Below, piece after piece: positions 1 through 64,000 of a DNA stretch of 64,000 nucleotides; the stretch's first letter is position 1; each line of letters opens with the position of its first letter. The stretch lies in contig NZ_BCNV01000005.1 of assembly GCF_001570725.1 (NCBI RefSeq), forward strand, positions 124,001-188,000, written 5' to 3'. Below the pieces are notes generated by a model that worked only from the letters and a program-made list of their open reading frames with translations, ran no database searches and had not been told where the DNA came from. A program made the translations under genes and the position numbers. Origin of the DNA: Paenibacillus amylolyticus. GTDB lineage: Bacteria; Bacillota; Bacilli; Paenibacillales; Paenibacillaceae.

Positions 1-2
1 TT

Positions 3-308
3 TCGGATGGTCGTATCATGAGAAAACATCTGCTTCCGCATATCGCAGGCCATGTGCTCGTGTTAGCCAGTCTTGATCTGGGCAAAATCATCCTGCTCAT
101 CTCTTCGTTGTCCTACATCGGCCTTGGCGCACAACCGCCAACACCTGAATGGGGTGCGATGCTGAATGACTCTCGGCCTTACTTCCAGTCCCGGCCAGAG
201 CTGATGATCTATCCGGGCCTTGCCATTGTCTCTGTAGTCCTGCTTGCCAACATGCTGGGTGACTATCTAAGAGACCGGTTTGACGTAAAGAAGGAGGTGC
301 AGCCATGA
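3..308 (+). CDS. ABC transporter permease, DppC/OppC/NikC type (C-terminal part)
   Basis: The reading frame is already open at the window edge, so only the last 101 codons are seen and the start lies upstream. The product is an inner-membrane permease subunit of a peptide- or nickel-type ABC importer. The visible part has the end of the EAA loop region (IMRKHLLPHIAG), two hydrophobic segments and the PPTPEWG motif followed by the last helix and a short positive tail (LRDRFD), all typical of the second permease of the Dpp/Opp/Nik family. Its stop overlaps the next start in an ATGA, which indicates one operon with translational coupling. The substrate cannot be told from this fragment. Confidence 0.9.
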   Translation, partial: SDGRIMRKHLLPHIAGHVLVLASLDLGKIILLISSLSYIGLGAQPPTPEWGAMLNDSRPYFQSRPELMIYPGLAIVSVVLLANMLGDYLRDRFDVKKEVQP

Positions 309-1105
309 TTCTCTCTATTGAGGAACTAAGCATCTCCAGTCGGGATCGTACGATTGTAGATCAAGTCTCGCTGGCTGTTCGTGAAGGTGAATTCATGGCA
401 TTGGTTGGACAGAGCGGTAGTGGCAAAAGCTTGCTCTCGCAAGCCATTGGTCGTCTGCTGCCGCCCAACCTGCATGCGTCGGGGCGAGTCATGTTCGAAG
501 GCAGCAACCTGCTCGAACGGAAACCAAAGGAGATGCGCGCCCTGCGGGGAAGCAGCATCTCGTATATTTTTCAAGACTATCAGGGAGCGTTTACGCCATT
601 TCGCAGTATTGGTGGGCACTTTGATGAATACCAGAAGGTACATGGGGAAAAGTCTTCTGCCCTCCGCAAGAAACGGGCGGAGGAAGCGCTGGAATCGGTT
701 GGCCTTGGTGCTGAATTGCTGCGCCGCTACCCGTTCCAGTTGAGCGGTGGACAGCTTCAGCGGGCATCAATTGCTACATCGCTGATGTTGTCTCCTCGTC
801 TGCTGATCGCTGACGAAGCAACAACGGCACTGGATAGTGTGTCCGGGCATCGCGTGTTGGAACTGCTGGCACGCAAACAAGCGGAGACGGGCTGTGCGAT
901 TCTGTTTATCACACACGATTGGCGTCATGTACGCCGCTATGCCAGCCGTTTGGCTGTCATGAAGGAAGGGCAGATCGTCGAATCTGGCGGAAAGCATCGC
1001 ATCCTCGATCATCCTCAGCATGAATATACACGCCAGTTGATTGATGCGGCTCCCGTCCTGAGTCGCTCGCTGAAGTCGGGATTGAAGGAGGCAGGAACCG
1101 AATGA
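305..1105 (+). CDS. Peptide/nickel-type ABC transporter ATP-binding protein (DppD/NikD type)
   Basis: This 266-residue cytoplasmic ATPase would power import through the permease encoded just upstream. Visible motifs are Walker A (GQSGSGKS, about residues 36-43), a Q-loop (FQDYQGAF), the signature LSGGQLQR, Walker B (LLIADEATTALD) and the H-loop (ITHDWRHV). The length is short for DppD/OppD, which are usually about 320 residues, because the C-terminal oligopeptide-binding extension is reduced; NikD-type proteins are this size. It overlaps both neighbours by ATGA. A nickel or other metallophore role is possible but is inference. Confidence 0.93.
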   Translation: MILSIEELSISSRDRTIVDQVSLAVREGEFMALVGQSGSGKSLLSQAIGRLLPPNLHASGRVMFEGSNLLERKPKEMRALRGSSISYIFQDYQGAFTPFRSIGGHFDEYQKVHGEKSSALRKKRAEEALESVGLGAELLRRYPFQLSGGQLQRASIATSLMLSPRLLIADEATTALDSVSGHRVLELLARKQAETGCAILFITHDWRHVRRYASRLAVMKEGQIVESGGKHRILDHPQHEYTRQLIDAAPVLSRSLKSGLKEAGTE

Positions 1106-2073
1106 AGACAACTGCAAATGATGAACGTCGTGGACTCATGCAGTCCGAAGAAGAATCTGGTGTGCGAAGCCACCATTTTGCAAAAGACGTAAACCATGTA
1201 GACATAGATAATGCAGTCATAACGACTACAGATAGAGATCTTGCGGATACAGATACGGATATAAATACCGTCGGTTCAGACAATGCTTCATCTTCCAATA
1301 TCCTCAGCAATCCTGTGCTTCACGTGGAACATCTCAGTCGAACGTATGCAGGTGCAGACCGGCCGGCTGTGAATGATATTTCCTTCATCCTGAATCGCGG
1401 CGAGTGTCTTGGCCTGGTTGGCGAGAGCGGGTGCGGCAAGAGTACGCTCGCCCGCTGTCTGCTGCGGATTGAAGATGCAGATACAGGCTCGATTACACTG
1501 GGCGGACAGGATATCGCACGGCTGAGCGGCCGACGGTTACGACCTCATCGCCGGAAGATTCAGATTGTTTTCCAGAACCCGATGGCTGCACTGAATCCAA
1601 AGCTCAAGATTGCCGATTCGCTAATCGATCCGTACGAACAGCTTGGACGGAATGCCGAGTTGTCCCACTTTACCTATACATCGAAGGAGGCTTACGTTCA
1701 AAAGTTGCTTGAAGCTGTTGAGCTTCCAAGCGATTTAGCTGGACGTTACCCCCATGAGCTAAGTGGTGGACAGCGTCAGCGGGTAACGATCGCACGTGCC
1801 ATTGGTATTGAGCCTGACGTTGTCGTTCTGGATGAACCGACGGCCAGTCTGGACGTGATCTCGCAAGGTGCCGTTTTGCAGTTGCTCACCGATCTGCGGA
1901 CATCGCTTGGTCTGTCATACGTGTTCATCTCGCATGATCTGGCTGCGGTACATCGCATGAGCCAGCGTATCATCGTCATGCGTGAAGGTCAGATCGTTGA
2001 TCGATTTGGCGCGGATGCGTTGTTCGCTGAAGAACGCCATTCGTATACAAAAGAACTGATTTCGATCTTCTGA
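1102..2073 (+). CDS. Peptide/nickel-type ABC transporter ATP-binding protein (DppF/NikE type) with acidic N-terminal extension
   Basis: This is the second ATPase of the importer, 323 residues. Walker A (GESGCGKST), the signature LSGGQRQR and Walker B (VVVLDEPTASLD) are intact. The ABC domain proper begins only near residue 72 (VLHVEHLSRTYAG). Before it lies a low-complexity stretch rich in Asp, Asn, Ser and Thr (residues about 15-68) that family members normally lack. The ATGA overlap with the preceding gene fixes the annotated ATG as the natural start, so the extension is probably translated. A hairpin terminator follows, making this the last gene of the operon. Confidence 0.92.
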   Translation: MKTTANDERRGLMQSEEESGVRSHHFAKDVNHVDIDNAVITTTDRDLADTDTDINTVGSDNASSSNILSNPVLHVEHLSRTYAGADRPAVNDISFILNRGECLGLVGESGCGKSTLARCLLRIEDADTGSITLGGQDIARLSGRRLRPHRRKIQIVFQNPMAALNPKLKIADSLIDPYEQLGRNAELSHFTYTSKEAYVQKLLEAVELPSDLAGRYPHELSGGQRQRVTIARAIGIEPDVVVLDEPTASLDVISQGAVLQLLTDLRTSLGLSYVFISHDLAAVHRMSQRIIVMREGQIVDRFGADALFAEERHSYTKELISIF

Positions 2074-2116
2074 GTACTCCCGGAAACGCCGGGGGTGGGA
2101 ATCGTTAATTTTATAT

Positions 2117-2154
2117 AAAAAGCCGCCTTACGAAGTGATTCGAAAGCGGCTTTT
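2117..2154 (+). terminator. Rho-independent terminator of the ABC operon
   Basis: AAAAGCCGC and GCGGCTTTT form the stem around a loop of about 20 nt, with the T-run being part of the 3' arm. It lies 43 nt after the stop of the second ATPase gene. Confidence 0.8.
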
Positions 2155-2452
2155 AGTGCATCCATTTGATCACCCAAGTCCCACTAAAACCGAGCACCTT
2201 TCTTTGTTTTGAACAAATATATCTTTCAGGCCTATAACCGGGCTAACGTTCCGATGTAAACTAGCGTATACTGATGGAATAGCAAATATCTTGAAATTGC
2301 ATATTTAAATTGCTCTATATTATTGATACACTAGATCAAGGTTATATTCATTCAGAGAAGGTGCGATCCCGTTCAAGAATGGGCTTGCTGCAAATGCCAA
2401 ATCGATAACGCTTACATCCTTTTGGCAAATATAGGATATAAGGACGGTAGAC
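2155..2452. other. Intergenic region upstream of mqo
   Basis: No coding sequence is supported here. It holds a weak promoter candidate (TTGATA at 2323-2328, 16-nt spacer, TATTCA at 2345-2350). It also holds an inverted repeat TGCCAAA (2395-2401) / TTTGGCA (2421-2427) that encloses a cre-like site. Confidence 0.5.
2403..2416 (+). promoter_or_regulatory. Candidate cre (CcpA) site in the mqo leader
   Basis: CGATAACGCTTACA matches the Bacillus cre consensus TGWAARCGYTWNCA at 12 of 14 positions. It sits 36-50 nt before the start codon, downstream of the likely promoter, where CcpA would act as a roadblock. Glucose repression of malate oxidation is therefore plausible but unproven. Confidence 0.4.
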
Positions 2453-3958
2453 ATGAGCCAGGGACAAACGAGTACAGATGTTATCTTGATTGGTGCCGGA
2501 ATTATGAGTGCAACTTTGGGAACTTTGCTAAAAGAATTGGCACCAGACTGGAATATTAAGGTTTTTGAAAAGCTCGCCACTGCAGGAGAGGAAAGCTCCA
2601 ACGAATGGAATAATGCCGGAACCGGGCATGCTGCATTGTGCGAACTTAACTATACCGTTGAACGACCAGACGGAACCGTAGATATTAGCAAAGCGATTAA
2701 AGTGAATGAACAATTTCAGATCTCAAAGCAATTTTGGTCCTATCTCGTCAATAGCCGTCTGATTCGCAATCCGCGGGACTTCATTATGCCGATTCCTCAT
2801 TTGAGTTATGTGCACGGAGAGAGTAATGTCCAGTTTTTGAAAAGACGCTATGACTCCTTATCGAATCACCCGCTGTTCGCAGGCATGGAATTCTCGGATG
2901 ACAAGAAAGAGCTGACGAAATGGATGCCGCTGATGATGAAAGATCGCACAAGTAATGAACCTGTTGCAGCGACCAAGATTGACTCCGGTACGGACGTTAA
3001 CTTTGGTGCTTTAACGCGTATGCTGATCAAACATTTGAAGGAACAACACGTGGGTATCCACTACGAACATAGCGTGAAGAATATGAAACGTACCAGCGAT
3101 GGACAATGGGAATTATCCGTGAAAAATCTGAAGAGTGGTGCAGTCGAACGGCATAAGGCGAAATTCGTCTTTATCGGCGCGGGCGGCGGAAGTTTGCATC
3201 TGCTCCAGAAGACGGGCATTCCGGAAGGTAAACATATCGGCGGATTCCCGGTCAGTGGCATCTTTATGGTGTGCAAAAATCAAAAAGTCGTGGAACAGCA
3301 TCACGCCAAAGTATATGGCAAGGCTTCAGTAGGAGCTCCGCCGATGTCCGTTCCGCATCTGGATACCCGTTTTATCGACAATAAGAAGTCACTGCTATTC
3401 GGTCCGTTTGCCGGGTTCTCGCCGAAGTTCCTGAAGACGGGTTCCAATGCCGACTTAATTACGTCGGTTAAGATGCATAATCTGCTTACGATGCTCGCGG
3501 CAGGTGTCAAAGAAATTTCTTTGACCAAATATCTGATCCAACAACTGATGTTATCCAAAGAACAACGCATGGCTGAATTGCGTGACTTTGTTCCGGGTGC
3601 GAAGAGCGAGGATTGGGACATGGTTCTGGCGGGGCAGCGTGTGCAGGTGATCAAGGATACCGTCCAAGGTGGCAAGGGTACTCTCCAATTTGGTACGGAA
3701 GTGGTCACGTCTGCAGATGGAACGATTGCGGCTTTGCTAGGTGCATCACCGGGTGCATCCACCGCAGTTCAGGTCATGCTTGAGATTCTTCAGCGTTGCT
3801 TCCCGCAGCATATGGAGGCATGGGAGCCGAAGATTAAGGAAATGATTCCTTCCTATGGCATATCACTTGTGGAGAACCTGGATCTTCTCAAAGAGGTTCA
3901 TTCTTCAACAGCCAAGGCGCTGGGGTTATCGGATGAAAAACATGTCCTGCACGTATAA
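2453..3958 (+). CDS. mqo: Malate:quinone oxidoreductase
   Basis: This 501-residue peripheral membrane FAD enzyme oxidises L-malate to oxaloacetate and passes electrons to quinone, bypassing the NAD-dependent malate dehydrogenase of the TCA cycle. It is recognised by the N-terminal FAD-binding motif ([14 protein letters not shown], residues about 10-23), the family-specific [21 protein letters not shown] block (split here from residue 48 on), [15 protein letters not shown], and the C-terminal [16 protein letters not shown] motif. The length is normal for Mqo. It appears to be a single-gene unit, with terminators on both sides. A cre-like element precedes it. Confidence 0.97.
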
Positions 3959-3998
3959 CGATTAATCTAATCGTGTTAAATAAGAATCAGGCCAAAGA

Positions 3999-4041
3999 AG
4001 AGAGCTAAGCCGGGATGAATCCCGTGCTTAGCTCTCTTTTG
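3999..4041 (+). terminator. Terminator of mqo
   Basis: AGAGAGCTAAGC and GCTTAGCTCTCT form a perfect 12-bp stem with CGGG/CCCG inside, followed by TTTT. It lies between two convergent genes. On the minus strand the T-run is poor, so it mainly serves mqo. Confidence 0.85.
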
Positions 4042-4063
4042 GTTTATTTAACGATCTTATCAC

Positions 4064-7000
4064 TCAGACTCCTGTGCTGCGGTCCAAAGGGATGACAAAG
4101 GAAACCTTCGTACCTTGGCCCGGCGAGCTGACGATGCTTAAGCCCTGTCCATACATCTGAGTCAACCGGCGATGCGTATTGGTTAATCCAATGCCTCCGG
4201 TTCCGCCGGGTCCTTTCTTGGGCCATGCCAATGCCCGTTCGATCTGCTCAGGTTGCATCCCCACACCGTTATCCTCGATCTCGATCAAGGTACCCGTTGT
4301 TTGGTTGATAATCCGGATATGCACGGTTCCACCCTCAACTTTGCTGAGAATACCATGTCGAACGGCATTCTCAATGAGTGGTTGAATGGTGAGTGGCGGC
4401 AAGGATAGATCAAGATCATCGGGGATATCCCAGTTGACGTTCAACCGATGCATGAATCGTTCTTTCTCAATGTAGAGATAGGCTCGTGAAAGATCCAACT
4501 CATGAGTGACCTCCACCATCTTCTCCGAATTGACGAAGTGAAAGCTGGTCTGAAGATACTCAATAAAAGCATCGCCCAGTTTCTGCATTCGCTCTGTGTC
4601 CATTTCACTAAGAACCATGATTGAATTGAGCGTGTTAAAAAGAAAATGGGGCTGAATCTGTGCTTGTAGGTAAGCAGCTTCCATGCGCAGCCGCTCATCG
4701 ATGGATTGTTTCAGCACAATTAATGATCCAATGCGATGTCTTAACTCAACGGCATCAACGGGTTTGGTGACGTAGTCCGTAGCACCAGCCATGAATCCAG
4801 CGTACACATCGGCTGGTTCGTTACGGGCCGTCAACAACAGGATGGGAAGCTCTGATACCGAATAACGCTTGCGTACGTTTTCTGTCAGTTCATAGCCCGA
4901 CATATGAGGCATCATCACATCGGCAATCAGTAAATCCCACGGCTCCGTATCCAGCAACTCAAGTGCTTCAAGTGCCGAGGTCGCAGGTTGAATATGGTAC
5001 GGTTCATTTGCAAGCATGGAGATCAGTACTCGCAGGTTTACAGGATCATCATCGACGGCAAGAATACGGGCGGCAGTCTTATCATGAGATCCGGTCTGGT
5101 GCTGAGGTTCTGCAATCGCAATTTCCTCGAAGCTGTGAGCATCCCATCGCTGCTCCGTCTGATCCGATAGCGATGCGGTGTCTTCCCGTGGAAGCGAGAT
5201 CTGGAAGGTCGATCCTTGCCCAGGTACGGATTGCACGGTGAGTTGGCCGCCATGGAGTTCGGTGAGCTGCCTGCTGATATTGAGACCGAGGCCGATTCCT
5301 CCGCTTAAACGGGCCTCTGGGGTCCCTTGTTCATACGCCTCGAATATTCGCTGCTGTATCTCCTCACTCATACCAACACCTGTATCGGAAACCTGAATCA
5401 AGACGTGCTCTCCATGTTCCCGAACAGACACGGTAATGGTACCCTCATCGGTAAATTTGAGCGCATTATGCAACAGGTTGTAGAGTACCTGAACAAGTCT
5501 TCTCTCATCGGCCTGAATCAGCGGCAGTGAATCTGGAATATCCACCTTCATCTGGATCGGCCTACCTTCTGCCATGAATCGGAACATACCGATCACACCT
5601 GGAATAACAGATGCAAGAGATAAAGGCTTCTTCTGAAGCGTAATCCGTTTTTCCTTCAGGCGAATCACATCAAGCAGGTCATCAACCAGTTGGGACATGC
5701 TTCTGCCGATGGTAACTAACAGTTTCATGTCTTCTGCCTGCTGGCCACCTGATGTACGCCGTTCACGAACCGCGATGCTCTCGGCAATATTGATGATGCC
5801 ATGTAGCGGTGTACGCAGCTCATGAGCCGTATTCACAAGAAACTGATCCTTCTGGCGGTCCTCCTCTTTGAGCTGTTCGTACAACTTCTCGATTTCACTT
5901 GAATTGCGGAAGTATTTCCTGAACCAATAGGCGGAGAAGCCAAATATGGCCGCGATCACATCAATCGGATAATAGACATTGGTAATTTCGTTATGCGAGT
6001 TCACAATTCCCCACAGTACGCTGGATAAGCTGCTGGTTGCTGCAAAGAGCAAAAAGCTTGCGTCGCTTCGCTTCTCGGCTGCCATTCGGAAGAACAGGTA
6101 CACAGACCAGCCGATGGCAAACAGATAAAGGAAATCAGAAATCCCAATTTCAAGTGCATGGTAGATCAGGGTCACGGGTGCCATTAGCAAAAATACACAG
6201 TAGATTCCAAGCACGCTGGCATAGATACGGAATAGTTTACGACCTTGTAGACTATGGGAGAAGCTTCTAGCCATCTGTAAAAGAAAGAATGCGAACAATG
6301 GATAGGACAACGCTTTGGCCTTAACGATCCAAGTGAAGTTGAGTGGAATCCAACTCAATAACAGACTGTCATGGTCGGAGGCGACCGTTAGGGCAGCTAC
6401 CAGTGTTAGCATCGAGAACGTCAGCAGAGCTCGTTCCTTCTGGATAAACAGAAACATGACAAAAGCATATAGACTGTGCAAGAGCAGTATGGCGAACGTA
6501 ATCTTTTGCAAATCGATGGACAGTCCTCGTTCACTTCCAATGGCTTCTGGAGAACCAAAATAGAGAGAGCGCGTGATTCCACCGCTATAAGGGTCGTCAA
6601 AATTGGCTGTCTGTACCAAAAGATTGAGTTCGGTGGAACCGTCAAGTGCATAAGAAGTCGTAAATGCAGTCCTTTCTGGTTGATAGGCTTCGGCATGGGT
6701 GGCAGGTTGACCGAACTCGGCAACAATGGTCCCGTTCATCTCGATGATCGATGATGTTTGGATTTTCTGGGCCCAGAGAGAGACTTCCTCCACAGATGGA
6801 TCTAAAAGTATACGAAGACGGTACGTTCCATATCCGAACGACGATGAGGAATGGGGTAATGCATTACGCCAGTCACCGGGAACTTGAATATGTGTGGATG
6901 AGTTATCCACTATCTGTACGTCACGATTAGAGATGAACGCCTGGGGGGAAAATTCCCATTCTCCATCCAGGGATATGGGTGAAGTGTTGGCGAGGTCCCA

Positions 7001-7153
7001 CCCTCGAAGGTCTAACAGGCCATTAGCGGGTTCAGGATGTTTGGGTATAGTGAAAGACTCGGACCATATCCAGCGAAAACCAAGTAAAATAGTCAGGAAT
7101 AAAATCGACAGCACTACATATCGGGGTATCTTTTTATAGGTTATTGGTTTCAT
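4064..7153 (-). CDS. Giant hybrid sensor histidine kinase: 7TMR-DISM, HisKA-HATPase, receiver, LytS-type kinase module
   Basis: About 1,029 residues. It is a membrane sensor with one N-terminal helix, an extracellular beta-sandwich region of the 7TMR-DISM class (residues about 60-205) and about seven hydrophobic segments (215-425). Then come HisKA (HELRTPLHG, His444), HATPase (NLLHNALKF; GGIGLGLNIS), a receiver (phosphoacceptor Asp745 in LIADVMMP) and a second kinase module of the LytS/YehU type (AQIQPHFLFNTLNS, His836; PLIENAVRHG; GGIGLTNTHRR). So one chain carries two ATPase modules and one receiver. The frame is open to 7270, but I place the start at 7153 because the N-terminus then matches the paralogue at 22621-25758; an ATG at 7195 with a close GGAGG is an alternative. 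It is divergent from the response regulator at 7331, its probable partner. Confidence 0.92.
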   Translation of the reverse strand: MKPITYKKIPRYVVLSILFLTILLGFRWIWSESFTIPKHPEPANGLLDLRGWDLANTSPISLDGEWEFSPQAFISNRDVQIVDNSSTHIQVPGDWRNALPHSSSSFGYGTYRLRILLDPSVEEVSLWAQKIQTSSIIEMNGTIVAEFGQPATHAEAYQPERTAFTTSYALDGSTELNLLVQTANFDDPYSGGITRSLYFGSPEAIGSERGLSIDLQKITFAILLLHSLYAFVMFLFIQKERALLTFSMLTLVAALTVASDHDSLLLSWIPLNFTWIVKAKALSYPLFAFFLLQMARSFSHSLQGRKLFRIYASVLGIYCVFLLMAPVTLIYHALEIGISDFLYLFAIGWSVYLFFRMAAEKRSDASFLLFAATSSLSSVLWGIVNSHNEITNVYYPIDVIAAIFGFSAYWFRKYFRNSSEIEKLYEQLKEEDRQKDQFLVNTAHELRTPLHGIINIAESIAVRERRTSGGQQAEDMKLLVTIGRSMSQLVDDLLDVIRLKEKRITLQKKPLSLASVIPGVIGMFRFMAEGRPIQMKVDIPDSLPLIQADERRLVQVLYNLLHNALKFTDEGTITVSVREHGEHVLIQVSDTGVGMSEEIQQRIFEAYEQGTPEARLSGGIGLGLNISRQLTELHGGQLTVQSVPGQGSTFQISLPREDTASLSDQTEQRWDAHSFEEIAIAEPQHQTGSHDKTAARILAVDDDPVNLRVLISMLANEPYHIQPATSALEALELLDTEPWDLLIADVMMPHMSGYELTENVRKRYSVSELPILLLTARNEPADVYAGFMAGATDYVTKPVDAVELRHRIGSLIVLKQSIDERLRMEAAYLQAQIQPHFLFNTLNSIMVLSEMDTERMQKLGDAFIEYLQTSFHFVNSEKMVEVTHELDLSRAYLYIEKERFMHRLNVNWDIPDDLDLSLPPLTIQPLIENAVRHGILSKVEGGTVHIRIINQTTGTLIEIEDNGVGMQPEQIERALAWPKKGPGGTGGIGLTNTHRRLTQMYGQGLSIVSSPGQGTKVSFVIPLDRSTGV

Positions 7154-7330
7154 GGCAGACTTTAGTTTTCGACAGTTTACTTCAAATTCCTGCATGCCCT
7201 CCGCCAATGGTGAACATATTTTTAAATACCGGAACATAGATTCTATATTCAAATGATAGCGGTCCCACACAAGGATTTATGGTAAAATTATAGATTAAAG
7301 GGTGATCAGTGAGCCAGAGGAGTTGTGCAT
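7154..7330. promoter_or_regulatory. Divergent promoter region of a two-component pair
   Basis: This AT-rich gap separates the kinase and regulator starts. An extended -10 (TGGTAAAAT, 7280-7288) points toward the regulator gene. I cannot assign the kinase promoter. Confidence 0.4.
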
Positions 7331-8467
7331 ATGAGAGTGATTTTGGTAGATGATGAATATCTCGCTCTGAGCAGGTTAAACAAACTGTTGCTAGAGAGAG
7401 AGGATTGCGAAGTTATCGGCTCTTTTCTGACGGCACAGGAAGCCATAGATCAGATCGAAATTCATCTGCCGGAAATCGTCTTCATGGACGTTCAGATGCC
7501 GGGGATGAACGGGATCGAGGCAACCGAACGTATCCATGAGGTTTCTCCTGGAACAGAAGTTATTTTCACAACCGCATATAACGAACATGCACTGACCGCC
7601 TATGGGCTTGAAGTGCTCGACTATATTATGAAGCCTGTAACACGTGACCGTTTGGAAAAAACGATGAAAATGTATCAACGCCGAACAGTGCCGGCAAATC
7701 TGAATGTAGCAGAAGGGCCGTCCATGATTATCCGCTGTCTGGGAATGCTCCAGGTCCAACTGCATCCAAATGAGCCACCAAAACATATGAAGTTCAGAAC
7801 AACCAAAATCAGAGAGTTATTCGCATATTTACTTCATCATCGGAACAAACCGATTAAGCGGGATACGCTACTTGAACTGTTGTGGCCAGAGTTGGATGAG
7901 CGGAGAGGTATATCCAATCTGCATAGTGGCATCCATCGCTTACGCAGCATGATGAATGAATTCATGGGCGAGGATAAGATGGTCATTCGCTATCAGCAGT
8001 TTGGTTATCTATTGGAAACGGGTGAATTCAGGATCGACTCGGAAGAATGGGAGAGTCGTCTTAACCGATTGTCTCTATTATCCTCCTCTACAGTAGCTGA
8101 GCATCGGCAGACCTCGGATCAATATGAAGGCAAGTATTATGGAGAGGACGATTACGTATGGGCTGAGTTAGAGCGTCAGCGCTTGCATGCATTATGGCGT
8201 AATCATGCCATGCAACTCGCACAATATTACATCGAAGTGGGACAGAATGCAGAAGCACTCACGCTATATCACCGAGTGCAGCAATTCGAGCCATCATTGG
8301 AGCAAGTCGGACTGGCGTTAATGAAGATCTATGATCGATTAGGCAATAAAGATCCCGTGATCGCTCAATATAACCAGTTGGTTACTGCGTTAGAGCAAGA
8401 GGCGGGCATACGTCCTGCCTTGGAAGTTGAATTGTGGTACCAGCAATGGAAACAATCGAATATCTAA
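7331..8467 (+). CDS. Response regulator with receiver, OmpR-like winged helix and BTAD domain
   Basis: 378 residues. The CheY-like receiver comes first (acidic pocket VDDE near residues 6-9, phosphoacceptor Asp53 in FMDVQMPG, conserved Lys in YIMKPV). A winged-helix region (about 140-215) and a tetratricopeptide-like bacterial transcriptional activation domain (BTAD, about 225-375; YVWAELERQRLHALW) follow. Winged helix plus BTAD is the DNA-binding arrangement of SARP regulators, here under receiver control. I chose the ATG at 7331 because AGAGGAG lies 8 nt before it; the in-frame GTG at 7325 is too close to that site. Its likely kinase partner is the divergent gene. The next gene's promoter carries an 11-bp tandem repeat that suits this type of DNA-binding domain. 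Confidence 0.9.
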   Translation: MRVILVDDEYLALSRLNKLLLEREDCEVIGSFLTAQEAIDQIEIHLPEIVFMDVQMPGMNGIEATERIHEVSPGTEVIFTTAYNEHALTAYGLEVLDYIMKPVTRDRLEKTMKMYQRRTVPANLNVAEGPSMIIRCLGMLQVQLHPNEPPKHMKFRTTKIRELFAYLLHHRNKPIKRDTLLELLWPELDERRGISNLHSGIHRLRSMMNEFMGEDKMVIRYQQFGYLLETGEFRIDSEEWESRLNRLSLLSSSTVAEHRQTSDQYEGKYYGEDDYVWAELERQRLHALWRNHAMQLAQYYIEVGQNAEALTLYHRVQQFEPSLEQVGLALMKIYDRLGNKDPVIAQYNQLVTALEQEAGIRPALEVELWYQQWKQSNI

Positions 8468-8477
8468 TTGAAAATAC

Positions 8478-8512
8478 ACAGCCTTGCAGCTTCAGTTGCA
8501 AGGCTGTTTTTT
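8478..8512 (+). terminator. Terminator of the response regulator gene
   Basis: The stem ACAGCCTTGCA / TGCAAGGCTGT with a short loop is followed by TTTTTT. Confidence 0.9.
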
Positions 8513-8533
8513 GTTGTATTTGTTAGCGAAAAG

Positions 8534-8570
8534 GTTTGGTAAGAGTTTGGTAAGAGGCTATGTGTAGAAT
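8534..8570 (+). promoter_or_regulatory. 11-bp tandem repeat operator plus -10 box in front of the SLH protein gene
   Basis: GTTTGGTAAGA occurs twice head to tail, without gap or mismatch (8534-8544, 8545-8555), in place of a recognisable -35 box. A -10 box TAGAAT (8565-8570) begins 9 nt after the second copy. SARP-type regulators are known to bind direct repeats with 11-bp periodicity that end about 8 bp before the -10. The adjacent regulator has the SARP-like winged helix plus BTAD, so it is the obvious candidate to bind here; that link is inference. Confidence 0.65.
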
Positions 8571-8621
8571 AAGCACGATGAGGGTCGACAATACGCGAAA
8601 TGTAAAAGAGGGAGGATAAGT

Positions 8622-11600
8622 ATGTCGTTTTTGTACAGTAAGAAGTGGAAAAAAGGATTTAAAGTATCCGTAGTAAGCATGTTGTTATTAAGCACATTCA
8701 TCTCTTCAATTGGTTCAGAGAGAGTAAGCGCAGCTAGCGCCCCTGTTCCAGGAGGAACGGGTCTTGAACCTGTGTTATGGCTGAAAGCAGACTCGGATGC
8801 TACCACGGCAGACGGTTTATTAACAGATTGGAAAGATCAATCAGCTAACGAGGTAGGATTTGATCTGGTTATTCCTACTGGGAAGACAGCACCGAGTTAT
8901 AATCCGGGAGGAATTAACTTTAACCCCAGCGTAAAATTCAACAATCCGACAGGTGGGGGCCACTATAGCAGCTCCGTAAAGCTGGTAGGTGACAAAGCAA
9001 TTAAATTCCAATCTGGCTATGCTGTTTATAAGAATAACAACGGGGGAGCTCTTGTCGGAGCGACTACTCCTACCGGCACCAATGGCGTCATTATTATGGG
9101 TGGATACGGGAACAATTTTGCCTCAGGTAATGGCGTCGATGGCATTTATGACTATTTCAATCCGGTGGATAGAAGTAGAGCTCAGATCGTGAACTTTGAT
9201 ATTGTAAGTAATAATAATCATACAGCACGAGTAGATGGTGTTACAGCTAGCTTCAGTCGGACAGGGGTCTTTGGAGAGATTAACTTTACTCCTGTTATAG
9301 GTGCTACCAACGGCGGAAGTGCCACTTATAACTGGGGTGGTCTCGTAGCCGATGTTGCTGAGATTATTTTGTATGACAATCAGACAGCTAACGATGCTTC
9401 AAAAATTGAGTCTTATCTTGCCATTAAATATGGCATTACGCTCAACAACGGAGCAAGTCCTTATCTTTCAACTAATGAAAGTGAAGTTTGGACTGTCGAT
9501 TCCAAGTATAAGCACAATATTGCGGGAATCGGCAAAGATGAAGCACAGGGCTTGAATCAAAAACAAAGCCTAAGCATCAATGCTGGAGTGCCACAAGTCG
9601 CCGTAGGTGTTAACACGCTGGCTGCTACAAATGCAGATAATCCCGGCATTTTGACGGATCAGCAATACTTCGTATGGGCGGATAACGGTCTGCCATTGAC
9701 GTATGATCAGCCTATTAATAAACCAGGACAATATCATGCGCAAAGAGTTTGGAAAGTGCAGAATACGAATAGCCTGGGTGAAGTGGAGATTGGTATCCCG
9801 GCAGTGTCAGTTCCAGCAGGTTATCAATTACTGGTAAGTGACAGTGAAGATTTTACAGAAACATCTGGTTATGAATTGAGTCTCAAAGATGTAAATGGAG
9901 TTCCACATTATACAGCCAAGGCAGCACTGAAAGATGGAGAGTATTTCACGTTCAGTGCGTGGGCGCCAAAATTCAAAAGCGCAAATGTAAGTAATGTGTC
10001 TGTGACAGAAGATGAGGTTATTGTAACGTTCGATGAGGAGCTCGATTTTTCGAATATAGCAAGTTTAACTGGCTTCAAACTGGAGATCAACGGCCAACCA
10101 ATCACGATCGACAGTTTCGAACGAGGAGCGAACAGCAAGACATTGAAGTTGAAAACGAGTCAGATTATCCCTTCCAATGCATCAGTAATCGTGTCTTACG
10201 ATATTGAAGAAGGTAATTTAAAAGGGACTAACGGCGCCCCGGCTCAAAGCTTTAGCGAAAATGCTGTGACAAAGGTAGACAAGTCCTTGCTGCAAGCCAA
10301 AGTAACTGAAGTTACAGGCGAGGATCTAGAGGAATCCGAGTATACGCCAGGTAGCTGGATAGCACTGGATGATGCGATGAATGAAGCACAGCGAGTGTTG
10401 GATGATCCGGCAGCAACTCAAGCACAGGTAGATAAGGCACTTCAAGATCTGACTGATGCAAGAACGGGACTAACCCCTACGACATCTGCACCTGTTGTAG
10501 ATAAATCGGTTCTGCAAGCTAAAATAAATGAAATCATGGGTCAAAATTTAGAGGAATCTGAGTATACGCCCGCAAGCTGGGAAACTCTCGATGATGCGAT
10601 GAATGAAGCATTGCGAGTGTTTAATGACTCGACAGTAACTCAAGCACAGGTAGATAAGGCACTTCAAGATCTGACTGCTGCAAGAACGGGACTAACCCCT
10701 ACGACATCTGCACCTGTTGTAGATAAATCGGTTCTGCAAGCTAAAATAAATGAAATCATGGGTCAAAATTTAGAGGAATCTGAGTATACGCCCGCAAGCT
10801 GGGAAACTCTCGATGATGCGATAAATGAAGCATTGCGAGTGTTTAATGACTCGACAGTAACTCAAGCGCAGGTAGACAAGGCACTTCAAGATCTGACTAT
10901 CGCTAGGACAGGACTTACTAAAGTGAATGGTGCTGACACGTCAACGCTACAAACGTTGATTCCATCTACAGGAAGTTTGTCTCCGGCCTTTGATCCGGCT
11001 AGAGACACGTACGCAATTTCTGTGCCGAATAGCGTATATCAATTCCAGTTAACGCCAACAGCACTTGATCCACTTTCCAAGATTGAAATAGCTGTTGGAG
11101 ATGGAGAATGGAACGAGGTTACAAGTGGTAATGCAAGTGAGAATCTACCTCTACAAGTCGGTGGAAATACGATTCTTGTTAAAGTCACAGACGCCCTTGG
11201 TCATGTTACGGAGTATAAAATCAACGTGAACAGAGCATCCAGTGACAATGGTAACAATGGTGGAGGCAACACTGGCGGCGGAAATACGGGAGGTAACAGC
11301 GGAAGTACACCAGCACTTACACCAGCGCCCGTACCGACACCAACTCCGGCACCCATGGATAATTTGGAAACCACCCGGGATGGCAGTCATCAGCCGTTCG
11401 CTACGTCCAAGCCATCTGACAACAAAGAAACGTTGGTTGAAGTTGATCCAGCTAAGCTGAATGTTGCCATGTCTCAAGGTACAGGACAACAGTTCGCGAT
11501 TCATTCGCCGAATGATGGTGATATGAAGGTGGACGGTTTAACCCTCGAAACACTAAAACAATTAGTAGATCAAGGTTCCAAACTGAACATTAGCAATCCG

Positions 11601-12605
11601 CTGGCGATCTATCCGGTACCTGGCGGTAAAATGGACTTGAACGGTGTGTCCAGAAAGCTTGGTAATGCAGCGTTGAATGATATTGATGTCCATATCGATA
11701 TCGCACGTTCCTCGGATGCTTTGATTGACAGTGCCGAGACAAGAGCTGCATCCCAAGGATACGAGCTACTTGTCACACCGGTTGATCTGGATCTGACGTT
11801 TACGAAAGACGGACAGACCGTTCGATCAGAACAGCTTAACGGCTATGCACCGAAATACATCGCGCTTCCGGAAGGGATCGACCCGAACCGGATTACAACA
11901 GGCGTGATCATCAATCCGGACGGTAGCATCTTCCATGTACCAACGGTTGTTACCAAGATCGATAGTCGTTACTATGCACTCATTAATGATTTGCGTAGCA
12001 GCGGAAGTTACTCGGTTATCTGGAACCCGCAGGATTTTGAAGATGCCAGATCCCATTGGGGTAAAACCGATGTGAACAACATTGCTGCAAGATTAGATCT
12101 GCAAGGTAACGGAGATAACACATTCTCACCGAACCGTCAGGTTACCCGTTCCGAGTTTGCCGAGATTGTTGTGCTTGGACTGGGCTTAATGCGTCAGGAT
12201 GCACCACAGAATCTATTCCCTGACGTTAGCGATTCCGCATGGTTCCGTTCTGCGGTAGCCCTTGCGAATGAATTCGGTATCGTTCGCGGTTACGATAATG
12301 GCAACTTCTACGGTAATCAGGAAATCACACGTGAGCAAGGATTTGCTATGGTTGCTCGTGCCTACCGTCTGATTGAACCGGAAGCTTCAATCAGCCCGGA
12401 TCAGGTGAATGCTGAACTGGAACGTTACAGTGATGCAGCCAATGTATCGAATTGGGCAAAAGAAGACGTAGCCCAGTTGATTGCAGCTGGAATCATCCAA
12501 GGTAACGGGCCGGAGGTTCTGAGTCCGAAGACAACGATGACCCGTGCTGAGGTCACCGCATTGATTGCAAGAATGTTGAAAGTAACAAACCTGATTGATC
12601 AATAA
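8622..12605 (+). CDS. Secreted SLH-anchored surface protein with three FIVAR repeats
   Basis: 1,327 residues. A signal peptide (residues about 1-38, ending SAASA) is followed by a beta-sandwich region starting GLEPVLWLKADSDATT, of the concanavalin-like kind seen in extracellular proteins. Then come an Ig/SbsA-like segment (SANVSNVSVTEDEVIVTF, near 450), three FIVAR repeats of 74 residues, a cadherin-like beta-sandwich (STGSLSPAFDPARDTYAISV), a Gly/Asn- and Pro/Thr-rich linker, a long unassigned region, and three C-terminal SLH domains (about 1130-1327). The SLH domains would attach it to pyruvylated secondary cell-wall polymer. The start has a good GGAGG 6 nt upstream. It is single-gene, with a terminator behind. 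The ligand is unknown; adhesion or glycan binding is a guess. Confidence 0.9.
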   Translation: MSFLYSKKWKKGFKVSVVSMLLLSTFISSIGSERVSAASAPVPGGTGLEPVLWLKADSDATTADGLLTDWKDQSANEVGFDLVIPTGKTAPSYNPGGINFNPSVKFNNPTGGGHYSSSVKLVGDKAIKFQSGYAVYKNNNGGALVGATTPTGTNGVIIMGGYGNNFASGNGVDGIYDYFNPVDRSRAQIVNFDIVSNNNHTARVDGVTASFSRTGVFGEINFTPVIGATNGGSATYNWGGLVADVAEIILYDNQTANDASKIESYLAIKYGITLNNGASPYLSTNESEVWTVDSKYKHNIAGIGKDEAQGLNQKQSLSINAGVPQVAVGVNTLAATNADNPGILTDQQYFVWADNGLPLTYDQPINKPGQYHAQRVWKVQNTNSLGEVEIGIPAVSVPAGYQLLVSDSEDFTETSGYELSLKDVNGVPHYTAKAALKDGEYFTFSAWAPKFKSANVSNVSVTEDEVIVTFDEELDFSNIASLTGFKLEINGQPITIDSFERGANSKTLKLKTSQIIPSNASVIVSYDIEEGNLKGTNGAPAQSFSENAVTKVDKSLLQAKVTEVTGEDLEESEYTPGSWIALDDAMNEAQRVLDDPAATQAQVDKALQDLTDARTGLTPTTSAPVVDKSVLQAKINEIMGQNLEESEYTPASWETLDDAMNEALRVFNDSTVTQAQVDKALQDLTAARTGLTPTTSAPVVDKSVLQAKINEIMGQNLEESEYTPASWETLDDAINEALRVFNDSTVTQAQVDKALQDLTIARTGLTKVNGADTSTLQTLIPSTGSLSPAFDPARDTYAISVPNSVYQFQLTPTALDPLSKIEIAVGDGEWNEVTSGNASENLPLQVGGNTILVKVTDALGHVTEYKINVNRASSDNGNNGGGNTGGGNTGGNSGSTPALTPAPVPTPTPAPMDNLETTRDGSHQPFATSKPSDNKETLVEVDPAKLNVAMSQGTGQQFAIHSPNDGDMKVDGLTLETLKQLVDQGSKLNISNPLAIYPVPGGKMDLNGVSRKLGNAALNDIDVHIDIARSSDALIDSAETRAASQGYELLVTPVDLDLTFTKDGQTVRSEQLNGYAPKYIALPEGIDPNRITTGVIINPDGSIFHVPTVVTKIDSRYYALINDLRSSGSYSVIWNPQDFEDARSHWGKTDVNNIAARLDLQGNGDNTFSPNRQVTRSEFAEIVVLGLGLMRQDAPQNLFPDVSDSAWFRSAVALANEFGIVRGYDNGNFYGNQEITREQGFAMVARAYRLIEPEASISPDQVNAELERYSDAANVSNWAKEDVAQLIAAGIIQGNGPEVLSPKTTMTRAEVTALIARMLKVTNLIDQ
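10275..10919 (+). repeat. Three tandem 222-bp FIVAR units
   Basis: Units start at 10275, 10497 and 10719, an exact 222-bp period (74 codons). The second and third are almost identical at the DNA level and both differ clearly from the first. This points to a recent in-frame duplication of unit 2. Confidence 0.93.
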
Positions 12606-12620
12606 ACACAATCTAAAACG

Positions 12621-12660
12621 AAAAGCCTTTGCTGACATTGGGGGTCGGCAAAGGCTTTTT
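12621..12660 (+). terminator. Terminator of the SLH protein gene
   Basis: AAAAGCCTTTGC and GCAAAGGCTTTTT form a long stem ending in a T-run. Confidence 0.9.
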
Positions 12661-12714
12661 CATATTTCATTTTAAATATAAAGGGAATTTCATGATTTTC
12701 TGCTCCCAAATGAA

Positions 12715-13329
12715 TTACCTACGAAGACCATCACATAGGATCGACACAACGCGTTCCGGGAAAATTCCTCGATCCCCGGTGGCCTGAAGCACACCGATTA
12801 GCATGATTTTAATATCCTCAATGCTTGCATCTGCTCGGACGAAGCCATATTGCTGTGCTCGCTCAAGTAGTAGGGTAATGCCACGCCAGAACTCATTCGC
12901 TATCTCTGAGCGGCCAGTATCTATAGTCAGACTGCTAACCAGAGCATCGGTAATCGCCTTGTTGGCAATCCCCTCGCTTATGATCTTGGTGAAATATTGA
13001 AAAAATGCTTCGCCCGGATCGTCGTGATGAAGCAATTGATCGGCCTCTTCCATCAGCCGCATCTTGTGGCTGGCAATGACGGCCCCGAACAGATCTTCCT
13101 TCGTTGGAAAATGGCGATAGACCGTGCCTATACCGACACCGGCACGCTTTGCAATCTCATCCATTGAGACAGCAATGCCCTCCGTTTTGAAAATTTCATG
13201 CGCGACACGGAGCAACTTATCCCGATTTTTCTTGGCATCTGCACGCAGTGTCTTCTCTGGAACCTGAGTGACGATGGATTCAGTATTCGTAACCTGACCG
13301 TCAGGAGTAGGATTAGTATTTTTAGACAT
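12715..13329 (-). CDS. TetR/AcrR family transcriptional repressor
   Basis: 204 residues. The N-terminal helix-turn-helix is clear (EGIAVSMDEIAKRAGVGIGTVYRHFPTKEDLFGAVI, split by a normal recognition helix; residues about 50-85), preceded by a 30-residue polar tail. The rest is a helical ligand-binding region of normal TetR size. It is divergent from the isochorismatase-fold gene at 13496, and two matching inverted repeats lie in the shared gap. It probably represses that gene and itself, and responds to a small molecule that cannot be predicted. Confidence 0.92.
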   Translation of the reverse strand: MSKNTNPTPDGQVTNTESIVTQVPEKTLRADAKKNRDKLLRVAHEIFKTEGIAVSMDEIAKRAGVGIGTVYRHFPTKEDLFGAVIASHKMRLMEEADQLLHHDDPGEAFFQYFTKIISEGIANKAITDALVSSLTIDTGRSEIANEFWRGITLLLERAQQYGFVRADASIEDIKIMLIGVLQATGDRGIFPERVVSILCDGLRR

Positions 13330-13374
13330 TATGGGATCACACCTCTTTCATAAATATACCCCACTGTTGATTTG

Positions 13375-13429
13375 TTGACAAACGGAGGGTGGCCTCCGTA
13401 TAATCTTAAACGGAACCTATCCTCCGTTT
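13375..13429 (+). promoter_or_regulatory. Strong sigma-A promoter with two TetR-type operators
   Basis: TTGACA (13375-13380), an 18-nt spacer and TATAAT (13399-13404) form a consensus promoter for the gene at 13496. Operator 1, an ACGGAGG/CCTCCGT inverted repeat (13382-13399), fills the spacer. Operator 2 (13410-13427, ACGGA...CCTCCGT) covers the likely start of transcription. Both are 18 bp with the same outer bases, 28 bp apart. Binding would block RNA polymerase directly. Confidence 0.8.
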
Positions 13430-13495
13430 ATTGCGGGGGAATAATATACGATCTATTCTGAATTTCTCAACTCAATTCCAAAGGAGAAGGATAAC

Positions 13496-14089
13496 ATGCC
13501 ACAATCAATGAGCAAAAGTGCGTTGCTGATCATGGATATGCAAAAGAGTGTCGTGTCCCAGTTTGTTAAAAACAGAGAGGACCTGCTACCATTTCAAAAA
13601 GCGATTGAGACTGCACGTCGTCATGCGATTCCTGTGATCTACGTAAGAGTAGCGTTCCGTCAGGGTTATCCAGAGATTAGTTCACGTAACAAAATGTTCG
13701 GCGGAATTCCTGGTCGGGCTGGAGCTGGAGCAGATGCGGTGGCAGCCATGGAAGCTGCGGTGCAGATTGATGAATCTGTGCAACCCCAGCCGGACGAGCC
13801 TATTGTGACCAAAGTTCGGGTTAGCGCATTCGCCGGAAGTGATCTGGAGGTCATTCTTCGCTCTCACCAGATAGACACACTCATTCTTAGTGGTATAGCG
13901 ACAAGCGGTGTTGTTCTGTCGACTTTGAGAGAGGCGGCGGATAAAGACTATGCGCTCACCGTACTCTCGGATGCCTGCATCGATGCCGATCCTGAGGTTC
14001 ATCGTGTGCTTACGGAAAAAGTATTCCCTCTTCAAGCAGAGGTCAGATCTGTGGAGGACTGGGCAGACTCATTATCCGGTACAAATTAG
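13496..14089 (+). CDS. Isochorismatase-fold hydrolase lacking the catalytic cysteine
   Basis: 197 residues with the isochorismatase/nicotinamidase fold. The conserved Asp (ALLIMDMQ, Asp14) and Lys (VTKVRVSAF, about residue 104) of the triad are present. The site where cysteine hydrolases have Cys reads GIATSGVVLST, so Cys is replaced by Val. True isochorismatases also lack the Cys, so the protein may be active on a vinyl ether or act otherwise; amidase activity is unlikely. AAGGAGAAGG precedes the start. It is controlled by the divergent TetR gene through two operators. The substrate is unknown. Confidence 0.88.
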   Translation: MPQSMSKSALLIMDMQKSVVSQFVKNREDLLPFQKAIETARRHAIPVIYVRVAFRQGYPEISSRNKMFGGIPGRAGAGADAVAAMEAAVQIDESVQPQPDEPIVTKVRVSAFAGSDLEVILRSHQIDTLILSGIATSGVVLSTLREAADKDYALTVLSDACIDADPEVHRVLTEKVFPLQAEVRSVEDWADSLSGTN

Positions 14090-14191
14090 TTCATCTTAAC
14101 GTGTCGTAATACTTTCGCCCTGTTGGCATATCATGGAATCTGAGATGATGGGTTCACCAGAGGTTCGGGTGACAAACTTCGAACCGCTGGC

Positions 14192-14256
14192 CTTCAGGCT
14201 ATTGCGATCCTTCCTTCTACATCATTGGAGATCATAGGGTCGCAGCTCTCCTGAAG
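14192..14256 (+). terminator. Nested stem-loop between the hydrolase and TerD-like genes
   Basis: The outer arms CTTCAGG / CCTGAAG and inner arms GCGATCC / GGGTCGC are nested, followed by ATTTTATTTC. A second small hairpin, GGTTCG / CGAACC, lies just upstream (14163-14186). It may be a weak terminator of the hydrolase gene or a structured leader of the next gene. Confidence 0.35.
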
Positions 14257-14333
14257 ATTTTATTTCAGAGAGGAGGCGTCCAGGCTATCACATTCCTTCC
14301 TTCTAAAGCCATCTACCAAATGTTAATAGGGAT

Positions 14334-16466
14334 GTGGCTTTCCTGGACTCTTTTATCATGAACAATACGATCTATTTGCGCAGAGCGAACAAACTCATTA
14401 TCGAATCAAACGAAGGGAAACAACAGTTGCCGAAGACACATCTGGCGACTGCCCTCAAAAATATTGAAGTACTCGGATACACCTTCTCGGATGAGTTAAT
14501 GCAGGCGATGCGGCAGCTGTCCAAGGAGCAATTTGAAGCGGTATATATTCAACTTGTGGCTGATCTGAGAGTCATGGTTGGCGCACATGTGAAGTACACT
14601 CCGATGTATGCAGGATTCCCAATGCAGGTGATGCAAGCGGATGAAGCGGAGTTATACCTTAATGCAATTATTCATTATCTGACCAACCTGACTGTGGTCT
14701 ATCCGGATCAACAATCTGTGGAAAGAATGCCTTTGCTGGAGAAGACGGACTTGAAAGTCATTGGTTTGGGAAACAAACAAGCATTCCAGACGCTGATCCG
14801 CCAGATCATTGAAGCTAAGGGTTCCATCTCGGAAACAGACAAGTCAGATATCGATACGGTATTGGAACATGCTGACCCAGAAGAAGTGAATGCGGTTCTA
14901 CCTGCCGAGATTCCGTTCAAAGAAAATGTGGGCTTCGTGGTCGCCTCGCTGTTGAAGCATGAAAAGGCGAACATCGACCGGATCGGTCCGTATTTCAAAA
15001 CGGCAAGTGATGTCCTCCGTCTGGCTGTTGCCTGGTCCAATGGAGATGTCAGCCTCGCTGCGGCTTCTCCCTTCCGCAAATTCAAACGGCGTGAGAGACG
15101 CCTGCTACTCGGATTGCTCGAGCAATGCGGTTCAATAACGGAGGATATGCTACGTTATAAGGATCGCTGGATTCGCCTTGGCGAAATTCTTCATCCTTCG
15201 GAATATAAGCTTCGGTATCCGCGCTGCGAAGAAGCCTTTGATATTTTGCGTAATAATAAGCCTTATTCGACCTTCAACGGAAGTGTGGAGCTTGCCTTCC
15301 AATATCGGAATGTCTGGAGTCTGATTGATCTGTTGTCACAGCGTCCAGGTGAGTTCGCGAGAAGACTGGATCACTTGCTGCGGACGACCGAAGATGAAGC
15401 GTATGTACTGCTGGCATTTGGTGAAGTATTGAAGCAAGTCTCTACCCCGGTGTTATTGCAGGTGAGACAGCACTTTGCGCAGCGTAATGAACCGCAGGAT
15501 CTACGTGTCTTTTTCCCGAAAGGCAATGTAGCCAAAGCTTTTGCCGTTCCGAATGAGCTACCAGAGATCGATGAAGCCACGTGTCAGGATGTTGTGCAAT
15601 TGTGCGAGCAGGCACTGGTAGAGCGCTTCGCTGCCCTTGCCCCGCTTGGGAAGACCTATGTCGACCCGCAGCTTCATAATTATCTGGTGCCCTTTTCCCA
15701 GAGATCGGCGAGCAAGGCTCTCCATACCATCGTTCGAGGAAGCCGTGTGCCAATGGCAGAGGGAGATACGATTCGTTTCTTCAACTGGTGGAAAGAGGGG
15801 GACGTGGATGGCAAGTCTACAGGGCGCGTGGACATTGACTTGTCTGCAGTGATGTACGATAAGGACTGGAACTATGTGGAGCATATTTCCTATACGAATC
15901 TGCGATCCTCCAACTATAAGGCTGTCCATAGCGGAGATATCGTGACTGCACCTAACGGAGCAAGTGAGTTCATTGATCTGCATATTCCATCCATCGTGGC
16001 TTATGGTGGACGATATGTGGTGGCGACGTTACTTTCGTTTACCAGTCATCCGTACTGTGATCTGCCCGAATGTTTTGTGGGCTGGATGATGCGTAAGAAA
16101 CCGGGATCTGGCGAGATTTTCGAACCGTCGACTGTAGCGAACAAAATCGATATTACCGCGGATACGCAGATTGCGATCCCTGTCATTATGGATCTGGTTG
16201 AGCGCACTGTCATCTGGACAGACCTGGCGCTGACAAGTCATCCGGATTACTACAATAATGCGGAGGGCAATCAAAAAGGTATGGTCCTGATGGGTAAAGC
16301 ACTAACGACTTTACGCAAACCCGATCTGCATGACTTGTTTATGCTCCATGCCAAAGCTAGAGGAGAACTGGTGGATACAATGGATCAGGCAGATACGATC
16401 TATTCGGTGGATCAAGGTGTTACGCCGTATGATATCGAGCAGATTATGGCGGAGTATCTGGTTTGA
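14334..16466 (+). CDS. Large cytoplasmic protein with a C-terminal TerD-like domain
   Basis: 710 residues, no signal peptide or membrane segment. Residues about 480-690 resemble the TerD fold of tellurite/stress-resistance proteins (VDIDLSAVMYDKDWNYVEHISYTN, continuing to VHSGDIV, GASEFIDLHI and YVVATLLSF). The N-terminal 450 residues are helical and unassigned, with an HxxxR-rich, repeat-like middle. The overall layout recalls the MXAN_6230/SCO0854-type proteins, but this is from memory. Translation may begin at GTG 14334 (AGGGA just upstream) or at ATG 14358, which has no clear ribosome site. The function is unknown; a stress or Ca2+-binding role by analogy with TerD is speculative. Confidence 0.75.
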   Translation: MAFLDSFIMNNTIYLRRANKLIIESNEGKQQLPKTHLATALKNIEVLGYTFSDELMQAMRQLSKEQFEAVYIQLVADLRVMVGAHVKYTPMYAGFPMQVMQADEAELYLNAIIHYLTNLTVVYPDQQSVERMPLLEKTDLKVIGLGNKQAFQTLIRQIIEAKGSISETDKSDIDTVLEHADPEEVNAVLPAEIPFKENVGFVVASLLKHEKANIDRIGPYFKTASDVLRLAVAWSNGDVSLAAASPFRKFKRRERRLLLGLLEQCGSITEDMLRYKDRWIRLGEILHPSEYKLRYPRCEEAFDILRNNKPYSTFNGSVELAFQYRNVWSLIDLLSQRPGEFARRLDHLLRTTEDEAYVLLAFGEVLKQVSTPVLLQVRQHFAQRNEPQDLRVFFPKGNVAKAFAVPNELPEIDEATCQDVVQLCEQALVERFAALAPLGKTYVDPQLHNYLVPFSQRSASKALHTIVRGSRVPMAEGDTIRFFNWWKEGDVDGKSTGRVDIDLSAVMYDKDWNYVEHISYTNLRSSNYKAVHSGDIVTAPNGASEFIDLHIPSIVAYGGRYVVATLLSFTSHPYCDLPECFVGWMMRKKPGSGEIFEPSTVANKIDITADTQIAIPVIMDLVERTVIWTDLALTSHPDYYNNAEGNQKGMVLMGKALTTLRKPDLHDLFMLHAKARGELVDTMDQADTIYSVDQGVTPYDIEQIMAEYLV

Positions 16467-16513
16467 CCTGTTTGGCTTAAATGCTAGCGAGATGTAAGTA
16501 TCAAGGTTAGAGA

Positions 16514-16538
16514 AGAGCAGCGGAATGCTGCTCTTTTT
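16514..16538 (+). terminator. Terminator of the TerD-like gene
   Basis: AGAGCAGC / GCTGCTCT stem with a 5-nt loop, followed by TTTTT. Confidence 0.85.
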
Positions 16539-16562
16539 GAGATTAATTTGTTGTTAACGGGG

Positions 16563-17294
16563 TCAGCCTTTTGGTTTCTTCTGCACATATTTCTTGTAAT
16601 TCGTAACAGAAGGTATTTTTCGGCTTTGAGATATGAGTTCTCTATCGCTAATGATCCAAGTATGGTTGGATGAGTTTCGCCTGCGAATGGCAACAAAATT
16701 ATTTTTTCCAGCAGAATATACGCGATAACCCTTTCGTTTACTTCTAATGCAAAATAGATCGTCCTCACCGACGCTTTGATTCGGGAACGGGACTTGGTTT
16801 ACTACCTTGCGTTTAAAAACAAGCGTTGCGCCAGGGATTAGGGTCACCGGTCGATGTTCATCATGAGGAGAACGAAGGATAAACGTCTTAGATCCGCGCA
16901 AATACATGTAATGAGCCTTCTTGCCAATGACATCGGCATTGGTTCTTTGGAAGGTCTGCATACTTTCCTTCAAATAGTAAGGTGCGTAATAATCATCATC
17001 GTCAAACTTGGCAATATAGTTGTATTTCGTCTTCTTGATAGCATAATTTAGACAGGCACCGAGGGAAGTGCGTTCTGGAAGACGATAGACGTGTACGTTT
17101 GAAAGTTTTTTGGCTAGACTTAGATATGGAGTAAGGGGAATGTTATTGTTATTGACAATAATGATAAGTTCTTTCCTGGCGTGGATCTGTCGACTGTAGT
17201 TATTGAACAAGTTTTTTATATAGCTTTGACGTTTCGTACAGGCAATAACAGAAACCCCCTGCTTTTGGATAGCGCCACGTGGCTTAGCTCCCAT
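16563..17294 (-). CDS. Family 2 (GT-A) glycosyltransferase
   Basis: 243 residues. The N-terminal nucleotide-binding strand (GVSVIACTKR) is followed by an unusually rich metal-binding motif (YIAKFDDDDYYAPYYL, about residues 94-109), the GT-A DXD equivalent. VGEDDLF near residue 175 supplies the likely catalytic acidic pair. There is no membrane segment, so it acts in the cytoplasm, probably on a cell-surface or spore glycan. It is very Lys/Arg-rich at the C-terminus. GGGGTG lies about 9 nt before the ATG. It is convergent with the TerD-like gene and isolated. The acceptor is unknown. Confidence 0.88.
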   Translation of the reverse strand: MGAKPRGAIQKQGVSVIACTKRQSYIKNLFNNYSRQIHARKELIIIVNNNNIPLTPYLSLAKKLSNVHVYRLPERTSLGACLNYAIKKTKYNYIAKFDDDDYYAPYYLKESMQTFQRTNADVIGKKAHYMYLRGSKTFILRSPHDEHRPVTLIPGATLVFKRKVVNQVPFPNQSVGEDDLFCIRSKRKGYRVYSAGKNNFVAIRRRNSSNHTWIISDRELISQSRKIPSVTNYKKYVQKKPKG

Positions 17295-17768
17295 TTCAAT
17301 TACACCCCTTGTCCGTTAATATCAAAACTAGTTCTCTATAAAATATGTAAACGGAAAATAAGAGGAACGGCATATCTCCAAAATGAAGAATTGGCACAAA
17401 AACTTTTCAATGTACCCGTATGCGGGTACGATAACGACGCATCTAAACGAACATTGGAGAGTGCAGGAATGGGAATGAAAACCAGACTTCTTCATGTTGA
17501 AGTAAATTTTGTTTTTAGATTTTGCTATCGGATATACGAGCCGTTTTTCATTGCAAGTATATGTAATATAATGGTATTATTTTATTGGAATTGTAAGAAT
17601 ACTTGTATTTAGAAGAGTGATTTAAGAAGGGGGTGGCGAGATCAGGTTTACATGATGTGATGACTCTATTCTATACGCACACAGACATAACATTTCAGTG
17701 ACTATGGACATGCCCGCATAGCAGACATATCGATATGAGACGGAAGTGTCAGTTGTTATATATCATTA
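17295..17768. other. AT-rich intergenic region without a supported gene
   Basis: About 470 bp. A plus-strand frame stays open to 17612 and reads plausibly over a stretch (EELAQKLFNVPVCGYDNDAS), but it has no start with a ribosome site, most of its front overlaps the glycosyltransferase gene, and its end is hydrophobic noise. A hairpin GTACCCG / CGGGTAC sits at 17412-17429. I cannot assign a role; it may hold the remains of a gene. Confidence 0.4.
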
Positions 17769-17782
17769 TGTAAGCGCTTTAT
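17769..17782 (+). promoter_or_regulatory. cre (CcpA) site before the rhamnogalacturonan lyase
   Basis: TGTAAGCGCTTTAT matches the cre consensus at 13 of 14 positions and lies 29 nt before the lyase start. This predicts carbon catabolite repression of the lyase. Confidence 0.7.
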
Positions 17783-17810
17783 TAAATGAGTTCCAAGGAG
17801 GGATTTACTC

Positions 17811-19438
17811 ATGACCAAAAGTATAGTGAGAAAGGCGCTTGGTTTGTTTTTAATCATCGTTATGATCGCAACAGCTGTTGTATACCCTGCATCTACCGGA
17901 CACGCGGCAACCATATTAATGTGACCGATAACGGCTCCAGAATTGAAGTAAACACCGGGTCAGGATTAGTCTATGTGGTGAACAAAACCAATGGAGATAT
18001 TATCTCAGCCAAAATGAACGGTACGGAGCTGAACAGCAATAGAGGATCACATATCGGCTCAGGTTTGGGCTCCTCCGCCAATGTGACGTGGAATACTTCT
18101 CCTTCAGGATCAACCGTGTTAATCACGGTATCCACAAGCACACTGACTCACTATTATGCTTCGCGTGGTGGCGAGAATATCATATACATGGCAACGCATA
18201 TCACGGCTCAACCTTCGATCGGGGAGCTGCGGTACATTTTCCGTGGTAATGGTAGTGTGTTGACGGGTGTTCCGGCCAATTCAAATAATCGGGGCAACAC
18301 AGGGGCGATCGAGAGTCAGGATGTGTTCGGGTTTGCAAATGGACAGTCGGCCTCCAAATATTATGGAAATGATCAGGCCAAAGACTTATCCGTTCGTGGA
18401 GTTACGGGTAATGGTGTCGGTGTATTTATGGCCTACGGGAATCGGGAGAAAAGCTCTGGTGTTCCATTCTTCCGCGACATCCAGTTCCAAAGTGGAACAG
18501 AGACGGAAGTATATAACTACATGAACTCGGGACATGCACAGACGGAGAATTGGCGTCTGGGTCTGCATGGGCCGTACGCTTTGATCTTCACAACGGGAGG
18601 TACGCCAAGTGTACCCGATTTCAGCTGGATGTCTGGTCTGAATCTGCAGGGTTGGGTATCCAGTCGGGGGAACGTAGTGCTTAACGGCCTCTCCGGGATG
18701 GATACAGGATATGCTTACACAATTGGGTTCGCTAATAGCAATGCCCAGTATTGGGTGGGGACGTCTTCAAGTGGGGCGGCAGCCAAATACAGCATGATCC
18801 CGGGCACGTACACCATGACAGCTTATAAGGGAGAACTGGCCGTATATACGGAAACGGTTAATGTCACGGCAGGGCAAACGACGACATTGAATACACGTAC
18901 GATTAACAATGACCCGAGTCAAGCCTCAAGCATCTGGCGAATCGGTAACTGGGATGGTACACCACGGGAGTTCCTGAATGGACAGACGATTCCGATTCGT
19001 CACCCGTCCGATAGTCGCAACCCAAGCTGGGGACCGGTTAGTTACGCTACAGGAAGTGCGACCAATCGATTCCCGGCAATTCAGTTCCGTGGTCAGAATT
19101 CTCCAACCACAATAACGTTTAACTTGAATGCATCTCAAGCGGCATCTTCTCATATGCTCAATATCGGGATTACCGCAGCCTACAATAATGGCAGACCGAG
19201 TGTAACGGTTAATGGACATGCATTAACTAATCCTGCCGCGTCTTCACAGCCCAATTCTCGTAGCTTCACCATTGGTACCTATCGTGGTAACAACACAACC
19301 TTTAGCTGGAATGTTCCAGCATCCTACTTTGTGAATGGTTCCAATACCATCACGATTACGCCGATCAGTGGTTCCAGTGACTTGGGTAACTGGTTGAGTG
19401 CAGGTTGGGTCTACGATTGTGTTGAGCTGCTGAATTGA
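17811..19438 (+). pseudogene. Secreted rhamnogalacturonan lyase (PL4 type), frameshifted after the signal peptide
   Basis: The real start is ATG 17811, with AAGGAGGG about 8 nt upstream; it encodes a signal peptide (KALGLFLIIVMIATAVVYP, cleavage after GHA). That frame stops at 17922-17924 after 37 codons. The mature enzyme continues in another frame from about 17918 (INVTDNGSRIEV) to 19438. Removing one AT from ATAT at 17913-17916 joins the two exactly. The body has the PL4 layout: a large beta-sandwich catalytic domain, a fibronectin-like middle domain (about 18610-18900) and a C-terminal carbohydrate-binding beta-sandwich. It would cleave the rhamnose-galacturonate backbone of pectin outside the cell. 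The shift may be a real mutation or a sequencing error. Confidence 0.85.
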
Positions 19439-19472
19439 GTTAAGAATTCAAATGTTGTACAAGAAATAAATG

Positions 19473-19519
19473 AGGTAGCCTGCCTGGTTTTCATAACCGG
19501 GTTCAGGTTACCTTTTTTA
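19473..19519 (+). terminator. Terminator of the rhamnogalacturonan lyase
   Basis: AGGTAGCCTG and CAGGTTACCT arms with GGTT/AACC inside, followed by TTTTTT. Confidence 0.85.
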
Positions 19520-19653
19520 GTTTCGGTATTGGAAATGATAAGATATCGATTCATAATATGTCTAAGAATCTTACGTTACTGGAGATGGTAATCCGGATAG
19601 TGGTATAATTTTCAATACGTAATCATGAGTGAATGAACGGGGAGGCCAAAGGA

Positions 19654-20604
19654 ATGAGAGACGATCTGTTGGTTCAATTGCAAGAGTGGCATGAAGAAGA
19701 TGAATTTCAGGAAATTGTAGATGCAATTCAAGCGATTCCTGTGGAAGAAAGGGACTATGAGCTGGTTAACCATTTGGGACGAGCGCTAAATAACCTGGAA
19801 CGGTATGAAGAAGCGGTTGAACAATTCCTGACGGTTGCTAAAGAGGGCACGGGTGACCCACTCTGGCATTACCGGATTGGACTGGCTTATTATTATCTGG
19901 AGCAATATGCGCATGCGCTGCAAGCGTTCGAAAGAGCGGATGAATTAGATCCTGAAGACGAAGATACGTTGGAGTTTCTGGAATGGATTCGAAGCAAAAT
20001 GGAGGAGCCGTCCGAGTCTGAACCTGAAGTTGAAACGGATCCAGAGGCTAGTGAAGAATTCCGTGTACCCGTTGACGTTGTAGCGACCCTTCCAACGGTT
20101 CCCAGACCAGAATCCGGCGAATTCTGGAACGATAGTGAACAGGCCCTGGAACAATATGTGTCCAACTCGCCGAGTGATGGTCTCATTGACTCTGTCGAGG
20201 AGCAATTGGTGTTCCGACTTCCTGCCTCCTACATTGAGATGATGAAGCTACATAATGGTGGTATTCCGTACAATCGTTATTTCTCTGTAGCGAATACAGA
20301 TACAGGAGCTACGGATTATGTTGAAATTGAAGGCATACTGGGCATTGGCCGTGAGAAGCCTCGCACATTAGCCGGTGCACAAGGTAGCTGGACTTTGATT
20401 GAACGTGAAGGCTATCCTGAGATTGGTGTAGTCATCGCAGTATCTCCTTCGGATTCGGGGGTTGTCATGCTTGATTATCGTTCATTCGGTAATGATGGAG
20501 AACCCGAGGTGGTCTATGTGAAAAGGGAGAATCCCAAAGAAACCATTCCGCTGGCACCGAACTTTGAGACGTTTATCCAAGGATTAATGACCCCGGAGGT
20601 CTAG
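19654..20604 (+). CDS. TPR protein with C-terminal SMI1/KNR4 (SUKH) domain
   Basis: 316 residues. Residues about 5-120 hold tetratricopeptide-like helices (LGRALNNLERYEEAVEQFL; RIGLAYYYLEQYAHALQAFERADELDPED). An acidic linker (ESEPEVETDPEASEE) leads to an SMI1/KNR4-type domain with its hallmark sequence LVFRLPASYIEMMKLHNGG. SUKH domains often occur in immunity proteins of polymorphic toxins, but also in housekeeping adaptors; no toxin gene is near. GGGGAGG stands 8 nt before ATG 19654, so I prefer it to the in-frame ATG at 19633. It is cytoplasmic and appears to be monocistronic. The partner is unknown. Confidence 0.85.
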   Translation: MRDDLLVQLQEWHEEDEFQEIVDAIQAIPVEERDYELVNHLGRALNNLERYEEAVEQFLTVAKEGTGDPLWHYRIGLAYYYLEQYAHALQAFERADELDPEDEDTLEFLEWIRSKMEEPSESEPEVETDPEASEEFRVPVDVVATLPTVPRPESGEFWNDSEQALEQYVSNSPSDGLIDSVEEQLVFRLPASYIEMMKLHNGGIPYNRYFSVANTDTGATDYVEIEGILGIGREKPRTLAGAQGSWTLIEREGYPEIGVVIAVSPSDSGVVMLDYRSFGNDGEPEVVYVKRENPKETIPLAPNFETFIQGLMTPEV

Positions 20605-20724
20605 AACCTTATGGACGATAGCACGTTAAGATATATGGATGGAGCAAAGTATGTATCGTATCGGTGTGTTGACACACCTCTATACTAGCTTTATCTAGAC
20701 AATGTACAGTATGGTAAAAACAAT

Positions 20725-20760
20725 ACAAGCCGCGAGGGATAGACATTCCCTTGCGGCTTG
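20725..20760 (-). terminator. Terminator of the DinB-like gene
   Basis: Read on the minus strand, CAAGCCGCAAGGGA pairs with TCCCTCGCGGCTTG and is followed by TATTGTTTTT. It lies 28 nt beyond the stop of the gene at 20788. Confidence 0.75.
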
Positions 20761-20787
20761 CTTTCGTTCTACCGGAATCTTCTCTGT

Positions 20788-21285
20788 TTACGCCGGGAAC
20801 CCGCCACCTGGAGGTGGCCATGCGCCGTAGAAGCGGCGAAGCAGAACAATCTCGCCTAGATGATACGAGTTGTGGGATGCGATATTGCGCAGGAGTCCTG
20901 CCTTGGTTTCCCCTGGGAAATAGAGCAGTGCATCATCCAATTGTGCCGTTTCCGCAATAGCTACGGCTTGATCAACCCCATCCAAGAATGCCTGAATATC
21001 CGCCTGCCACGTGGCTTTGTCCTGTGGACCTTTCTCTTCAGGCCAGCTCTCGCTCACGTTAGCAGGGAGCTGCGGCTTACGTCCTTCCAAGTGCTCGAGC
21101 ATGAACTGCTGCCAGTAATGCATGTGCTTCACCAACTGATAGATCGTATATGGCATAGCATCGTGCGTACGAGCAGCAAGTGTGATATCAATATCGGGTA
21201 GAGCACGAGCGATGCGGATATGACCGCGTTCGCCCACTAATGATTTGACAAGAGCTTGCCCAAAGCTATGATTAGCATCTGACAT
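20788..21285 (-). CDS. DinB-like metal-dependent protein
   Basis: 165 residues with the four-helix DinB/YfiT fold. The three metal-ligand histidines are visible: His in YQLVKHMHYW (about 54-56), and His137 and His141 in IASHNSYHLGEIVLLRR. Members of this superfamily include bacillithiol transferases and unassigned damage-inducible proteins. The sequence GAGGAAGG precedes the ATG at normal spacing. It is a lone gene. A thiol-transferase role is possible but cannot be claimed. Confidence 0.85.
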   Translation of the reverse strand: MSDANHSFGQALVKSLVGERGHIRIARALPDIDITLAARTHDAMPYTIYQLVKHMHYWQQFMLEHLEGRKPQLPANVSESWPEEKGPQDKATWQADIQAFLDGVDQAVAIAETAQLDDALLYFPGETKAGLLRNIASHNSYHLGEIVLLRRFYGAWPPPGGGFPA

Positions 21286-21405
21286 AGGGAACCTTCCTCT
21301 CTTCCAGACCGGATCTGTTAACCTGTCTTCTATTAAGTATTATACAATTAAATTGCTAGAAATTAAAAATGGATAACCAAGAACCCTAAATACTTAAAAT
21401 TCCTA

Positions 21406-21414
21406 TGATATAAT
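21406..21414 (+). promoter_or_regulatory. Extended -10 promoter of the second response regulator
   Basis: TGATATAAT is an extended -10 of the TGnTATAAT form, 46 nt before the start codon. No good -35 box is seen, as usual for this type. Confidence 0.5.
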
Positions 21415-21459
21415 AGTGGAAATAAATCTCAAGACCTCAGGGTCGAGGAGGAAGCTCCG

Positions 21460-22617
21460 GTGAAAGTGATATTGGTTGACGACGAACGTCTAGCGTTGAT
21501 AGGCCTTCAAAAATCACTAGAAAAAGAAGTAAGCGGCATCGAAATTATCGCTACATATATGAATCCGACAGAGGCCATGGCAGGTATTGTGGAGAACCGT
21601 CCTGATGTTGTATTTCTGGATATTCATATGCCGGAGATGGATGGAATGGATCTGGGAAGACAGATTCAGGCAGCAACACCGGGCACCGAGATTATATTTG
21701 TGACCAGTTATGACCAATATGCGGTGCATGCCTTCGAGCTGCAGGCCTTGGACTATGTGATGAAACCCATACAAAAGGATCGATTGAAGCAGACGGTGAG
21801 CCGAGTCCGGGAGAAACTGAGCGTAAAACGCGAGCAGCGGTCAAAGGATACGAACGTACCTCTAATTTGCAGTTTCAATCAGATTCAGTTTAAGCTTCCG
21901 GGCAAGGATATCCAGGTTGCCAAATGGCGCACAAGCAAGGCGCAGGAGCTATTTGCCTATTTACTTCACCACCGGAATCAGACGATTCATCGCAGTGTGT
22001 TGCTGGAGATGTTGTGGCCTGAATTGGAAGAGGACAAGACGGTACATCAGCTTTATACCGCAATGTATCATGTCCGCCAAACCCTGAAAGCATGCAACAT
22101 GGATATGATCACGATTCAGAGTGGACACTTGGAAGCCGGCTATCGGCTCGAATTGGGTGAAGCTCAGTTGGATAGTGAGCAGTGGGAACAAGAGATCAGA
22201 CAATGGAAAGTCGTGGACGCCAGTACCATTGATGCCTATGAGCAAGCGCTTCATCTTTACAAGGGCACGTATCTTGGCAATTACGAATACATGTGGGCTG
22301 AGCCCGAACGGGAAAGATTACGCTACCTGTGGCTGTATCATATGAGACAACTAAGTCTGTATTACCAGCAACAGGGGCTGGGTGAGAAAGTGATTGAGAG
22401 CACGCGGCGTATCCAGCAGATGCTTCCGGATGAGGAAGAAAGTTATTTTATTTTAATGAAACTATACAACGAAATGAACAATGATCTCGGTGTGGAGGAG
22501 CAGTATCGTCTCTTAACCACCAGAATGGAGCAAGATTTGGAGATACCGATCAGTGAAAACATTAGCGAATGGTATCAGGACTGGAAGCTCGGGTTAACCA
22601 AAGTCATGAAAACATAA
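21460..22617 (+). CDS. Response regulator with receiver, OmpR-like winged helix and BTAD domain (second copy)
   Basis: 385 residues, the same architecture as the regulator at 7331: receiver (VDDE; phosphoacceptor Asp54 in VVFLDIHMPEMDG; Lys in YVMKPIQ), winged helix (about 145-225, with AKWRTSKAQELFAYLLHHRN) and BTAD (YMWAEPERERLRYLW). The start is GTG, supported by GAGGAGG about 8 nt upstream. It is followed after 3 nt by the kinase gene, so the pair is one transcript, unlike the divergent first pair. The DNA target is unknown; I found no 11-bp tandem repeat at its own promoter. Confidence 0.92.
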   Translation: MKVILVDDERLALIGLQKSLEKEVSGIEIIATYMNPTEAMAGIVENRPDVVFLDIHMPEMDGMDLGRQIQAATPGTEIIFVTSYDQYAVHAFELQALDYVMKPIQKDRLKQTVSRVREKLSVKREQRSKDTNVPLICSFNQIQFKLPGKDIQVAKWRTSKAQELFAYLLHHRNQTIHRSVLLEMLWPELEEDKTVHQLYTAMYHVRQTLKACNMDMITIQSGHLEAGYRLELGEAQLDSEQWEQEIRQWKVVDASTIDAYEQALHLYKGTYLGNYEYMWAEPERERLRYLWLYHMRQLSLYYQQQGLGEKVIESTRRIQQMLPDEEESYFILMKLYNEMNNDLGVEEQYRLLTTRMEQDLEIPISENISEWYQDWKLGLTKVMKT

Positions 22618-22620
22618 ATA

Positions 22621-25600
22621 ATGAAATCACTTCAAACGAAACCTGTAAACCGTTACAAATATATGATCATCATGCTGATCATTTTTGGCGTATTGATTGG
22701 CATGCGCTCGGCATGGACCGAGCTATTCTACACAGCAGATGAGCATCGCGCCGTTAATGGGGTGCTTGATTTGAGAGGTGTGCATCTGGATCAATCCCCG
22801 GTCATGTACTTGAATGGGGAATGGGAACTTTACCCGGATGAGTTGCTGACCCAACAAGATATTGCGAAGAGGAATGGCGGTGCGAAGCGTGTTCAGGTCC
22901 CAGGAGACTGGGGGAGTGCACAGAATCAGGAACAAGAGAGTTCGTATGGTTACGGAACATATCGATTGCGCATTTTGACAGATCCGCTTCAGACGCCGGT
23001 TACCTTCTGGTTCAAGGGAATTCGAAGTTCATCCGAGATTGAGATGAATGGAGTCTCCGACGGGGGAATGGGTACGGTCTCTATGGATAGCAGTACCTAT
23101 ACACCCAGAAGCACTTCATATACAGCGACCTACGATCAGGAAGGAACAACCTCCATTGAATTACTGATCCGTGTAGCCAATTACGACAGCCCGTATATGG
23201 GCGGAATTAGCAAACCTGTTCGCTTTGGTTCACAGGCAGCTGTTGATTTTTCGCGATGGTACTCCATTGGTTTTCAGATGGTTACCTTTCTAATTCTGAT
23301 TCTTCACGGTATGTATGCCTGTATTCTCTACGCATTTAATCCACAGGAACGTTCCTTGCTGGTTGGAACCATGTTAACTGTATCTGTTGGCGTCGCGGTT
23401 ATGATAGGTCATGATAATATATTGATGTTATGGCTTCCGATTAATTATACCTGGGGCATTAAAATTCGATTGATCTCATTGTTGTTGCAAAATGCTTGTA
23501 TCCTTCTGTTATTCCAGAGATTAACGATGGTTCATGTGCGAAAGGCATGGCTTCAGTTACATGTGCTCATTACCTTGATCTATACTGCCATAATCGTGGT
23601 GGTGCCCATTCATATTACATATGCCATGATCCATTACAATGTCATTAACGTATTCTTTCTTGTATCCATGATCTGGTTTCTATACATCGTCGGAACGATG
23701 ATCTTCAGGAAACAGGGGGACCGGGATATTGTGTTTCTGCTGCTTACCGCAGGAGGTATTACATCCAATCTGTTATGGAGTGTGGCCGAGACGGCCAGAG
23801 ATGTGACAACCGTCTATTATCCAATTGATATTATTTTTGCGATTACCGGCTTCTCCGCCTATTGGTTCAAGAAGTACTTCAGGAATGCCAGTGAGAATAT
23901 GAAACTGAATATAGAACTGCAGAAGGGTGACAAAATTAAAGATCAGTTCCTGGCGAATACATCCCATGAACTGAGGACTCCGCTGCACGGAATCATTAAC
24001 ATCGCCCATAACGTCGTTACCAGAGAGAAGAGCAGGCTGGATGAACGGAGCCTGGAGGATATGGAACTGCTCATCACGATCGGTCGACGGATGTCCCATC
24101 TGCTTGGCGATCTACTGGATGTAGTCCGGCTGAAGGAGCATCGCATTGTGCTGCGCCAGGTTCCTCTTTCAATACAGTCAGTAGTGCCTGGTATTATCGC
24201 CATGCTGCAATTCATGGCAGAACGGAAACCGGTCCACCTGCATATGGAGATTCCGGAGTCCTTCCCTCAGGTTATGGTTGATGAAGAAAGACTCGTTCAG
24301 ATTTTGTATAATCTGCTGCACAACGCGCTCAAACATACAGAGGAAGGAACGATCTCCGTAAGTGCCGAGATTCGTGAAGGACATGCTCTGATTCATGTGA
24401 CGGATACAGGCATTGGCATGGATGAAGACACGCGGATGCGCATTTTTCTTCCGTATGAACAAGGGTCGTATGGCATAAGTGATGGACAAGGCATCGGGCT
24501 TGGACTAACTATCTGCAAACAACTCGTAGAACTGCATGGTGGGGCACTAACGGTTCACTCGGAACTTGGAAAAGGCTCCGTGTTCAGCTTCGATCTGCCG
24601 CTCGCGCATGAAACAACCCACCAGGCTGAGTCGCAGCTTCCCCTGATTTGGGAGCAGGCCATGGAGATGATGGAAGATGCTCCTGGCGGATTCCTGTTAC
24701 CTCGCTCTGGGATGGACGTCATGGAAACTTCGGCGACAGCGGAGATGGCTCCGTTGTTAAAAGAGGGGAGAGCCACCATTCTGGCTGTGGATGATGATCC
24801 GGTGAATCTGGATGTGTTGGTCAGTATTCTCTCGACGGAGCCATACGATATAACTACAGCACGTTCGGGGCAGGAAGCGATGGAATTGCTCGGCACACGT
24901 CAGTGGGATCTGCTCATTACAGATGTGATGATGCCTAATATGTCCGGCTATGAGTTAACCCAGAAGGTACGGGAACAATTCTCGATGTCTGAGCTTCCTG
25001 TACTGCTGTTGACTGCACGAAGTCAGCCGCCTGATATCTACACGGGTTTCGCGTCGGGCGCGAATGATTATGTCACGAAGCCTGTAGATGCGTTGGAGTT
25101 GAAGTATCGGATACGAGCATTGACCATGTTGAATCAGTCCATTCAAGAGCGCCTGCGCATGGAGGCTGCCTATTTGCAGGCACAGATTCAGCCCCACTTC
25201 CTGTTCAATACGCTGAATTCACTTATGGTCCTAAGTGATATTGATACAGAGCATATGCGGAAGCTTGGTGAAGCTTTTTCATCCTATCTGCGGATCAGCT
25301 TCAACTATCTCAATACAGGGGAACTGGTGAAATTATCATACGAGCTGGAACTCGTGGAAGCCTATCTTTTTATTGAGAAAACGAGATTTGAAGATCGATT
25401 GTCGGTGGTATTAAACGTAGAGCCAGACCTTCCGTTGCTTCTCCCGCCGCTATCGATTCAGCCCTTGATCGAAAATGCCGTAAGACATGGGTTATTAAGC
25501 CGAAGTGTGGGTGGGACGGTATGCCTGTCTATTACTCGCCATGAGGGTTATACCCGTATTGAGGTGAAGGATAATGGCAAAGGCATCGAACCGGAGAAGG

Positions 25601-25758
25601 TTGCAGAGCTGTTACATGCTACGCCAGGCGGAAAGGGCGGCATAGGCATTGTGAATACGAACCGCAGATTGCTGCAACGGTATGGTCAAGGATTATCGAT
25701 CGTAAGTGAACCGGGTGAGGGAACGATGGTGTCATTTGATATTCCGGATGAGGTATAA
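22621..25758 (+). CDS. Giant hybrid sensor histidine kinase (second copy): 7TMR-DISM, HisKA-HATPase, receiver, LytS-type module
   Basis: 1,045 residues, paralogue of the protein at 4064-7153 along its whole length. Order: N-terminal helix (14-30), extracellular DISM beta-sandwich (about 40-205), seven hydrophobic segments (215-415), HisKA (HELRTPLHG, His449), HATPase (NLLHNALKH; GIGLGLTI), receiver (Asp768 in LLITDVMMP) and a C-terminal LytS-like module (AQIQPHFLFNTLNS, His859; PLIENAVRHG; GGIGIVNTNRR). It starts 3 nt after the regulator's stop with no ribosome site of its own, which suggests translational coupling. Carbohydrate or envelope ligands are typical guesses for DISM sensors; nothing here identifies one. 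Confidence 0.95.
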   Translation: MKSLQTKPVNRYKYMIIMLIIFGVLIGMRSAWTELFYTADEHRAVNGVLDLRGVHLDQSPVMYLNGEWELYPDELLTQQDIAKRNGGAKRVQVPGDWGSAQNQEQESSYGYGTYRLRILTDPLQTPVTFWFKGIRSSSEIEMNGVSDGGMGTVSMDSSTYTPRSTSYTATYDQEGTTSIELLIRVANYDSPYMGGISKPVRFGSQAAVDFSRWYSIGFQMVTFLILILHGMYACILYAFNPQERSLLVGTMLTVSVGVAVMIGHDNILMLWLPINYTWGIKIRLISLLLQNACILLLFQRLTMVHVRKAWLQLHVLITLIYTAIIVVVPIHITYAMIHYNVINVFFLVSMIWFLYIVGTMIFRKQGDRDIVFLLLTAGGITSNLLWSVAETARDVTTVYYPIDIIFAITGFSAYWFKKYFRNASENMKLNIELQKGDKIKDQFLANTSHELRTPLHGIINIAHNVVTREKSRLDERSLEDMELLITIGRRMSHLLGDLLDVVRLKEHRIVLRQVPLSIQSVVPGIIAMLQFMAERKPVHLHMEIPESFPQVMVDEERLVQILYNLLHNALKHTEEGTISVSAEIREGHALIHVTDTGIGMDEDTRMRIFLPYEQGSYGISDGQGIGLGLTICKQLVELHGGALTVHSELGKGSVFSFDLPLAHETTHQAESQLPLIWEQAMEMMEDAPGGFLLPRSGMDVMETSATAEMAPLLKEGRATILAVDDDPVNLDVLVSILSTEPYDITTARSGQEAMELLGTRQWDLLITDVMMPNMSGYELTQKVREQFSMSELPVLLLTARSQPPDIYTGFASGANDYVTKPVDALELKYRIRALTMLNQSIQERLRMEAAYLQAQIQPHFLFNTLNSLMVLSDIDTEHMRKLGEAFSSYLRISFNYLNTGELVKLSYELELVEAYLFIEKTRFEDRLSVVLNVEPDLPLLLPPLSIQPLIENAVRHGLLSRSVGGTVCLSITRHEGYTRIEVKDNGKGIEPEKVAELLHATPGGKGGIGIVNTNRRLLQRYGQGLSIVSEPGEGTMVSFDIPDEV

Positions 25759-25759
25759 G

Positions 25760-25797
25760 GAAAAGGCCGCAGAAGTGAAGACTTCCGGCCTTTTTTG
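25760..25797 (+). terminator. Terminator of the regulator-kinase operon
   Basis: AAAAGGCC pairs with GGCCTTTT around an inner AGAAGT/ACTTCC helix; T-run at the end. Confidence 0.85.
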
Positions 25798-25915
25798 TTG
25801 TGCTTGCGTGTTCATTCCCTAATTTTAATTATTTCTAATGCTTGTTTCATATGTTAGTATATTTAACATTAGAAGCGTGGATTCCGGTAGTGGGCGCTAA
25901 ACGTTGTTATAGTGG

Positions 25916-27247
25916 GTGAAGAGATCGATGCGCAATTGGGTCAAAAATGAGAATGTGCAGATGACGGCCATTGCCTTTGCCACAGCGGTAGGGGCACAAT
26001 TCAAGATTAATCCGTTCCGGGAAGACTACTTCCGAATCGGGCTAGGGGTCAGTATCCTTTTATTTCTGTTGATGATCATGCCGCATCTGTCTTATGTGAA
26101 GACAGGAATCCTGACAGGCATCGCGAATTTGCTGTTCCAGTCTGCAGATCTCATCAATCATGTACAGACCGTGTCCATTCTGGAAAGCATGCGGGACAAT
26201 TTGGGAGCAGGCGTGTATTACGTGGTCTTTGCTTATGGGCTTAGCAAGTTCAGGCATCGATTCCATGAGATGCAGCCTCTTCTGCTCGGCGGTTTAATCA
26301 CATGTATCGATTTCTCCTCTAATCTTGTTGAGCTGCTGCTTCGCGGAATGTTAAGCGGGACCAATATCTTTTATATGAAGGAATGGTTGTATCTACTTGT
26401 GGTAGGTGGTCTGCGAAGTTACTTCGTCATTGGGCTCTACAACAGCTTTGCGGTGAGGCAGATGCGGCTCTTGCATGCAGAGCAGGAGAAGCGGATAGAA
26501 CAGATGCTGAATGTAAACTCCGGTCTGTATGGCGAGGTGTTTTACCTGAAGAAAGCGATGAATACGATTGAAGGCATTACGGCAGACAGCTATGATCTAT
26601 ATCGTGATCTCCGGGAGCAGGACTTGAACCAATACAGTCAGCGTACGCTGGGCATCGCTCAGCAGATTCATGAAGTGAAGAAGGATTCACAACGTATTCT
26701 GGCGGGTCTGCTGAAGCTGTATGATAATGAAAAAGCAGTCAACATGAGCTTATCTGAAGTGCTGAACTTTGCCAGCAAAGCAAACCGAAAATACAGCGAG
26801 ATGCTGCATAAGCAGGTCGAGATCGATATTGAGCAACAATATGATTGTGAATCTCCGTATTACATTCCGCTCCTAACGGTAATGAACAACCTGATTGCCA
26901 ATGCGGTGGAGGCGATTGAGCATGATGGGACGATCCGAATTCGTGTATATGAGCAGGAAGATGACGTGCATTTCGTCGTTACAGATAATGGAAAAGGCGT
27001 ACCCGAAGCCAAACGGGATGTTATTTTTGAACCGGGCTATACAACGAAGTTCAATGAAGTCGGCATTGCCGCGACGGGTATTGGCCTGTCCCATGTACGT
27101 GATATCGTTCAGTCGTTGGCGGGACAGATTACGGTGGAATCGGCGCCTGCGGGAGCGAAAGGCACTACATTTGGTATAGCAATTCCCAAGATGAATCTAA
27201 TAAAGGGGGCCGATGTCAATGACACTTTCTATCATGATCGTGGATGA
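25916..27247 (+). CDS. glnK: GlnK-like sensor histidine kinase
   Basis: 443 residues. Five or six hydrophobic segments (about 15-185) are followed by a coiled stretch, a DcuS/Spo0B-type dimerisation helix with the H-box QQIHEVKKD (His252) and an HATPase domain (NNLIANAVEAIEH; DNGKGVPE; GIGLSHVRDIV). The H-box and gene order match Bacillus GlnK (YcbA), the glutamine sensor. The annotated start is GTG 25916; ATG 25928 is an alternative and neither has a strong ribosome site. The stop overlaps the next gene by 35 nt. Function by homology: sense external glutamine and phosphorylate the partner regulator. Confidence 0.85.
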   Translation: MKRSMRNWVKNENVQMTAIAFATAVGAQFKINPFREDYFRIGLGVSILLFLLMIMPHLSYVKTGILTGIANLLFQSADLINHVQTVSILESMRDNLGAGVYYVVFAYGLSKFRHRFHEMQPLLLGGLITCIDFSSNLVELLLRGMLSGTNIFYMKEWLYLLVVGGLRSYFVIGLYNSFAVRQMRLLHAEQEKRIEQMLNVNSGLYGEVFYLKKAMNTIEGITADSYDLYRDLREQDLNQYSQRTLGIAQQIHEVKKDSQRILAGLLKLYDNEKAVNMSLSEVLNFASKANRKYSEMLHKQVEIDIEQQYDCESPYYIPLLTVMNNLIANAVEAIEHDGTIRIRVYEQEDDVHFVVTDNGKGVPEAKRDVIFEPGYTTKFNEVGIAATGIGLSHVRDIVQSLAGQITVESAPAGAKGTTFGIAIPKMNLIKGADVNDTFYHDRG

Positions 27248-28112
27248 TGATGTGGTAAGCCGGAGCATGCTGCATGATATCATTGAATCCTGTGGAATCG
27301 GCGAGCTTGCAGGCATGGCAGAGGGCGGCATAGAAGGCGCGCGGATGATCATGGATCTGCGTCCCGATGTGGTGCTGATTGATCTGTTGATGCCGGATCA
27401 GGACGGAATTGAGACCGTAGCGAAGCTGAGGCAGAGCGGATATACCGGGAAATTCATCATGATCTCTCAGGTGGAGAATAAGGAGATGGTAGGGGCGGCC
27501 TACCAGAACGGAATTGAATTCTTTATTCATAAACCGATTAATCGGGTGGAAGTGGAGCATGTGCTCAGCAAAGTGAATGAACAGTGGAAGTATGAACGTT
27601 ACGTGCTGGAGATCAAGCAGTCGATGGCCCGATTGAATCTGGTGGAAGCGCCGGCCCCTGCCCAAGGTCGTACGGTGCGAGATGCGGCAAGAAGCATTCT
27701 GATGGATCTGGGGATCATCGGAGAAAGTGGCAGCAAGGATATTGTGGCCCTTATGGAGTATGCTATTGATCAGAAGCGAGCCGGGGAGTGGCCGCCGTTG
27801 AAGGAGTCGTACGAAGCGGTGGCCCAGACGTACAAGTCTACGCCCAAAGACGTGGAGAAAGAGAGCAAGGCGATGGAACAACGCATTCGCAGAACGGTGA
27901 TTGCCGCGCTGACGAATATGGCCTCGATTGGACTCAACGATTATAGCAACCACAAGTTTGAGCATTATGCGCCCCTCTACTTTGACTTCCAGGATGTACG
28001 GATGAAGATGAGAGCCATGGAAGAAGATCAGGCAGGCGACAAAGGCAAGGTGAATATCAAAAAGTTCCTGCATGTGTTCTACATGGAGACGATTGAAAAA
28101 ATGAATAATTAA
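27213..28112 (+). CDS. glnL: GlnL-like response regulator (receiver + YcbB domain)
   Basis: 299 residues. The receiver (IVDDD; phosphoacceptor Asp57 in VVLIDLLMPDQDG; Lys in FIHKPINR) is joined to a C-terminal helical DNA-binding domain of the YcbB/GlnL type (AARSILMDLGIIGESG; YEAVAQTYKSTPKDVEKESKAMEQRIRR). In Bacillus subtilis GlnL activates a glutaminase-glutamine transporter operon. Here a glutamine-type ABC importer is next, so the target is probably that operon. AAAGGGGG is 9 nt before a second ATG at 27219, which could be the real start. A convincing copy of the published GlnL repeat was not found upstream of 28553. Confidence 0.88.
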   Translation: MSMTLSIMIVDDDVVSRSMLHDIIESCGIGELAGMAEGGIEGARMIMDLRPDVVLIDLLMPDQDGIETVAKLRQSGYTGKFIMISQVENKEMVGAAYQNGIEFFIHKPINRVEVEHVLSKVNEQWKYERYVLEIKQSMARLNLVEAPAPAQGRTVRDAARSILMDLGIIGESGSKDIVALMEYAIDQKRAGEWPPLKESYEAVAQTYKSTPKDVEKESKAMEQRIRRTVIAALTNMASIGLNDYSNHKFEHYAPLYFDFQDVRMKMRAMEEDQAGDKGKVNIKKFLHVFYMETIEKMNN

Positions 28113-28140
28113 ATAATTGAGATATGCTATCTCTTATCCA

Positions 28141-28190
28141 AAAGCCGAATTCCCGAAGGCAACACCTTCATGGATTCTCGGCTTTTTTTG
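28141..28190 (+). terminator. Terminator of glnK-glnL
   Basis: AAAGCCGA...TCGGCTTT stem with inner complementary stretches, ending in a run of seven T. Confidence 0.88.
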
Positions 28191-28377
28191 TTTATCACTC
28201 TATTTATTGTTATATAACCTTACATTAAATATTAAAATCGGACTTTTTATTAGCACTTTTTGCGCATTCATCTATCAAAAAAACATTTTGTGTTAATTTA
28301 ATTTTCATGAGTTGTAATTAATTTTTGTAGGATCATGTAAGTTGGCGTAGGGAGCGAACTACAATACGTACATGAAT

Positions 28378-28494
28378 AGCATTTTGCATAAACCCGGCGA
28401 GCGTCTTTCAATCAGAAAGATATAGATCGAAATGATTCAATTCGTCTATATCTTATACCCGGAAGCGAGTTTGATTCGAATTATGCAAAATGCT
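28378..28494 (+). promoter_or_regulatory. Structured leader upstream of the glutamine-type ABC operon
   Basis: A perfect 14-bp outer stem (AGCATTTTGCATAA, 28378-28391, with TTATGCAAAATGCT, 28481-28494) encloses a hairpin at 28417-28454 (AAGATATAGA/TCTATATCTT then CGAA/TTCG, 9-nt loop). Between them the two strands carry a similar motif, ACCCGGCGAGCG and ACCCGGAAGCGAG. The element ends 58 nt before the start codon. It looks like an RNA with two stacked helices and an internal loop; I do not recognise it as a known riboswitch. The flanking 28191-28377 is AT-rich and has scattered TTTTGT motifs (28286, 28323) but no gene. Confidence 0.55.
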
Positions 28495-28552
28495 GAAATA
28501 CAAACGGTCGATTCGGTCGATCCCAATCTAATTCGGAAAAGGGGTTTTTTCT

Positions 28553-29350
28553 ATGAAAAAGGTAGCATCCATTGTAATGGCGTCCGTTCTTGCTCTAACA
28601 CTTAGTGCCTGCGGTGCAGCAAAGTCCGGTGAAGAGAGTAATGCACCATCGGCAAGTGGTTCAGCTGTTGAGAAATATACATTTGGTACCGATGCAACGT
28701 ATCCCCCTTTTGAGTTTCAGAAGGACGGCAAATATGTAGGAATCGATATTGATCTCATGAACGCGATTGCGGAAGAAGAGGGCTTTGAAGTAGAGATCAA
28801 ACCGATGGACTTCAAAGGTATTATTCCAGCCATCACGGCGAATCAGCTGGACGGAGCCATTGCAGGCATTAGCATTACGGACGAACGTAAAAAAGTCGTC
28901 GACTTCTCGGAACCGTACTATCAGGCCGGTCTGTCCTTAATCGTACATGAAGATAACGCGGACATCCTAAGTCCTGAAGATTTAAAAGGAAAAATTATTG
29001 CGATTAAAAAAGGAACCTCAGGTGCCAATCTTGCAGATGAATATGCGAAAACCTATGGGGCAACCGTGAAATATTTTGATGACAGCCCATCGATGTATCA
29101 GGAAGTTGCGAACAAAAACGCAGATGCTACGCTGGAGGATTTCCCCGTCATCTCCTATAAGATTGCCATTGACCCGAATGCCAAGCTCAAGATCGTTGGA
29201 GACCGATTGAACGGTGACTTCTACGGCATTGCTGTTGCCAAAGGCGATGCAGAGTTGCAGAAGAAGATCAATGATGGACTGAAGAAATTACAGGAAAACG
29301 GTAAGTATGATGAGATTGTCGGCAACTATCTGGGAACAACGGCTAAATAG
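28553..29350 (+). CDS. glnH: Amino-acid (glutamine-type) ABC transporter substrate-binding lipoprotein
   Basis: 265 residues. A lipoprotein signal peptide ends in LTLSACG (lipobox, Cys20). The mature part is a family 3 solute-binding protein: FGTDATYPPFEF, IDIDLMNAIAEEEGF, GAIAGISITDERKKVVDFSEPYYQAGL, IKKGTSGANLADEY. It captures a polar amino acid outside the cell and delivers it to the permease encoded next. GlnH is chosen because of family similarity and the GlnK/GlnL genes just upstream; another polar amino acid is possible. AAAAGGGG precedes the start. First gene of a three-gene operon. Confidence 0.9.
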   Translation: MKKVASIVMASVLALTLSACGAAKSGEESNAPSASGSAVEKYTFGTDATYPPFEFQKDGKYVGIDIDLMNAIAEEEGFEVEIKPMDFKGIIPAITANQLDGAIAGISITDERKKVVDFSEPYYQAGLSLIVHEDNADILSPEDLKGKIIAIKKGTSGANLADEYAKTYGATVKYFDDSPSMYQEVANKNADATLEDFPVISYKIAIDPNAKLKIVGDRLNGDFYGIAVAKGDAELQKKINDGLKKLQENGKYDEIVGNYLGTTAK

Positions 29351-29367
29351 AAGGGAATGTGGTACGG

Positions 29368-30024
29368 ATGGACTCCTCCTTGCAAGTCATAATAGATGCA
29401 CTGCCTCTTCTGTTAGAGGGTACAGTAGTTACGTTGAAACTAGTCGTAATCTCGCTCATCATTGCGATGGTGATCGGATTGATCTCAGGTCTGATGAGTA
29501 CTTCTTTGAATCGATTGTTGCGGCTGGTAGCTACGCTTTACGTGGATATCATCCGTGGCACACCCCTTCTGGTGCAGGTATATTTCATCTACTTCGGGCT
29601 GCCAGTATTTCTGGATATGCGGATTCCGGCGATGACCGCAGGCATTATTGCAATTAGTCTGAATGCCGGAGCTTACATCTCGGAGATTTTCCGAGCAGGG
29701 ATTAATTCAATTAGCAACGGGCAGCATGAGGCGGCACGATCCTTGGGTTTAAGTCGTTTCCAAACGATGAGGCTGATCGTGTTACCTCAGGCAACCCGGC
29801 GCATGATTCCTACCTTTGTAAACCAGTTCATTATTACGATCAAAGATACATCGCTGCTATCGGCGATAGGTATCGCAGAATTGACACAAAGCGGGGAAAT
29901 TATTATTTCCTCCAACTTCCGGGCATTCGAAATCTGGGGTGTGGTGGGTATATTCTACCTGATCATCATTGTTCTGTTGTCTCGGGCTTCCCGATTCATT
30001 GAAAGGAGGTATGCGATCCGATGA
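29368..30024 (+). CDS. glnP: Amino-acid ABC transporter permease (GlnP/HisM type)
   Basis: 218 residues from ATG 29368; a GTG at 29359 is in frame but only 2 nt behind AAGGGA. Five hydrophobic segments and the EAA motif ([26 protein letters not shown], here written in parts: EAARSLGLS then [11 protein letters not shown]) identify a polar amino-acid permease, along with [16 protein letters not shown] and [11 protein letters not shown]. It probably works as a homodimer, as no second permease gene is present. It starts 17 nt after the binding-protein gene and overlaps the ATPase gene by ATGA. Confidence 0.92.
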
Positions 30025-30743
30025 TTACCGTACAGAATCTGAAAAAGCAGTTTGGTGCCAATGAGGTGCTGAAGGATATCTCCACAACGATTCAGGAGAA
30101 AGAAGTCGTATGCGTCATCGGACCTTCCGGGTCTGGTAAAAGTACCTTCTTACGCTGCCTTAATCTGCTGGAGGATGTGACGTCTGGAAAGGTGACGATC
30201 GGTGATGTCGAGGTCACTTCACCCAAGACAGATATCGATCAGCTGAGAACCAATGTGGGCATGGTGTTCCAACAATTTAACCTTTTCCCGCATCTAACCG
30301 TGTTGGAGAATATCATGCTCGCACCGAAGTATATCAAGAAACTGAGTAAGGCCGAGAATGAGAAAAAATCAATGGAACTGCTTGGCAAGGTCGGGCTATC
30401 GCAGAAGAGGGATGCGTATCCCGAGCAGTTGTCAGGTGGACAACAACAGCGTGTAGCCATCGCACGTGCACTCGCCATGAACCCGAGTGTGATGCTGTTC
30501 GATGAGCCTACGTCTGCACTCGACCCGGAGATGGTTGGAGAAGTGCTGCAAGTTATGAAAGACCTCGCTCACGAGGGAATTACGATGATTGTCGTTACGC
30601 ATGAGATGGGCTTCGCCCGTGAGGTGGCGGATCGGGTGATCTTTATGGACGGCGGATATATTGTGGAGGAAGGCACGCCAGAAGAGCTCTTTCAGAATAC
30701 CCAGCATGAGCGGACCAAGGCGTTTCTGGGTAAGGTTTTATAA
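30021..30743 (+). CDS. glnQ: Amino-acid ABC transporter ATP-binding protein
   Basis: 240 residues. Walker A (GPSGSGKST), Q-loop ([13 protein letters not shown]), signature LSGGQQQR, Walker B ([14 protein letters not shown]) and H-loop (VVTHEMGFA) are all canonical for the polar amino-acid subfamily (GlnQ/HisP). It is the last gene of the operon, translationally coupled by ATGA to the permease, and is followed by a strong terminator. Confidence 0.95.
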
Positions 30744-30767
30744 CGATACTGGATCAAAAAAAGAACT

Positions 30768-30850
30768 AAAAAAATCCCCTATGGGCGGGCGATGCATCAA
30801 GCACATCTGATATGATGGACTTGAGCACGACTCGCTTGCAGGGGATTTTT
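30768..30850 (+). terminator. Long two-level terminator of the glutamine-type operon
   Basis: AAAAATCCCC and GGGGATTTTT form the base stem. Inside is a second hairpin with TCAAG / CTTGA arms. The hairpin is unusually large (83 nt), with the final TTTTT after the G-rich arm. Confidence 0.75.
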
Positions 30851-30911
30851 GGTGCTGTGCGTAATACATAATAAGATAGATGTAGCACGACGAACATGTT
30901 ATCGATACAAA

Positions 30912-30925
30912 GGAAAGCGCTTAAT
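30912..30925 (+). promoter_or_regulatory. Candidate cre site before the esterase gene
   Basis: GGAAAGCGCTTAAT matches the cre consensus at 12 of 14 positions, 36 nt before the start codon. It suggests catabolite control of the esterase. Confidence 0.5.
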
Positions 30926-30961
30926 AACTACTTTTCATGAATCGTTGAGGGGGAATGAAGG

Positions 30962-32092
30962 ATGAGCGTACAAGCGAATACCGGGTTAAAGATCTATGAC
31001 TTAACGGAACTGCCTTATCTCAAGGTGCATGGCAGAACAACTGGAGAGTTATCGCCGCTGACGTTATTTTGGACGGGGAGTGCAGTCGAACTCAATGTGC
31101 AGAGCTCCGAACTTTGGGTTGAGGTGGAGTCTGGATATGATATATATGAATCATGGATTAGCATTCTGATTAACGGTGTTTCGGTGAGCCGGCAGATGAT
31201 AACGGCGGGAAGGTACTGGATCTGTGTATTCCGGGGCATGAACACGAATGTGGTGAAGAATGTACGGATCGTTAAAGATGTTCAAGCGATGAGTGGTGAT
31301 CCGGGCTGTTCCTTGCAGTTTCATGCGGTGAAATCGGATGGAGCATTCCTCCCTGTGCAGGAAAAACCCTACAAGGTCGAGTTTATCGGTGACAGTATTA
31401 CATCTGGTGAAGGTGCGATTGGTGCTAAAGCAGAGGAAGATTGGATTCCGATGTGGTTCAGCGCCATACATAATTATACGTTTATGACAGCAGAGGTATT
31501 GAATGCAGAATACCGGGTCATCTCGCAAAGTGGCTGGGGTGTGCTGACAAGTTGGGATAATAATCCGAAGGGGAACATTCCCGATTATTACGAACAGGTC
31601 TGTGGTCTGCTTGCTGGTGAACGTAACGAAGCGTTAGGCGCAGGAGATCAGCATGATTTTGGTTCGTGGCAGCCGGATGTGGTGGTTGTGAACCTGGGCA
31701 GCAATGATGGGGGTGCATTTCAGTCACCTGAGTGGAAAGATCCCGACACTGGCAAGGTGTACAAGCAGCGGATGAACGAGGACGGAACGTATCATGAAGA
31801 GGATCTGGCCGCTTTTGAGAAAGCGGTGGAACAGTACCTGTTCAAACTTCGGAAAAACAATCCGGCGGCACATCTCGTATGGGCTTATGGCATGCTTGGT
31901 TTTCCCATGATGCCAGCCATCTACCGTGCGGTTGATGCGCATATGAAGGGGACAGGGGACCGTAAGGTCTCAATCATCCAACTTCCGGATACAACGGAAG
32001 AAACGGTAGGGGCGCGCACCCACCCAGGCGAATTATCTCACCGTAGGACGGCAGATGTGTTAGCGGAATATCTACGAGGATTGATAGGATAA
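30962..32092 (+). CDS. SGNH/GDSL esterase, carbohydrate esterase family 2-like
   Basis: 376 residues, no signal peptide. An N-terminal jelly-roll-like region (about 1-130) precedes an SGNH hydrolase domain: block I FIGDSITSGEG (nucleophile Ser145), block III VVVNLGSNDGG, and block V THPGELSHRRTADVLAEYL with the catalytic Asp/His region. This two-domain layout is typical of CE2 acetyl esterases that deacetylate plant polysaccharides or oligosaccharides. Lacking a signal, it probably acts on imported oligosaccharides. GAGGGGGAATG lies at the ribosome site. A cre-like element is upstream. Confidence 0.88.
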   Translation: MSVQANTGLKIYDLTELPYLKVHGRTTGELSPLTLFWTGSAVELNVQSSELWVEVESGYDIYESWISILINGVSVSRQMITAGRYWICVFRGMNTNVVKNVRIVKDVQAMSGDPGCSLQFHAVKSDGAFLPVQEKPYKVEFIGDSITSGEGAIGAKAEEDWIPMWFSAIHNYTFMTAEVLNAEYRVISQSGWGVLTSWDNNPKGNIPDYYEQVCGLLAGERNEALGAGDQHDFGSWQPDVVVVNLGSNDGGAFQSPEWKDPDTGKVYKQRMNEDGTYHEEDLAAFEKAVEQYLFKLRKNNPAAHLVWAYGMLGFPMMPAIYRAVDAHMKGTGDRKVSIIQLPDTTEETVGARTHPGELSHRRTADVLAEYLRGLIG

Positions 32093-32108
32093 CTTGATAC
32101 ATGGTAAT

Positions 32109-32200
32109 GGAAAGACCACTCTTTCATGAACGGTACCCCAATGGTAGATCGTGTCTAAATTTATGGAGTCCCTTCATCATAAGAATGGTCTTTCCCTTTT
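32109..32200 (+). terminator. Terminator of the esterase gene
   Basis: GGAAAGACCACTCTT (32109-32123) pairs with AAGAATGGTCTTTCC (32181-32195), followed by CTTTT. The loop is long (57 nt). It lies just before the stop of a convergent gene and may serve both directions. Confidence 0.65.
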
Positions 32201-32208
32201 CTGCTCAT

Positions 32209-32769
32209 CTAGACATTCGGGGGTGTGTCCGCTGTGCCACTGTTTTGAACCTCATAACGAATTGAAATGATCTGTCCGAGCGTCTGGGTTTGGATCATTT
32301 TGAATTGGCTTGGCACCGTGCCTGCCGGGAATAAAGGGATGCCTTCACCAAGAATTTTCGGAATGATGGCGACTTCAATCTCATCCAGTAATTTTTTGGC
32401 TAACACAGCTTGAACCAATATGCCGCCACCCACAATCCACACGTCTCCATCAGAAGTCTGTTTTAATTGGGGAATGAGCGTATCTACCGTCTCGGTTGTA
32501 AACTGTACATGCGGACCGGGAGGCTGTTCCGAGCGGGAAAGCACATACGTTGGGCGATCCGCATAAGGGAATTCTTCAGACAGTGTGAGCACCTCTTCAT
32601 ACGTATAACGTCCCATAACGACGCTACCAATCGTTTCATAAAAGGCAGCATACCCGTTGTCTCCGCCATCACCCTCCACATCGAATAACCAATCCACCGA
32701 ACCATCTAGTCTTGCGATATATCCATCCAAACTCATGGCAATGTACAAAATTGTTTTGATATCAGACAT
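32209..32769 (-). CDS. Dihydrofolate reductase-like (RibD C-terminal domain) protein
   Basis: 186 residues of the RibD_C/DHFR-like fold: YIAMSLDGYIARLDGSVDWL at the N-terminus, VVMGRYTYEEV, and the NADPH-binding GDVWIVGGGILVQAVL block. Small stand-alone members such as Bacillus YwjB and YyaP are common; their substrates are unknown. The ATG at 32769 is preferred over that at 32775, because GAAGGGAG stands 8 nt upstream. It is divergent from a WYL-type regulator gene with 75 nt between, so the two may be linked. Confidence 0.88.
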   Translation of the reverse strand: MSDIKTILYIAMSLDGYIARLDGSVDWLFDVEGDGGDNGYAAFYETIGSVVMGRYTYEEVLTLSEEFPYADRPTYVLSRSEQPPGPHVQFTTETVDTLIPQLKQTSDGDVWIVGGGILVQAVLAKKLLDEIEVAIIPKILGEGIPLFPAGTVPSQFKMIQTQTLGQIISIRYEVQNSGTADTPPNV

Positions 32770-32844
32770 GTTCATCGCTCCCTTCTAGAATATATGATAC
32801 ACTTTAATTATGACAAAAGTTGACGTAGTTAGGGTGTTGATTTC

Positions 32845-33753
32845 ATGAATCATCGAAAGCTGGCGATCATGCGCCTAATGGATTCCAGACAGAAGTTCAC
32901 TGCCCGGGAACTGGCAGAAAGGTTCGACGTATCGGTTCGTACGATTCAGCGAGATCTGGATGCATTGCAGGCGCTGGGGTTTCCCTTGTACACAGAAGTT
33001 GGCGTGAACGGTGGATACCGGGTGTTGCCCAATCGGATTTTGCCACCTCTTCAACTGACACAGCAGGAGGCATTAGGGCTATTTATGATGCTGGAATATC
33101 TACAGCAAGTCCCGGATTTTCCATATGGGTCAATGCGTGAGCATCTGGCTGAGCAATACTTCTCTACTTTGCCTGAAGATGTACAGGATCTGATTATGCG
33201 AATGAGAGAGCATATAACCTTTGTTCAGCATCCCAGTGAGTATGCCGAACCTTTAACAACCGAGATATTGGGTGCAGCGGTAGAAAAGAGAGAAATCGAA
33301 TTTATGTATCATGCCCGTAGTGGTCCTAAAAAAGTCCAGGTCTTCCCCTATGGTATTTACTATGATCAGGGACATTGGTACATGCCAGCCCGGAATAAGG
33401 ATCGCGTATTGTTATATCGAGTGGATCGCATGCAGCAGTTGGCTGTCATGGAATCGGTCGATGAATCTGTTCCGAGTCTAAAGGCATGGCTAATTGCCAA
33501 AGAAGACAGAGCAAGCGTAGAAGTGGTGCTGCAATTCACGGAATTTGGAGCAAGGATTGCCGCGTCAGATGTGTTGTTCAAGTCGGTTCAGGGCCATGAG
33601 TGGCGCGGACTTGTTCCGCCCGAGGAGTTCTCTTTTACAGCGCGAAAGTTACTCTCCTATGGTCCGGAAGTGAAGGTGATCACGCCATCTGAGTTAAAGC
33701 AGCAGGTTAGAGAGTTGCTGGAACGGAGTTTAAGCCAGTATGATGAGGGATAA
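32845..33753 (+). CDS. WYL-domain transcriptional regulator with N-terminal HTH (YafY/DeoR type)
   Basis: 302 residues. An HTH_11-type winged helix (MRLMDSRQKFTARELAERF; VSVRTIQRDLDALQALG) is followed by a WYL domain (IEFMYHARSGPKKVQVFPYGIYY; GHWYMPARNKDRVLLYRVDRM) and a WCX-like C-terminus. WYL domains bind nucleic acid or nucleotide ligands in several regulators. It probably controls the divergent DHFR-like gene or the short-chain dehydrogenase gene downstream. Confidence 0.9.
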   Translation: MNHRKLAIMRLMDSRQKFTARELAERFDVSVRTIQRDLDALQALGFPLYTEVGVNGGYRVLPNRILPPLQLTQQEALGLFMMLEYLQQVPDFPYGSMREHLAEQYFSTLPEDVQDLIMRMREHITFVQHPSEYAEPLTTEILGAAVEKREIEFMYHARSGPKKVQVFPYGIYYDQGHWYMPARNKDRVLLYRVDRMQQLAVMESVDESVPSLKAWLIAKEDRASVEVVLQFTEFGARIAASDVLFKSVQGHEWRGLVPPEEFSFTARKLLSYGPEVKVITPSELKQQVRELLERSLSQYDEG

Positions 33754-33812
33754 AAGCTTTAAACGCTGGATATTCGGGTATCAAGGAAGAGACAAGAAAG
33801 GTGTGTAGAAAA

Positions 33813-34739
33813 ATGGGCGAAGTTTGGACTAAAGACATCATCCCGACTGTATCCGATAAAGTAGTGATTGTGACAGGTTCGAACGGCGGGTTAGGGTATG
33901 AAACGGCATTAGCATTGGCTGAAAAAGGTGCGAAAGTTATCCTTGCAGTTCGTAATCTGGACAAAGGTGAAAAGGCAGCTAATAAAATAAAATCGTCTGT
34001 GCATGTAGCTGGAGAGGTAATCGTTATGCAGCTCGACCTTAGCGATTTAGCTAGTATCCGTAAGTTCGCAGCCGCTTTTCTTGAGCAATATGATTCTTTG
34101 TCCATTCTCGTTAATAATGCAGGAATTATGAACCCTCCATTCCAGTTGACGAAGGATGGTTTTGAATTGCAGTTTGGTAGTAATCATCTAGGCCATTTTG
34201 CGCTTACGGGTCTACTATTGCCTCGATTGATATCTACTCCGAAATCGAGAGTAGTTACTGTAAGCAGTTTGGCAGCTGGTAATGGTACAATTGATTTTAA
34301 TAATTTGGATGGCTCCAAAGGATATGCTCCCATGAAGTTCTACAGTCAAAGCAAGCTAGCCAATCTGATGTTTGCGAGAGAGCTGCAGAATAAATTTAAT
34401 TCTGCCCATATTGATTCCATGAGTATCGCCGCTCATCCAGGAATTTCGCATACCAATCTATTTTCTTTCGGTTCGGGAAAACAGACCAATATATTCATGC
34501 GTAGTCTTTTGAAAATCATTAGTCAACCGGCACACATGGGAGCATTGCCTACCTTGTATGCTGTAGCAGATCCGACGATCAGGGGAGGTGAATATATTGC
34601 TCCCAGTGGTATGGGCGGCACGAAGGGCTATCCCAAGAGCGCTAAGATTATCGAAAAATTATATGACGCTAACATTTCAAACAAGCTATGGAGCGTATCA
34701 GAAGAATTAACAGGGGTTTATTACAGATTTAACGATTGA
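33813..34739 (+). CDS. Short-chain dehydrogenase/reductase
   Basis: 308 residues, classical SDR. The NAD(P)-binding motif TGSNGGLG (about residues 21-28), the LVNNAGIM motif and the active-site Tyr/Lys (FYSQSKLAN) are intact; the catalytic Ser is in TVSSLAAG. It resembles the retinol-dehydrogenase/WWOX-like group that acts on lipophilic carbonyls. ATG 33813 is preferred to GTG 33801 because of GAAAGGTG upstream. It lies 60 nt after the WYL regulator in the same direction and could be its target or operon partner. Confidence 0.9.
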   Translation: MGEVWTKDIIPTVSDKVVIVTGSNGGLGYETALALAEKGAKVILAVRNLDKGEKAANKIKSSVHVAGEVIVMQLDLSDLASIRKFAAAFLEQYDSLSILVNNAGIMNPPFQLTKDGFELQFGSNHLGHFALTGLLLPRLISTPKSRVVTVSSLAAGNGTIDFNNLDGSKGYAPMKFYSQSKLANLMFARELQNKFNSAHIDSMSIAAHPGISHTNLFSFGSGKQTNIFMRSLLKIISQPAHMGALPTLYAVADPTIRGGEYIAPSGMGGTKGYPKSAKIIEKLYDANISNKLWSVSEELTGVYYRFND

Positions 34740-34783
34740 ATGGGGGGCTACCATGATTCGATTCATAATAAGTTTAACGACCC

Positions 34784-34833
34784 GCTCTATGCAGAGTCCA
34801 TGTGATGAACAACGGCGGTTGTTTGCATAGAGC
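34784..34833 (+). terminator. Inverted repeat after the dehydrogenase gene
   Basis: GCTCTATGCA and TGCATAGAGC form a perfect 10-bp stem with a 30-nt loop, followed by TTGAAATTCTTTT. It is a weak terminator candidate, or an RNA element before the next small gene. Confidence 0.4.
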
Positions 34834-34931
34834 TTGAAATTCTTTTCCGCCATACTTATAGTGCATATCTAATGCGTTCATCTTACGACTCTGCTGCCTT
34901 AAAGATTTTAACTTTTAAGGAGTGGAGCAAC

Positions 34932-35201
34932 GTGAAATATATTAATGCGGATACAATCTTCCCGGAAGAATTGCTCAAAGAAATACAGCGTTATATCCCC
35001 GGAGGCCTGATCTATATTCCGAGGCCCAAGGATGCCCACAAGAAGTGGGGCGAGAATTCGGGTGGCAGAAGGATTGTCCGGGAGCGGAACGACGAGGTCC
35101 GCAGGCTTTTTGCTGCGGGAACAACCATCGATCAGCTTGCGAAGCAATACTGTTTATCCATCGATAGTATCAAGAAAATTGTGTATTGCAAAAAGGGATG
35201 A
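34932..35201 (+). CDS. Small CD3324-type putative DNA-binding protein
   Basis: 89 residues from GTG 34932, supported by AAGGAG about 9 nt upstream; the frame stays open further up but the earlier codons do not look conserved. Motifs: MKYINADTIFPEELLKEIQ, a central YIPRPKD, and a C-terminal helix-turn-helix-like part (VRRLFAAGTTIDQLAKQYCL; SIDSIKKIVYCK). This matches a widespread family of Firmicute small proteins (CD3324 family) of unknown role, probably transcription-related. Confidence 0.82.
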   Translation: MKYINADTIFPEELLKEIQRYIPGGLIYIPRPKDAHKKWGENSGGRRIVRERNDEVRRLFAAGTTIDQLAKQYCLSIDSIKKIVYCKKG

Positions 35202-35208
35202 AACTATA

Positions 35209-35243
35209 GAAGCCACGTTCGAGCAATCGAATGTGGCTTTTTT
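35209..35243 (+). terminator. Terminator of the small CD3324-type gene
   Basis: AGCCACGTTCG / CGAATGTGGCT stem with a small loop and TTTTTT. It may act for the convergent gene as well. Confidence 0.88.
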
Positions 35244-35245
35244 GC

Positions 35246-36112
35246 TTACATATTCAAATTACCGCTGAAATAGTGATACTCAGAATTCACTTCAAAACCA
35301 ACACTGCGGTACAGATTCAAAGCACGTTCGTTCTCGGTAACCACAGACAGGCGAATATCTGTATAACTTTGTTCTCTTAGGAGATTCACCAAAATACGAA
35401 GCGCTGTGCGTTTTATTTTCCGTCCCTGATAATCAGGTGAAATACAGAAGTTATGAATAAATGCGGTTGTCGCATTGATGGAGTTGATCCGTACCAGCCC
35501 GACAGGTGTTTGATCCTGCCATGCAATATAGTTGACTCGGCTGGGTTCATTGGTTTGCATAAAGTAATTGCGTGTCCATTCCTCCGAATCCCCAAAAGCT
35601 TGGGATGAGCAAGTGACCATAAACTCCATATCTTCGTCTTTTGCCACGGATAACGTTAGTTCAGGCGGTTCTGTAACCTCAAGCGCTTCATTTACTAGTT
35701 GCATCGAATACTCGGCACGATCATAAATGGCTCTAAGGGATTGAGCAGTATGAACACCCGGAGATAAGCCCTGAGGAACACGATAGCTGAGTTGGTTGAT
35801 CCCCTGTGGTTTCATGTCCAGGATGGCCCGTTTCAGTAAGTTGCTGAACACACCTTGGCGACGATACTGCGGATGTACGATGGCATTAATATTTCCGGTT
35901 ACGGTGTCAGATGCATACCAACTGAGGAGTCCTACCAATGTACCGTCGCGATAACAGAGGAGCGCATGGTCTCCATCTTTTTGGCTGATATGGTCAAGGT
36001 CTGCCTTTAGATGGACGGAATCCAGTTGTTTACATTGTTGTTCGAGCAAAATAATAGCATTAATCTGTTCCTTGGAGTTATAGACCATGGGAACGACTTG
36101 ATAAGATGACAT
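35246..36112 (-). CDS. GNAT acetyltransferase with two GNAT-like halves
   Basis: 288 residues. The N-terminal half has an acetyl-CoA-type loop (NAIVHPQYRRQGVFSNLLKRAI), the C-terminal half a second one (NFCISPDYQGRKIKRTALRILVNLL) and the typical ending TENERALNLYRSVGFEV. Tandem GNAT proteins of this size include MshD-like and several antibiotic or peptide acetyltransferases; the substrate here is unknown. ATG 36112 with AAGGTG upstream is preferred over GTG 36121. The stop is only 2 nt from the convergent terminator. Confidence 0.85.
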   Translation of the reverse strand: MSSYQVVPMVYNSKEQINAIILLEQQCKQLDSVHLKADLDHISQKDGDHALLCYRDGTLVGLLSWYASDTVTGNINAIVHPQYRRQGVFSNLLKRAILDMKPQGINQLSYRVPQGLSPGVHTAQSLRAIYDRAEYSMQLVNEALEVTEPPELTLSVAKDEDMEFMVTCSSQAFGDSEEWTRNYFMQTNEPSRVNYIAWQDQTPVGLVRINSINATTAFIHNFCISPDYQGRKIKRTALRILVNLLREQSYTDIRLSVVTENERALNLYRSVGFEVNSEYHYFSGNLNM

Positions 36113-36341
36113 AGCTTTCACACCTTCATTGTTGAAGGAAACACGCAGTTGTTGGACCCGCAGGCGCTATCCTTCGAGATTCGGTCCACTTCCCGATGAC
36201 TATAACACAATCTATGATGATGATGACACCCAATGGATGTAATTCACTGGATGTCTGTTCAGATGCACTCAATAACTGGACATTATATCCTATTGAAGGG
36301 ATAATTGAGAGTAATACTGACGAGAAAGGGAGGGATTAACC

Positions 36342-36935
36342 ATGCGCAAGTTGGCATCTGTGATGGGTACATTATTTCTTTCCGCCGCCATGTTAATGGG
36401 GTGTACACCATCTGAACCAGCGGAAAGCACTGAACCCATAACTCCACCAGTAACGGAACAGCCGAGTGATGTGAGTGATCAGAAGGCGACAGCGGAGGAG
36501 CAGCAACATGCGCTAGAAATGTCGCTGGATTATAAGACAACAGAACTCACCGTGGATGGCAAGGACTATGAGGATACGTTAGAGATGGAAGGGTTATTGG
36601 CCAAAGGGGACACCATGAAGCCATTCCTGACCTCCAGAAACTACGAGGCTTACATGGCTAATCGATATATTGTCTTGCCTCTTCAGGTTGCACACATCGA
36701 ACAAGCGAAGCTGCATCCTGAAAATATACAAACCAAGATCAAAGATAACAAGAGCGACTGGATTCTTGTGGAATACACGCTTGATCTGAAATTTACTGAC
36801 GAGAATGGCAAGGAGTTCAAGTCTATTCCGCTATCGGGCGATATCACCTTTTTGCAGAATCAGGGAGAATGGCGCATTCAGGATGACACGTACAATAGGG
36901 ACGCATTTGCGGACATTATCAATAATTCACTGTAG
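36342..36935 (+). CDS. Lipoprotein of unknown function
   Basis: 197 residues. A lipoprotein signal peptide with lipobox AMLMGC (Cys21) is followed by a Pro/Glu/Thr-rich spacer and a small alpha+beta domain (NRYIVLPLQVAHIEQAKLHP; WILVEYTLDLKFTDENGKEF; WRIQDDTYNRDAFADI). It resembles secreted NTF2-like or DUF-type lipoproteins, but I do not recognise a named family. AAAGGGAGGG precedes the ATG. It is monocistronic. Confidence 0.82.
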   Translation: MRKLASVMGTLFLSAAMLMGCTPSEPAESTEPITPPVTEQPSDVSDQKATAEEQQHALEMSLDYKTTELTVDGKDYEDTLEMEGLLAKGDTMKPFLTSRNYEAYMANRYIVLPLQVAHIEQAKLHPENIQTKIKDNKSDWILVEYTLDLKFTDENGKEFKSIPLSGDITFLQNQGEWRIQDDTYNRDAFADIINNSL

Positions 36936-36959
36936 TCATGAATAAGCTCCTTCATATCA

Positions 36960-36981
36960 GTGCGCACTTCAAAGTGCGTAC
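36960..36981. repeat. Copy 1 of an HxlR-operator-like palindrome
   Basis: GTGCGCACTT and AAGTGCGTAC arms around CA, then TTTTTTTGTGG. About 50 bp of this stretch, including GAATAAGCTCCTT upstream, is nearly the same as the sequence in front of the HxlR gene (copy 2 at 48837). Here it can work as a terminator of the lipoprotein gene, since a T-run follows. Confidence 0.7.
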
Positions 36982-37152
36982 TTTTTTTGTGGCGGCGAAC
37001 CCAGCTAAGCACGCGTCGTCAAAAGGGTCTCATCGCGATGTTAGCTATCGACACCTGCTAGAAATTTTCAGGGTACATTCTCCTTTAATGATGATATTAT
37101 TTGGGTAATCAGCTTACTTATTGCGCTTTTGTAGAATGGGGTTGGGTACATC

Positions 37153-39297
37153 ATGAGGGGGATTCTTCGAGCCGGTTCTCGTAAGGTCTGGCTTTATATC
37201 GTTGTTGCCGTTGTTGTTGGCTTGGTTGCAGGCTATGTCGTCCTCTCTGAGCCGGGCTCTCCTAAGTTTCAAAGTGAAGAAGGCATTCTGGACTTAACGC
37301 AGGTTCAGCTCAGTACGAATCCGCAAAAGTTAACAGGGGAGTGGGCGTTCTACTGGCAAGATCTGCTGTCGCCTGAGAATATGCGGGTTCGTTCGGCAAG
37401 GGAAGGAAATCAGGACCACTGGATTAACATTCCAAGCTCCTGGCTGGGCTACCCGTTAGAAGGTCAGCGGCTGACCGGTACAGGCTATGCAACCTTTGGA
37501 CTGGTCGTTCATCTAAGCGAGCAGGATCGAGATGAGATGCTTGCTCTGCGGCTGCCTAGCATTTTTAATGCGTACAAATTATGGGTCAATGGCGAGCTGC
37601 TGGCAGAAGTTGGTGAGGTTGGTCAGGACAAGCACAGCATGACCCCGCAACTGGAAACAAAGCTGGTGTATTTTCAGCCTGAAAGCGACACGTTAGAGCT
37701 GGTCATGCAAGTATCCAACTTCCAACATCATCGGGGCGGCATTACCAAGGATATCGAGCTGGGTGGCAGTGACGCACTAACGACCAAGACCAATCTGAAT
37801 CTTGCCAGGGATATGTTCATCACGGCAAGTTTGCTAGTGATCGGTTTGTATAATCTGCTGTTGTTCATGCTGCGACGTAAGGATAGAGCTCCGTTATATT
37901 TTGGCCTGTTTACTGTACTGCTTGGTATTCGATCCTTGTTCAACGGCGAGCTTATCTTTACACAATGGTTGCCTCATTTTCCTTGGGAATTGCAGTTCAA
38001 GATCGAATATCTGATTCTTTGCCTCAGCGGTTATATCATCACCATGTATTTTGATTGTATTTTTCCGAATTATGTGTCGCGCTGGTTTCGTCTTGGCACC
38101 CGGATCGTAACTGGTGCATTCTGTATCCTTGTAGTGGTAACCCCTGCAATTATATATACAAAATTTTTGCTGGTCATCGGTGTGATGGTAGTTCTACATA
38201 TGATTTATCTGATGATCGGACTGGTTCAGGCGGCTGTGCGACGTATGGAGGGAGCGCTGATCTTCCTGCTGGTGTCGGTGGTTACTTTGGTCACGGTTGT
38301 CAACGATTTTTTGTATTTTAATGGATGGTCGCTAGTTGGAAATACATCTCCACTTGGCTTATTGATATTTACGATCGCGCAGCTGATTCTGCTGTCTTCG
38401 CGATCTACGAGGACGGCATCGAACGAAGAGAGAATTACACGTGAATTACAGTACGTTAATGACAAGCTGATTGAAATGAATATGAATCTGGAACAGACCG
38501 TTCAGGAACGAACACAGGCCTTATCTACAGTGCATGATGATCTCCAAACCTCGTATGACCGACTGCTTCACTCCGAGCAAGGGAGGAAGAAGCTACTTGC
38601 TTATATTACGCATGATCTGCGTATGCCGTTGTCCAGTATGCTTGGATATGTAGAAGCTATACAGGACAGGGTCAAACCGGAACGCAATGAACAATATCTG
38701 AAGTACATTCGGGAGAACACGATAAGGATTAACCGTATGATCGAGGAGTTGTCCTTCTTGTCTCATTTGGAGACCGGACAAGTCTCGTACCGAATGGAGC
38801 CAGTTCAGATGATTCCTTTCTTGCATGGTTTTTTTGAACAATATGAGTTGGTAGTGCGCGACGCAGGATTAGACTTCATACTGGATATCGGAGATACCGA
38901 GGATAGACGATCTATTTTGCCAGTTGTCGAGATGGATGCGAAAAGAATAGAACAGGCTTTATTTAATCTAGTGTCAAATGCCATGAAGTTCACCTCCAGC
39001 GGGGGGCTGGTGCGTATTGCACTAATTGTGGAAATGGTGAATCATGCTCCCCATGCAGTAATTAGCATACAGGATTCTGGAATGGGTATTCCTCCGGAGC
39101 AGCTTGAGCAAATCTTCGAACGTAATTACAGATATGATCGGCCGGGAATGGGCATAGAGGGCAGTGGACTGGGGCTGGCAATTTGCAGGGAAATCGTACA
39201 AGCGCACGGAGGCATGGTTCGAGCGGAGAGCGACGGCAAGATGGGGGCGACATTCTATGTAACGTTTCCTTGTACGGTGATTGAAGGAAAGGGGTGA
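37153..39297 (+). CDS. 7TMR-DISM sensor histidine kinase
   Basis: 714 residues. An N-terminal helix (13-31) leads to an extracellular DISM-type beta-sandwich (about 45-205; TGEWAFYWQDLL; YKLWVNGELLAEVGE), a seven-helix membrane region (about 220-415), a coiled coil (430-480), HisKA (YITHDLRMPLSSMLG, His487) and HATPase (NLVSNAMKF; DSGMGIPPE; GSGLGLAI). Unlike the two giant kinases in this window, it has no receiver or second kinase module. The regulator gene starts 4 nt after its stop, so the two form a pair. The ribosome site is modest. Its ligand is unknown. Confidence 0.93.
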   Translation: MRGILRAGSRKVWLYIVVAVVVGLVAGYVVLSEPGSPKFQSEEGILDLTQVQLSTNPQKLTGEWAFYWQDLLSPENMRVRSAREGNQDHWINIPSSWLGYPLEGQRLTGTGYATFGLVVHLSEQDRDEMLALRLPSIFNAYKLWVNGELLAEVGEVGQDKHSMTPQLETKLVYFQPESDTLELVMQVSNFQHHRGGITKDIELGGSDALTTKTNLNLARDMFITASLLVIGLYNLLLFMLRRKDRAPLYFGLFTVLLGIRSLFNGELIFTQWLPHFPWELQFKIEYLILCLSGYIITMYFDCIFPNYVSRWFRLGTRIVTGAFCILVVVTPAIIYTKFLLVIGVMVVLHMIYLMIGLVQAAVRRMEGALIFLLVSVVTLVTVVNDFLYFNGWSLVGNTSPLGLLIFTIAQLILLSSRSTRTASNEERITRELQYVNDKLIEMNMNLEQTVQERTQALSTVHDDLQTSYDRLLHSEQGRKKLLAYITHDLRMPLSSMLGYVEAIQDRVKPERNEQYLKYIRENTIRINRMIEELSFLSHLETGQVSYRMEPVQMIPFLHGFFEQYELVVRDAGLDFILDIGDTEDRRSILPVVEMDAKRIEQALFNLVSNAMKFTSSGGLVRIALIVEMVNHAPHAVISIQDSGMGIPPEQLEQIFERNYRYDRPGMGIEGSGLGLAICREIVQAHGGMVRAESDGKMGATFYVTFPCTVIEGKG

Positions 39298-39301
39298 TGA
39301 G

Positions 39302-40000
39302 ATGGACACGCACAAAATCATGATCGTTGATGATGATCCTCATATATGCGAGATTGTGCAGGTGTATTGTGATAGGGAGGGATTTGTCTCCACCTGCAGT
39401 CATAGCGGGTCAGAAGCGATGGAGCTGCTTGCATCGTGTGAGCCGGATTTAATTATACTGGATATATTGTTGGCTAATGAGAACGGTATTGACTGGTGCA
39501 GGAATGCGCGTAATCTCACCAGTGCGCCGATTGTGTTTCTGAGCAGTCAAGAGGAAGACGAAATAAAAATTAGCGCATTGTCCTATGGCGGGGACGATTA
39601 TGTGACCAAACCGTTCAGTCCGGGAGTGCTCATGGCCAAGATCAAGGCTCACCTTCGCAGAGTGTCGACGGGTAGAAGGGAACAACTGCTGGAGTTACCG
39701 GGTTTGACACTGGATTTCTACACGCAGTCCGTCAACACGGGGAGTAAACCTATCTATTTATCGAAAAAAGAGTTCAGTCTGCTGTCCTATATGGCACAAA
39801 ACGTGAATCGTGTCGTTAGTGTCGATACGTTGTTTCAAATCATCTGGGGAATGGAAAGTCTGGAGGATACGAGAACGGTCGCTGTACATATCAGTAATTT
39901 ACGCAAAAAAATTGAGTCTGACCCTGCCGACCCCGAGCGAATCATTACGGTTCGGGGGAGCGGATATATGCTGGTTTCTAACAGTACATCACAAGCATGA
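39302..40000 (+). CDS. OmpR-family response regulator
   Basis: 232 residues. Receiver with IVDDD, phosphoacceptor Asp54 (LIILDILLANENG) and Lys in YVTKPF, then an OmpR/PhoB winged helix (LSKKEFSLLSYMAQN; DTRTVAVHISNLRKKIE; VRGSGYML). ATG 39302 follows AAAGGGG at 8 nt. It is the partner of the DISM kinase upstream. Tandem GTTTTC/ATTC-type repeats in the shared promoter block of the next two genes are candidate binding sites. Confidence 0.94.
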   Translation: MDTHKIMIVDDDPHICEIVQVYCDREGFVSTCSHSGSEAMELLASCEPDLIILDILLANENGIDWCRNARNLTSAPIVFLSSQEEDEIKISALSYGGDDYVTKPFSPGVLMAKIKAHLRRVSTGRREQLLELPGLTLDFYTQSVNTGSKPIYLSKKEFSLLSYMAQNVNRVVSVDTLFQIIWGMESLEDTRTVAVHISNLRKKIESDPADPERIITVRGSGYMLVSNSTSQA

Positions 40001-40029
40001 ATATAGCAGTAAGGGTGGTAGTCTATTAT

Positions 40030-40078
40030 AAATGGGAAAATGGCGTTGGAGCAGTACCTGACGCTATTGGCCCATTTT
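40030..40078 (+). terminator. Terminator of the kinase-regulator operon
   Basis: AAATGGG / CCCATTT base stem with ATGGCGT / ACGCTAT inside, then TTTTG. Confidence 0.75.
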
Positions 40079-40405
40079 TGTTTTTTCCACTAGCTTCGTA
40101 ATCGACTCAAGATATTGAATTCCTCAACACCAGTCTGCGCTTTTCCATCCTCGTCAAAATGATGTGCCATCTCTCCGAAGAATTAAACGATCCAATACGC
40201 ACGGATTTAAAGTTTTCTTTAGGTTTCTCAAGTAGGATGATCCATCATGATAAAATCACATTGGTCGATATAACGACATATTTCATCAAATTGCAACTGA
40301 TTATTAGCTAAGAGGACGTTCATTCGAGCCGGATCAAACGATAATACGTGAAGAAATGGTTGTCTTGCTGTCCCGCATTAGTACTTGAAGAAGGAAGTGG
40401 CTTCG
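40079..40405. other. Leader and promoter region of the MinD-like gene
   Basis: No gene is supported. It holds the first copy of a shared promoter block (40209-40256) and a 149-nt leader whose sequence partly resembles that of the giant SLH gene (ACGACATA, then a Thr/Leu-free TTG-AACTGAT-AG stretch). Confidence 0.5.
40209..40256 (+). promoter_or_regulatory. Shared promoter block, copy 1
   Basis: AAAGTTTTCTTTA (40209-40221), 24 nt of unlike sequence, then CATGATAAAAT (40246-40256), which contains an extended -10 (TGATAAAAT). The same two elements with exactly the same 24-nt spacing stand before the giant SLH gene at 41372-41419. The upstream element lies where an OmpR-type activator would bind near -35. 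Confidence 0.65.
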
Positions 40406-41215
40406 ATGGCACGAGTTATATGTATCACATCAGGGAAAGGTGGAGTTGGCAAGACAACGGTCACGGCTAATCTCGGGACTGCCCTTGCCTTATCGGGGAG
40501 CAGCGTTTGCCTGATCGACGCTGATTTTGGATTGAGAAATCTGGATATTCCGCTTGGTTTGGGCAATAGGGTAAGGTATCATATTTCCGATTTTCTGACG
40601 GGTCAATGTGCTTTACATCAAGTGATCGTCAAAGATAAGCGAATCAGTACCTTGTCCTTTATCTCCTGTAGTAACGATGCGGTGCATCACGATGATCCGC
40701 AAGTTTTTGGCGAGGTTGTGCAGCAAATAGCCCAGAACTATGATTATGTGCTGATCGATTCGCCGGCAGGCATTGAAAATGGATTCTGGAATGCAGCTTT
40801 GGCAGCAGATGAGGCTATTGTCGTTACTACGCCTCATCGTACATCGCTTCAGGATGCGGATCGCGTAATCGGATTATTAGAAGATATGATTCCGGCTCCG
40901 CCACAGCTCATCATTAATATGGCCGACGGACAGGAAGCCCGTTCGGCAACGGTAAAGATGCAGGATATTATCGATATTCTCAATATCGGTGTGATTGGCG
41001 TGATCCATGCCGATGTAGAAATTATACGTTCCGTACATAAGGGCATCCCGATTGCGCTTAATCCCGAGTTTGAAAGCGGGCTGCGCTTCAGGCATATCGC
41101 CCACAATGTGGCGAAGAATCAGCAGGAGCCTTTTATCTCAGTGAAACCCAAGAGGCATATTAGTATTTTTTCACTTCCTCAAAGACTGCGTTGGGGGAAG
41201 AGCAGTTCGTTATAG
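40406..41215 (+). CDS. MinD/ParA-like ATPase
   Basis: 269 residues. Deviant Walker A (SGKGGVGKTT, residues 9-18, with the signature Lys11), switch I (LIDADFGLRNLDI), Walker B-like YVLIDSPAG and the MinD-specific INMADGQEARSA region. It matches MinD across its length and ends in a short amphipathic, basic tail (ISIFSLPQRLRWGKSS) that may bind membrane. MinC or MinE genes are not present, and this is not the usual mre-min locus, so it is a paralogue. ATG 40406 is chosen over TTG 40385 as it starts the conserved MARVICITSGKGG. It shares a promoter type with the next gene, a giant surface protein; a role in positioning or exporting that protein is speculation. Confidence 0.88.
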   Translation: MARVICITSGKGGVGKTTVTANLGTALALSGSSVCLIDADFGLRNLDIPLGLGNRVRYHISDFLTGQCALHQVIVKDKRISTLSFISCSNDAVHHDDPQVFGEVVQQIAQNYDYVLIDSPAGIENGFWNAALAADEAIVVTTPHRTSLQDADRVIGLLEDMIPAPPQLIINMADGQEARSATVKMQDIIDILNIGVIGVIHADVEIIRSVHKGIPIALNPEFESGLRFRHIAHNVAKNQQEPFISVKPKRHISIFSLPQRLRWGKSSSL

Positions 41216-41371
41216 TCGATTCTGCTAGGTGAATCGTTCACACGCGAATCATCTGGAATGGAATGCAGACTAGCTTTAAAATTCATGAAAAATTGTGGTG
41301 TGGGAGTTACCTTCCCTACGCCGCTATTTTTGATGTCATTGATGTTCTCACTTGCAAGTAGTTGCTTACTT

Positions 41372-41419
41372 AAAGTTTTCTTTATAATTCACAAGCGCCC
41401 CTATCTCGCATGATAAAAT
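41372..41419 (+). promoter_or_regulatory. Shared promoter block, copy 2
   Basis: AAAGTTTTCTTTA (41372-41384) and CATGATAAAAT (41409-41419), 24 nt apart, as at 40209-40256. The sequence between differs almost completely, so the two ends are conserved for function rather than by recent copying. Confidence 0.65.
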
Positions 41420-41460
41420 ACGGAAGAAAAAACGACATAATTTGCATGTATTGGTGTCAC

Positions 41461-41544
41461 AATTCGACTGCGACTGATAAGAAAGGTCGGTGAACGAATT
41501 CAATCTGTAAAGTTGGCATTATCGTACCTTAAAGCAGTCGAATT
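41461..41544 (+). promoter_or_regulatory. Long-range inverted repeat in the giant SLH gene leader
   Basis: AATTCGACTG (41461-41470) pairs perfectly with CAGTCGAATT (41535-41544), 43 nt before the start codon. TTTTTT follows at about 41555. It could be an attenuator or a stability element. Confidence 0.35.
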
Positions 41545-41587
41545 TTGGACGGTCTTTTTTAGTTTGATCTATACATAGAAGGGATGA

Positions 41588-44500
41588 ATGAAAGTGAAGA
41601 AAGTAAGACAGGGATGGAAGGTGAGCCGGCAGATCCTGATGTGGATGCTGGTGATCAGCTTAGTAGTTTCTGCCGTGCCCCTATTACCAGCACAATCGGC
41701 AGTAGCGGCTGAACTGCCGATGCAGATGACAAAAGTAACCACATCCAGTGGATTCCAGGATGTGAGTCCCACCGACTGGTTCTATGATGCAGTCGTCCAT
41801 GTGCAGGAGAAGGGCATATTCAGCGGAACGAACGCGAGTAGCTTCTCTCCTAAGGGGACAATGACACGTGCCATGTATGTGACGGCACTTGGACGGATGG
41901 CCGGAGTCGATGCCGGGGCGTACTCCACTTCGAGCTTTGCCGATGTACAGGCGGGCAGCTGGTATGCGCCATATGTCGAATGGGCGGTTAAGAAGGGAAT
42001 TACCGATGGCACGGGGGATCGGAAATATTCGCCGGATGCTACCGTATCTCGGGAGCAAATGGCGACGATGACGTTGCGGTATTTCGAAAGCGAACAGATC
42101 CCTTATCAGACCGAGAATCCGGTCACGACAGAGCCGGGCGATCTCGGGGATGTATCGCCTTGGGCGGCTGACGCGGTCATCAAGCTGTGGCAAGCCGGTG
42201 TGTTCACCGGGGACGAAAAGGGGAACTTCAATCCGCGTGCACAAGCGAGTCGCGCGGAAGCAGCGGTTCTCTTCATGCGCAACAACGCGGTTGTAGAGCC
42301 GTGGAAAAATCAGAATCAAACGCCGGTGACGCCTACTCCAACACCTACACAACCGGGAACTCCAACGGTAAACCCAACACCAACACCCGGCGGTAATAAT
42401 GGTGGCGTAACACCGACGGAACCGGTGACACCAGCGCCAACACCTGGAGGTAACCCCGGAACGGGTTCCACCGCGTATACACTAACGTTTGATAGCAACG
42501 GTGGCTCGGCGGTCGCTGCGCAGACGGTACGACCAGGCCAGGTGCTCAATAATCTTCCTGCTCCAACGCGGGATGGATATATATTTCAAGGGTGGTTTAC
42601 AGATAGTGATCTTTCACTCATCTTTGCAAGTGGCAGTACCTTGACCGCAGATACGAAATTATATGCAAAGTATACGGATCGCGTGGACAGTGCTGTACAA
42701 AGTACGCCTAGCTACTCGGTACTGGATGTTGCGACGAACTATACGATCGCTGTACAAGATACATCGGGCAGCCTAACAGCATCTGAGGTCAAAGCTCGCA
42801 TGACGTTTCAGGATACAGCCAATCCTGAATTTGAGGGGATCACCGTCACGGGAGGGAACGGGAAGTTCACGGTAGCGTCCGCAGTAGAAGGTGGTCATTT
42901 CGTAGAAGGCAACACGTATGAACTTACGTTGACAGACGACAACTTGACCTTCCAAGGCCAAGACGCGACGACGAGAATCTATGTGTTTGGCGTTGCGAAG
43001 CAAGAAATCATGGACATCCCGCTGCATACGAGCATGGTCTACCTGTCCTTTGCGGATGTCACGGATATGATGCTGAACGGCACGGAGGTTGGTTCGGCAG
43101 CCATTCCTGTAGTCGCCACAACGGTAGGTGGTAGTGGAAATACGCTGGCTGAAGCCAATGCAAGCAGCGGTACGTTCGTATATAACGGAAGCACCGAGGT
43201 TGAAGCTGGCGATACCGTCGCCATCTATCAAGGGGTTCGCCCTGATCTGCGCACGTTAGAAACAACCGGTGAAGACAATGGCGATATCGCCTATGTCCAT
43301 ATCTCAGCGGTGAACGATACGACCTACACCTATGGTCAAGCAGATATCAATCAAGTATTGTTCAAACCGGATGTGCTGCCAGTGAGTGTAGATGCAGACA
43401 CAGACAATGATCCTGATAACCATTCCATCACGGTTGAGCAGACTGTGATGAACTATAGTGACAGCATGTATGAGCCACTCGGCTTGGATGAGCTGACGAC
43501 AGTGGATGTAGGCGACTTTATCGGGTTCTATGAGGGTGGATTTGCCCAATCGGATTTTGTGGCCACTGGTTACGGGCGCATCACGTCAATTACGCCTGCG
43601 GCAGAAATGAATATCATTACGTATACCGATGCTACGCTAGATGACGTCACGAGTGCGTTCGACCTCTATCAGAAGCAAGCCATTGAAGGCGAAGAGTTGT
43701 TGTCGAAAGACCAGATCGCACAGCTCGAAGAACAGATTGAGGAGCAAGCCTTAGATAGCGGGTTCGTTGATCAAGCGGCGGAATACCTGTCAGAACTGGC
43801 GATGGAGACAGAGGAGATTCAGAAGATCAATGCTCAGGCATCACGTGCCCTCTCTGGTGACAGTGGTCGGGTAAGTGTGGAGAATCTGACCGTTGTTGCT
43901 AAACTTGGCACAAAACTGAAGAACATTAACGGCCGATCCTCCGGTGTGAGTGCTACACTGCAAGTGGGCGCGGATATTGTTGTGAATGTTAGTGAAGATA
44001 GCGATCTGATCATCCATATGACCAGTACATTCGTTCAGGAGATGAGCCTGGATCTCGGTGTGAATTCGGAGACGAAGTGGCATTGGTATACCATTTCGAC
44101 ATTTTTGGGCGATATCCCGATCTTCCCAGTCATTGATGATTATGTAATCACAGCGAATCTGGATGCTTATAGCTATACCGGAATGAACATCACGGCAGAG
44201 ATGGCTCTTGTCGAACCAGATAAGTTGGAAGCTGCGCTGACGAACTGGCTGGATGCGAAGACCTCTGGCAAATTTAGTCAGGTGCGGAACATTGCAACAG
44301 AGATTGAAGCGGTCATGGAGGGTGTGCAAGATACCGCCGTAGACGCGGAATCATTGAAGGAACAGTATCAAGAGATGTTGAGTCAGAAAACGGAGTGGGT
44401 TCCATTAATCAAGAAGACGCTCTTTGAAAAGAGCGTGCGTGTGGCACTGGGGATTATTGAAGTCCAATTCAAAGCTGAGTTTGTAGTTAGCGCGCAGGTG

Positions 44501-47500
44501 AACTTAACCATCGGGGCAGATTTCTATTATAAGATGGCTAAGCGCTACTCAGTGACCTTACGTGTATTGAGTTTCAGTGGTTCGAGTAATACGGTTAGCT
44601 TGCCAGAAGACGGCGATTACCAGTTTACCTTCTATGTGATGGGGACGCTCGGTTTGCGAGCCGGTATTCATATGGAAGTTCAAGCGGGAATTGGCAGTGT
44701 TGATTTGAATAGTATCGGAATTGCTGTAGAACCAGGCGTGTATGTGAATCTGTGGGGTTACTTCTACTATCAGCTAAAAAATATTAGCGGAGTGAAGACG
44801 ACGAAGTCTTTAGGGGCCCTGTTCGTCGAGATCGGCATATATTTGGAGGTGGCACTTGGCGCCCAATTAGGCGATGGAGCGCTCTCGGATAGCGTAGAAC
44901 TGGCGGATGAAGAGTGGCCACTGTATACGATTGGGGAAGAAAAGAACGTCTATGACTTCGCCTATCCACAGGATGATGAGCTTGGGTTGCTCTTTAGAGG
45001 AAATGCTGACTCTCGCAATTTACCAGAGTCATTTTTCAAGATGAATACTCTTAATTTGAAAACAGGTATAACGACGGAAGAAACATATGATAGTTCACAA
45101 TTTGATATTCAATTAAGCGGTGATAACTTCAGATTTTTGCTAGATAAAAAAGGGGTACAAGTTAGAAATAAGACGATTCCATCGAGTGCGGCTAAATTAG
45201 TTATTACTTGGAAGGGAGCGCCGATGTCATTCACGTCAACTCCGATTCAACGTACGATTCCGCTGAACTGGATTAAAAGTGCGGATGGTGATCTAACGAT
45301 CGAATTCGATCCAAGTAATGGAGAACCATCTGAGATTGTGACTGCTGCCTTTAATGCAGCCATTCAAGTGAAAAACAAAGTCCCAGTAAATCCGGGATAT
45401 ACTTTCGATGGCTGGTATACTTCTGCCTATGGTGGTACAAAAGTGGACATCCCCAACAGGATGCCTACAGGTATTCCAAAACTGTATGCACGTTGGATTG
45501 TGAACACAGACACACCGTACAAAGTCAATCATTATTTGATAGATGCAAACTCACAGAAAATATCTGTGCTTACGGATTCCGAAACGAAGACAGGAACAAC
45601 AAATACAGAGATTCGTATAACCTCTAACAAATATAGAGATCGTGGTTATAATGAAGTTGCAGTAAAAGGTATCTATATTAAGGGTGATGGTTCAACGGTT
45701 GTTAATATTTATTACAAACCGATAAGTCGGACATTAACTTTTAATTTAGGTTATGAGGGAGCACCGGAAGGTAAACTAACGGATCTAATTTATAAAAATA
45801 TCGTTAATCGAATTCCAGTTCCGACAAGAACGGGATATACGTTTGCGGGTTGGTCACCGAATGTCCCAAATACGATGCCAACGGATAACGCGACTTATAC
45901 CGCAAACTGGACAGTCAGGGATGATACGCCTTACAAAGTCGTATACTTGCAGCAAAATATAGGGCATCCAACCTACACGGTTGCAGATGTAGAAACGCAT
46001 CGGGGTATAACCAATACGAGGGTAACTCTGCCTAAAGAATCACTCAGGTCTTACGAAGGATTCACTGTAGATACAGCTCTTCCGGGAACTGTGTTAGATG
46101 CCGATATTGCCAGCGACGGTACAACGGTTCTACGGGTGTACTATACGCGCAATACGTATAAGTTGACCATAGATTACAATGACTTGAATACACCTGCAAA
46201 GGAGATAGATGTACAATACGGATCAACGACTTCATTACATTTCGGTGATCCAACTTGGGCAGGTCATGAATTCAAGGGGTGGTCAGCTGTCCCAGCGGTA
46301 ACCATGCCTGCACAAGATATCGAGTATATCGCTCAGTGGGACATAGACCAGCATACTGTCAAATTTAACAGTAATGGTGGAGTGGAAGAAGTTCCTGATC
46401 AAACGTTAGCTTATGGAAAAACTGTCATCGCACCAGTCACACCAACGAAGAAAGATCATGCGTTCGGAGGTTGGTATAGCGACAGTGATCTTACGCAACC
46501 TTACAATTTCGCAATGTCGGTGACGAGTAATATTACGTTGTACGCGAAGTGGATGCGTGGGTATACGATGAGCATCAACAGTAATGGTGGGACAGAGATA
46601 TCCGATCAGGCGGTCTACGAAGGAACAAAACCTGCGGCACCTCAACCACCAACGCGGGAGGGATATGTGTTCGGAGGTTGGTTTAGCGACAAAGATTTGA
46701 CAAAGGCATATAATTTCACAACCGAAATCGTGAATGGTGATATCACCTTGTATGTGAAATGGGTAGTTGCTCAAAAAATACAGTATAGAGTTCGCTTCTA
46801 TGATGAACAAAAGACTGAGCCAATCGATCAGCTGGTAACTGAAGGTGGTGTGGCAGTGGCACCTGAGCCACTACCGAAACCAAATCATACGTTCTTGTAC
46901 TGGAGAGATAAAGAGAAGCGGAACCAAGCATTTGACTTCACAACACCAATAATGAGGAATTATGAGATACACACGGCATGGATACTGAATAGCTATGAGG
47001 TAAGCTTCATAAGCGACGGCAAGAAGTTGAGTAGTCAGTCTGTGGACCATCAACAATCTGCTAAGGAGCCTTCAAGTCCAACGCGCGAAGGTTATGTGTT
47101 TAAAGGCTGGTACAGTGACAGCGATCTGACGATACTCTACGATTTCAGGGCTCAGGTGACGAGTGAAATTTCGTTGTATGCGAAGTGGGCACCTAAGTTC
47201 ACCGTGAGATTTGATAGTAAAGGCGGCTCAGCAGTAAATGCCGGGACAGTGGAGTATAATGCTAAAATTGCGGTGCCTACATCTCCGACGCGGACAGGTT
47301 ATGAATTCGGTAATTGGTATAGTGATGAAGATTTGACCAGTGTCTATAATTTTGAGACACCTGTAACGACAAATCTCACGTTGTATGCGAAATGGACACC
47401 CGTCTTTACAATAATCTTCGACCATAAGGATGGTTCAGCGGTGACAGATCAGCAGCCGGTGCTGGAAGGGGAAGTGGTTTCTGAACCTGCCGCACCACAT

Positions 47501-48226
47501 CGAGAAGGTTATACCTTCATCGGTTGGTATAGCGATGAAGATTTGACCAATGCTTATCATTTTGAGACACCGGTGACGACGAACATCACATTGTATGCAA
47601 AATGGAAGGTCTTATATACGGTAACTTTACGTATAGCAACTGAAGTGGTTAAAAAGTCAGTGGCAGAGGGCGATGTGGTTACTAGACCTGACGCCGTTCC
47701 TCCAGATAAAAATGGATGGGTACTCTACTGGTGGTACGTAAAGGGTAAGCCTTGGGCAGATGCTTACAATTTCGAGACGCCAGTGACAGGAAACTTTGAG
47801 TTAGACGCATATTTTGGACGTCCCTATACGGTGAACTTCGAGTCTAATGGTGGTTCAGCGGTTGCTTCTCAGACCCTCCTTGGAGGTATGGATAAAGTCC
47901 AAGTACCTGAACCTCCAGTGAAACCAGGATTTGTGTTCGAAGGTTGGTATAGAGATACACGTCATACCAGTGCCTATGATTTTGAGACAAATATGTCAAA
48001 TTTAGGAATTGTTTCTTATACTTACACGTTGTATGGAAAGTGGCTGCCTCTCGACAATAATGAGATCAACAATAGTGACGGGAATTTCCTAACAGATGAT
48101 AAGACGGTGGCGGAAGACAGTGTTGTTTCGCTAGCTTTTAAATCAGTAATGGATTCCTATATATATGATGGTTGGTATGCAGACCAAAAGAGAACGATTC
48201 CCATTAACTTTATGACACACCAGTGA
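41588..48226 (+). CDS. Giant SLH-anchored surface protein with InlB-type B-repeats (3' end frameshifted)
   Basis: 2,212 residues. Signal peptide (about 1-38; VISLVVSAVPLLPAQSAVAA), three N-terminal SLH domains (FQDVSPTDWFYDAV; FADVQAGSWYAPYV; LGDVSPWAADAVIKL; about 55-235), a Thr/Pro/Gly linker, one InlB B-repeat (about 295-360), a long central region (365-1215) of beta-rich unknown sequence, then about a dozen more InlB B-repeats and two MucBP-like inserts to the end. SLH would fix it to the cell wall, and the repeat stalk would project outward. The last repeat is cut: after FMT the frame shifts and stops at 48226, while the other frame reads TPVMSKRTIYEFW and stops at 48258, just as a complete repeat would. 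Probable adhesin or matrix protein. Confidence 0.92.
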   Translation: MKVKKVRQGWKVSRQILMWMLVISLVVSAVPLLPAQSAVAAELPMQMTKVTTSSGFQDVSPTDWFYDAVVHVQEKGIFSGTNASSFSPKGTMTRAMYVTALGRMAGVDAGAYSTSSFADVQAGSWYAPYVEWAVKKGITDGTGDRKYSPDATVSREQMATMTLRYFESEQIPYQTENPVTTEPGDLGDVSPWAADAVIKLWQAGVFTGDEKGNFNPRAQASRAEAAVLFMRNNAVVEPWKNQNQTPVTPTPTPTQPGTPTVNPTPTPGGNNGGVTPTEPVTPAPTPGGNPGTGSTAYTLTFDSNGGSAVAAQTVRPGQVLNNLPAPTRDGYIFQGWFTDSDLSLIFASGSTLTADTKLYAKYTDRVDSAVQSTPSYSVLDVATNYTIAVQDTSGSLTASEVKARMTFQDTANPEFEGITVTGGNGKFTVASAVEGGHFVEGNTYELTLTDDNLTFQGQDATTRIYVFGVAKQEIMDIPLHTSMVYLSFADVTDMMLNGTEVGSAAIPVVATTVGGSGNTLAEANASSGTFVYNGSTEVEAGDTVAIYQGVRPDLRTLETTGEDNGDIAYVHISAVNDTTYTYGQADINQVLFKPDVLPVSVDADTDNDPDNHSITVEQTVMNYSDSMYEPLGLDELTTVDVGDFIGFYEGGFAQSDFVATGYGRITSITPAAEMNIITYTDATLDDVTSAFDLYQKQAIEGEELLSKDQIAQLEEQIEEQALDSGFVDQAAEYLSELAMETEEIQKINAQASRALSGDSGRVSVENLTVVAKLGTKLKNINGRSSGVSATLQVGADIVVNVSEDSDLIIHMTSTFVQEMSLDLGVNSETKWHWYTISTFLGDIPIFPVIDDYVITANLDAYSYTGMNITAEMALVEPDKLEAALTNWLDAKTSGKFSQVRNIATEIEAVMEGVQDTAVDAESLKEQYQEMLSQKTEWVPLIKKTLFEKSVRVALGIIEVQFKAEFVVSAQVNLTIGADFYYKMAKRYSVTLRVLSFSGSSNTVSLPEDGDYQFTFYVMGTLGLRAGIHMEVQAGIGSVDLNSIGIAVEPGVYVNLWGYFYYQLKNISGVKTTKSLGALFVEIGIYLEVALGAQLGDGALSDSVELADEEWPLYTIGEEKNVYDFAYPQDDELGLLFRGNADSRNLPESFFKMNTLNLKTGITTEETYDSSQFDIQLSGDNFRFLLDKKGVQVRNKTIPSSAAKLVITWKGAPMSFTSTPIQRTIPLNWIKSADGDLTIEFDPSNGEPSEIVTAAFNAAIQVKNKVPVNPGYTFDGWYTSAYGGTKVDIPNRMPTGIPKLYARWIVNTDTPYKVNHYLIDANSQKISVLTDSETKTGTTNTEIRITSNKYRDRGYNEVAVKGIYIKGDGSTVVNIYYKPISRTLTFNLGYEGAPEGKLTDLIYKNIVNRIPVPTRTGYTFAGWSPNVPNTMPTDNATYTANWTVRDDTPYKVVYLQQNIGHPTYTVADVETHRGITNTRVTLPKESLRSYEGFTVDTALPGTVLDADIASDGTTVLRVYYTRNTYKLTIDYNDLNTPAKEIDVQYGSTTSLHFGDPTWAGHEFKGWSAVPAVTMPAQDIEYIAQWDIDQHTVKFNSNGGVEEVPDQTLAYGKTVIAPVTPTKKDHAFGGWYSDSDLTQPYNFAMSVTSNITLYAKWMRGYTMSINSNGGTEISDQAVYEGTKPAAPQPPTREGYVFGGWFSDKDLTKAYNFTTEIVNGDITLYVKWVVAQKIQYRVRFYDEQKTEPIDQLVTEGGVAVAPEPLPKPNHTFLYWRDKEKRNQAFDFTTPIMRNYEIHTAWILNSYEVSFISDGKKLSSQSVDHQQSAKEPSSPTREGYVFKGWYSDSDLTILYDFRAQVTSEISLYAKWAPKFTVRFDSKGGSAVNAGTVEYNAKIAVPTSPTRTGYEFGNWYSDEDLTSVYNFETPVTTNLTLYAKWTPVFTIIFDHKDGSAVTDQQPVLEGEVVSEPAAPHREGYTFIGWYSDEDLTNAYHFETPVTTNITLYAKWKVLYTVTLRIATEVVKKSVAEGDVVTRPDAVPPDKNGWVLYWWYVKGKPWADAYNFETPVTGNFELDAYFGRPYTVNFESNGGSAVASQTLLGGMDKVQVPEPPVKPGFVFEGWYRDTRHTSAYDFETNMSNLGIVSYTYTLYGKWLPLDNNEINNSDGNFLTDDKTVAEDSVVSLAFKSVMDSYIYDGWYADQKRTIPINFMTHQ
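45280..48226 (+). repeat. Array of InlB B-type repeats
   Basis: Modules of about 65-70 residues share the pattern F-NGG, PTREGYxFxGWYSDxDLT, YNFETPVTxNITLYAKW. I count about twelve, diverged in DNA, with two MucBP-like segments (starting at about 45510 and 45925) between the first ones. The modules nearest the C-terminus are the most alike. Confidence 0.85.
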
Positions 48227-48294
48227 TGTCAAAGCGCACGATATATGAGTTTTGGTAGCACAGAACGTGAAACAAGACTGTCTTATATGGCACT

Positions 48295-48343
48295 AAAAAA
48301 GCAGGTGAAAAAAACAATTTGTTTTTCTTCACCTGCTTTTTTT
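48295..48343 (+). terminator. Terminator of the giant SLH protein gene
   Basis: AAAAAAGCAGGTGAA and TTCACCTGCTTTTTT form a long stem with a weaker A/T middle. It is symmetric and lies before the convergent HxlR gene, so it likely acts in both directions. Confidence 0.9.
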
Positions 48344-48459
48344 ATTAATAACTCAACCTTCGGTGCGACCAACCTTCGGTTGCGAAGTTTAGTAGGTGGA
48401 AATCCTGCTTGGGAAGCATTGTTCTGGATGAAGCCCTTCGCACTTATCAACCCAATTCA

Positions 48460-48813
48460 CTATAATTCATGCAACGGTTGTGTCTCAGGTACGTTATACA
48501 CACCCCACTTGCAGATTTCCTCCAGAATGGGCATTAGACTCTTGCCTCGGGGGGTTAAGGAATACTCTACTTTGGGCGGAGTCTGATCATACTCCACTCG
48601 TTTTATCACACCTTCACGTTCCAAATGGTTCAGTTGAGAGGTTAATACCTTGTACGTGATCCCGGGGACACGCCTTTTGAGTTCTCCGTAGCGTGTGACC
48701 CCATGAAAGGCAAGTTGATACATGATTTTCATCTTCCACTTTCCGCCGATAATGGATAGGGTGTAGTCGAATGGGGTGAGTATTTCCGCTGTTTTTTTAC
48801 TCGGGTTATCCAT
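48460..48813 (-). CDS. HxlR-family winged-helix regulator
   Basis: 117 residues, complete HxlR domain (SIIGGKWKMKIMYQLAFHG; RYGELKRRVPGITYKVLTSQL; VEYSLTPRGKSLMPILEEI). A cysteine, as found in redox-sensing members, is absent from the N-terminus; the only Cys is near the C-terminal end (EICKWG). The start ATG 48813 has GGAGC upstream. It is divergent from a flavin-reductase-like gene, and a 22-bp palindrome in the gap is the probable operator for both. Confidence 0.92.
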   Translation of the reverse strand: MDNPSKKTAEILTPFDYTLSIIGGKWKMKIMYQLAFHGVTRYGELKRRVPGITYKVLTSQLNHLEREGVIKRVEYDQTPPKVEYSLTPRGKSLMPILEEICKWGVYNVPETQPLHEL

Positions 48814-48836
48814 CACGAATAAGCTCCTTTATGCAG

Positions 48837-48858
48837 GTACGCACTTCAAAGTGCGTAC
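48837..48858. promoter_or_regulatory. HxlR operator candidate (copy 2 of the palindrome)
   Basis: GTACGCACTT and AAGTGCGTAC are perfect arms around CA, 24 nt upstream of the HxlR start. HxlR dimers bind such palindromes. A copy with one arm change is found 12 kb away at 36960-36981, along with flanking sequence. Confidence 0.7.
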
Positions 48859-48967
48859 TTTTTTTGTGGTGAACAAGTGTATATTCTTATACCAACTATA
48901 TGTTTCCCATGGGGCTTTGTAAACCGAAGGAGCTGCTCAGGGACAGAGTAGAAAGGAGCGAGTGTCA

Positions 48968-49576
48968 GTGGAAAAAAACAATGTATTTGAGTTTGCAACA
49001 GGTGATATCACCATCGATGAAATGTATAAATTGATGATCGGTTCCGTGGTACCACGGCCTATTGCCTGGGTTTCTACGCGGAGTATGGAGGGTGTACTTA
49101 ACCTCGCTCCATTTAGTTTTTTTACCGTTGCTTCACGCAATCCGGCGACGCTGCTCCTATCCATTGGGCCTGGTGTAGGTGAGAGAGAAGGAACAGTGAA
49201 GGATACACTCGTCAATATACGAGAGACCGGAGAGTTTGTGATCAATGTAGTTCCCGCTGTACTTGCAGCGTCCATGCAGCGTTCGTCAGCAGATGTAGCA
49301 TCGCGCGAAGATGAATTTCAACTGGCGGGGGTTACACCCAAGGCAGGCATACGTGTAGATGTACCTTCCGTGCTCGAATCTCCGATTGCTTTTGAACTTA
49401 CACTGGATCGTATTATCGAGGTGGGTACAGATCATGTGGTTCTTGGAAAAGTAGAGCACGTACGGGTGAATGCAGAGGCATATGCCAGTCATTATAAAAT
49501 AGCGATCGAGAGCTGGCAGCCACTAGCCAGTCTGGCTGGCGATTTCGCTCTAATGAAACCTGCATTTTCAGTCTGA
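48968..49576 (+). CDS. Flavin reductase-like (FMN-binding split-barrel) protein
   Basis: 202 residues. The split-barrel flavin-binding pattern is clear: YKLMIGSVVPRPIAWVSTRS, NLAPFSFFTVASRNPATLLLSIGPG, DTLVNIRETGEFVINVV, and HVVLGKVEHV near the end. Such proteins reduce FMN for partner monooxygenases or have unknown reductase roles. GTG 48968 is preferred as AGGAG is 9 nt before it; GTG 48962 would be too close. It is divergent from the HxlR gene that probably controls it. Confidence 0.9.
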   Translation: MEKNNVFEFATGDITIDEMYKLMIGSVVPRPIAWVSTRSMEGVLNLAPFSFFTVASRNPATLLLSIGPGVGEREGTVKDTLVNIRETGEFVINVVPAVLAASMQRSSADVASREDEFQLAGVTPKAGIRVDVPSVLESPIAFELTLDRIIEVGTDHVVLGKVEHVRVNAEAYASHYKIAIESWQPLASLAGDFALMKPAFSV

Positions 49577-49709
49577 GATGGGGTTTACGTCATCTATATC
49601 TGAAACCGTGCAGCAGAAAAAACCGCTTCTTCAGTTGAGACTCCTGAAAAAACGACCTTTCCTCGAATTGTAGATGTAGATGACTCATCCTCAACTCCAA
49701 TTATTTTGC

Positions 49710-51578
49710 TTAGAAATTGGTTCGCCCAAACGTAGCGTCACTCTTCACCGTCGAGCTGCTAGATGCGTTGATGGCATCGAGCTGTAACACGTAATCATAA
49801 TGCCGGATGTAATAGCCGGGCTGACTATACGATTGAAGGGATACTTTGGTGCTATCAGCCCAACCAGGACCGCTTAGGAACGTAGCATCTCCTTTGTAGG
49901 CAGCGGTGTCGGCATAAGCTTCAAGTACAATTTTGTTGCTGGTGTTGCGCTTCAAGAAGTAGCCTGGGAAGTTAACAGACTCCAGTGAAATTCCCGTGGA
50001 GCTGGCAAGGCCCGGTACGACGCGGAACTGTGAATCCAGAACAGGAGAGACGTTGGCATCCACGCGAGCGGTGTAATTGGCATGCCGGATGTATCGATCC
50101 GGATAGTTGTGTGAACTGAACCGGCTGTAACCTGTGGCTTCAGGTGTTGCAGGACCCAACATTTTGACCTCGTGCAGGGTTGGGGTGTACCAGTTCCCCG
50201 GATTATTCCACAAGACGGCGTTCACCATATTGATCCGTACATAACGGGCGGTGAAATGCACGGCATCCGTGGTGAAACCATAGGTCAGATTGTTGGTGCG
50301 ATCCAAGGTGGAGTAATTAACACCATCGTTGCTAATCTCAATTTTGTATTTGTAGTATCCTTCAGAACCTTTATACATAAACCAGGAGGTGTCGATCTCG
50401 GTGATCGTCTTTGGTGCGCCGAAGTCCACTTGCCACCAAGCAGGCCAGCTATTGGAGGAAGCCACCCATGAAGTCTGGTAGTTGCCATCATTGACGTTGG
50501 ATGCAGACGATCCGGAGGCTGTGGAGATAGCGGTAGCTGTTTTGCCTTGGGCATGGTTGACGAGAGCAGGCGGTGTTACTGCACCCGTTACTGCATCGAT
50601 ATTCCATGTGGTATACCACTCCAGTGATGCTGTTCCGTTCGAATCATTCAAGGTTAGCGGCAACCAGATATGTTTGTGCTCTCCGAGGTTCATCGGATTC
50701 CAGCGATCCCCCATGTAGATGTAAGATGTGGTGTTGCTGCCTGTAATCGTGGCAATATCATGTATCTGCGAACCGAAGGCAGATGGATTGCCATATGGCG
50801 TAAGCGCAGTCCATGAGCCCGTCATGGAAGTTGCTGTAGCATAAGCACCCTGATTCGGATACCAGCCAGCGGCTTGAGAGGTGAAGAGATAGTAACGGTT
50901 TCCTTTTTTCACAACAGCAGGTGCTTCACGGTAGGCGTTCTCGAACAGCCAGCCCTCGAAGGATTGTATTCCGGTGTAACTTGCATTCATTTTAAAAATA
51001 GCCATCGTATCATTGGCACCGCCATTTTTGCGTGAAGCAGTAACCAGATAACCTGTGCCATCGGTATCAACAAAGACCGTCATGTCACGGGATTCATAAT
51101 TGAGTGGGCGGAAGCTGCCCTCATAGGTGAATTTGCCATTCGGGGTATTGCTTGTTGCGACCGCTACACGCCCAAGGTTGTAGTCTGTACCGTTCTCATA
51201 GTGTGCCCAGAGCACATACTGGTTGGTGGAGGCGTTATAGATGACTTTGGGGCGTTCGATCTTACTGGAGGCCAGCTCGGTTGCGGAATCTTTCGTCAGG
51301 ATGGCATTGCTGAAAGTCCAGTTCTTCAGATCGGTGGAGGTGTAGACGTTCACGCTATCGAACCTGCCACCTACCGCATGTTCACCGTACAGATAATACG
51401 TCGAGCCTACCTGCAGAATGTTGCCGCTGTTCGCATGGATGGGGTTGCCTGCGGTGTCGAGCCAATCGGTGCCATTGGTTATTGTGACACTTGCTGCGCT
51501 TGTCCGTTCAGGATGAAGTCCAAACAGGGTGAACGTGAGTGCGAAGACCAGAAACCAAACCGCTTTCCTGTTACCCAT
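49710..51578 (-). CDS. Secreted GH43-family glycosidase with CBM32 and CBM42 domains
   Basis: 622 residues. Signal peptide (KAVWFLVFALTFTLFGLHPERTSAA), then a five-blade GH43-like catalytic domain (HANSGNILQVGSTYYLYGEH; IERPKVIYNASTNQYVLWAH; SRDMTVFVDTDGTGYL; YREAPAVVKKGNRYYLFTS), as in the exo-beta-1,3-galactanase group. A discoidin-type CBM32 follows (about 350-480; WWQVDFGAPKTITEI) and then an AbfB-type CBM42 (about 490-622; RYIRHANYTARVD; YYIRHYDYVLQLD) that binds arabinose side chains. Predicted target: arabinogalactan outside the cell. ATG 51578 has GGGAGG 8 nt upstream; GTG 51587 overlaps that site. Confidence 0.9.
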   Translation of the reverse strand: MGNRKAVWFLVFALTFTLFGLHPERTSAASVTITNGTDWLDTAGNPIHANSGNILQVGSTYYLYGEHAVGGRFDSVNVYTSTDLKNWTFSNAILTKDSATELASSKIERPKVIYNASTNQYVLWAHYENGTDYNLGRVAVATSNTPNGKFTYEGSFRPLNYESRDMTVFVDTDGTGYLVTASRKNGGANDTMAIFKMNASYTGIQSFEGWLFENAYREAPAVVKKGNRYYLFTSQAAGWYPNQGAYATATSMTGSWTALTPYGNPSAFGSQIHDIATITGSNTTSYIYMGDRWNPMNLGEHKHIWLPLTLNDSNGTASLEWYTTWNIDAVTGAVTPPALVNHAQGKTATAISTASGSSASNVNDGNYQTSWVASSNSWPAWWQVDFGAPKTITEIDTSWFMYKGSEGYYKYKIEISNDGVNYSTLDRTNNLTYGFTTDAVHFTARYVRINMVNAVLWNNPGNWYTPTLHEVKMLGPATPEATGYSRFSSHNYPDRYIRHANYTARVDANVSPVLDSQFRVVPGLASSTGISLESVNFPGYFLKRNTSNKIVLEAYADTAAYKGDATFLSGPGWADSTKVSLQSYSQPGYYIRHYDYVLQLDAINASSSSTVKSDATFGRTNF

Positions 51579-51875
51579 TACATACACCTCCCGAGAGATA
51601 TCAGCTTAAATATAGCGTTCTCAAATCAATTTCATAACACACTAAGTAAAGGGAGTATAAAATTGATTCTTTCATTTATATTTTAGTTGTGCCATACACT
51701 TTTTCAAGTGAACAATCCATCCATTGCTGAACAAACCGGCATTTCAACGGGGCTGAGCGGTGAGAGCGGAGGAATTGTGCTGAAATATCATGTGCAATGA
51801 TGTGGAGAGAATCAGGTACACGCGCTAAAATGAGGAGAGATTGATTTCCACAACAGGGTTGGAGGGTGAACCGTC

Positions 51876-53288
51876 ATGGACAAGTTTATTGTAGATGAAG
51901 ACCTTCAGGTGATATTGCAAAATGAAGAAGATGGAGCGACCACTCCCATTAAGGGAGGTATTACTGCTCAGGATTTTGAAGTCATCTCTACGTATACAAA
52001 AGGATGGCTGACCTTTGCCTATCTGCGTGATCGTCAGGGAATATGGTGGTTCAATGCTCGCAAGAACAAGGCGAGTTTGTTCAGCCGGGATACGGGAGCT
52101 TTTCGTGTGATTGATGAAGATTACTGCTGCGACTCTCAGTACGTATATCTGGAAGATCAGGCCGTGCCTGACTCTGATCCGAACAGCTTTCGGCTATTGC
52201 CGGATACGCCCTACTTTGCTCAGGACCAACGTTATTTATATGTAAAGAGCAGTACGCATTTTCATCTATTTGAGGATATCGATACGAATGCTGTGATTGC
52301 TCATCACGACTATTGCACCGACAAGGACCATTTGTTCCATATGTCCAGTTCTCTTCGCTATGCGAATGGGGAAAAGGATGAGGTGAGGGCGTGGCTGCAA
52401 GAACATCATCCCGACGTACCTGGCTGGTGGCATGCGCATTATGCCCACAGTGCAGAGGGCGCTACGCAGCTAAGAGGCAATTGGGTTGAGACCGCGTCGT
52501 CTATTTTTTATAGAACCGAGTGGGGCGGTACGTATCGTCGGGATGCAAAAGCGGTATTCAACCTTGTCCGTGGAGCCGACAGATCTACCTTTGAAGCGCT
52601 GGATGAGCAGTTTGCACGGGACCAGCAACGGGTTTATTTTCAGTGGCGTACTGTAAAAGGAGCAGACCCGGATACGTTCCAACCGCTAGGTGGACCTTTC
52701 GGTCGTGATGGCAATCATGTGTATTACAACGGATATCGTGTCGGCGAGGCAGATGCCCGGCAGTTTGAAGTGTTTGCCGGGACGGAGCATCTTGGACTTT
52801 CGAAGGATCAGCACCATGTGTATCGTGCAGAGGTTGTTCGGACAAGTCAGCCTTTCGGTCATCCTGACGAAGTGCTTCAGATCATTAAGGGGGCGGATGC
52901 ATCGACGTTTGAGTTAATAACACCTTCCGGGAGCTGGGCTCTGGATGCCAATCGGGTGTATCTATGGGGTAAAACGAATAAACATATTGATCGAGCCAGC
53001 TTTACACATCTCTTCGATGCCGATCCCCAGAGTTGGGCAATGGATCAGAATGGTCTGTATAATGCCAATGGCAAACGCACGGTAAAGGGCGTGAGCGGTA
53101 GTACATTTGTCATGCTGAATCCATATTGGGGTAAAGATGAGCATGTGGTGTTCAGCTTTGTGACGGGAAGTGTATACAAGTCAGGCGATGCATCGACGTT
53201 TCAGGTTACGGATGATATCGGGGGCGCGGAAGATGCGTTATTTCGGTATACGGTGGAAGGCGGTACAGTGCGGAAAAAGAAGAGGTGA
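51876..53288 (+). CDS. DKNYY-repeat protein
   Basis: 470 residues, no signal peptide. It has at least eight copies of a repeat of about 45 residues with a core like FGRDGNHVYYNGYRV followed by GADxxTFxxL (for example FARDQQRVYFQWRTV, KGADPDTFQPL; WALDANRVYLWG). This is the DKNYY family, whose role is unknown, found in many bacteria. The middle also has a stretch without repeats (AWLQEHHPDVPGWWHAHYA). GGAGGG is 9 nt before the ATG. Monocistronic. Confidence 0.85.
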   Translation: MDKFIVDEDLQVILQNEEDGATTPIKGGITAQDFEVISTYTKGWLTFAYLRDRQGIWWFNARKNKASLFSRDTGAFRVIDEDYCCDSQYVYLEDQAVPDSDPNSFRLLPDTPYFAQDQRYLYVKSSTHFHLFEDIDTNAVIAHHDYCTDKDHLFHMSSSLRYANGEKDEVRAWLQEHHPDVPGWWHAHYAHSAEGATQLRGNWVETASSIFYRTEWGGTYRRDAKAVFNLVRGADRSTFEALDEQFARDQQRVYFQWRTVKGADPDTFQPLGGPFGRDGNHVYYNGYRVGEADARQFEVFAGTEHLGLSKDQHHVYRAEVVRTSQPFGHPDEVLQIIKGADASTFELITPSGSWALDANRVYLWGKTNKHIDRASFTHLFDADPQSWAMDQNGLYNANGKRTVKGVSGSTFVMLNPYWGKDEHVVFSFVTGSVYKSGDASTFQVTDDIGGAEDALFRYTVEGGTVRKKKR

Positions 53289-53742
53289 AAACCCCAGTCT
53301 TTATACTTTCACTTGTGGTACAGCCACTAGTTACCATCTCGAAGGTGAAACGAACAAGCCCTCCTATTCGGAGATCTTAGTCTAGCATCATGTCATACTT
53401 TATCGTTGTTATAGTCATCCATTTCTTATCACCAATAACATAAAATTATTCTTTATCTTTCATGATCTGCACAACAGGCTGATGATTCGGTGCCAACACA
53501 CTCGAAAAGTCAGCCTTTTACTTGATTTATCTTGTTGATAAACCGGCACGTTATAATAATCCCAAAATCGCATCACGTCAAGAGATAATGTGAGAATGAA
53601 CGATTTAGCGAGTGTTCCCCCCTCATGCTTGCTAAATAGGAATGTATATACCGGTATACAGGGTGAAATCGCTTTTTCCAATTCACCTGGTGTTACGTAA
53701 AATATTCTTAACATTAATAAGAAATAAGGAAAGGAGATCTGC
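53289..53742. other. Intergenic region without a supported gene
   Basis: About 450 bp, AT-rich. A minus-strand frame (53460-53744) lacks a ribosome site and coding character. A 12-bp palindrome TATACCGGTATA lies at 53647-53658, 85 nt before the next gene. No terminator with a clear T-run follows the DKNYY gene. Confidence 0.45.
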
Positions 53743-53982
53743 ATGAACAGCGTGGATAAAATCAGATTTTTACTCTTAAACGGCGAAGCGCCAGAGGCAA
53801 CTTGTTACGGGTATATGGAGCTGAATCGGGATGGACATATGATCGCACTCTACAATAATTGCGGCGAGGAAATCGACATGTTTGGTGGACATGAATTTAT
53901 TAGAGTACGGGCGCTTGGCAAATTCGATGATGAAGACCGCGATAATTTTTACTCCTTGTTAGAAAGTGATGGTGTAGGATAA
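53743..53982 (+). CDS. Small hypothetical protein
   Basis: 79 residues, acidic, soluble. AAAGGAG stands 7 nt before the ATG, so translation is credible. The sequence (MNSVDKIRFLLLNGEAPEAT; GYMELNRDGHMIALYNNCGEE) ends in an acidic helix (DEDRDNFYSLLESD). I do not recognise the family. After its stop, an open stretch reading VKTYVERNGYSLEVEDEQTG (about 54010-54070) hints at a broken or tiny second gene. Confidence 0.65.
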   Translation: MNSVDKIRFLLLNGEAPEATCYGYMELNRDGHMIALYNNCGEEIDMFGGHEFIRVRALGKFDDEDRDNFYSLLESDGVG

Positions 53983-54117
53983 CCCTCATAGCAGACAGGT
54001 GGAGATTTGGTGTTAAGACCTACGTGGAACGCAATGGATATTCTCTGGAGGTAGAAGATGAACAAACGGGTTCGAGAGGAGGGTGGAATGAAGAGAGGGG
54101 CGATGTTGGCATGCCTA

Positions 54118-54168
54118 ACAAGCAGACCTGTCATAACATCATGTTATCAGGTCTGCTTGTCTTTTTTT
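54118..54168 (+). terminator. Terminator after the small gene
   Basis: ACAAGCAGACCTG and CAGGTCTGCTTGT arms with ATAACAT/GTTAT inside, then CTTTTTTT. It is a perfect, strong hairpin. Confidence 0.9.
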
Positions 54169-54246
54169 AAAGCTATAGGAGGGCATAGCAATAGATATAG
54201 GAAAGTAAATCGAATTTATCCCTATGATTCTACGCTAGTTCTCAAT

Positions 54247-55692
54247 CTATTTATGGCCTTTACGAACCTTGAGCTGCATCTTTTTAATCGTTGTATTCTG
54301 CATGAGCTCTAGTACGAGTGGGCCTTTGCCGTTCAGGATTTCTACATCCGTCACATTATCCAGAATCGTAATGATCCCGATGTCGTCTGCGGTTACCCCT
54401 TCAAGCTTGGCGATGGTACCTACAAAGTCAACGGCACGAAGTTTCTTCTTCTTGCCTCCGTTAAAGTTCAGCTTCATGATCTGTTGGTTCAGCTGTTCAC
54501 GCTTGTCCTTTTTACGTTCAGGCACGATCTTCAATCGCTTCTCAAAATCTTCTCTGCGGCGATCTACAGCATCTTCGGAAGGTGCTTTCACAACAGGGAT
54601 TTGGAATCCGATATAGGATTCAATCTCAGCCAGACGTCTGCCATCTTTCGGTGTAATCAACGTAATGGCTTTACCTGTTTTGCCTGCGCGACCCGTACGG
54701 CCTGTACGGTGAACATATCCCTCTTTTTCCAAAGGAATATCGTAGTTGATGACATGGGTAATATTCGTGATATCAATACCACGTGCGGCTACATCTGTCG
54801 CGATCAGATAGCGGAATTGTCCCCGTCGGAATGCGTTCATCACTTCGATCCTCTCATCCTGCTCCATACCACCATGGATACGATCTGCGGGGTAGTCAAG
54901 GTCAGCCATGACCCGGAACAGTTTATCCACATTCTCCTGCGTACGGCAGAATACGATGCAGCTATCCGGATTTTCCACAATGAACAAGTCCTGAAGCAGT
55001 GCGGTTTTGTTCACCTCTGGCACGTGAATCACAGCATGTTCGATGGTGGCTGTAGTCAGTCCACTTGCTTTGATCTCAATCTCTACCGGGTTGTTCATGT
55101 ATTTGCGTGACAGCTTGGCTACATCTTCAGGGAATGTAGCAGAGAACAGCATCGTTACTCGCTCTTGCGGCAGTTTCTGAATGATGGACTGTACCGTCTC
55201 AATAAAGCCCATGTTCAACATCTCATCGGCCTCGTCAATAACGAGATAGGCGATCCGTTCGAGTGGCAGCGTGCCACGTTCGATATGATCCAGCACCCGA
55301 CCTGGCGTACCAACAGCCACATGGGTTCTTTGTTTTAACTCGGCTTTTTGGATATGAAAAGGGGACTGTCCGTATAGTGCGGTTGCTTTAATACGCTTAA
55401 AGCGGCCGATATTCGTAATATCTTCGTTAACCTGCAAAGCCAGTTCCCGGGTTGGTGTAAGAATCAAAGCCTGTGGCTTATTCTCATTCCAATCCACCAG
55501 CTCGCAAAGTGGAATGCCGTAGGCGGCTGTTTTACCGCTACCTGTCTGTGATTTGACCACAAGATCCTGATTCTCCAGTGCTACCGGAATAACTTTGGTT
55601 TGAACCTCGGTTGGTGTCTCGTAGCCCAGACTGTCCAGTGCTTTTACGATCTCTTCACCAAGTCCATAATCTTTAAATTGTTGCTCGCTCAT
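54247..55692 (-). CDS. dbpA: DEAD-box ATP-dependent RNA helicase, DbpA/YxiN type
   Basis: 481 residues. All helicase motifs are intact: Q motif ([14 protein letters not shown]), I (SQTGSGKT), Ia (PTRELA), II (DEAD), III (SAT), IV-VI ([25 protein letters not shown]). The C-terminal 75 residues ([27 protein letters not shown]) form the DbpA RNA-binding domain, which recognises hairpin 92 of 23S rRNA. It assists 50S ribosome assembly. Single gene. Confidence 0.97.
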
Positions 55693-55973
55693 CGTTTACC
55701 TCTTTTGCGTTAGTTTTTGTACAATTATTGCACCGTACATTTATCGTATACCTCTTCATTATACTCTATATGCAGGCAGGCTAACGGAGTAAATGCTTCA
55801 AGTATGTAAATTGTTTTCATGATTGATATATAGTTTGCACTAATTAAGGGAGGGGTGCGGATATGGAGGGCTATACAAAGAAATTTATTATAGGTATAAA
55901 TAACCACTAAAATATTCCGATATATGTTAATATAACACTTGGGTCAAATTACCTAAGCATTAGGGGGAGAAAT

Positions 55974-56531
55974 ATGAAAAAGTTTTTTAAGATCGGATGT
56001 TTGGGTTTTATTGGATTAATTGTTTTGGGTGTTATTGGAAGTATGCTTTCTTCCAATGATAAAACAGCTGATACTGCAGCCAGTAAACCGGCTTCCACAG
56101 CACAGAAAGAAACAAAAGAGGAGGTTAAGCTTGCTGGAATTGGTGATGAATTAAAAGTAGGAGATGTAGTTTTTAAAGTTAACAAGGTATCGACAAAGAA
56201 TGAAATAAAAGAAGGACAAATCTTATCTTATAAGCCAAGTTCTGATGGAAGTGTTTTTTTAGTTGTGAATGCGACATTAAAGAACGAAGGAAAACAGATG
56301 ATTACTACGGATTCTTCGTTTTTCCAATTGAAAAAAGGCGAAGTTACATATGCACCGACTACGATGATTTCTGTTTCCAACAAAATTTTTATGTATGATG
56401 GCATCAATCCAGGATTATCGCAAACAGGAAATGTTGTTTTTGAAATTCCCGAAGATTTGAATGATTTTGAGCTGAGTGTACAGACTGGATTTTGGGGTAC
56501 AGAACAAGGTCAAATTAAAATCAATTATTAA
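55974..56531 (+). CDS. Membrane-anchored DUF4352 protein
   Basis: 185 residues. An N-terminal hydrophobic helix (IGCLGFIGLIVLGVIGSML) acts as an anchor; Cys9 is not in a lipobox. A Thr/Ala/Lys spacer and an Ig-like DUF4352 domain follow (GDVVFKVNKVST; SVFLVVNATLKNEGKQ; SSFFQLKKGEVTYAP; LSQTGNVVFEIPED). DUF4352 proteins are common cell-surface proteins of unknown role. AGGGGG precedes the ATG. It is more AT-rich than its neighbours, which may point to horizontal origin. Confidence 0.87.
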   Translation: MKKFFKIGCLGFIGLIVLGVIGSMLSSNDKTADTAASKPASTAQKETKEEVKLAGIGDELKVGDVVFKVNKVSTKNEIKEGQILSYKPSSDGSVFLVVNATLKNEGKQMITTDSSFFQLKKGEVTYAPTTMISVSNKIFMYDGINPGLSQTGNVVFEIPEDLNDFELSVQTGFWGTEQGQIKINY

Positions 56532-56561
56532 TGTAGTTTCATAAGATTAAAAGGTTGTAAT

Positions 56562-56598
56562 AAAAAGGCCAAGCTCTTTATAGAGCTTGGCCTTTTTC
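56562..56598. terminator. Bidirectional terminator
   Basis: AAAAAGGCCAAGCTCT and AGAGCTTGGCCTTTTT: a perfect stem with T-runs on both strands, between two convergent genes. Confidence 0.93.
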
Positions 56599-56624
56599 AA
56601 TAACTATACAGAGACATGGTGTTA

Positions 56625-58916
56625 TTAATTAAGAAATATACTCACATATTTCCCGTATACGAATGCTACACGTCCATTCAGCTTCACTTTTACCCAGCCA
56701 TACTTGTCTGTGCTGATCACCTCAAGCAGGGTACCTTTTGGTACCGCAGCAACAACTTTGGCTTGGGATGAAGCGCTAGCGCGTACGTTCAGGTAAGACG
56801 CTGTAACCTTGGCTTGTTTGCCTTTGGTGACAGTTCCTGGTTTACCAGTGCTTGGTGTTGCTGGTTTACCAGGTTTCGACGTGCCTGGAGTCGGTGTTGG
56901 TTTCGGCACTGTTGGTGTCGTAGGCTTCTCGGGTGTAGTTTCTTCCTCACCACTGCCTACTGTTTTGCGAGCTTTGTTCAGCTGTTGATAGAACGTTCCC
57001 TTGGTTTTCACGCCTGCGAATTGTGCTGCATTCACACCTGCTTTGGCAGTTAGCGTATCAATCTCTTCTTGAGTCACTGTATCCAAAATGTTAATGGAGG
57101 CAATGTTGGTGTACTTGCCATCTTCTGTTGTTGGCACAGACATGATGCCATCGTTAATTAACTCCACCACATCTGCACGTTCTGGTGCAGTCAGGTCTAC
57201 GCCGGTGATTTTCCAGTTGTGCTGAATCTTCGGCTCGTAGACACCCTTCATGACATCTTTCAAATAAGCGATGGACAGGTTACGAATCGTACCTTGAATC
57301 TCACCAAATGCCGAAGCGTCCTTGGAGGACCAGAGCTGCTTGAACTTACGACCTTCCATGGCGCCGCCTTTGGCAATCAGAGCTTCCATCCGGTACGCAT
57401 TCATACCGAGCTTCAGTGTATCGTTTTCTTTGACTACCGACCCATTGCTGTACTTGAGATTCGTAATCCGACTGCCGTATGGCTTGGTCAGGTCAATCTC
57501 ATACGTCACGCCACCGAAGAAATCATCGGTGCTGTATTTGGAGGCACGTCGTTTCGGATCAAAGCTGATCGTCACATCACCCGGGCGTGTGGAGTTGAAG
57601 TAACCCGCAGACCACTCCATATAATCCATCAGATCGCGTCCGGTTACTTCATATACGGTCACTTCACCAAAGGTGTATTGGTAGTTGAATGCAATATCCT
57701 TTTTCTTGATTGGGCCTACATCCAGCTTGGCTTTGTCGTTATCAATCTGGTGCGCGACCACGTCGGCATCACTGTAATGCAGCATCACTTCGGTGAAAAA
57801 ATCAGACAAAGGTGTTTCCTGGATCTGCACCGCAGGGATACCCTTAATCTCATCAGCAGGGACCAGGTTGGTTCCTTTCAGTTCAGCCACTTCGATGTTG
57901 GCATCGGCACGAGCAAACTCGTGGAATGGATGCAAGGTCTCTTCCAGCGCAGGGTCGGAGATTTCATACGTTCCGTCAGCGGCTTTTACAGCGAGTGCTT
58001 GAGCTTCCTTGCTTTTCAGCACGACTTTGTCGCCGTCTTTTTCAAATGTCAGATCGATTCGTGAAATATGTGAGCCATATTTATTCGGTTCGGAGATCAA
58101 TACGCCGTTAACCGTTTGGGATTCAATTAAGGTATGCATGTGTCCGGCAAAAATGGCAGCCAGCTCCGGGTTGGCATTGGCGATATCCGTGACTCCGGTT
58201 CCCGGGTTCCCGTTCTCGTTGTCCAGTCCCATATGCATAAGTCCAACCATAACATCGACTTTGCCTTTCAGCTCAGCAATGGCCTTCTTGGTCTCTTCCA
58301 CAGGATCTTTGACGATGATGCCGTCCAGGTGATCTGTACCTTTCTCAAACTCGGTAATCATAGGTGTGTTCATTCCGATGACCCCCACTTTGATTCCGTC
58401 TTTCTCAATAATCGTATAGGCAGGCATGTAGCGGTCGCCGTTTTCTTTGAAAATATTACCCACGAGAGGCTGTCCATTGAATTGGGAAGAGATCTTCTCC
58501 AGTACGTCCAGCCCAAAGTTAAATTCATGGTTACCCATAACCCATGCGTCATATTTCATTTCGTTCATTGCAACCATCATGGGAGATTGGGGTTGATCAT
58601 TGAACAACTCAGCCGAGTTATCCTGAATCATGTCTCCTGCATCCAGCAGGATCGTATTGGGATTCTCCGCACGCACTTTTTTCACAATGGTGTATAGCTG
58701 TGTCATGCTTCCGGTTGGGTTTGGACCGTCAAGAGCATAGTCCCACGGCATGAATCGGCCATGAATATCCGATGTACCCAGCAACGTGATCTTGGTTTCC
58801 TTGTCTGCCTCAGCAGCCTGAACCGGAGTGGAAGCAAAAGGGGCGAACAAAATGGAGGCACATAAGAGGAATGATAAAGGCCATCCGGCGAAACGTTTCA
58901 TTGAAATTTTGCGCAT
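56625..58916 (-). CDS. Secreted 5'-nucleotidase/2',3'-cyclic phosphodiesterase with C-terminal SH3 domain
   Basis: 763 residues. Signal peptide (PLSFLLCASILFAPFASTPVQAA), then a metallophosphatase domain with its metal-binding motifs (LGTSDIHGRF, LLDAGDMIQDN, VMGNHEFNFG, GLMHMG, FAGHMHTL), a 5'-nucleotidase C-terminal domain (about 335-560; YQYTFGEVTVYEVTGRDLMDYMEW), a helix-rich part, a Pro/Thr/Lys linker (KPTTPTVPKPTPTPG) and a bacterial SH3 domain (ASYLNVRASASSQAKVVAAV) that may bind cell wall. It would release phosphate and nucleosides from extracellular nucleotides, as YfkN does in Bacillus. Confidence 0.93.
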   Translation of the reverse strand: MRKISMKRFAGWPLSFLLCASILFAPFASTPVQAAEADKETKITLLGTSDIHGRFMPWDYALDGPNPTGSMTQLYTIVKKVRAENPNTILLDAGDMIQDNSAELFNDQPQSPMMVAMNEMKYDAWVMGNHEFNFGLDVLEKISSQFNGQPLVGNIFKENGDRYMPAYTIIEKDGIKVGVIGMNTPMITEFEKGTDHLDGIIVKDPVEETKKAIAELKGKVDVMVGLMHMGLDNENGNPGTGVTDIANANPELAAIFAGHMHTLIESQTVNGVLISEPNKYGSHISRIDLTFEKDGDKVVLKSKEAQALAVKAADGTYEISDPALEETLHPFHEFARADANIEVAELKGTNLVPADEIKGIPAVQIQETPLSDFFTEVMLHYSDADVVAHQIDNDKAKLDVGPIKKKDIAFNYQYTFGEVTVYEVTGRDLMDYMEWSAGYFNSTRPGDVTISFDPKRRASKYSTDDFFGGVTYEIDLTKPYGSRITNLKYSNGSVVKENDTLKLGMNAYRMEALIAKGGAMEGRKFKQLWSSKDASAFGEIQGTIRNLSIAYLKDVMKGVYEPKIQHNWKITGVDLTAPERADVVELINDGIMSVPTTEDGKYTNIASINILDTVTQEEIDTLTAKAGVNAAQFAGVKTKGTFYQQLNKARKTVGSGEEETTPEKPTTPTVPKPTPTPGTSKPGKPATPSTGKPGTVTKGKQAKVTASYLNVRASASSQAKVVAAVPKGTLLEVISTDKYGWVKVKLNGRVAFVYGKYVSIFLN

Positions 58917-59125
58917 GTTGTAATCTCCCTTGTTATCTAGTGTGTGTAAAGATATGTATCATTTCATACTAGATAAACATTTGGGGAATGTAAACTCCAA
59001 TGTAACAATTATGTAGGATTTGAGCAGATAAATGGATGGAAATATAATATCGATCTCTATTATTAGTGCAAAGTACTATAATTTGTCAGGTTTTTAAAGT
59101 TGTGATTATCCAGTAAAATGGTAAT

Positions 59126-59140
59126 TGTAAGCGCTTAACA
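59126..59140 (+). promoter_or_regulatory. cre (CcpA) site before the GH10 xylanase
   Basis: TGTAAGCGCTTAACA has the symmetric cre core TGTAAGCGCTTA, 28 nt before the start codon. It predicts catabolite repression of the xylanase. Confidence 0.7.
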
Positions 59141-59168
59141 AAATATTTGAAACGAAGGAGGATATATA

Positions 59169-60131
59169 TTGATCAAGTCCAAATGGTTCAAGACAGTTGG
59201 CTCATTGGCATTGGTAGGGATTCTCGCTGCTTCTGTTGCGGTTGGTAGTGTAAGTGCAGGTTTAGCCAAAGGTAGCAAATTTCTGGGGAACATCATCGCA
59301 AGTAGTGTACCCTCTAATTTCAGTCCTTACTGGAATCAAGTGACCCCGGAGAATTCAACCAAATGGGATGCTGTGGAAGGCACGCGCAACGTGATGAATT
59401 GGTCGCAGGCGGACATGGCGTACAATTATGCTAACAACAATGGATTTCCGTTCAAATTCCATACTCTCGTGTGGGGAAATCAGCAGCCAACCTGGATTAA
59501 CGGTCTCTCAGCTGCAGACCAGAAAGCTGAAGTGACACAATGGATTAAAGCCGCAGGACAGCGGTATTCCAAGGCAGCATTTGTGGATGTCGTCAATGAA
59601 CCTTTGCATGCGAAACCATCCTATCGTAATGCCATTGGTGGAGATGGGGCAACGGGTTGGGATTGGGTGATCTGGTCATTCCAACAGGCGAGACAAGCCT
59701 TCCCTAACTCCAAATTGTTAATTAATGAATATGGTATTATCGGTGATCCCGCTAAAGCGGACCAATATATCCAGATTATTAACCTTTTGAAAAACAGAGG
59801 TCTAGTTGATGGTATTGGTATCCAGGCGCATTACTTCAATATGGACAACGTCTCGGTGAGCACGATGAACACAGTACTGAATAAGCTTGCCGCAACAGGG
59901 TTGCCGATCTATGTATCCGAGCTGGATATGACAGGTGATGATAATACACAGTTACAGCGTTATCAGCAGAAATTTCCTGTACTGTGGAAACATTCAGCTG
60001 TAAAAGGTGTAACGCTGTGGGGCTTCAACCAGAACCAAACCTGGGTGAGTGGCTCCCATCTGGTCAATAGCAACGGTACGGAGCGTCCTGCTCTGCAATG
60101 GCTAAGAAACTACCTGGCGAACAATCCTTAA
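59169..60131 (+). CDS. Secreted GH10 endo-1,4-beta-xylanase
   Basis: 320 residues. A signal peptide (WFKTVGSLALVGILAASVAVG, cut near residue 30) and a single GH10 domain: TPENSTKWDAVEG, KFHTLVWGNQQP, acid/base Glu144 in VDVVNEPL, IQAHYFN, nucleophile Glu251 in IYVSELDM, and LWGFNQNQTW. No binding module, so a small enzyme acting on soluble xylan. The start is TTG, backed by AAGGAGG at 7 nt. Cleaves internal xylan bonds outside the cell. Confidence 0.96.
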   Translation: MIKSKWFKTVGSLALVGILAASVAVGSVSAGLAKGSKFLGNIIASSVPSNFSPYWNQVTPENSTKWDAVEGTRNVMNWSQADMAYNYANNNGFPFKFHTLVWGNQQPTWINGLSAADQKAEVTQWIKAAGQRYSKAAFVDVVNEPLHAKPSYRNAIGGDGATGWDWVIWSFQQARQAFPNSKLLINEYGIIGDPAKADQYIQIINLLKNRGLVDGIGIQAHYFNMDNVSVSTMNTVLNKLAATGLPIYVSELDMTGDDNTQLQRYQQKFPVLWKHSAVKGVTLWGFNQNQTWVSGSHLVNSNGTERPALQWLRNYLANNP

Positions 60132-60189
60132 GCGTGCGTTTGCACGAATCTGAGCTTCCCTTGTGATTCCGATGACTATTATATGACAC

Positions 60190-60238
60190 CAAATAGCGCC
60201 ATGTTCCTATTCATGAGTTTGGGACAAGGCGCTATTTG
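60190..60238 (+). terminator. Hairpin after the xylanase gene
   Basis: CAAATAGCGCC and GGCGCTATTTG form an 11-bp perfect stem with a 27-nt loop, but without a T-run; probably a weak terminator or mRNA-protecting structure. Confidence 0.5.
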
Positions 60239-60255
60239 TGTGCGGATGCTTTGTT

Positions 60256-60399
60256 TTAACTGTGTTCGGCAATTTCTAGCGCAGGGAAGCATTTGATTTT
60301 AACCCAAATCAAGACCGAAGCGATCAGCGCAAATATCATTTCGCTCCAGATCAATTGATGTATTCCCAAGTTTGCGCAGAATACCGAGCTGCTTGCCAT
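60256..60399 (-). CDS. Possible small membrane protein or remnant of a transporter C-terminus
   Basis: 47 codons: a polar start (MASSSVFCANLG), one hydrophobic helix (IFALIASVLIWVKIK) and a short tail. It has AAGGA about 11 nt before the ATG and a TATAAT box further upstream with a TTCATA at 16 nt. The sequence looks like the last transmembrane helix of an MFS-type transporter, so it may be the tail of a decayed gene; a real small protein is the other option. Confidence 0.3.
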   Translation of the reverse strand: MASSSVFCANLGIHQLIWSEMIFALIASVLIWVKIKCFPALEIAEHS

Positions 60400-60542
60400 A
60401 GGAGATCTTTTCCTTCACGGCTTATTATATCTAGATTTATAGTTTTATGAATATAAAAGGTGAATCGTCTTATCTTTAAGTCGTCTTCGACTTGTGTTCT
60501 ACAGGAGTAATAATGGTAACAATAAGCATGGTATGCCCCATG

Positions 60543-60583
60543 AAAAATAGCGCCGGCCCGTGGGGTTCTTGGGCCTGACGCTA
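60543..60583 (-). terminator. Terminator of the GH30 gene
   Basis: On the minus strand, TAGCGTCAGGCCC pairs with GGGCCGGCGCTA and is followed by TTTTTCA. It lies 36 nt beyond the stop. Confidence 0.85.
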
Positions 60584-60618
60584 CTGATGTCCGCGTTTTT
60601 AACGATGTGTTGGATTGG

Positions 60619-61956
60619 TTATTCCGGTTGAATAACCATGCTGTTGAACGAATCTGCCTCCAACTCAATCCGGAATGTCTGTCCTTCATATGCCAGATGT
60701 AAGTCACGACGGTCCTGGAATGGATTGTTGATGACAATCACGAGACTGTTATCCGGGTTGCGGAAAGCGACGGATTTCCCGCTCCAGGCGCCAGACAGGC
60801 CGACTCTTCGAGCACCAGGAACAATATGATGTGCGAAGTGCTTCATCACATAATACTCGGGGTTCCGAGTAACCTCCGTCGTGTCCGGATCTATCGTAAT
60901 CATGGAGTTCTGTTCCCAGCCCCATGTGCTGCGGCCTTTGGGTTCCAGAACCATGTTCCAGTAGATGTACGCGTTCACTCCGTTGCTGAAGTAATGCTGG
61001 TAGAGGTTATATACATATTTGGCGTAGTTCCATGAGTTGTTGCCATCGCCGCATTCATTCTCGGTCTGCATATAACGAAGCTCCGGATAACTTGCCGAGG
61101 TACGTTGAATGGCGTTTTTACCGGCCCATTGATACCCAACACCTTTGATATAGGAATAGGCCTTGGGATCACTCAGGACAAACCCGGCGTACTCGTCGAA
61201 GTCGTTTGTTTTTTTCTTGATCAATTCTTCCCATGGATCAGGGGCGTTGATCGTTCCCAGCCAGATTTCCGTATCCAGACCGTGTTTGTCAAAAGCGGGG
61301 CCCAGATAATCGGCGATGAACTCACGGAGTTGCTCACCTGTCCACATGCAAGAAGGGAATTTCTGATCTGCAATCACTTCGTTCTGCACATGCACCTGAT
61401 GGATGGTAATGCCTGCTTCACGGTAAGCCTGTACAAATTTTACGAAATACAGGGCGTAGGCCTCCAGAATATCTTTCTCCCAACGAAGCGTGCCATAGTT
61501 ATAGGCTTTAGGTGATTTCATCCACGTTGGCGGACTCCATGGCGAGGCGAAGAACTGCAGGTTCGGGTTATAAGTCAGAGCTTCCTTAATGTAAGGAATC
61601 AGATATTTGAAATCACGTTCGATCGAAAAATGTTCCATGGCCACGTCGCCGTCCACCTCGTTGTGGCTATACCACTGCTCCGCGTAATCACTTGCGCCGA
61701 TGGGCAAGCGACAGATGTTAAACTTGTGCTCACCCTCCGGATGGAAGAGAGAATGGAATACCTCGCGGCGCTGCTCTTCATTTAAGTGAGATAGAGCCAT
61801 ATAACCAAGCTCGTTGAAACAGCCACCAAACCCTTCCACCAGCTGGTGCTGCTCGCCTGTGAGCTTTAAGTTAGCGTTTTCATTTGTTGGTACAAAAGAT
61901 AGCTCTCTCCACGGGTTGTCTTGGGTTGTGGAATAACCAGTGAGCGTGAATGTCAT
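60619..61956 (-). CDS. GH30-family glycosidase, cytoplasmic
   Basis: 445 residues, no signal peptide. GH30 signatures: VEGFGGCFNELG, NICRLPIGASDYA, FASPWSPPTWMKS, acid/base Glu193 in VHVQNEV, nucleophile Glu299 in RYMQTENECG, and YIYWNMVLEPKG. The C-terminal strands complete the side beta-domain (SVAFRNPDNSLVIVINNP). GH30 enzymes include glucosylceramidases, beta-1,6-glucanases and beta-xylosidases; being intracellular, this one probably acts on imported disaccharides or oligosaccharides. GAGGAGGAG lies 6 nt before the ATG. A weak cre-like sequence (TGTAATCGCTTGTA, 62112-62125) is 155 nt upstream. Confidence 0.92.
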   Translation of the reverse strand: MTFTLTGYSTTQDNPWRELSFVPTNENANLKLTGEQHQLVEGFGGCFNELGYMALSHLNEEQRREVFHSLFHPEGEHKFNICRLPIGASDYAEQWYSHNEVDGDVAMEHFSIERDFKYLIPYIKEALTYNPNLQFFASPWSPPTWMKSPKAYNYGTLRWEKDILEAYALYFVKFVQAYREAGITIHQVHVQNEVIADQKFPSCMWTGEQLREFIADYLGPAFDKHGLDTEIWLGTINAPDPWEELIKKKTNDFDEYAGFVLSDPKAYSYIKGVGYQWAGKNAIQRTSASYPELRYMQTENECGDGNNSWNYAKYVYNLYQHYFSNGVNAYIYWNMVLEPKGRSTWGWEQNSMITIDPDTTEVTRNPEYYVMKHFAHHIVPGARRVGLSGAWSGKSVAFRNPDNSLVIVINNPFQDRRDLHLAYEGQTFRIELEADSFNSMVIQPE

Positions 61957-62182
61957 GCGAATCTCCTCCTCGCGAGAACCTCAGTTGTCATATATATTAC
62001 GTTCAGTATAACAACTCCCGCTGCAAAAGAAGATGTGCTAAACCGTGTGAAATTTACCCTAATCCAAGATGGAGTATTAAGAGTTTATATCCGTACTGAC
62101 AGATCATATAATGTAATCGCTTGTAATTGCCGCAACCCATATACCATTATCCAATGTCGAAGCACAACTGTCATAGCGCAAC

Positions 62183-62216
62183 AAAAATCCCCGCTGATTG
62201 TTCAGACGGGGACTTT
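62183..62216 (-). terminator. Terminator of the leucine-rich-repeat gene
   Basis: On the minus strand, AAGTCCCCG pairs with CGGGGATTT, then TTTG. It lies 14 nt beyond the stop. Confidence 0.85.
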
Positions 62217-62229
62217 CGCTGTATTTTTC

Positions 62230-63747
62230 TTAAGGCTGTACACTCTCGCCAAGCTGTTTATTTTCAAAAATCAGAATCGTTTTGCTGCTTCCAATGTAAC
62301 CAACAGAGGTATTGAATTGCTCCGAAATAAAGCGAACCGGAACAAATGCTTTGCCATTTTTCATCAGAAGAGGAGCATCATTGATCGCAAGCGCATCATT
62401 CACGACGACTTGCTTGTTGCCCACGCTCCAGCGGATGGTCTTGTCATTTTGTGTGATCACAGCTTCGCGCGTACCGCTGTTCCAATTCACGCTGGCGTTC
62501 AACTGCTCCGAGACAAAGCGCAGAGGCACATAGGTCCGGCCTTCATCGATAAAAGGTGCAGCATCCAGTGTGTAAGCCCGATCCCCAACATAGGCGGTGG
62601 TGGACCCTTCAATTAGACGCTGAAAGCTGCCCTGCGGCGTTCGTTTCTGCTCTCGCACATTCATCCGGTTCAGAAGCTGCATCGTATGACTGCCGCTCGC
62701 GACATCCAGATAGTTGTTCTGCACCGTGAGTCCAGCAGGCTCAACTTCGGAGACAGACGTCTGAATACCGGATGATAACGAGGTGGACGCCGAGATATCC
62801 TGTATAGCATTCGTCGCTGACTGATCGCGGGTAAACGTAAAACCCTCAATCGGTGTCAAATCCCATATCCGGTTGTTGGATAATTTCAATACGTCCAGAT
62901 TGGAATGCTCACGTAAAGGTTCCAGATCATAGATCTGATTGGATTCTGCATTCAGCTCCGTTAGCCCAGTCAGTCCCTCAAGCCCCTTGAGGGACTGTAC
63001 TTGGTTACCGGAGATATCAAGTGTCCGCAGCCGTGTCATGTGCTCCAGTGGTGTCAGATCCGTGATTTGGTTGCCTGCCACATTCAGATTTCGCAGCGTA
63101 TTTGGCAGTTCAGCCAGTACATCCAGCGTCTGAATCTGGTTATTCGCCACATTGAGTTGTTGGAGCCGCTTTTTACTCATGAGCGGTGTCAGATCGCTAA
63201 TTGTATTGTTTGAGATCTCAAGCCACTTCAGTGCATCCGTATCTGTGAGGGCCGCAAGACTGGCAATCTGGTTGCCACTCGCGTGGAACGTATGTAATCG
63301 GGTGAACCCACGTACAACCTCTATGGAAGATATGGAATTGTTGCTGATATACAGCCGTCCCAAGTCTTTCAATTCAGCAAGTGCGTGTATGGATGTAATA
63401 TAATTGTTGCGAACATCGATCTCGCGAAGCTGGGTCAGGTGCTCCAGCGGTGTGAGATCCTCAATTTCATTTCCGTATAATCGGAGGTGAGTCAGGTTGG
63501 TTGCATATTCCAGACCCGACAGGCTTTGAATACCTGCATTGCTCAGATCTACCACTTCAAGCTGCTCCAGATCAGATGAAGTCAGTGGAACATCCAGAGG
63601 TTTGTTCAGGATTAGCTTCAGTCCGTCTTCAAGTAGAGGATCTTCAATGATTCCCTCGCCCAAGTCCGTAGTCGTGTAAGCCATGGCTTGCCCCGATGCC
63701 CCGAGACTCAGGATGAATACTAGAAATAGTAGAGTCATTCTTCTCAT
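62230..63747 (-). CDS. Secreted leucine-rich-repeat protein with copper amine oxidase N-terminal-like domains
   Basis: 505 residues. Signal peptide (MTLLFLVFILSLGASGQAMA), then about eleven SDS22/internalin-type leucine-rich repeats of 21-22 residues (LEYATNLTHLRLYGNEIEDLTPL and similar, given in parts: LTHLRLYGNEIEDL; LREIDVRNNYITSI; LRNLNVAGNQITDL). The C-terminal 150 residues carry two copies of the Cu_amine_oxidN1 module (VPLRFVSEQLNASVNW; VPVRFISEQFNTSVGY), frequent in Paenibacillus surface proteins. The LRR part is for protein binding. ATG 63747 is preferred over 63756 because GGAGGG is 10 nt before it rather than 1. No anchor is seen. Confidence 0.9.
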   Translation of the reverse strand: MRRMTLLFLVFILSLGASGQAMAYTTTDLGEGIIEDPLLEDGLKLILNKPLDVPLTSSDLEQLEVVDLSNAGIQSLSGLEYATNLTHLRLYGNEIEDLTPLEHLTQLREIDVRNNYITSIHALAELKDLGRLYISNNSISSIEVVRGFTRLHTFHASGNQIASLAALTDTDALKWLEISNNTISDLTPLMSKKRLQQLNVANNQIQTLDVLAELPNTLRNLNVAGNQITDLTPLEHMTRLRTLDISGNQVQSLKGLEGLTGLTELNAESNQIYDLEPLREHSNLDVLKLSNNRIWDLTPIEGFTFTRDQSATNAIQDISASTSLSSGIQTSVSEVEPAGLTVQNNYLDVASGSHTMQLLNRMNVREQKRTPQGSFQRLIEGSTTAYVGDRAYTLDAAPFIDEGRTYVPLRFVSEQLNASVNWNSGTREAVITQNDKTIRWSVGNKQVVVNDALAINDAPLLMKNGKAFVPVRFISEQFNTSVGYIGSSKTILIFENKQLGESVQP

Positions 63748-64000
63748 TGCATGCATTCCCTCCGATTCCGTTGATATAAAATATAAAATACTCCGAACAG
63801 TCGTAATCGTAAGGTTGTTCTGCTCCCGGAGTGTTCAGTGTAACTGGAACAGTTTAACATATACAGGTTCCGCTAAAAGCACATCTATAGTTATTAACCC
63901 GTCAACGGGAAAAAGGAACAAGAGATTTCGTAATAGGTATTTCTTCTACTTCTATTCTATATGAAACAAACCCTGCTCTGCACTCTTCGAAGACATGTTT
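63748..64000. other. Upstream region of the leucine-rich-repeat gene, window end
   Basis: AT-rich. It contains an imperfect inverted repeat (ACTCCG at 63791 / CGGAGT near 63830) but no clear promoter or gene before the window ends. Confidence 0.4.

Follow-up and report, generated by a model that had tools for sequence, protein, structure and literature searches.

A giant SLH surface-protein gene and an extra MinD-family ATPase gene of Paenibacillus amylolyticus have a promoter block in common that tracks a DISM-type sensor kinase

Within the window, a 64,000-nucleotide stretch of contig NZ_BCNV01000005.1 of Paenibacillus amylolyticus, a two-component pair is followed by an extra MinD-family ATPase gene and a gene for a giant surface protein, the last two each preceded by a conserved promoter block (Table 1). 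A first-pass annotation of this DNA had named a DISM kinase, an OmpR-type regulator, a MinD paralogue and a 2,212-residue SLH/InlB-repeat protein, and domain searches found all four; the HisKA/HATPase kinase stands beside a regulator with a receiver and a winged-helix domain, as in an OmpR-family two-component system. Also as annotated, neither minC nor minE adjoins the MinD paralogue, and matching blocks with a common 15-mer and ATGATAAAAT are present upstream of both effector genes. The earlier observation is right, and stronger than it was stated, but the system had been drawn to 48258, and the giant gene stops at 48226. The regulator and MinD-like genes are given here from ATG codons (39302 and 40406), where the ORF listing has TTG starts (39281 and 40385). 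An Rfam search of positions 36900-48900 returned nothing at the gathering score. Reading the locus as a defence system was dropped because PADLOC matches were only weak and partial (the kinase ATPase domain and the Walker A region of the MinD-like protein), with none in the giant. The leader of the giant gene contains a 14-nt inverted repeat (93%; 41458-41471 and 41534-41547) that has no Rfam match. Upstream of the locus, positions 34872-35198 encode a small HTH-like protein, with a Mor match below the cut-off, that 10 of the other 13 giant-bearing genus genomes also have.

Table 1. Features of the locus, in positions of the window.
Feature	Coordinates	Strand	Basis
DISM-type sensor histidine kinase, 714 aa	37153..39297	+	Pfam 7TMR-DISM_7TM 221-415, HisKA, HATPase_c
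OmpR-family response regulator, 232 aa, putative block binder	39302..40000	+	Response_reg, Trans_reg_C; kinase-block co-occurrence
Promoter block, MinD-like gene	40206..40256	+	TTTAAAGTTTTCTTTA 40206-40221, -10-like ATGATAAAAT 40247-40256; 16/16 letters in 11/11 genomes
Extra MinD-family ATPase, 269 aa, altered C-terminal tail	40406..41215	+	TIGR01968 over cut-off; separate clade, 100/100
Promoter block, giant gene	41370..41419	+	TTAAAGTTTTCTTTA 41370-41384, -10-like ATGATAAAAT 41410-41419; 15/16 in 11 MinD genomes
Giant SLH/InlB-repeat surface protein, 2,212 aa	41588..48226	+	Signal peptide (by eye), three SLH, core, InlB-type repeat end

Three SLH stretches (Pfam, E 4.1e-29) mark the giant as an SLH-anchored protein; the start of its signal peptide is basic, as judged by eye, and it contains nine Flg_new (InlB-type) stretches. 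It has such repeats in common with internalins and other InlB-repeat proteins, and differs from internalins in being SLH-anchored, in having no leucine-rich repeat among its Pfam matches and in scoring well short of the cut-offs of internalin models (InlA, 200.7 against 1600). Structure prediction of core residues 305-1183 from an alignment of 15 sequences reached a mean pLDDT of only 37.4 and a pTM of 0.24. When one giant per MinD-bearing genome was compared (n = 11, with the second giant of G087 left out), mean identity was 90% in the signal-peptide/SLH part, 81% in the core and 60% in the repeat end, and mean dS was 0.57, 0.73 and 1.53 in the same three parts and 0.21 in MinD. The giants of G000 and G078 are ~99% identical over residues 1-250; identity is mostly 55-98% through the core, falls to about half in the repeats and ends at <20% over the last 250 residues. 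The giant and its relatives are mosaics: the anchor is nearly identical, the core has diverged, and the repeat end is very variable, with a high synonymous divergence. Thus the exposed end varies or is exchanged, and the cytosolic genes stay steady. Another large SLH protein at the cell surface is SlhA of P. alvei (1335 aa), whose knockout abolishes swarming and impairs biofilm formation (PMC3776848), which fits a surface-lifestyle role for the giant; the abstract of that paper is silent on a kinase, a regulator, MinD and InlB repeats.

Both blocks contain TTAAAGTTTTCTTTA, and in each of them the first letter of ATGATAAAAT lies 40 nt downstream of that of TTAAAG. Exact copies of the 15-mer occur in the 6.76 Mb genome only at the MinD-like and giant promoters. 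Allowing one mismatch adds three places. With up to two allowed, the reversed control is the commoner of the two (59 matches versus 36), so that only the exact 15-mer is informative. A general promoter scan gave 19 sites against a shuffle mean of 21.8, and neither conserved block was among those listed. Scored for a direct repeat of the kind that OmpR-family operators have near the -35 region, the block is best fitted by a period of 11 (6.66 of 11 on average), with 12 close behind (6.14). For a consensus, 54 of 57 sites were kept and clustered to 35 non-redundant blocks (the sites in L158, L159 and L160 were left out because no same-direction gene lies nearby), and TGnTAnAnT occupies either of two neighbouring positions in 26 of the 35 and was not found in nine.

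Across genomes, the block tracks the kinase. The kinase was scored as present where one of the best two candidates per genome matched at E <= 1e-150, and was so found in 84 of 394 family genomes. Within the genus (75 genomes), the exact 15-mer occurs in 17 of 18 kinase-positive genomes, the exception being G076, versus two of 57 kinase-negative ones (Fisher p 1e-13, kinship ignored); the reversed control occurs in 1/18 and 9/57, respectively. Among 174 family genomes outside the genus, the 15-mer occurs in 29 of 33 kinase-positive genomes, the other four having no exact copy, versus 18 of 141 kinase-negative genomes (p 1e-16, kinship again ignored), and since the reversed control occurs in 14/141 of the latter (5/33 of the former), the rate of the 15-mer in kinase-negative genomes is near chance. 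At the locus itself, the block lies upstream of MinD in all 11 genomes (16/16 letters) and upstream of the giant in the same 11 (15/16), and it also precedes the giant in G096, Cohnella sp. SGD-V74, Cohnella sp. WQ 127256, C. phaseoli and Saccharibacillus sacchari (14-16 of 16 letters). Within 520 nt upstream of the giant no block was found in G079, G060 and Saccharibacillus sp. O23; G079 and G060 have a block site ~700 nt upstream. We infer that the block acts as an operator of the kinase-regulator pair, with the regulator as its binder being the simplest reading. Co-regulation of the giant and the MinD-like gene is well supported, and we consider it highly probable.

Other genes also lie downstream of the block. 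In kinase-positive genus genomes, 34 sites were found, 11 before MinD, 15 before a core-bearing giant, seven before other frames (same-direction reading frames within about 700 nt downstream of the block) and one before none. The block stands ~166 nt before a 2,291-aa frame in G010 and G077 and a 1,626-aa frame in G083, genomes that have neither the giant core nor MinD; before a frame that runs off the contig in G060 and a broken-up one in G024; and before the orthologue of a 625-aa gene (49710-51587 in the window) at 661 nt in G080 and 328 nt in G081. Sites without a same-direction frame downstream are one on contig 2 of G011 and the two of the kinase-negative genus genomes. The 2,291-aa protein under the block in G077 (L152 1748-8620) has zero Pfam matches at E 0.001. 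A further 15 block sites lie in regions around kinases of other genera. Five of these are directly before SLH genes (41-406 nt), two of which are core-bearing giants, and one is separated by small frames from a 1,133-aa SLH gene. One site precedes a 688-aa secreted-looking frame, two the kinase gene, and three other genes or none. The remaining three have a flagellin-like gene (745-908 aa) 1.4-1.8 kb downstream (L136, L140, L150; flagellin identity confirmed by Pfam in L136 only), with a short frame between that we take to be csrA-like. The SLH part has a match in 13 of 20 regions around kinases, three of them ending early at contig ends. The regulon of the kinase and the block may link surface proteins and motility.

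Conservation of the four-gene order, which had been proposed as a check of the first-pass annotation, was supported within the genus. The giant core, counted in whole genomes, occurs in 14 of 75, and 11 of the 14, including that of the window, keep the order kinase, regulator, MinD, giant. G079 has the kinase, regulator and giant plus the block, without MinD, and in G060 and G096 the giant has no adjoining kinase, regulator or MinD, the kinase match lying ~35 and 17 kb off on the same contig. A scan of named genomes gave 12 loci with most of the core, six of them on contigs that match, by length, contigs already counted. The other six belong to three Cohnella, two Saccharibacillus and P. agaridevorans, whose locus is truncated by the start of its contig. 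The kinase and regulator are downstream of the giant in Cohnella sp. SGD-V74 and C. phaseoli, and S. sacchari has a kinase, two regulators and the giant. At the locus of Cohnella sp. WQ 127256 the regulator is present and a kinase match is absent from the stretch, while Saccharibacillus sp. O23 has only distant kinase and regulator matches. MinD is absent from all five Cohnella and Saccharibacillus giant loci. The co-occurrence of kinase, regulator and giant without MinD indicates that MinD is accessory, and these loci suggest an older unit of kinase, regulator and giant that MinD joined in a Paenibacillus lineage. The claim that the four genes form one system therefore stands in part. For it speak the order in 11/14 genomes, the common block and the fact that in three genera the MinD clade is found close to giant SLH genes; against it, the system is not obligate, as kinase, regulator and giant occur without MinD in G079, two Cohnella and S. 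sacchari, 84 of the 394 family genomes carry the kinase, and further genes have the block upstream of them.

Three further observations concern the loci themselves. The second regulator gene of S. sacchari (L082 8163-8858) sits where Paenibacillus has MinD. Two giants stand in tandem in L065/L066 (G087) and in L081 (Cohnella sp. WQ 127256). In G245, a genome of another genus, L072 8613-10549 contains pieces of kinase residues 1-318 (79-82% identical) and then a frameshifted MinD (~85%), and both the regulator and the giant are absent from this stretch; the decayed remnant suggests past horizontal transfer of the locus.

The MinD-like protein scores 257.7 bits against TIGR01968 (minD_bact; curated cut-off 212.9). 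Because the same genome has a separate mreB-mreC-mreD-minC-minD cluster (gene names assigned from sequences), the MinD of the locus is an extra copy. With the window's protein as query at E <= 1e-66, 16 of the 394 family genomes had such a copy; 11 of them belong to the genus, four to g24 and one to g32. A search with the g32 MinD, in which the best six candidates per genome were scored, gave 17 genomes with two matches at E <= 1e-60, namely the same 16 and G240; in both searches, extra MinDs diverged beyond the E cut-offs escape detection. A second, extra MinD in G240 was rejected, both of its copies scoring as canonical and the genome being listed as 10% contaminated. One of the 16 is the frameshifted, decayed copy of G245 (L072), and 15 are intact. 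In an unrooted tree, the 15 intact extra MinDs and 17 canonical MinDs split at 100/100, with a long branch for G386, and the extra MinDs do not group with the canonical MinDs of the same bacteria.

Across six aligned extra MinDs, K11, G12, K16 and D40 are invariant, as is the deviant Walker A; roles for G12, K16 and D40 of MinD are described in the excerpted text of PMC13246001. The extra and canonical groups differ at 38 positions that are conserved within each, and 7 further columns carry a gap in one of the two. The membrane helix of other MinDs is made up of their last residues (PMC6771821 and PMC13246001, in excerpt). In the extra MinDs, the canonical C-terminal tail is replaced by a basic stretch and an aromatic motif, e.g. 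IFSLPQRLRWG or LFSFSKGLRWG; the tail is shorter in G002 and G028, and that of G386 resembles neither type. Tail amphipathicity, taken as hydrophobic moment, did not exceed that of shuffles in the extra MinD or in the canonical tail, so this test is powerless. Over the 11 genus genomes, the dN/dS of the extra MinD is ~0.23, indicating purifying selection (six of the 11 kinases were included in the dN/dS figure). A PDB sequence search returned known relatives only, with the MinD-type entry 4v03 at E 1.5e-55 versus FleN (5j1j) at E 6.3e-26.

None of the 15 intact extra MinDs is more than three genes away from a giant SLH gene, and the neighbourhoods are of three types. In the 11 MinD-bearing genus genomes, all of which also carry the giant, the extra MinD is directly upstream of it. 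In g24, the extra MinD follows a same-strand NAGPA/metallophosphatase/SLH giant of ~2,050-2,100 aa (length taken from open frames), with no gene between them in L071, one in L069 and two in L070. In g32 (L073), it is flanked on one side by a DISM hybrid kinase and a BTAD-type regulator and on the other by a 1,369-aa Big_2/fn3/SLH giant, the gaps being 7, about 180 and 85 nt. No match to the window-type kinase at E <= 1e-150 was found in G181, G185, G190 and G386, and the tie between MinD and giant is thus independent of that kinase. The g24 giant family occurs in 86 of 394 genomes, and MinD adjoins it in three only, the query and its two closest relatives; together with the MinD-less loci above, this indicates that giant export does not need the extra MinD. 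SLH matches number 102 in this genome, 53-82 across the three from g24 and 150 or more in G386, and with domains this common the neighbourhood alone is moderate evidence. By a rough estimate, not a computed one, a random gene would lie beside a giant SLH gene ~1% of the time, which would make three neighbourhood types unlikely by chance, in a pattern that was spotted after the fact.

These genes could work together as follows. The DISM kinase would sense a signal and phosphorylate the OmpR-type regulator, which would bind the block upstream of the -10 element at the two promoters and so jointly switch on the giant, an SLH-anchored wall protein, and a dedicated ATPase of the MinD family. Like other MinD-type ATPases, the latter would cycle with ATP between cytosol and membrane, and it would confine where, or at how many sites, the giant is exported or anchored. 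A surface-protein regulon with an added positioning-type ATPase that limits export or anchoring of the giant may be what the locus encodes, a reading that we hold tentatively and that takes the role of the ATPase from knowledge of its family. Such a role would agree with the spatially controlled secretion or assembly suggested in the first-pass annotation. For ParA/MinD ATPases, gene neighbourhood implicates cargos, and many are orphans (PMC10241942, in excerpt); the extra MinD would be a further family member encoded beside a possible cargo, of a type, a giant wall protein, that the excerpted text does not name. It is possible, if more doubtful, that a distinct MinD clade was recruited at giant SLH loci in three genera to set the place of export or anchoring or the number of sites, and that in Paenibacillus it came under a dedicated DISM kinase-regulator pair.

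The MinD gene could instead be a passenger that inserted near a giant SLH gene with the local type of promoter and is functionally unlinked to the giant. Its patchy distribution (11 of 75 genus genomes, and missing from otherwise intact loci), the commonness of SLH genes and the decayed remnant in G245 (L072) fit such an origin, but the gene has its own conserved copy of the block and is under purifying selection in 11 genomes, and the same clade lies near giant SLH genes in three neighbourhood types, which leaves this account unlikely. A block identical in type to that of the giant is also what a feedback element would bear, and the ATPase might bind the OmpR-type regulator or the kinase as a FleN/FlhG-like brake that caps regulon output and so gauges the amount of surface protein produced. 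FlhG/FleN ATPases, which set flagellar number and place, FleN also acting on a regulator, are likewise MinD-superfamily ATPases tied to a surface structure, though the cargo of the extra MinD would be a wall-anchored protein; another ATPase of this genome, a 303-aa frame at C1:1178143, is presumably FlhG. FleN, named as an antiactivator in PDB 5j1j and 8pb9, is a sequence relative of the extra MinD, and other genera carry the block upstream of csrA-like and flagellin genes. However, the protein is nearer to MinD-type entries (4v03, 1.5e-55) than to FleN (5j1j, 6.3e-26), and G181, G185, G190 and G386 have its clade close to giants without a kinase match at E <= 1e-150; we regard a brake as unlikely.

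A role in division or cell shape, in which the extra MinD would compete with canonical MinD for MinC or MinJ and cause, e.g., long or chained cells, is more improbable still. The protein passes the curated MinD equivalog cut-off and, like the MinD of the Bacillus-type MinC-MinD-MinJ system, keeps the ATPase core, with the deviant Walker A and the equivalents of G12, K16 and D40. Unlike that MinD, it belongs to a separate clade, is encoded without an adjacent minC, ends in another C-terminal tail and has a promoter block in common with a surface protein; minC does not travel with it, and the 38 substitutions and 7 gap columns relative to canonical MinD include the tail.

Among the matches listed, mostly in excerpt, from the literature on MinD/ParA ATPases, S-layer/SLH proteins and Paenibacillus DISM kinases, we found no description of a kinase-regulator-MinD-giant system. 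To our knowledge, where Gram-positive membranes release very large wall proteins is largely an open question. If a MinD-type ATPase shares its switch with a giant, the question of the export site becomes experimentally tractable, and the locus hints at a new job for the well-known MinD family. Independent of MinD, the block provides a ready regulon for an uncharacterised DISM kinase of 84 of 394 family genomes and ties this kinase to giant surface proteins, as well as to the flagellin genes of some genera. Hybrid kinases of ~1,020-1,040 aa are likewise encoded near giant SLH proteins (L148 1494-10975, L073 5080-14625 and L132 14285-17338), with DISM over the cut-off in L148 and L073 and just under it in L132, and with a BTAD-type regulator in L148 and L073; the pairing of DISM kinases with giant wall proteins may be a wider one.
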